Source: a virus
Strand: one strand, 5' to 3'
Length of the DNA stretch: 20,177 bases
IMG/VR virus record: IMGVR_UViG_3300025701_000075
Span: 1-20,177 of that record
Shown: piece by piece, positions 1 through 20,177 of the stretch
Layout: every line of letters begins with the position of its first letter
Numbering within the stretch: the stretch's first letter is position 1
Notes under the pieces: generated by a model
The model's input: only the letters and a program-made list of their open reading frames with translations
Database searches by the model: none
What the model was told of the DNA's origin: nothing
Program-made: the position numbers and the translations under genes

Positions 1-3000
1 CTGCAACTGCATCACTAGGTGTATATGTTGATTCTTCTGTATAAAATCCAACAAAATCTAGTTCTTCAATAAACAATTCACCAGTAACATCAAATACACC
101 GTTTACATTTTTAAGATAAACGACTGCACTGTCTCGACGAGTACTTACATATGCAACCTCTGCACTACCAGTATCTGTTGTTACATTAGATCCAACAACT
201 GGTAAAGTTACAAATGTTTCAACAAATAACACATGATCAATTTTTTCAACAATATTATGTTCTTGAGATATAAAATCTTTAGTAATTAACGGAATATTTC
301 CGTCGAATGGAATAAAATTATCAAGTGTAGGATACGCATAGCTACGCTGATTCCAAAATAGATTTAATGTATCACCAGCTTTAGTACCAATGTACATATC
401 TTTAGGAGCACGTACTAGTAAGTGACTTGTTGTATTATTTTCTAACCCCGGATCACCAGCTACTAAAAGATTTAATGTTGTACTATCACTGTCTGCTTGA
501 GCAGCGATATTTATATATGTATCAAATGTACTAAAAGGCTGATTGCCAATTTCTGGAAGTATTTCTCTATTTGCCTTCCATAGACTTTCTCTATAACGAA
601 CAATATCATTTTTAATGTAAGTGGCATTTGGCTGGAAATTAAAAGTTTCTTGTCCAGTATCTGCATCAGTCTTATATGCTAGTTTAGTTTTTACACTACT
701 TGCATTTGGTATGCCTACAACAAGGTATTCGCCATCAGGTGATACTGAAATACTTTTACCAAATTTAATATTATTGATATCAAATAGATCGCTATCTTCA
801 AAAATAAATTCTTGATCTAAAATTAAATTATTTTGTTCTTTAGTTCTTCTATAGTAAGAAACTTTACCATTTTCATCATCTGGTGCTGAAACAAAAACAT
901 TATTGTTATCTTGTGTTATAGCGACACTATCACTAAATTTTTGATCCGTACTATCATATTCTGAAGTATTAAAAATAGCCTGAGAATTTAAATATACAGG
1001 ATTATTTTCTAAAACAGCCCAATCTTTATTATAAGTGTCAATCCATAATTTTTGATTGTTGTATATATTTTGTTTTGTTACAGAGTTAATATCTGTAACA
1101 CTTTCAGCACGTATAGTTCTTAATGTAGATATTATATAACTTTCATTATCTTCAACTTCAAGATCAGTTATTTCGTTATTTAAAGGAACTCTAATTCTAA
1201 CAGTATTAAGATTAATACTATCAATTTCATACAATCCGTTAATATTATACAGTTGTGCTTCACGAACTCCGATATAATCCCCTACAGCAAAGTTTTCAAT
1301 TGCCCACTTATCTAAGGTTAGTTCAACTAACCTTAGTCCGTTTACAGCAACTTCAGTGATAAGGCTGTTTATACCAATAACATTAACTTTTGATCTTATT
1401 AACTGTTTTACAGTCCAAGATTTATTATCAGTCTCTGTTACCCATATAGTGTTTCCAAGACTGATTTGATTTGTGTCAACTAATGCAAGATCTAATTGAT
1501 TACTAACAATAAAATCAACATCACTTTCATTAACGTATCCCGAAGTTCTGATATACTCATTAGTTAAAGTTTTAGTTGGAAACGGAGCATGGTTATAATC
1601 TGCAGGTTTGTCAAATACTTCATTTGGAAGTATTCTGTAAATTTTATCAAAGTTAGTTGCAGGCAATGTGTTTACAAGTTCAACTGCTTGAGGCGATTCT
1701 TGCATTCTATCTTGTTGCAGGTTGTATTCAACCTGTTGCACATCGTCGACAGCACCATATCGCCCGACTTGAATTGCCCACTCTTCGTAGAACTCTAAAT
1801 TATCGGTAGTATTGCCTAGTGCATCAAACAATTTGGTAAACACATTCATAGTGCCTTTGTCTGCAATAGCACCACGGTAGAACTTAAACTGACTTACGTC
1901 ATCATTAATAATATTAGCAAGATACTGGCGTTTTTGATAACCTATTAAATGCTGTGCCATCTTTTGCTGTTCAACATCAAAACTGTCACTATCTAAATCA
2001 TAAAAATCAGTAAACTGCGTAACTCTGTAATCAAAGTTAGTCATTAACTGCGACTCAGGCTTTTCGCTAAGTCTATACCAAAAATTATCATTGAATGTTT
2101 GAGATCCTACAACATTTGATGTAGCTACATAATAATATTGTTTGTATTTTACAATATCACCAATATGGTAATCCTTCCAAGCAGCCCAATCAGTAAATGA
2201 TGCATCGTCGTATACAAATCCAGGAATATTTAAGCCGCCGTTCCAGCCGTCTGACCTATATCCGTTAACACGAATTCTTTCTTGTCTATAGCCAGTTGCA
2301 GGATTATATATAGTATCATTAAAATCAGTTGTATTATCTATCAATACAACATGTTCTTTTTGAACTAATGGCAATGCAACGTGATATAAACCCTCTTCAG
2401 TCCCTACTGTTTCGATACCAAAGCTATTTTGATCTCTTAGCAAACTATTAAATTCTGAATCTAAAAATAATCCATCTGCTTTAAAAATATTATATCCGTA
2501 AAAGTCGTCTTTGATATTATCAACTACATAATAATCTCTGTTGAATTCAATTAAGTTTGCAGCAGGCGATAACGCAATTAATGAATTTTGTGCCCACCCT
2601 TGTGTTGTCCAGAATAAAAACTGTTTTGCAGAAGTATTCCAATTTTCAACTTCGTTAGTACCTTCAATAACGTTTTCAAAACTAAATCCAATTTTTGATT
2701 GTCGTACACTATATCCTAATATAAAGTCAACAACTTCTTGTGCAGTATCAAAACGACTTCCGTATTGCAAACGTTTAACTGAAGTAGTGTCAAAGTTTTT
2801 CTTAAACTCTGCTGTTCTGCCGCCAGTAAGAGGCAATGCAGGAAGTTTAACAATATTGTCTGTGTCAAATGTTCTACTACTAGTAAACGAATCAATAACT
2901 CTGTAATAAGCATTGTTATGTAAAATTACTTCTCCACTTAGATAAGAAGTATTTGAATCCCACTGCACTACTTTTTCACTTATTCCGCCAACCGTTACTA

Positions 3001-6000
3001 TACTTAATGAAGACCCTTGGATTGGTCGATAGTATTCAAAATACGGTTTTTCTAAATTATATCCTCTAACAATGTATCCTAATTCTGAACGCTCTACAAC
3101 TATGCCACTATATATTGCTAATTCACTAGGACTACTTGTGTTTGAGAAAACTTGATAATTTTCTTGGGGGACAAAGATTCCGTCTTGTGTTAATGTCTGC
3201 GTAGGCGATCTACTATCAAGTATTAGATTAAACTTTTCTTTACTTGTAAATCCTGAGATTTTAATACCAATCTGGTTAGTAAGAGATCTTAAATCTGTAA
3301 CATATCCGTTATATACTGATAAAATATCACTTGCAACTAGATTATAAATGTAATTTACTAATCCTGCTGTATTAGTCCTAGTGTTTGATTTAACAGTATT
3401 TGGCAACTCTAGGTCTTTAAGAACTATAGGTTTATTAGTAGTTGTATCAACCCACTGATTTGCCAAGTTTTTATTAATTCTTGAAATATCAAAACCTAAG
3501 CCCATAGTTTTTGCAGGTTGGTTTAATAGCATTGTAGTTAGAATTGCAAAGGGATATTCAGAACTTCTACGCCATGCATTTTCAACAGGTGTATAATCAC
3601 CAAATTTGAAGTTGTTAGTTGCACTTCTTATGTTAAATTCTTTAGCATATCTGCTATCTAGAGGTGATAATAATTTGCCTGTGCTATCTACTGGAATAAA
3701 ATTAGTTAAACCAGGACGAGCATATTTAAGATCAATTCTTGTATTATCAGGATCTGCAATTCGACCTGCTTCAAGATCTCTCCAAAGTACTAGGTTGTCA
3801 CCAGTATACGGTGCTGGGCCATATATAGTGTTCCACCAAGACGGTTTAGTAGTCAATCCAAGCATTTCCCAAGGATGACTATGTGGGCGATCAGTATCAA
3901 ATGCTCTTACATACACACTTCTCCAAAATCCCGGATTTGCATTTCCGTCCGGCGACTTAGTTTCGCTATAGTTAAATGTCCAGTTATTAGTTCTGTCATA
4001 AAATGTATTGTCAGTGTAATTTGTATTATTTAAATTTTCTAACAACCATCTTTGGAATTGAGATAGTAATGTATTATCAATTTCTTCTTTTGTAAAATTA
4101 CTAGATCTAAATTCGCCGCCGATGAATTCGTTTACATCTAATCTGTCAGTTGAATATTCTGCTTTAATATTGTTAAATATTCTTTTTTCAAATTCTAATA
4201 ACAGTTCATCTCTAAAATCTTTATATGCTTTTATATAGCTGCCGTCGTGGCCTCTAATGAATGCAACGCCGATTGGATACTCGTCAATTTCAATATTGTC
4301 GTTTCCAGCTAACGTAGCGCCATCAGTAGGAACATAAAACAATTTATTCATACCTACAAAAGTATAAGATTTTGAAGCTGTGCCTGAGCCAGCTGCACTC
4401 TTCGAAGTATATACCGGATAAAACCAACCTCTGTTGCCTGTTGCTTCATCTTCGCCATATATTTTAAATGGTCCAGATATTTCAGGTTCAGAGGCTTGTA
4501 TAGTATCGTCGATAGTTAATTCAGGATAGTATTTCGGATACAATCCTAATTTACTCGGAGTTGGTGCAATAAAACTTCCGTCAGTATTGTTATACTCATG
4601 TATTTCAATTGTATCATTTTCAACTTGTCCGGCGTTGATTGAAACATAACCAGTTATATCAAAATTATAATCTTTGTTATATGTTAATTGTTTATTGTTT
4701 AAATAAACAAGAATACTTTTTGAACTTAAATCAGTTAAATTAAAATTATCAGTGATAGGATAATCACGAGTCCTTGCATCATAAACATTATATTCAATTT
4801 TATTAAATGCGCCTGTTGCAATCATATCTGAGAAATAAAACGGTTGTGATTGTAACTTATCACTATTGATTGTTTTTAATACAAGATCAACGTGCTGTTT
4901 AGTCGGGCCATCGTATCCTAATGTAGCAGCAGTATCTAAAAATATTTTCTTATATCTTGTATATTCCGTATTTGAATATTTTAATGCTTTTACAATATTA
5001 TAATTTTTATTTGTTACATGATATAACGGTAAATTAATAGGTCCACTATGCTTTACAAAGCGTTTTCCGTATTTGTCTAAATCTCCTAAATCTCTAAGAT
5101 TACTTTGTCCTAAATATTTTCCAGTATATCCTGGAATATCTTCCAACATACTATCAACATGGTCAATTACTTCACCAAGAGTAAACTGGCTAACATCATC
5201 ATTTAACGGATTGCGTTCTAAGTTGTACGGAAATTCATAATAGCCGTTAGAATTCTTTATAGTTTTAGAATTAGTTTTAATTTTAATAACATCATTTATT
5301 TTTAAAGGTGTATTAAAAATAATTACTGCATCGTTATTACTTGTGTCGATTGTATAATCAGTATTAATTAATTTTAGGTTATTATTAACAAATACAACTA
5401 CTTTTAGATCTACAACACTACTAGACTTATCATATACATCAATTACAAAATTATTAGTTTGAATATCTGTTGCAGAGTATTCTTTTATAACATATTGTTT
5501 ACTAATTGTAGGAGTACTACTAAACCCATTTACATATGAAAAGTTAGTAAGTGACGTGTATTTTTTTAAGTATCCGCTATCAATTTTTTGTGTGAATAAT
5601 TCTGTTTCTGTTTGATATGTAAATGTATCATTTAGTAAATTAAAATCAAATACAATATCGCCAGAATTTTCAATAGATTTATAACTTAATGCAAATCCTA
5701 ATTCAGCATCAACTGTACCTTCACCTTCGGCATAAGAAAATAACTTAGTTCCTTTAAATGTTGTTGAGCCATAATATGTTTCGTCACTGAAACTATTGCC
5801 ATTTACATCGCAAACTGCAAACATGGGCGGTTGATTGCGTGTTGTTTTTTCTTGCGCTTCTAGCCATTGATTTCTGTGGTAGTGATAACTTTTGCCTGCA
5901 TTTTTTACACCCTGTGTAACTAATACAGTTTCAAGATCAATTGGATTAGTATCATCAGTTTCTACTAAACTAATTTGTCTGTTATTTCCAATCTCGACAA

Positions 6001-7660
6001 ATTTTACTTGATAAATTTTACTATTTACTAGTGAATCTGTATCTGCTGTAAATAAGATACGCATATTGTCAGCTAAGTTAACGCCATCAATATTATATCC
6101 TAATTGTCCTTCGATGTCACTAAACACGTCAGTAGTAAATGTATCAATTAGGTCAACGTCTTGTTTAGCAATTGCACCAAAATTATCTAATTTTAACCCA
6201 GCTTCAAATTCAATAATAGGACGTTTGGCACGATTAGATTCATCAACATTTACTGGCAAGTTGTTAAATTCAAAACTTTTTATAATAGCATCTTTGTGAT
6301 GCCATCTATTATAACGACTCCAGGCATTTCTGTCTAAAGATGCTCTATTAATTACAATATAATCAGTTTCTGTTGCATAAGCACTTGCGTCACTAAATGG
6401 TAATGTATCAAAATTGTCACTATCAAAAGCAATACGCTTAGTGTCACTGTATGCTGCTGGGATAATTAAATCTTGATCTTTAATTAATTTAATTTTATCC
6501 CCTACACCTTCAACATACCAATCGTTAGTTTCATATTCAACAGGTAGTACATCTCCTTGGAATTTAATTTTCATTCCATTAGATAGTTCGACTCCATTTG
6601 CACTTAAATAAGTTTTCTTTCCTAATATTTCTTCAGCAACATTAAGGAATGCATTTTCTTCGATATCGTAAATTCTAAATTGACCACTTGTATCTACTGC
6701 ATTTTTACTAATGTAGAATAATCTATCAGGTGCATTAAATGGAATAGTAAATTCAATTGTACCTTTTTCAATGTATGCAACTGCTACTTCTTCGCCTTCT
6801 TCACCTAACTTACGAATACCATCTGGGTATAGTGTACTAACATTATCGTCTGCTGCAAATATTACACTGCCTCCGCTTGGCAAAATAATAAACTCACCTT
6901 GATCATATTCGTTACCATATAGAACAGCGTCAAATAATCCATCGCCTCTTAAACCTTCTGTTCCTGCTGTTAGAATAGCTGTGCCAGGAGTAAATGTTCT
7001 GCTGATAGCAATAGCCATTGGATGTCCAGGAGTGTCGATTTCAAAACGGTAAGTTTGTCCTCGATAAAGTTTTAGATTAGGATTGCGTGTTAAGCCATCA
7101 TTAAATACATATGCAACATTATCGCCTTGATCTTCAGTTGTAACAGTATATGTACTAACAACTTCTCTACTTTGTCCTCTTACAGGAATACTAATAGGAC
7201 CGTTTGGCATCCAGTAGTATTCACGGAAGTTTACAAATTTATCCCAATCAATGTTTGAGTTCCATGCATATGTTTCTTGCGAATTTAAACGACTATGATC
7301 TGCTGTGTTTGCACCAAAAACACCTAGCTGTCCGATATAATCATTATAATCTTTATAAAAAGTTACATTATCGTAGTTGTCTTTAATAACAGCAGCAGGT
7401 TCTAATTGATAATTAGTTCTATCTGTTGTTACATCTCCTACATAATTGTCTGTAGTTTTATACGCTTTAGCAGTTGTTCTGCCATAATAGCCATTAATTT
7501 TTTCTGCAACACCTGGCTGTATAAGTTGGTCAAGAGTACCTTGTAAAAACTTTTTGTTTGCTTGTGTTCTAAAAAACTTAGGTAAAAAATCACTCGCAGT
7601 AATTTTATTGTTTTGACCTGGAACAGGCAGTGCGCTTTCGTTTTGATCATTCTTAGCCAT
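1..7660 (-). CDS. Giant phage structural (baseplate/tail-associated) protein, 3' end outside window
   Basis: This frame starts at ATG 7660 and stays open to the left edge: at least 2553 codons. I read long stretches codon by codon and found no stop. The start overlaps the gp6 stop by one base (TAATG). GGAGG at 7673-7677, inside the last gp6 codons, is the likely ribosome site, so translation is probably coupled to gp6. The N-terminus (about residues 20-70, with FLPKFFRTQANKKFLQ and LDQLIQPG) resembles very large 'structural proteins' that follow gp6 in marine T4-like phages. About residues 190-214 carry LYRGQTYRFEIDTPGHP, a cupredoxin-like strand motif. Near the visible end, about residues 2239-2320, two FG-GAP/integrin-type blade motifs appear (FSDSVAITQ...VFVSAP and FGKSISVSPDGEYLVVGIP), suggesting a beta-propeller. 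Its position after gp6 matches gp7 in T4, but it is far longer than T4 gp7 (about 1030 residues), so equivalence is only positional. A wedge, tail-fibre attachment or host-contact role is inference. Confidence 0.9.
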   Translation of the reverse strand, partial: MAKNDQNESALPVPGQNNKITASDFLPKFFRTQANKKFLQGTLDQLIQPGVAEKINGYYGRTTAKAYKTTDNYVGDVTTDRTNYQLEPAAVIKDNYDNVTFYKDYNDYIGQLGVFGANTADHSRLNSQETYAWNSNIDWDKFVNFREYYWMPNGPISIPVRGQSREVVSTYTVTTEDQGDNVAYVFNDGLTRNPNLKLYRGQTYRFEIDTPGHPMAIAISRTFTPGTAILTAGTEGLRGDGLFDAVLYGNEYDQGEFIILPSGGSVIFAADDNVSTLYPDGIRKLGEEGEEVAVAYIEKGTIEFTIPFNAPDRLFYISKNAVDTSGQFRIYDIEENAFLNVAEEILGKKTYLSANGVELSNGMKIKFQGDVLPVEYETNDWYVEGVGDKIKLIKDQDLIIPAAYSDTKRIAFDSDNFDTLPFSDASAYATETDYIVINRASLDRNAWSRYNRWHHKDAIIKSFEFNNLPVNVDESNRAKRPIIEFEAGLKLDNFGAIAKQDVDLIDTFTTDVFSDIEGQLGYNIDGVNLADNMRILFTADTDSLVNSKIYQVKFVEIGNNRQISLVETDDTNPIDLETVLVTQGVKNAGKSYHYHRNQWLEAQEKTTRNQPPMFAVCDVNGNSFSDETYYGSTTFKGTKLFSYAEGEGTVDAELGFALSYKSIENSGDIVFDFNLLNDTFTYQTETELFTQKIDSGYLKKYTSLTNFSYVNGFSSTPTISKQYVIKEYSATDIQTNNFVIDVYDKSSSVVDLKVVVFVNNNLKLINTDYTIDTSNNDAVIIFNTPLKINDVIKIKTNSKTIKNSNGYYEFPYNLERNPLNDDVSQFTLGEVIDHVDSMLEDIPGYTGKYLGQSNLRDLGDLDKYGKRFVKHSGPINLPLYHVTNKNYNIVKALKYSNTEYTRYKKIFLDTAATLGYDGPTKQHVDLVLKTINSDKLQSQPFYFSDMIATGAFNKIEYNVYDARTRDYPITDNFNLTDLSSKSILVYLNNKQLTYNKDYNFDITGYVSINAGQVENDTIEIHEYNNTDGSFIAPTPSKLGLYPKYYPELTIDDTIQASEPEISGPFKIYGEDEATGNRGWFYPVYTSKSAAGSGTASKSYTFVGMNKLFYVPTDGATLAGNDNIEIDEYPIGVAFIRGHDGSYIKAYKDFRDELLLEFEKRIFNNIKAEYSTDRLDVNEFIGGEFRSSNFTKEEIDNTLLSQFQRWLLENLNNTNYTDNTFYDRTNNWTFNYSETKSPDGNANPGFWRSVYVRAFDTDRPHSHPWEMLGLTTKPSWWNTIYGPAPYTGDNLVLWRDLEAGRIADPDNTRIDLKYARPGLTNFIPVDSTGKLLSPLDSRYAKEFNIRSATNNFKFGDYTPVENAWRRSSEYPFAILTTMLLNQPAKTMGLGFDISRINKNLANQWVDTTTNKPIVLKDLELPNTVKSNTRTNTAGLVNYIYNLVASDILSVYNGYVTDLRSLTNQIGIKISGFTSKEKFNLILDSRSPTQTLTQDGIFVPQENYQVFSNTSSPSELAIYSGIVVERSELGYIVRGYNLEKPYFEYYRPIQGSSLSIVTVGGISEKVVQWDSNTSYLSGEVILHNNAYYRVIDSFTSSRTFDTDNIVKLPALPLTGGRTAEFKKNFDTTSVKRLQYGSRFDTAQEVVDFILGYSVRQSKIGFSFENVIEGTNEVENWNTSAKQFLFWTTQGWAQNSLIALSPAANLIEFNRDYYVVDNIKDDFYGYNIFKADGLFLDSEFNSLLRDQNSFGIETVGTEEGLYHVALPLVQKEHVVLIDNTTDFNDTIYNPATGYRQERIRVNGYRSDGWNGGLNIPGFVYDDASFTDWAAWKDYHIGDIVKYKQYYYVATSNVVGSQTFNDNFWYRLSEKPESQLMTNFDYRVTQFTDFYDLDSDSFDVEQQKMAQHLIGYQKRQYLANIINDDVSQFKFYRGAIADKGTMNVFTKLFDALGNTTDNLEFYEEWAIQVGRYGAVDDVQQVEYNLQQDRMQESPQAVELVNTLPATNFDKIYRILPNEVFDKPADYNHAPFPTKTLTNEYIRTSGYVNESDVDFIVSNQLDLALVDTNQISLGNTIWVTETDNKSWTVKQLIRSKVNVIGINSLITEVAVNGLRLVELTLDKWAIENFAVGDYIGVREAQLYNINGLYEIDSINLNTVRIRVPLNNEITDLEVEDNESYIISTLRTIRAESVTDINSVTKQNIYNNQKLWIDTYNKDWAVLENNPVYLNSQAIFNTSEYDSTDQKFSDSVAITQDNNNVFVSAPDDENGKVSYYRRTKEQNNLILDQEFIFEDSDLFDINNIKFGKSISVSPDGEYLVVGIPNASSVKTKLAYKTDADTGQETFNFQPNATYIKNDIVRYRESLWKANREILPEIGNQPFSTFDTYINIAAQADSDSTTLNLLVAGDPGLENNTTSHLLVRAPKDMYIGTKAGDTLNLFWNQRSYAYPTLDNFIPFDGNIPLITKDFISQEHNIVEKIDHVLFVETFVTLPVVGSNVTTDTGSAEVAYVSTRRDSAVVYLKNVNGVFDVTGELFIEELDFVGFYTEESTYTPSDAVA

Positions 7661-10600
7661 TAGTAACTATAACCTCCGCCGGTATTTGAACTGCTTGATG
7701 AGCTCGATGTATTAGATGTTGATGCACTACTTGTTATTCCCGATGTTATTGCAGTTGATACACTATTGATTACTGTACCACTTGCTTGTAGGTTAGTTGC
7801 TGTTAACTGATCAATTGTTTCAATGTCAGTTACTTTAGCAGCACTTGCAAAGATTTCGTCTGGTTCACTTTTTATCTCAAATAGGCTGCCAAAACTTTGT
7901 GTAGTTTGGCGCGGCACTATTAGTATACTTACCAGTTTTGGAGATAGCTCATTTATAATATAGGCACTAAGTTCTTGGAAGTAAAAAGTTTCTCCAAAGT
8001 CCCAGTTCTCAATATCAAAAAACTTGCTGATAGCTTCGATAATTTCTGATTTTAATTCATTGTCATTAATAACTATATTAGAATTTTTAACAATCTTAAA
8101 CTTAACTTGTAAATCAGGTGCAGCTTTGTCGCCAAATAATATTTTGTATTTTACTGGATGATAAATTATCTCATCACTAATTGATTTAATTTTATTAATT
8201 TCACTACCATAACTTCTAAACAACTCGTCATTACTAGGCGGTTTAGGTTTTGTTGTGATAGCTCCTGTAATATATTGTTTAACTTGTGTGTCATATGTTT
8301 TAGACAATATATATGTGTCAATAATATTACTTGCACTTGGATCAATTCTATATCCACTGTCTGCAACATGAATATAATGGAATTTTAAATCAGCACGACC
8401 AATATAAGCTTTATAATCTGTATTAATCGTAGTATTGTTTAGCGCCTTGTTTAGTTTTCTAAAAATACCTTCGTCGATTAAGTAAAAAATTTGTCCTTCT
8501 ACTCTTGAACTATATGGTGCAATTACTGATTCATTCTGTACTACAATTATTTCAGCATTTGTGTTTGCAAAATATTTAAAATCTTCTACGCCGTCTGTAG
8601 TTGTATACTTCTTTTGAAATATAAGTTTAGCAGCAGATGAAATACTTACATCTTCTTCTCCTACAATTTGCTCAAAGATGTCGGGGTCGTCAACTATACC
8701 GTCGTCGTCAAGGTCAATAAATTGTACTTGTATTTTACGACTATCTAAATATCCTTCTACATCTCTGTATGCATCTGTAATAGTCCAACTGTAATCTCTA
8801 GTAAACGGAATTAACTCGCCAGGCTTTCTGTTGATATTTAAAATATCAATCTTATCTCTTACAATTTGTCCTGTTGACGGATCATAAATTTTATCAGCTG
8901 CATCAAAGAAGAATCTAATTTCATCTGCACTTTCCATTACATATCTTAGATTGCGATATGTAATTGTATATTTTTCGCCATCTGTTTTAAAATACAACAT
9001 CCAGCTTGCATCAAGATTTTCACCTGTGATGTCGCCAGCTTTACCTGGAGCAAAATCATTAAGAGTATTAATGTTTTCTGCTAGTATAAGTTTCCATTGT
9101 CTATCATATTGATCGTAACGCAGGGCAAAATCTTTGTATTCAAATGCTTGATCAATTAGCTCTACTTTTACATCATTAATTAATGTTTTAGAAAAGTTTG
9201 GAACAATTTGCTGTAGTAATGCGCCGGTCGGAATAACATCATTTAACCTAATAGGAGCAATTCCGTCTTCGTCAATTACTGATCCGTTGCCTGCAACAGA
9301 AACAACTTTAGACCACTTATATGTTGTTTTACCTAAATGATCTCCAATATTACTGTCGTCCATTAATGTACCGTCTGGCATAAAATGTTTGCCTTCAGGT
9401 GCAACAAATTTTAACATAGTACCAGCTTCTAGCAGACGTAAACTATTTGCAGTAAATGAACCTACAGTATATGCGTTCTCGTCAATATCTTGTAATAACC
9501 CCAATGTTTGGTTTGTACTAGTACTAGATTGCAACCACGATGCGTTAAGATCACTAACAATAATTTTTGGATATTTTGCAAAATAAAAGTTTTGAGTATT
9601 TGTACTACCTAAAATACCTTCAATTGTATTATATATAACACCTTCGATATCTGTTTGAGTAGCAAATGTAAATGTTTGTTTTTCAGTAAACTCTTCTTTA
9701 TAGATTACACCATCGTCAGCAAATAAACTAGTGTTTGAATATTTTCCACTAGCATCTTTTAAATCAAAAAAGCGACTTATACCACTTGAAATTCTATTTG
9801 AACTTTTAGTTTTAATAATGTCTTGGCTGATTGCAAGAGGACCAATATTATAATCTTCGCCTGTGATTAGTCGATTCTGTGTATAATATGTTGCAGGCGC
9901 ATTTTGTTTAATTTCTGCATTTGTTTCTGACGCAGTGCCGTTGCTAACAGTATAATTTAATTTAAGTCCGATAGTCAATGTATGGGCTGCACCAGTTCTA
10001 GACTGATAAGGAATTTCAATACTTACAGTACTAATAGCACTAGGTGTAATTACACTTCTTCTATTGCTGCTAGTTCTATAATAAGTTCTAAAATTACCTG
10101 CTGGTAAATTGCCGAAGACGCCATCACTAAAGTTTAAATTAATTCTATCTCCAACACGAGTAGTTACAGCAAATACATCTCTAGTCTGATTAAACAAACT
10201 ATTATAGATAACATTATTACCTTCGACAGCATCAATACGTGTCCACTCATTGTTTTCAAAGCCAGCACTGTTTAATGAAAATAGCCAAACATCGCTATCA
10301 TTAATGTTTTCAGAATCAATTTGCACTGCTTGATTCGGAGTTGGATTTGATACATTAAAATTACCTGTTTCTAGTTTACCTTGGCGGAAGTGCATAAAGA
10401 AGCCTGTGTTAGAACTGCCGGCGCCTTGTCCATCGTCACGGAATAAAAATGCTGGACTATTGCCAGGAAGTGGCGCTTCTTCTAAAATACTTTCATCTAA
10501 AATATCTGTACTTACAATCTCAAAACGTGTGCCAACGCCTTCAATACGCTTAGTAAACGGATAAATTGCTTGTCCTGTATTTGTTGCATTTAGTCGATAT

Positions 10601-11157
10601 TTTTGTGTTTGTACATCTGCAATCAATGAAGATTTTAAAGGATTTCCAATTGAGTTGGACAAAGGCAATGCCGAATTTAATATTTTTGTAAATTGTTCAA
10701 AGTAATTTGAGTTAGTTTGGTCGTTCCATTTAACAGTAATACCTGCCATGTTTTTACCATTTGAATCTAAAAGATTTTCAGTTGTTTTAATAGTATCAAA
10801 TTTTAGTAAACCATTTGCTGCTTGATTTCTGCGAGGGTTGTAAGATAACATACGTGCTAAACGTAGTACACTTTCTCTGCGTTCTGCTGTTTCTAAAAAG
10901 TTTTCACGTGCATTTAAGTCAATACGGAATGATAAGTTTTGCCCAAGGAAAGCAATCATATCAATTAATGCAAGATATTCACTTGACTCGATGTAATCGT
11001 TAAAATCTTCTGGATAATTTTGACGCAAATAGTTAATCATAGTGCGTCTTAGGTTATCAAAATCGTAGCTTTGGAAATCAGCGTTTCTAAAACTTTGGTA
11101 AATTCTTTTCCAGTCCTCTGCTACTAGTAGCCTTGACTGTCTATCATTTGCAGACAT
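7660..11157 (-). CDS. gp6: Baseplate wedge protein gp6
   Basis: In T4-like phages gp6 dimers form the iris-like inner ring that joins neighbouring wedges around the hub and rearranges on sheath contraction. The N-terminal part is diagnostic: RTMINYLRQNYPEDFNDYIE, then an ALIDMIAFLGQNLSFRIDLN helix region and RLARMLSYNPRRNQAANG, within residues 1-115. The C-terminal wedge-binding region (about residues 1030-1110, with FFDIENWDFGETFYFQELSA and IVPRQTTQSFGSLFEI) is also typical. At 1165 residues it is much longer than T4 gp6 (about 660), with extra material in the middle. It ends in a Ser/Thr-rich low-complexity tail and GGGYSY, whose Gly codons also form the Shine-Dalgarno of the next gene. It lies 57 bp after gp25, behind its own candidate late promoter. 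AAGGAAA just before ATG 11157 supports the start. Confidence 0.95.
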   Translation of the reverse strand: MSANDRQSRLLVAEDWKRIYQSFRNADFQSYDFDNLRRTMINYLRQNYPEDFNDYIESSEYLALIDMIAFLGQNLSFRIDLNARENFLETAERRESVLRLARMLSYNPRRNQAANGLLKFDTIKTTENLLDSNGKNMAGITVKWNDQTNSNYFEQFTKILNSALPLSNSIGNPLKSSLIADVQTQKYRLNATNTGQAIYPFTKRIEGVGTRFEIVSTDILDESILEEAPLPGNSPAFLFRDDGQGAGSSNTGFFMHFRQGKLETGNFNVSNPTPNQAVQIDSENINDSDVWLFSLNSAGFENNEWTRIDAVEGNNVIYNSLFNQTRDVFAVTTRVGDRINLNFSDGVFGNLPAGNFRTYYRTSSNRRSVITPSAISTVSIEIPYQSRTGAAHTLTIGLKLNYTVSNGTASETNAEIKQNAPATYYTQNRLITGEDYNIGPLAISQDIIKTKSSNRISSGISRFFDLKDASGKYSNTSLFADDGVIYKEEFTEKQTFTFATQTDIEGVIYNTIEGILGSTNTQNFYFAKYPKIIVSDLNASWLQSSTSTNQTLGLLQDIDENAYTVGSFTANSLRLLEAGTMLKFVAPEGKHFMPDGTLMDDSNIGDHLGKTTYKWSKVVSVAGNGSVIDEDGIAPIRLNDVIPTGALLQQIVPNFSKTLINDVKVELIDQAFEYKDFALRYDQYDRQWKLILAENINTLNDFAPGKAGDITGENLDASWMLYFKTDGEKYTITYRNLRYVMESADEIRFFFDAADKIYDPSTGQIVRDKIDILNINRKPGELIPFTRDYSWTITDAYRDVEGYLDSRKIQVQFIDLDDDGIVDDPDIFEQIVGEEDVSISSAAKLIFQKKYTTTDGVEDFKYFANTNAEIIVVQNESVIAPYSSRVEGQIFYLIDEGIFRKLNKALNNTTINTDYKAYIGRADLKFHYIHVADSGYRIDPSASNIIDTYILSKTYDTQVKQYITGAITTKPKPPSNDELFRSYGSEINKIKSISDEIIYHPVKYKILFGDKAAPDLQVKFKIVKNSNIVINDNELKSEIIEAISKFFDIENWDFGETFYFQELSAYIINELSPKLVSILIVPRQTTQSFGSLFEIKSEPDEIFASAAKVTDIETIDQLTATNLQASGTVINSVSTAITSGITSSASTSNTSSSSSSSNTGGGYSY

Positions 11158-11180
11158 GTACGTTTCCTTGTTTATACTAA

Positions 11181-11187
11181 TATTTAG
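11181..11187 (-). promoter_or_regulatory. Candidate late promoter element (CTAAATA) before gp6
   Basis: CTAAATA lies on the minus strand in the 57-bp gap between gp25 and gp6, with exactly 23 nt between it and the gp6 ATG. It resembles the T4 late promoter -10 element (TATAAATA), which is recognised by gp55-bound RNA polymerase without a -35 box. The identical element at the identical distance precedes the gp48-like gene. A weaker look-alike (TTAAATA, 11206-11212) lies upstream in the same gap. Confidence 0.6.
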
Positions 11188-11214
11188 CAGAAAGAAAAAA
11201 GTGCGTATTTAATT

Positions 11215-11655
11215 TTATGACTGAAGTAAGCCGTTTTCTTTGTCGAATTTAAAACGTAATTGGTCTGTTATACCGAACGGTAATACTGAAATTTTACAGT
11301 CAATTTGTATACCTTGTTCGTAAGTATCTATAACAATGTCTTCTGCACGTATTCTAGGATCGTAATTAATAATTTTAGTTACATCTTCAATAATTGCTTC
11401 TTGTACTTCAACTGTAAACGGTTCGTATAGGATATCCCAAATAATAGTGCCAAATGTAGGATCACTTAGTTTTTCAGTTTGACGTATGTGGAAATGATTG
11501 ATTAAATCTTGCTTAATTAATTCAAAGTCATAAACACTAAAACTTTTAGTATCTGCAACTGTTGAAAAACCTCTGTATTTTCTTCCAGTTGATGCTGTTT
11601 GATTTGCAGTGGTTACAGTTACACGTTTATATAAGTTTTTTTCTAATTGGCTCAT
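11215..11655 (-). CDS. gp25: Baseplate wedge protein gp25
   Basis: gp25 is the small wedge protein at the sheath-baseplate interface. It initiates sheath polymerisation and is related to TssE of type VI secretion and to GpW of phage P2. At 146 residues it is close to T4 gp25 (132). The core is visible at about residues 40-125: DLINHFHIRQTEKLSDPTFG, then IIWDILYEP, EAIIEDVTKIINYDPRI and a final strand ending LRFKFD. The TFGTIIWDILYEP segment and the YDPRIRAEDI turn are characteristic of the family. The roughly 35-residue N-terminal arm (KRVTVTTANQ...YRGFSTV) suits the extended arm that contacts neighbouring wedge proteins. It lies 13 bp after gp5, with AAGGGT upstream of the ATG, and is probably co-transcribed with gp5. 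Confidence 0.93.
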   Translation of the reverse strand: MSQLEKNLYKRVTVTTANQTASTGRKYRGFSTVADTKSFSVYDFELIKQDLINHFHIRQTEKLSDPTFGTIIWDILYEPFTVEVQEAIIEDVTKIINYDPRIRAEDIVIDTYEQGIQIDCKISVLPFGITDQLRFKFDKENGLLQS

Positions 11656-11668
11656 ACTATATTTACCC

Positions 11669-14146
11669 TTATTGTGCGCCAGTATGCGGGTTTACAGTTC
11701 GCGTAGCAGCACTATTATCTGTAGGTTGTGATACTGGCGGATTTGCTCGCGCGGCTGCAATTTCTTGTTCTAAACTTCTAAGAGCATCAGCTTCTTCGTT
11801 ATGAAATCTGTTAACAACACTTGCTCTAACTGCTGCTGTACTACTTCCGAAATATTTTGAACCATTGTTAGCACGCCTTTCAGCATATACAGCTCTTGTT
11901 AACGCTGCATCTGTTGGCTGTAATGCTGTTACTTCATTTGATGGATATCCTAATGCAGCAAGTGCTCTTTCAAATATATTACGTGCGCCGCCGGCGCCAT
12001 GTTGAATAGCTGTTGACCATACAACATTTTGTACTGTAACAGAACGCTGTGTTGCATCTAATCCTGTTCTATCTTTGATTCTTCTGTTTCCAGGAACAAA
12101 ATATGCTATTACTGCATATTCGTGCTGTGCTTCTGCACCTTCTGCTGTTCCCATAACTTGCGCCCATGCTGCTTTATATGCATCTGTTCCTGCTCTTGCA
12201 GCAGCAGCTCCGCCAGCTGCTTTTAATTGTGATTCTAAGTCTGGATGTGCTCTAGCTAACCATGCATGAAATTCATTCATAACACCTACATTTGCTGCAA
12301 GCTGATATGTTCCATAACTAAATCCGCCGGTGCTGTCCCATCCAATTGTTGCAGGATTACCCCTTGATTCATATCTTGCACTTAATGAACCTAATTCTGG
12401 ATCAAAGTTAAAGTCGCTGGTGTAATCTCCTGGAGGAATAGGAGTTTGTCCGTTTCCAGCGCCTCTTGAAATATTACCAGTATTAACATTGCCGCCGCTG
12501 CCTGTTACAAACGCACTAGATGTTCTTCCGCTTAGATTTTTAGCAAACGTATCAGGTGTAAGTATGCGATCAGCACTCGGTAACGCACCCGGATTATCTC
12601 TATCAGTTTGTATTTTTTTGAACGACATTGGATCTAAGTTTTCGTGGTGTGGCCAAGGTTCATGTTGCGGAGATCTTGTTAAAATACTTTCATATCCACT
12701 TATAACGCCGCCGGGTTTAACACGAGGTAATGTTTGTACACTTAATGGAGTAACTGGCCTTGCTGGGTTTGCAGTTGGTGCAGTTGGTCCATTCATATGT
12801 ACATATGTCGCTGTTTCTCTATGTTCTTTGCCACTGTTAATAAAAGTATTACTTCCGGCAGTAAGTCTGTTGTCTTGCCCTGTTTTAACGTGAAGACTTT
12901 TTCCAGTATCAATGTACTGAGCTTCTTTTACAGCAATGTGTTGATTCTTCATTACTGTAACTTTGCTGTCTTTTCCTACATGTAAATTAAAATTATTTTT
13001 AGATTCAATTTGTACTCTGCCAGTTTCGCCTTTGGTATTAGTACCAGCTGCTTTAATATTAACATTTCTACCGGCTTCCATGTTTATATCTCGGCCAGCA
13101 CTAAAGTTTAAATCATTTTCGGTCATGATACTAACACTATCCTGTGCATGAATATCAATTTTACCGTCACTAGTCATTTCTATCCAAGTAGTGCCTCTTG
13201 AATTACCTATGTAGATCAAATCTTCACTATTGTGCATTAGTATTTGATGACCAGTTCTAGTTCTAAAACGCATTAATTCGTTTTGAGGTATAGTCCTGTC
13301 GCCGCCCGGTTCATTAGCTCCTTTGTTTTTATAAACTGGAGGACCGTCTTCTGCGTGTGTTGCACGTACAAACCGCTCGTCACCGTCGTCCATTACAAAA
13401 CTACTGCCGCCTAGTCTATTAACAGGAGTATTAATCTTTCTTCCTCGAGTGCCGATTTCAGCAGTAGGTGCGCCGTCTCTTCGATCTTTGGGACCAGGTG
13501 TACTTACACCAAATACCATACTAGGAATTTCTCGTCTTGCACTAGTAGTTGTAGTTCCTCTAAATTCGTCTCCTAGTAATCCTTGAATTTCTAGCGTTTC
13601 TGAGAAGTCTTTATTGTAAGGCTTTGCAAATAATGTAGGATCAACTCTTGAACCACTTTCAATTGCTTTATTGTATTCACCGACTGGGAGTTTTCTTCCA
13701 CTCAAACTAGGAGGTGTTATTCCAGTTGTATTTTCTGTACTTGCTCTGCCGTCTGGCAACATAAAGTTCATATTATTTGCAGGAATACATCCGATCCAAA
13801 AACCGTGATTTGTATCACCTTCTGCAAATATTACAAGAACCTTAGTACCTACATCCGGCGGCACCATCCACATACCATATGATTTTTGTGTATGTTCGTA
13901 TCCGTCATTTGCTGTAACACCAGCATGCGGAGTAACTCCGTAAAAAGGAGACAAATACTGCACATTTAAAAGTTGTCCAGTGCGCTCAGGAGTTCCGCCG
14001 GAACTAGTATATCTCAATAGTTCAACAACAAGTCCGCCCATATATTTTGTGTCTAAATTATTAACCACAATTGCTTCATAAGGACCACTGTCTCTAAATC
14101 CAGTTGTTCTTTGATTTGTAGTTCTTGTATAATTTCCGTTTGCCAT
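11669..14146 (-). CDS. gp5: Baseplate hub/spike protein gp5 with C-terminal lysozyme-like domain
   Basis: gp5 trimers form the central spike below the tail tube, which pierces the envelope and locally cuts peptidoglycan. Three parts are visible in 825 residues. First is an N-terminal OB-fold like gp5/VgrG (about residues 25-130; YMGGLVVELLRY, GMWMVPPDVGTKVLVIFAEG, GFWIGCIP). Second is a beta-helix stalk (about 319-455) of short strands such as IDIHAQDSVSI, INMEAGRNVNIKA and VQIESKNNFNLHVG. Third, after a Pro/Gly/Ser-rich linker, is a lysozyme- or transglycosylase-like domain (about 585-790) opening with LSARYESRGNP and FSYGTYQLA; E593 in YESRG is the best candidate catalytic acid. In T4 the lysozyme lies between the OB-fold and the stalk, so the domain order differs here. 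The OB-fold and stalk are certain; the enzyme class is inferred. The gene follows the previous one by 3 bp (TAACATATG). Confidence 0.92.
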   Translation of the reverse strand: MANGNYTRTTNQRTTGFRDSGPYEAIVVNNLDTKYMGGLVVELLRYTSSGGTPERTGQLLNVQYLSPFYGVTPHAGVTANDGYEHTQKSYGMWMVPPDVGTKVLVIFAEGDTNHGFWIGCIPANNMNFMLPDGRASTENTTGITPPSLSGRKLPVGEYNKAIESGSRVDPTLFAKPYNKDFSETLEIQGLLGDEFRGTTTTSARREIPSMVFGVSTPGPKDRRDGAPTAEIGTRGRKINTPVNRLGGSSFVMDDGDERFVRATHAEDGPPVYKNKGANEPGGDRTIPQNELMRFRTRTGHQILMHNSEDLIYIGNSRGTTWIEMTSDGKIDIHAQDSVSIMTENDLNFSAGRDINMEAGRNVNIKAAGTNTKGETGRVQIESKNNFNLHVGKDSKVTVMKNQHIAVKEAQYIDTGKSLHVKTGQDNRLTAGSNTFINSGKEHRETATYVHMNGPTAPTANPARPVTPLSVQTLPRVKPGGVISGYESILTRSPQHEPWPHHENLDPMSFKKIQTDRDNPGALPSADRILTPDTFAKNLSGRTSSAFVTGSGGNVNTGNISRGAGNGQTPIPPGDYTSDFNFDPELGSLSARYESRGNPATIGWDSTGGFSYGTYQLAANVGVMNEFHAWLARAHPDLESQLKAAGGAAAARAGTDAYKAAWAQVMGTAEGAEAQHEYAVIAYFVPGNRRIKDRTGLDATQRSVTVQNVVWSTAIQHGAGGARNIFERALAALGYPSNEVTALQPTDAALTRAVYAERRANNGSKYFGSSTAAVRASVVNRFHNEEADALRSLEQEIAAARANPPVSQPTDNSAATRTVNPHTGAQ

Positions 14147-14149
14147 ATG

Positions 14150-15532
14150 TTAGCCTGCGCCTCCACTTAGTGCTGCTGCTTCTCTTCGTTGTCTCAATAA
14201 ACTAGGTCCGCCAGTTGTTGTTCCTACAGGAATTCCGCCGTCAATCGGACTTTTAACTGTCGGTGTCGATTCTGGTACGGAAGTTTGTCCAGAAGCATTT
14301 CTACTTGGTCCATTGTTCGGAGTATATACCTTTTTGCCTGAATTAAAATCATATCTATCAAACCCGGGTGTTATTGGCTCGTATATATATACACTCGGCG
14401 GGCGAGCTGCCGGCGTTGCTGAATTTGTAGGAGTTGACGGAGACTGTGTAACAGTAGATGGAGCCGTTGCAGTACTGGCCGCATCAGCTTGTCGTTGTGC
14501 TACTTCTGCTGCTCCGTTTCCTCTTCCGCCTGTTACACTAGGTATAACCGATGCAGGTGCAGCAGCAGCAGCTCTTGCTTGTCTTAAAATTGCATCATCA
14601 TATGGAACACTTGCAGGAGGAGTTGCACCTGATCCCGATGTTCCAGAAGAAGCGGGAGCATTATTTGGTAAACAAGGAGCTGTTCCGGTTTGCACATCAT
14701 CTGCTGTGCCACTAGCAACAACAGAATTTGCCTGTCGTTGAGCTACTTCTGCTGCTCCGTTTCCTCTGCCGCCAGCTACTGTAGCCGAAGGAGTATTACG
14801 CTGATCTGCTCCGCGTGGATCTGTAGCGTCAGGATTACTATATGCAGGTGTTGCACCTTTGCTGTCAAGTCTACTACTAACTGATGATGTTGTAGGTGTT
14901 GCACCTTTGCTGTCAAATCTGCTAGTAGGTGTTCCTACTGTTCCTGGTGTAGTTGTACTTTTTGTAACTCCGCCTACTACGTTTGGTTTTACAATTGTAG
15001 TTGTTTCAACAGTTGTACCAGTTGTTGCGCCGGTTGTTGCTTCTGTTATTTCTTCAGGTCTACTGTAATCAAGCATCGGATCAGGAAGATAGACAGGCAC
15101 ACCTTGATATGTGCTTACTTGTACACTACCTCGAGGTTTAATACCTTCTTTTATACCTTGTTCTTTCCATTCTACCATTTTTTCGTATAATGGAGTAAAA
15201 TCAATATCAGGAGTTGCACCTGGGTTATCTAACAGGATCATCGGATCAACTGCAAATCTTTCACCTACCCAATAATGTGGTTGATTTGGATATAATAAAT
15301 CGCTCCATCCATCGTTTTCAATTACTACAACAATTTGATAACTTCTGGGATATTTCATTATAATTTCTTCACCGTAGTCAAACATATCATCGATATTTTG
15401 AAATATTTGACGAGTGCGTGTAGGCAAATCTGGTCTGCGCCACGGACCTTTTGCATTTACAGGAACAGCATTAGATTGCTCTAATTTTCCTGCTGCTTCT
15501 TCTGGTAAACCGCTATCGTCATCTTCTGCCAT
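14150..15532 (-). CDS. Low-complexity repeat protein of the baseplate operon, unknown function
   Basis: I do not recognise this family. Residues 1-155 look folded: IFQNIDDMFDYGEEIIMKYP, YQIVVVIENDGWSDLLYPNQ, and a strand VPVYLPDPML near residue 145. Residues 155-460 are Thr/Ala/Pro/Ser/Gly-rich and probably disordered. Two kinds of in-frame repeat are present: SRFDSKGATP/SRLDSKGATP, and GGRGNGAAEVAQRQA occurring twice, about 80 residues apart. A pair of cysteines is not obvious. It sits between the hub-like 1014-residue protein and gp5, separated by 1 bp and 3 bp, so it is expressed with them and is probably a virion component. YLPDP also occurs near the end of the gp53-like protein, which raises the weak possibility of a shared LysM-like strand. 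A linker, adaptor or extended scaffold at the hub is inference only. Confidence 0.85.
   Translation of the reverse strand: MAEDDDSGLPEEAAGKLEQSNAVPVNAKGPWRRPDLPTRTRQIFQNIDDMFDYGEEIIMKYPRSYQIVVVIENDGWSDLLYPNQPHYWVGERFAVDPMILLDNPGATPDIDFTPLYEKMVEWKEQGIKEGIKPRGSVQVSTYQGVPVYLPDPMLDYSRPEEITEATTGATTGTTVETTTIVKPNVVGGVTKSTTTPGTVGTPTSRFDSKGATPTTSSVSSRLDSKGATPAYSNPDATDPRGADQRNTPSATVAGGRGNGAAEVAQRQANSVVASGTADDVQTGTAPCLPNNAPASSGTSGSGATPPASVPYDDAILRQARAAAAAPASVIPSVTGGRGNGAAEVAQRQADAASTATAPSTVTQSPSTPTNSATPAARPPSVYIYEPITPGFDRYDFNSGKKVYTPNNGPSRNASGQTSVPESTPTVKSPIDGGIPVGTTTGGPSLLRQRREAAALSGGAG
14490..14530 (-). repeat. 41-bp direct repeat, copy 1 (encodes GGRGNGAAEVAQRQ)
   Basis: This copy matches 14733-14773 at 39 of 41 positions, in the same frame and strand, inside the 460-residue protein. 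Both differences are synonymous at the protein level within GGRGNGAAEVAQRQ, consistent with an internal duplication under protein-level constraint. Confidence 0.9.
14733..14773 (-). repeat. 41-bp direct repeat, copy 2 (encodes GGRGNGAAEVAQRQ)
   Basis: Second copy of the element at 14490-14530, offset by 243 bp (81 codons), so the reading frame is preserved. The sequence between the copies is unrelated Ser/Ala/Pro-rich coding. Confidence 0.9.
14846..14868 (-). repeat. 23-bp direct repeat, copy 1 (encodes LDSKGATP)
   Basis: This 23-bp stretch is identical to 14894-14916, 48 bp (16 codons) away, and encodes the conserved DSKGATP of the short repeat in the 460-residue protein. Confidence 0.9.
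14894..14916 (-). repeat. 23-bp direct repeat, copy 2 (encodes FDSKGATP)
   Basis: Identical to 14846-14868 and in the same reading frame. With the first copy it gives the protein pattern SR(F/L)DSKGATP repeated with a 16-residue period. Confidence 0.9.
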
Positions 15533-15533
15533 T

Positions 15534-18500
15534 TTAATTTCCTAATAAACCTCTAACACGGGTTTTAGCTGCATCTGTTACTGAATTAATTTTATCATTC
15601 ACTACACCTTTAGCAGCATTTGTTGCTTGATTAATTATTGCAGTTTCGGCAGCAATTACATCTAATGCATTTGTTGCATCAACTGGACTTATCGAACCCA
15701 TCGCTCCTCTGATCCTTGCACTTGAAACACTACCTATTCCAACTTGTGCAGCATTTGAAATTCCACTTGTAAAGTTATTTACAGCACTTGTTAAATCTTT
15801 CGTTAAGTCTGGTAATGCAGCAACACCAAAATCAACGCCTTTAACTACTTCTCCTAGTTGAGTAGTTGCTTGCGAAAGTTGCTGTTCAATAGCTGCAAAT
15901 GGTGCAGCATTATCTGCTGCCATTTTGCTATCAATTGCCGGCATTAGGTTTCGAACATCATCACGACTAGGAGCAGGCTCGCAATCTGTACTAGGTGTTC
16001 CGCTTTGTCCTACTGTACCGTCTGATTGTACTCCGTCTTTATTTAATGCTGCTGAATTATCAACTTGCACGTTGAAACTTGATCCTGTAGTTTCCTCGTC
16101 ATCTTGACCTTTGCGTCTAATTAATTTAAGAGTTTGAGTAAATTTGCCGCTACTAAAATTATTTGTTACAGCCCATATTTGAAATAGTCCACTGAATCCT
16201 GGAACAAGCTGAGGAAATTCCATTGTTGCTCCCTTAACTTGATAATCAAAAGGAGTTCTAAAATTTATTATACAAAACACAGATTGATCTAAACCATTCA
16301 TTGTTCCGTCTTCTGTAATACTTGGTTTTGGGCCATTTTTTGCTACATAGTTGCCTGTTTGTTGTGGAATAAAATAAGGATCTCCCATTATTTCCATTTC
16401 AGCAGTGACCATATCTACAGTCATGTTTGTGATTCTATCATGAAACATTTCTGCAATTCTACGTCTAACATCATTACTAGTGCCGCCGCCTGGTTCTGCA
16501 ACACTATTATCAAGTTGTGTGCCGCCGGTGGGATCATCATTAGACCTTTGATCTGCAGGCGGTGAAGTTACAGTGCCGCTGTCTGTACCATTTCCTGAAG
16601 AAGTAGTTGCTGCACCGTCAGGATCACGCAACGGAGCAGCATTCATACCTAGATCTGCATATGCACTCATCATAAATGCATTATTAAAATTAATATCAAA
16701 ATTTAATACATCTTCGTTTTTGCCTGTGTAGATGTAATTATATTCTTTAACTGCTAATTCTCTCAAACCTGCTGTATTTTTTGACCGCTTATTAGGAGCT
16801 GCTGTAACTGCTTCATCAACTTCGTATTCAATAACACTATAAACATAGATTTTTGGCCTACGTCCCATTGTTGATTCTGTTAGAGCACTTTCATCTATAT
16901 ATACCTGTGTGTCAATTCTAAACCACTTGTTGAATCCATTAGTCGACTCTTCGGTTGCTTTTTCTGCTGCATATGTACTTTGCGTTACTATGCGTTCAAT
17001 AATACTAGTTATTTGTTGACCTTGTTGAAATTGAAAGTCTCTTGCTTTTTCAGCAGGCTGTGTTGCTTGATTTCCTGGATCAACTAAGCCGCTATCCGGA
17101 TCAGTAGCAGCTTCTGCATCTGCTTCTCCTGAGTTTCCAGCAGCATTAGTATCTTCATTAAGTGGACTGACTCCGATTGCATTCATTTGTGAAGTATTTT
17201 CTGCAAAAGATTTTAATACAGAATATATTTGATTTGGTTGTGAAACTTTTATTATTTCAGGACTAAATGATCCTCGTATTCCGTCATCAGGTCCTGTGTA
17301 TCCTCGACGTTGGTCTTCTTGTTCTTCAGGTGATGTAGTAAATGCACTTTCATCAACATTTCCTTCTTGTAATGCATTTCTTAAAGCTTGTCTGTTTTTT
17401 GGAAAACAAATTACATATCTGTCATATGGAGCAAGTGCGCCTGCTTCTTCCATATCTTCTATAGCCCTATTCATTGTTCCTGTTAGAGACTGATCATTTG
17501 TTTCTAACACTTCATGTACAAATGTTCCACTTGCTCTTACTGCACTATTAATTTTATTAATGTTATCAGATAAGCCAGTTTCGCTCATTGGTATTGCTTT
17601 TACTTCGTATTTGCTGCCTGCGCCCGAAACATTAAAGTCCATATTGATTATTTGTATAGGTATGAATATAGGCTGTTGTAAAAAGTTTGCACCTGTGTCG
17701 CCTCCTAAATTCCATCCTACAAAATCAATCTTTAAACAAAATGGTGCTTGTGTATAACTATCGTATCCAGCATCGCTTGCAGAACCAATAATTGATTGAA
17801 TAAAATTACCCATACTATATGGCTCAGTAACAGTAAAAGTTAAATTAGTACCACTGGTTAATCTTGTATTAGGATTTGGTGCAACTACACTTTCTAAATT
17901 AATATCATCAATATAGTATTCTGCATGATTAGTAATAGCATCTCCAAAATCACTATACGTGTTTCCAACTGTTTCGTCAAATACTTGATAACGTTTGTCA
18001 AGATTGCCTCCGCTTGATTTAATTACATAGTTGTTAAATCCGCCTGCACTTCTATAACTTTCAGGATTATTGTATTCTGCTGCATCTAACACACCCAATG
18101 TAATTACATAATTAAATCCATTATGATTTCTCAGTGGGTTTGGTATTTTACTTGCAGAACTATCATCGCCTTTATATGAAGGCATAAATCCTCGATCAAT
18201 AAAGTCTGAAGATATGCTTGATCTATCTGATAATTCTCTAAATTGATCTAAAACTACTCCGTATTCTCCGCCTGATATTCCTGCTAAATCTGCAATGCCT
18301 CTTTCTACTATTTTTAAAGGATTAGATGCTAGACCCGTTAGTTCTTCAGCATTTGCAATTAGCCCGCCTAATTTGTTTTGAATTCCGCCAAGTAACTGAT
18401 TACCAAGAACACCTGTTGCTGCACCAAATAATGCACCTTTAATATCGCCGCCGGATAGTGCTGAATTAATTAATTGACTGTTAACACTAGGTACAGCAGA

Positions 18501-18578
18501 ACTTATACGCTGACTTACAGTATTTACTACAGACGATTTTAAATTACTTTTTAAAGATGCACCGAGATTAAATGCCAT
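15534..18578 (-). CDS. Large hub-like structural protein (candidate gp27-type baseplate hub)
   Basis: This 1014-residue protein is probably a virion component of the central baseplate. The N-terminus (residues 1-100) is Ala/Gly/Ser/Asn-rich with amphipathic stretches (SAVPSVNSQLINSALSGGDI, GALFGAATGVLGNQLLGG), similar in style to the start of the gp48-like protein. The middle part holds apparently folded regions with KIYVYSVIEYEV and YIYTGKNEDVLNFDINFNNA (about residues 515-645). About residues 760-825 (FRTPFDYQVKG, then GLFQIWAVTNNFSSGKFTQT and LKLIRR) read like the closing barrel of tail hub proteins of the gp27/gpD type, in which a 'G.(Y/F).V..V.H.FS.GKF.QTL' pattern is common. Acidic, Gly/Ser/Thr-rich linkers separate these parts (about 475-510 and 655-700). 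The last 150 residues are again helical and Ala-rich. No separate gp27 gene is visible and this gene lies upstream of gp5, so a hub role fits, but it is inference. Confidence 0.88.
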   Translation of the reverse strand: MAFNLGASLKSNLKSSVVNTVSQRISSAVPSVNSQLINSALSGGDIKGALFGAATGVLGNQLLGGIQNKLGGLIANAEELTGLASNPLKIVERGIADLAGISGGEYGVVLDQFRELSDRSSISSDFIDRGFMPSYKGDDSSASKIPNPLRNHNGFNYVITLGVLDAAEYNNPESYRSAGGFNNYVIKSSGGNLDKRYQVFDETVGNTYSDFGDAITNHAEYYIDDINLESVVAPNPNTRLTSGTNLTFTVTEPYSMGNFIQSIIGSASDAGYDSYTQAPFCLKIDFVGWNLGGDTGANFLQQPIFIPIQIINMDFNVSGAGSKYEVKAIPMSETGLSDNINKINSAVRASGTFVHEVLETNDQSLTGTMNRAIEDMEEAGALAPYDRYVICFPKNRQALRNALQEGNVDESAFTTSPEEQEDQRRGYTGPDDGIRGSFSPEIIKVSQPNQIYSVLKSFAENTSQMNAIGVSPLNEDTNAAGNSGEADAEAATDPDSGLVDPGNQATQPAEKARDFQFQQGQQITSIIERIVTQSTYAAEKATEESTNGFNKWFRIDTQVYIDESALTESTMGRRPKIYVYSVIEYEVDEAVTAAPNKRSKNTAGLRELAVKEYNYIYTGKNEDVLNFDINFNNAFMMSAYADLGMNAAPLRDPDGAATTSSGNGTDSGTVTSPPADQRSNDDPTGGTQLDNSVAEPGGGTSNDVRRRIAEMFHDRITNMTVDMVTAEMEIMGDPYFIPQQTGNYVAKNGPKPSITEDGTMNGLDQSVFCIINFRTPFDYQVKGATMEFPQLVPGFSGLFQIWAVTNNFSSGKFTQTLKLIRRKGQDDEETTGSSFNVQVDNSAALNKDGVQSDGTVGQSGTPSTDCEPAPSRDDVRNLMPAIDSKMAADNAAPFAAIEQQLSQATTQLGEVVKGVDFGVAALPDLTKDLTSAVNNFTSGISNAAQVGIGSVSSARIRGAMGSISPVDATNALDVIAAETAIINQATNAAKGVVNDKINSVTDAAKTRVRGLLGN

Positions 18579-18579
18579 G

Positions 18580-18879
18580 TTAGAAACCTAATGTATTACG
18601 TAATGCTGACGGATCTGGTAGATATATTTCTGTTCCTGCTACAAAATCAAAAATAGGATCCTTTAATGTATCCATATTTCTTTGAGCAAAAACCCACCAT
18701 AATTCTTTTTTACCATAAGTGATATATGCAAGTAGATCAGGACGGTATGTAAATTCTGTTGTAATTGTAAAAAGTATATCTTCTCTATTAATAGGAACCG
18801 GTCTTGGAGATAATATATCTAAATATCCGCTTCTGTTAATAGGTGTACGTGCATACGGGCTTAAACTATTTTTTTCCAT
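18580..18879 (-). CDS. gp53: Baseplate wedge protein gp53-like
   Basis: gp53 joins the wedge to the hub late in wedge assembly and carries a LysM-like fold. This 99-residue protein is about half the length of T4 gp53 (196), and short forms are familiar in marine T4-like phages. The visible pattern is YLDILSPRPVPINREDILFT, then FTYRPDLLAYITYGKKELWW with a conserved Trp pair, and a C-terminal LysM-like strand (DPIFDFVAGTEIYLPDP). ATG 18879 overlaps the stop of the gp48-like gene (TAATG). GGAGG at 18890-18894, 10 nt upstream, supports this start and suggests coupled translation. The identity rests on recall of the family pattern and on gene order. Confidence 0.78.
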   Translation of the reverse strand: MEKNSLSPYARTPINRSGYLDILSPRPVPINREDILFTITTEFTYRPDLLAYITYGKKELWWVFAQRNMDTLKDPIFDFVAGTEIYLPDPSALRNTLGF

Positions 18880-19733
18880 TATACAAAACCCTCCGGACCG
18901 TTGACGTGACCGCCTTTAACGAATTCATTTAAATTAAATCCTGATTGCGAACGTCTTGCGTATTGTGGTTGTAGCGTAACTGTAATCGAACTTTGTGTCG
19001 GTACATAGTTTGGTAATCCGTTTACTGTACACTGTATATAATCAACATCTACAGGTAAGTCAGTAGTAAAGTTTGTTATCACAACAGGTATATCGTTTAA
19101 GACATGTTTACCGTACCCACTTAGTCTACAAACTACTGGAGGATTGCCTAAAGGGTTGCTGTCACCATAAAACATCTTAGTTGCGCTTCTTAAAAAGTGC
19201 AAACATGCAATCCAATACTTTGCATCGTTTTCATTTTCTTGATAAAACTCACCTGTAATAGTAATTGCATCAACTTGACTATTTTCGTATGCATTGTACG
19301 GATAATTTGTATGTGTAGGCTGTATTTGTGAATAGTTTGCACTATGACTTAGCAGTACTGTTGGGTTAAAAGGAAATACCATAGCATTTCCTGTATTAAA
19401 AGCACTAGAGCCGCTGTTTTCTCTAAGGGGAGCTAGAATATCTCCGTCTTTTAACAATACTTCTGGTACACTAATTTTAACACGCCAGTCGCTTGCATCA
19501 CTAACAGTATTGTTAGATGAAATTACTGCTCTTGATATAGTCCTATTACTGTTTGTTGAGGAACCAAATCCGCCTGTTTGATTAATAAACGTCGCGGCAA
19601 GTTTTCCAAGTGGACCTAAGCTACCTAACTTTTGGTTGATAGTATCTCCAATAGCGCCTTTGACAGCACTTTTTGCATCGCTTACAATACTACTAACAAA
19701 ATTGCTTGCATTGAAATTAATTTTAAACGGCAT
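18879..19733 (-). CDS. gp48: Baseplate tail tube cap protein, gp48-like
   Basis: gp48 and its paralogue gp54 sit on top of the hub and prime polymerisation of the tail tube. This 284-residue protein is a little shorter than T4 gp48 (364) and gp54 (320). Residues 1-60 are Ala/Ser/Gly-rich and helical. The tube-like domain follows from about residue 80: DWRVKISVPEVLL, MVFPFNPTVLLSHSANYSQI, YPYNAYENSQVDAITITGEF, KYWIACLHFLRSATKMFYG and VVITNFTTDLPVDVDYIQC. This order matches proteins annotated as gp48 in marine T4-like phages, though gp54 cannot be excluded. It is the first gene of the minus-strand operon. AGGAG at 19745-19749 lies 11 nt before the ATG, and CTAAATA lies further upstream. It ends by overlapping the gp53-like start. 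Confidence 0.8.
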   Translation of the reverse strand: MPFKINFNASNFVSSIVSDAKSAVKGAIGDTINQKLGSLGPLGKLAATFINQTGGFGSSTNSNRTISRAVISSNNTVSDASDWRVKISVPEVLLKDGDILAPLRENSGSSAFNTGNAMVFPFNPTVLLSHSANYSQIQPTHTNYPYNAYENSQVDAITITGEFYQENENDAKYWIACLHFLRSATKMFYGDSNPLGNPPVVCRLSGYGKHVLNDIPVVITNFTTDLPVDVDYIQCTVNGLPNYVPTQSSITVTLQPQYARRSQSGFNLNEFVKGGHVNGPEGFV

Positions 19734-19756
19734 AATTAGTTTGTCTCCTACAATAG

Positions 19757-19763
19757 TATTTAG
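19757..19763 (-). promoter_or_regulatory. Candidate late promoter element (CTAAATA) of the baseplate operon
   Basis: This minus-strand element lies 23 nt before the gp48-like ATG, exactly as in front of gp6. It resembles the T4 late -10 box TATAAATA. It abuts, base to base, the -35 box of the divergent plus-strand promoter at 19764. Confidence 0.6.
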
Positions 19764-19792
19764 TTGACAAAATTAACATAGTATATTATAAT
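19764..19792 (+). promoter_or_regulatory. Consensus sigma-70 promoter of the gp55-like gene
   Basis: TTGACA (19764-19769), a 17-nt spacer, then TATAAT (19787-19792): a perfect match in both boxes and in spacing. Transcription would begin near 19799, giving a leader of roughly 20 nt before the gp55-like start. The host housekeeping polymerase should read it without phage help. The -10 lies inside a 14-bp perfect palindrome (19782-19795). Confidence 0.88.
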
Positions 19793-19818
19793 ATATATAA
19801 CATAACCGGAGATGTCAA
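19790..19818 (-). promoter_or_regulatory. Possible mirror-image sigma-70 promoter towards the baseplate operon
   Basis: On the minus strand TTGACA (19818-19813), a 17-nt spacer and TATATT (19795-19790, five of six matches) form a second promoter-like pair. Its -10 overlaps that of the plus-strand promoter. The surrounding AT-richness makes the -10 match cheap; the exact -35 and spacing are the reasons for listing it. Confidence 0.3.
19808..19811 (+). promoter_or_regulatory. Ribosome binding site deciding the gp55-like start
   Basis: GGAG directly abuts ATG 19812, which is too close for initiation, but is 6 nt before ATG 19818, the optimal distance. The second ATG (protein start MRPKNYL) is therefore preferred over the first (MSMRPKNYL). 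Confidence 0.75.
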
Positions 19819-20177
19819 TGAGACCTAAAAATTATCTAAACAATAAAGATATACTTAAAGAAATACACAAGTCAAAAAATAAATTTAATAGCTATCTTGC
19901 ACCAGAATATGCAGATTATGATATTATTTTACCAAGTGTAGACAAAATTAACCGTCTAACTGTTGCTGAAGCAAAACGTAATAAAGCAAAAAAGATGTCA
20001 TCTGCCGAATATGAGCGGCGTAAAGGCTTGGGACACAAAGTTAAACAAGCAGAATGCGAAACACTAGCATCTGAAATTACAAAAGAAGAACTAATCTTCC
20101 GTATAATGACATTTGATCACATTCCAGAGGAACCTGGACGTAAAAAGAACCCAAAGACTGTAGCAGACACAAGAGTT
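19818..20177 (+). CDS. gp55: Late-transcription sigma factor gp55-like, 3' end outside window
   Basis: gp55 is the small phage sigma factor that binds host RNA polymerase and directs it to late promoters, with sliding clamp gp45 and co-activator gp33 in T4. Only the first 120 codons are present. The start, RPKNYLNNKDILKEIHKSKN, parallels the T4 gp55 N-terminus (a NYVNNKELLQAI-type motif). The following DYDIILPSVDKIN, VAEAKRNKAKKM and IFRIMTFDHIPEEPGRKKNP match, from memory, proteins annotated gp55 in marine T4-like phages. The sigma region-2-like core would lie beyond the edge and is not seen. The gene is on the opposite strand to the baseplate genes and has its own consensus promoter, as expected for a regulator made before the late genes. 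Confidence 0.78.
   Translation, partial: MRPKNYLNNKDILKEIHKSKNKFNSYLAPEYADYDIILPSVDKINRLTVAEAKRNKAKKMSSAEYERRKGLGHKVKQAECETLASEITKEELIFRIMTFDHIPEEPGRKKNPKTVADTRV

Follow-up and report, generated by a model that had tools for sequence, protein, structure and literature searches.

A giant reading frame directly after gp6 in an uncultured marine myovirus encodes a probable baseplate wedge protein with inserted beta-domains

The window analysed here is a complete IMG/VR record of 20,177 bases, itself a fragment, in which the gene for the baseplate wedge protein gp6 is followed by a reading frame, P0001, that has no stop across 2,553 codons and is still open at the contig edge at window base 2 (Table 1). 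The question raised by this locus is what a protein of such length does next to gp6. We consider it probable that P0001 is the 5' half of a baseplate wedge protein of ~5,100 residues from an uncultured marine jumbo-type T4-like myovirus, standing in the place of T4 gp7 (gp25-gp6-X). Whatever is said beyond placing a baseplate protein of the virion at the position of gp7, we infer.

Results

P0001 is one continuous coding sequence

Because the window is the entire public record, the truncation of P0001 corresponds to an assembly edge. The probability of meeting no stop in 2,553 codons, computed from base composition at GC 0.35, is ~10^-82. In TAATG the gp6 stop and the start codon of P0001 overlap, with a GGAGG-type site upstream, so that the placement directly after gp6 given in the initial annotation is correct. 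Compared with its closest relative L036 (90% amino acid identity), P0001 has a pN/pS of 0.12 overall and of 0.06-0.23 in each of ten segments, indicating that its entire length is translated and constrained. One IMG/VR scan returned 77 loci, and in 38 of them, among which there may be near-identical copies, the giant ORF was complete at both ends, with 4,539-5,444 aa in a single chain ending at a natural stop. The complete giant of L036 has 5,134 aa, from which it follows that the window holds about the first half.

The extreme length of P0001 and the fragmentary nature of the window could point to an assembly artefact or a chimeric ORF. Against this stand the 38 contigs with complete ORFs, the recurrence of the same layout at 40-90% identity and the low pN/pS in all segments; the relatives already refute this reading, and we give it practically no credence. 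The uninterrupted frame of more than 2550 codons described at the outset is thus confirmed. By comparison with its relatives, P0001 is one continuous selected frame with a backbone homologous to virion proteins at the same jumbo-phage locus. No relative was found in a cellular or proviral host by a genome-contig scan, in IMG/VR when scanned with the PA5oct core, or in the PDB when the giant ORF was searched by phmmer.

P0001 lies in a baseplate gene cluster

Judged by sequence, the gene set around the giant is a T4-type baseplate cluster. The order on the minus strand is P0008 (virion), gp53-like, P0006 (virion), P0005 (low complexity), gp5-like hub, gp25, gp6 and the giant. Divergent from this series, at 19812, is a gene for a gp55-like late sigma factor. 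In L036 the giant is followed by a ~200-aa protein (phrog_11259) and then by a protein with a phage collar domain, giving an overall order of gp53 - gp5 - gp25 - gp6 - giant - ~200 aa - collar/fibre, the last two being read in L036. The window gp6 is closest to those of jumbo phages such as Atu_ph07, with 36.5% identity to the Atu_ph07 wedge protein over 96%. In this phage group gp6 is also enlarged, at 1165 aa here vs 660 aa in T4. The gp5-like spike ends in a T6SS VgrG3-like domain, an enzyme-type ending that is unusual for a T4-type spike. The GC content of the window peaks locally (up to 0.455) at a gene at 14150-15532 (-), whose 460-aa product has internal repeats, abounds in Thr, Ser, Pro and Ala, and gave no family match.

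Table 1. Positions of the giant reading frame, its domains and the neighbouring baseplate genes in the window
Feature	Position	Strand	Basis or remark
gp53-like baseplate wedge subunit	18580..18879	minus	phrog_7145 E 3e-22
gp5-like hub/spike protein with VgrG3-like C-terminal domain	11669..14146	minus	phrog_13211, PF21277 E 1.6e-25
gp25 baseplate wedge protein	11215..11655	minus	PF04965 GPW_gp25 above cut-off
gp6 baseplate wedge protein, 1165 aa	7660..11157	minus	phrog_10646 E 4e-296 and phrog_219
Giant ORF P0001	2..7660	minus	2553 codons visible, ATG start, 3' end missing
N-terminal backbone block, residues 1-160	7181..7660	minus	33% identity in cultured jumbo phages
Cupredoxin-like insert, residues 161-345	6626..7180	minus	AF2 and Foldseek; absent from cultured jumbo homologues
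Backbone block, residues 346-820	5201..6625	minus	conserved in cultured jumbo phages; AF2 pLDDT ~88 for 490-600
Strongly conserved backbone block, residues 1131-1560	2981..4270	minus	part of best phrog_10938 stretch
CBM_5_12-like motif, residues 1566-1594	2879..2965	minus	PF02839 E 7.5e-9, above cut-off
Second CBM_5_12-like insert, residues 1816-1880	2021..2215	minus	PF02839 sub-threshold in window, E 0.26
Proposed gp7-type core, residues 1881-2000	1661..2020	minus	99% coverage in cultured jumbo phages
KGT motif, residues 1935-1937	1850..1858	minus	near-invariant in marine and jumbo giants
FG-GAP blade 1, residues 2237-2285	806..952	minus	blade motif
FG-GAP blade 2, residues 2296-2330	671..775	minus	blade motif
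Start of ~565-residue insert within propeller, residues 2341-2553	2..640	minus	nearly absent in L055, compact propeller there

The backbone is shared with virion proteins of cultured jumbo phages

The giant matches phrog_10938 with a whole-protein E of 7e-224, the best stretch being 1133-1820, and tblastn returned 57 phage records, mostly of jumbo phages, at 23-29% identity. Homologues in phrog_10938 include Atu_ph07 gp180 (4449 aa), PA5oct gp355 (3857 aa), a protein of Vibrio 2.275.O (3771 aa) and CBB gp236 (3340 aa), and in all four phages the homologue lies directly after gp6; SCTP-2, where the gp6 homologue does not adjoin the giant, is the exception. The PA5oct gp355 record is annotated as detected by ESI-MS/MS, and CBB_236 was found in virions by mass spectrometry with 21 unique peptides and 7.72% coverage (PMC5259590). 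By homology to the PA5oct and CBB proteins a virion role of the giant is strongly indicated, and it is putative for the window phage. The PHROGs label for phrog_10938, "head and packaging: virion structural protein", counts against assignment to the wedge.

L036 was compared block by block with the proteins of 19 marine relatives and with five homologues from cultured jumbo phages. Conserved blocks were found at L036 residues 1-160, 346-820, 1131-1560, 1601-1815, 1881-2000, 3371-3600 and 3801-4060, with coverage of 0.79-0.99 and identity of 0.28-0.33 in the cultured homologues. For residues 161-345, 1816-1880 and a large part of 2001-3370, the cultured phages mostly have no counterpart or none that could be aligned. 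These alignments show that lineage-specific segments, predicted to be beta-domains, are inserted between conserved backbone blocks.

The inserts include cupredoxin-like, CBM5/12-like and FG-GAP domains

An AF2 model of residues 1-820, built from 28 sequences, has a mean pLDDT of 60, with values of ~80 over most of 155-400 and a low stretch at 223-274. Its Foldseek matches in the PDB are mostly cupredoxins (CueO, NirK, laccases, rusticyanin and plastocyanin; best E 3e-3), and with modest confidence we predict that residues 161-345 adopt a cupredoxin fold, in agreement with the cupredoxin-like motif originally noted near the N-terminus. At the positions of the copper ligands (His, Cys, His, Met/Gln) the alignment of relatives has no conserved Cys or His, and copper binding is therefore unlikely. 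For the second of the two CBM_5_12-like segments, the PF02839 match is stronger in relatives, and the cultured homologues have 15 residues there.

Seven blade motifs were located in L036, at residues 2237-2285, 2296-2330, 2911-2960, 3096-3148, 3153-3203, 3210-3234 and 3294-3339; only blades 1-2 fall in the window, blades 3-7 (L036 residues 2911-3339) lying beyond it. PF14312 (FG-GAP_2) was found in 27 of 28 relatives at E<=1, with a best value of 2.5e-15 and matches above the Pfam cut-off in several, but it remains below threshold in the window itself because only two blades are present. The FG-GAP blades reported near the visible end are thus upheld through the relatives, although only two of the seven are within the window. 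Pfam found no FG-GAP match in five cultured homologues. The blade profile matches integrin alpha-IIb and WD40 propellers in the PDB. The relative L055 has almost none of the insert between blades 2 and 3, so core and propeller could be folded together in its protein. Propeller strands in the L055 AF2 model mostly have pLDDT 75-94, and the model matches 438 PDB entries at E<=0.001, the top-ranked being beta-propellers that include alpha5beta1 integrin. A closed seven-blade propeller fold is thus predicted, as modelled on L055 rather than on the window protein. Segment-wise structure prediction yielded both domains, the propeller (in L055) and the cupredoxin-like fold. In BFVD the best match, at 34% identity, comes from an uncultured member of the Caudovirales, which indicates that unannotated relatives are already in UniProt.

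The core of the giant has a suggestive similarity to gp7

A T4 tail has six copies of gp7, a monomer that, along with gp8, touches the gp6 dimer and whose domain A swivels upon the baseplate switch (PMC3004832). Giants directly after gp6 are found in the cyanophages S-SM1 (6,180 aa), S-CAM9 (3,884 aa), S-SRM01 (3,895 aa) and Syn1 (3,274 aa), the lengths being computed from coordinates. SSM1_102 of S-SM1 (GU071094 55821-74363; L149:2822-21364) carries PF23786, YHYH and Laminin-G domains; this 6180-aa gene is annotated as "hypothetical protein". The gene that immediately follows gp6 in HTVC008M, 055, has a match to PF23786 (Baseplate_wedge). A profile built from proteins of the 055 type aligns to T4 gp7 with E 3.5e-8 and a probability of 95%, and by this alignment the genes that follow gp6 in cyanophages and pelagiphages are of gp7 type. 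Despite its PF23786 match and its link to T4 gp7, 055 (L084:33435-36485, 1016 aa) is annotated as "head closure Hc2", a label that probably stems from shared glycine-rich beta-repeats.

The consensus of the proposed core at residues 1881-2000 reads FDY..DFYDLDSD..HLIGYQ.R.YL..I..D..Q..FY.G.I..KGT....KLF..L. Two marine relatives have KGS in place of KGT, while T4 has KGI/KGT/KGV and cyanophages KGT. When a combined gp7 core profile was compared by hhalign with 67 sub-windows of the giant, the KGT core was the best (score 27.1, E 0.001, probability 21%), the next independent one scoring 19.0, and this best stretch registers on the motif connecting T4 gp7 with the cyanophage giants. Across tests the hhalign probability of the giant core vs gp7 was 8-21%. 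The match at the KGT core is suggestive of gp7 homology but does not prove it.

By hmmscan, neither the window protein's core nor those of the five cultured homologues matched the Pfam models for Gp7 and Baseplate_wedge (PF23786). Alignment of the giant by hhalign with T4 gp6-gp11 gave no match, and with HTVC008M gp25, gp6, 055, gp8, VrlC, gp5, gp48 and others only the beta-repeat regions of 055 matched. The gp7-like core region gave a low-confidence AF2 model (pLDDT 30-47). A weak Gp7_5th Pfam match in one member (E 0.053) was not recovered in 15 members scanned in part or whole and was dropped. VrlC has been suggested for pelagimyophages that lack gp7 (PMC7029224); this identity was rejected for the giant, which has no hhalign match to HTVC008M VrlC.

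Discussion

The initial annotation had proposed that a wedge part and a host-contact part are combined in one chain. The wedge part is borne out by position and backbone homology and, weakly, by similarity to the gp7 core; a host-contact role may be proposed from the type of the inserted domains. By analogy with T4, the gp6 dimer would be held by a helical core of gp7 type near residue 1935 to build the wedge, with the backbone forming the wedge periphery. The inserted domains would project outward as covalently attached lectin- or adhesin-like modules and could touch host surface polymers or neighbouring fibres. Six copies of the giant would be present per tail, and some separate peripheral proteins would be replaced. 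In a more far-reaching version, which we regard as doubtful, a gp7-type scaffold would have taken in a seven-blade integrin-like propeller and a cupredoxin-like domain to serve as surfaces for host contact, giving a single-chain wedge with built-in receptor-binding modules, six copies of which would form an adhesin ring covalently fixed to the contraction trigger and independent of the tail fibres.

The inserts of a structural protein at the wedge periphery might instead be purely architectural, bracing wedge proteins or fibres with no host contact. Such a role would suit a cupredoxin-like domain without conserved copper ligands, the separate collar-domain fibre gene just downstream of the giant in L036, and cultured relatives that function without the inserts. 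However, FG-GAP propellers and CBM5/12 motifs typically serve in adhesion and in contact with carbohydrates, and in cyanophages the giants at this locus have Laminin-G/ConA-like and YHYH domains in their stead, which suggests replaceable surface-contact modules; we hold the architectural role to be quite possible but short of probable. It is rather unlikely, in our view, that the giant is a baseplate or tail protein after gp6 that is not equivalent to gp7, its backbone being an unrelated jumbo-phage invention in the same position. The order gp25-gp6-giant is conserved in several jumbo phages and in cyanophages with gp7-related giants, and the KGT core is the best match of the gp7 core profile along the giant, even though significant direct matches to T4 gp7-gp11 or to the HTVC008M wedge proteins were not obtained and the giant of SCTP-2 is not beside gp6.

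The alternating conserved blocks and inserts also resemble concatenated proteins, and several T4 wedge proteins are without an identified counterpart in the 20-kb fragment, as if the giant were a polyprotein, translated as one chain and cut into separate baseplate proteins during assembly. Yet no signature of T4 gp8, gp9, gp10 or gp11 was found along a complete relative, and neither a cleavage site nor a protease was identified; the polyprotein reading, for which there is no supporting signature, was set aside as improbable.

Two groups of large marine and jumbo myoviruses repeatedly have giants directly after gp6, whose annotation goes no further than "virion structural" or "hypothetical". 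Viewing these giants as a conserved scaffold that carries exchangeable domains of surface type would explain their function and make them candidate host-range determinants in uncultured marine phages. It would also make it testable whether recognition can be fused to the wedge rather than left to detachable fibres.

Comparison with known systems places the window protein among several partial likenesses. It resembles T4 gp7 in gene order (gp25-gp6-X) and, weakly, at the KG(T/I)...LF core; in contrast, T4 gp7 has 1032 aa, and its Gp7_helical, 5th and 6th Pfam domains were not detected in the giant. Like the jumbo phrog_10938 giants, to whose backbone its own is homologous with 25-29% identity across the aligned first half, it stands directly after gp6 and is a single chain, but the cultured members are without the cupredoxin-like insert and FG-GAP propeller and reach 3.3-4.4 kaa vs ~5.1 kaa. 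The propeller is like that of integrin-alpha in its seven FG-GAP-like blades (TM-score by target up to 0.59), and unlike it in an identity of ~12% and, in most relatives, the insert of ~565 residues that separates blades 2 and 3. Genes following gp6 in cyanophages and pelagiphages agree in position and often in giant size, S-SM1 having surface-type inserts (YHYH, Laminin-G) around a gp7-type core, whereas they carry other inserted domains and have no significant homology to the giant outside the KGT core motif. A literature search, which is no proof of absence, found no paper discussing the giant wedge and surface-domain layout. Given precedents of the S-SM1 type, neither the giant size nor a layout of wedge plus surface domain is new, and the giant is a fresh version of a recurrent, little-discussed theme of giants after gp6.
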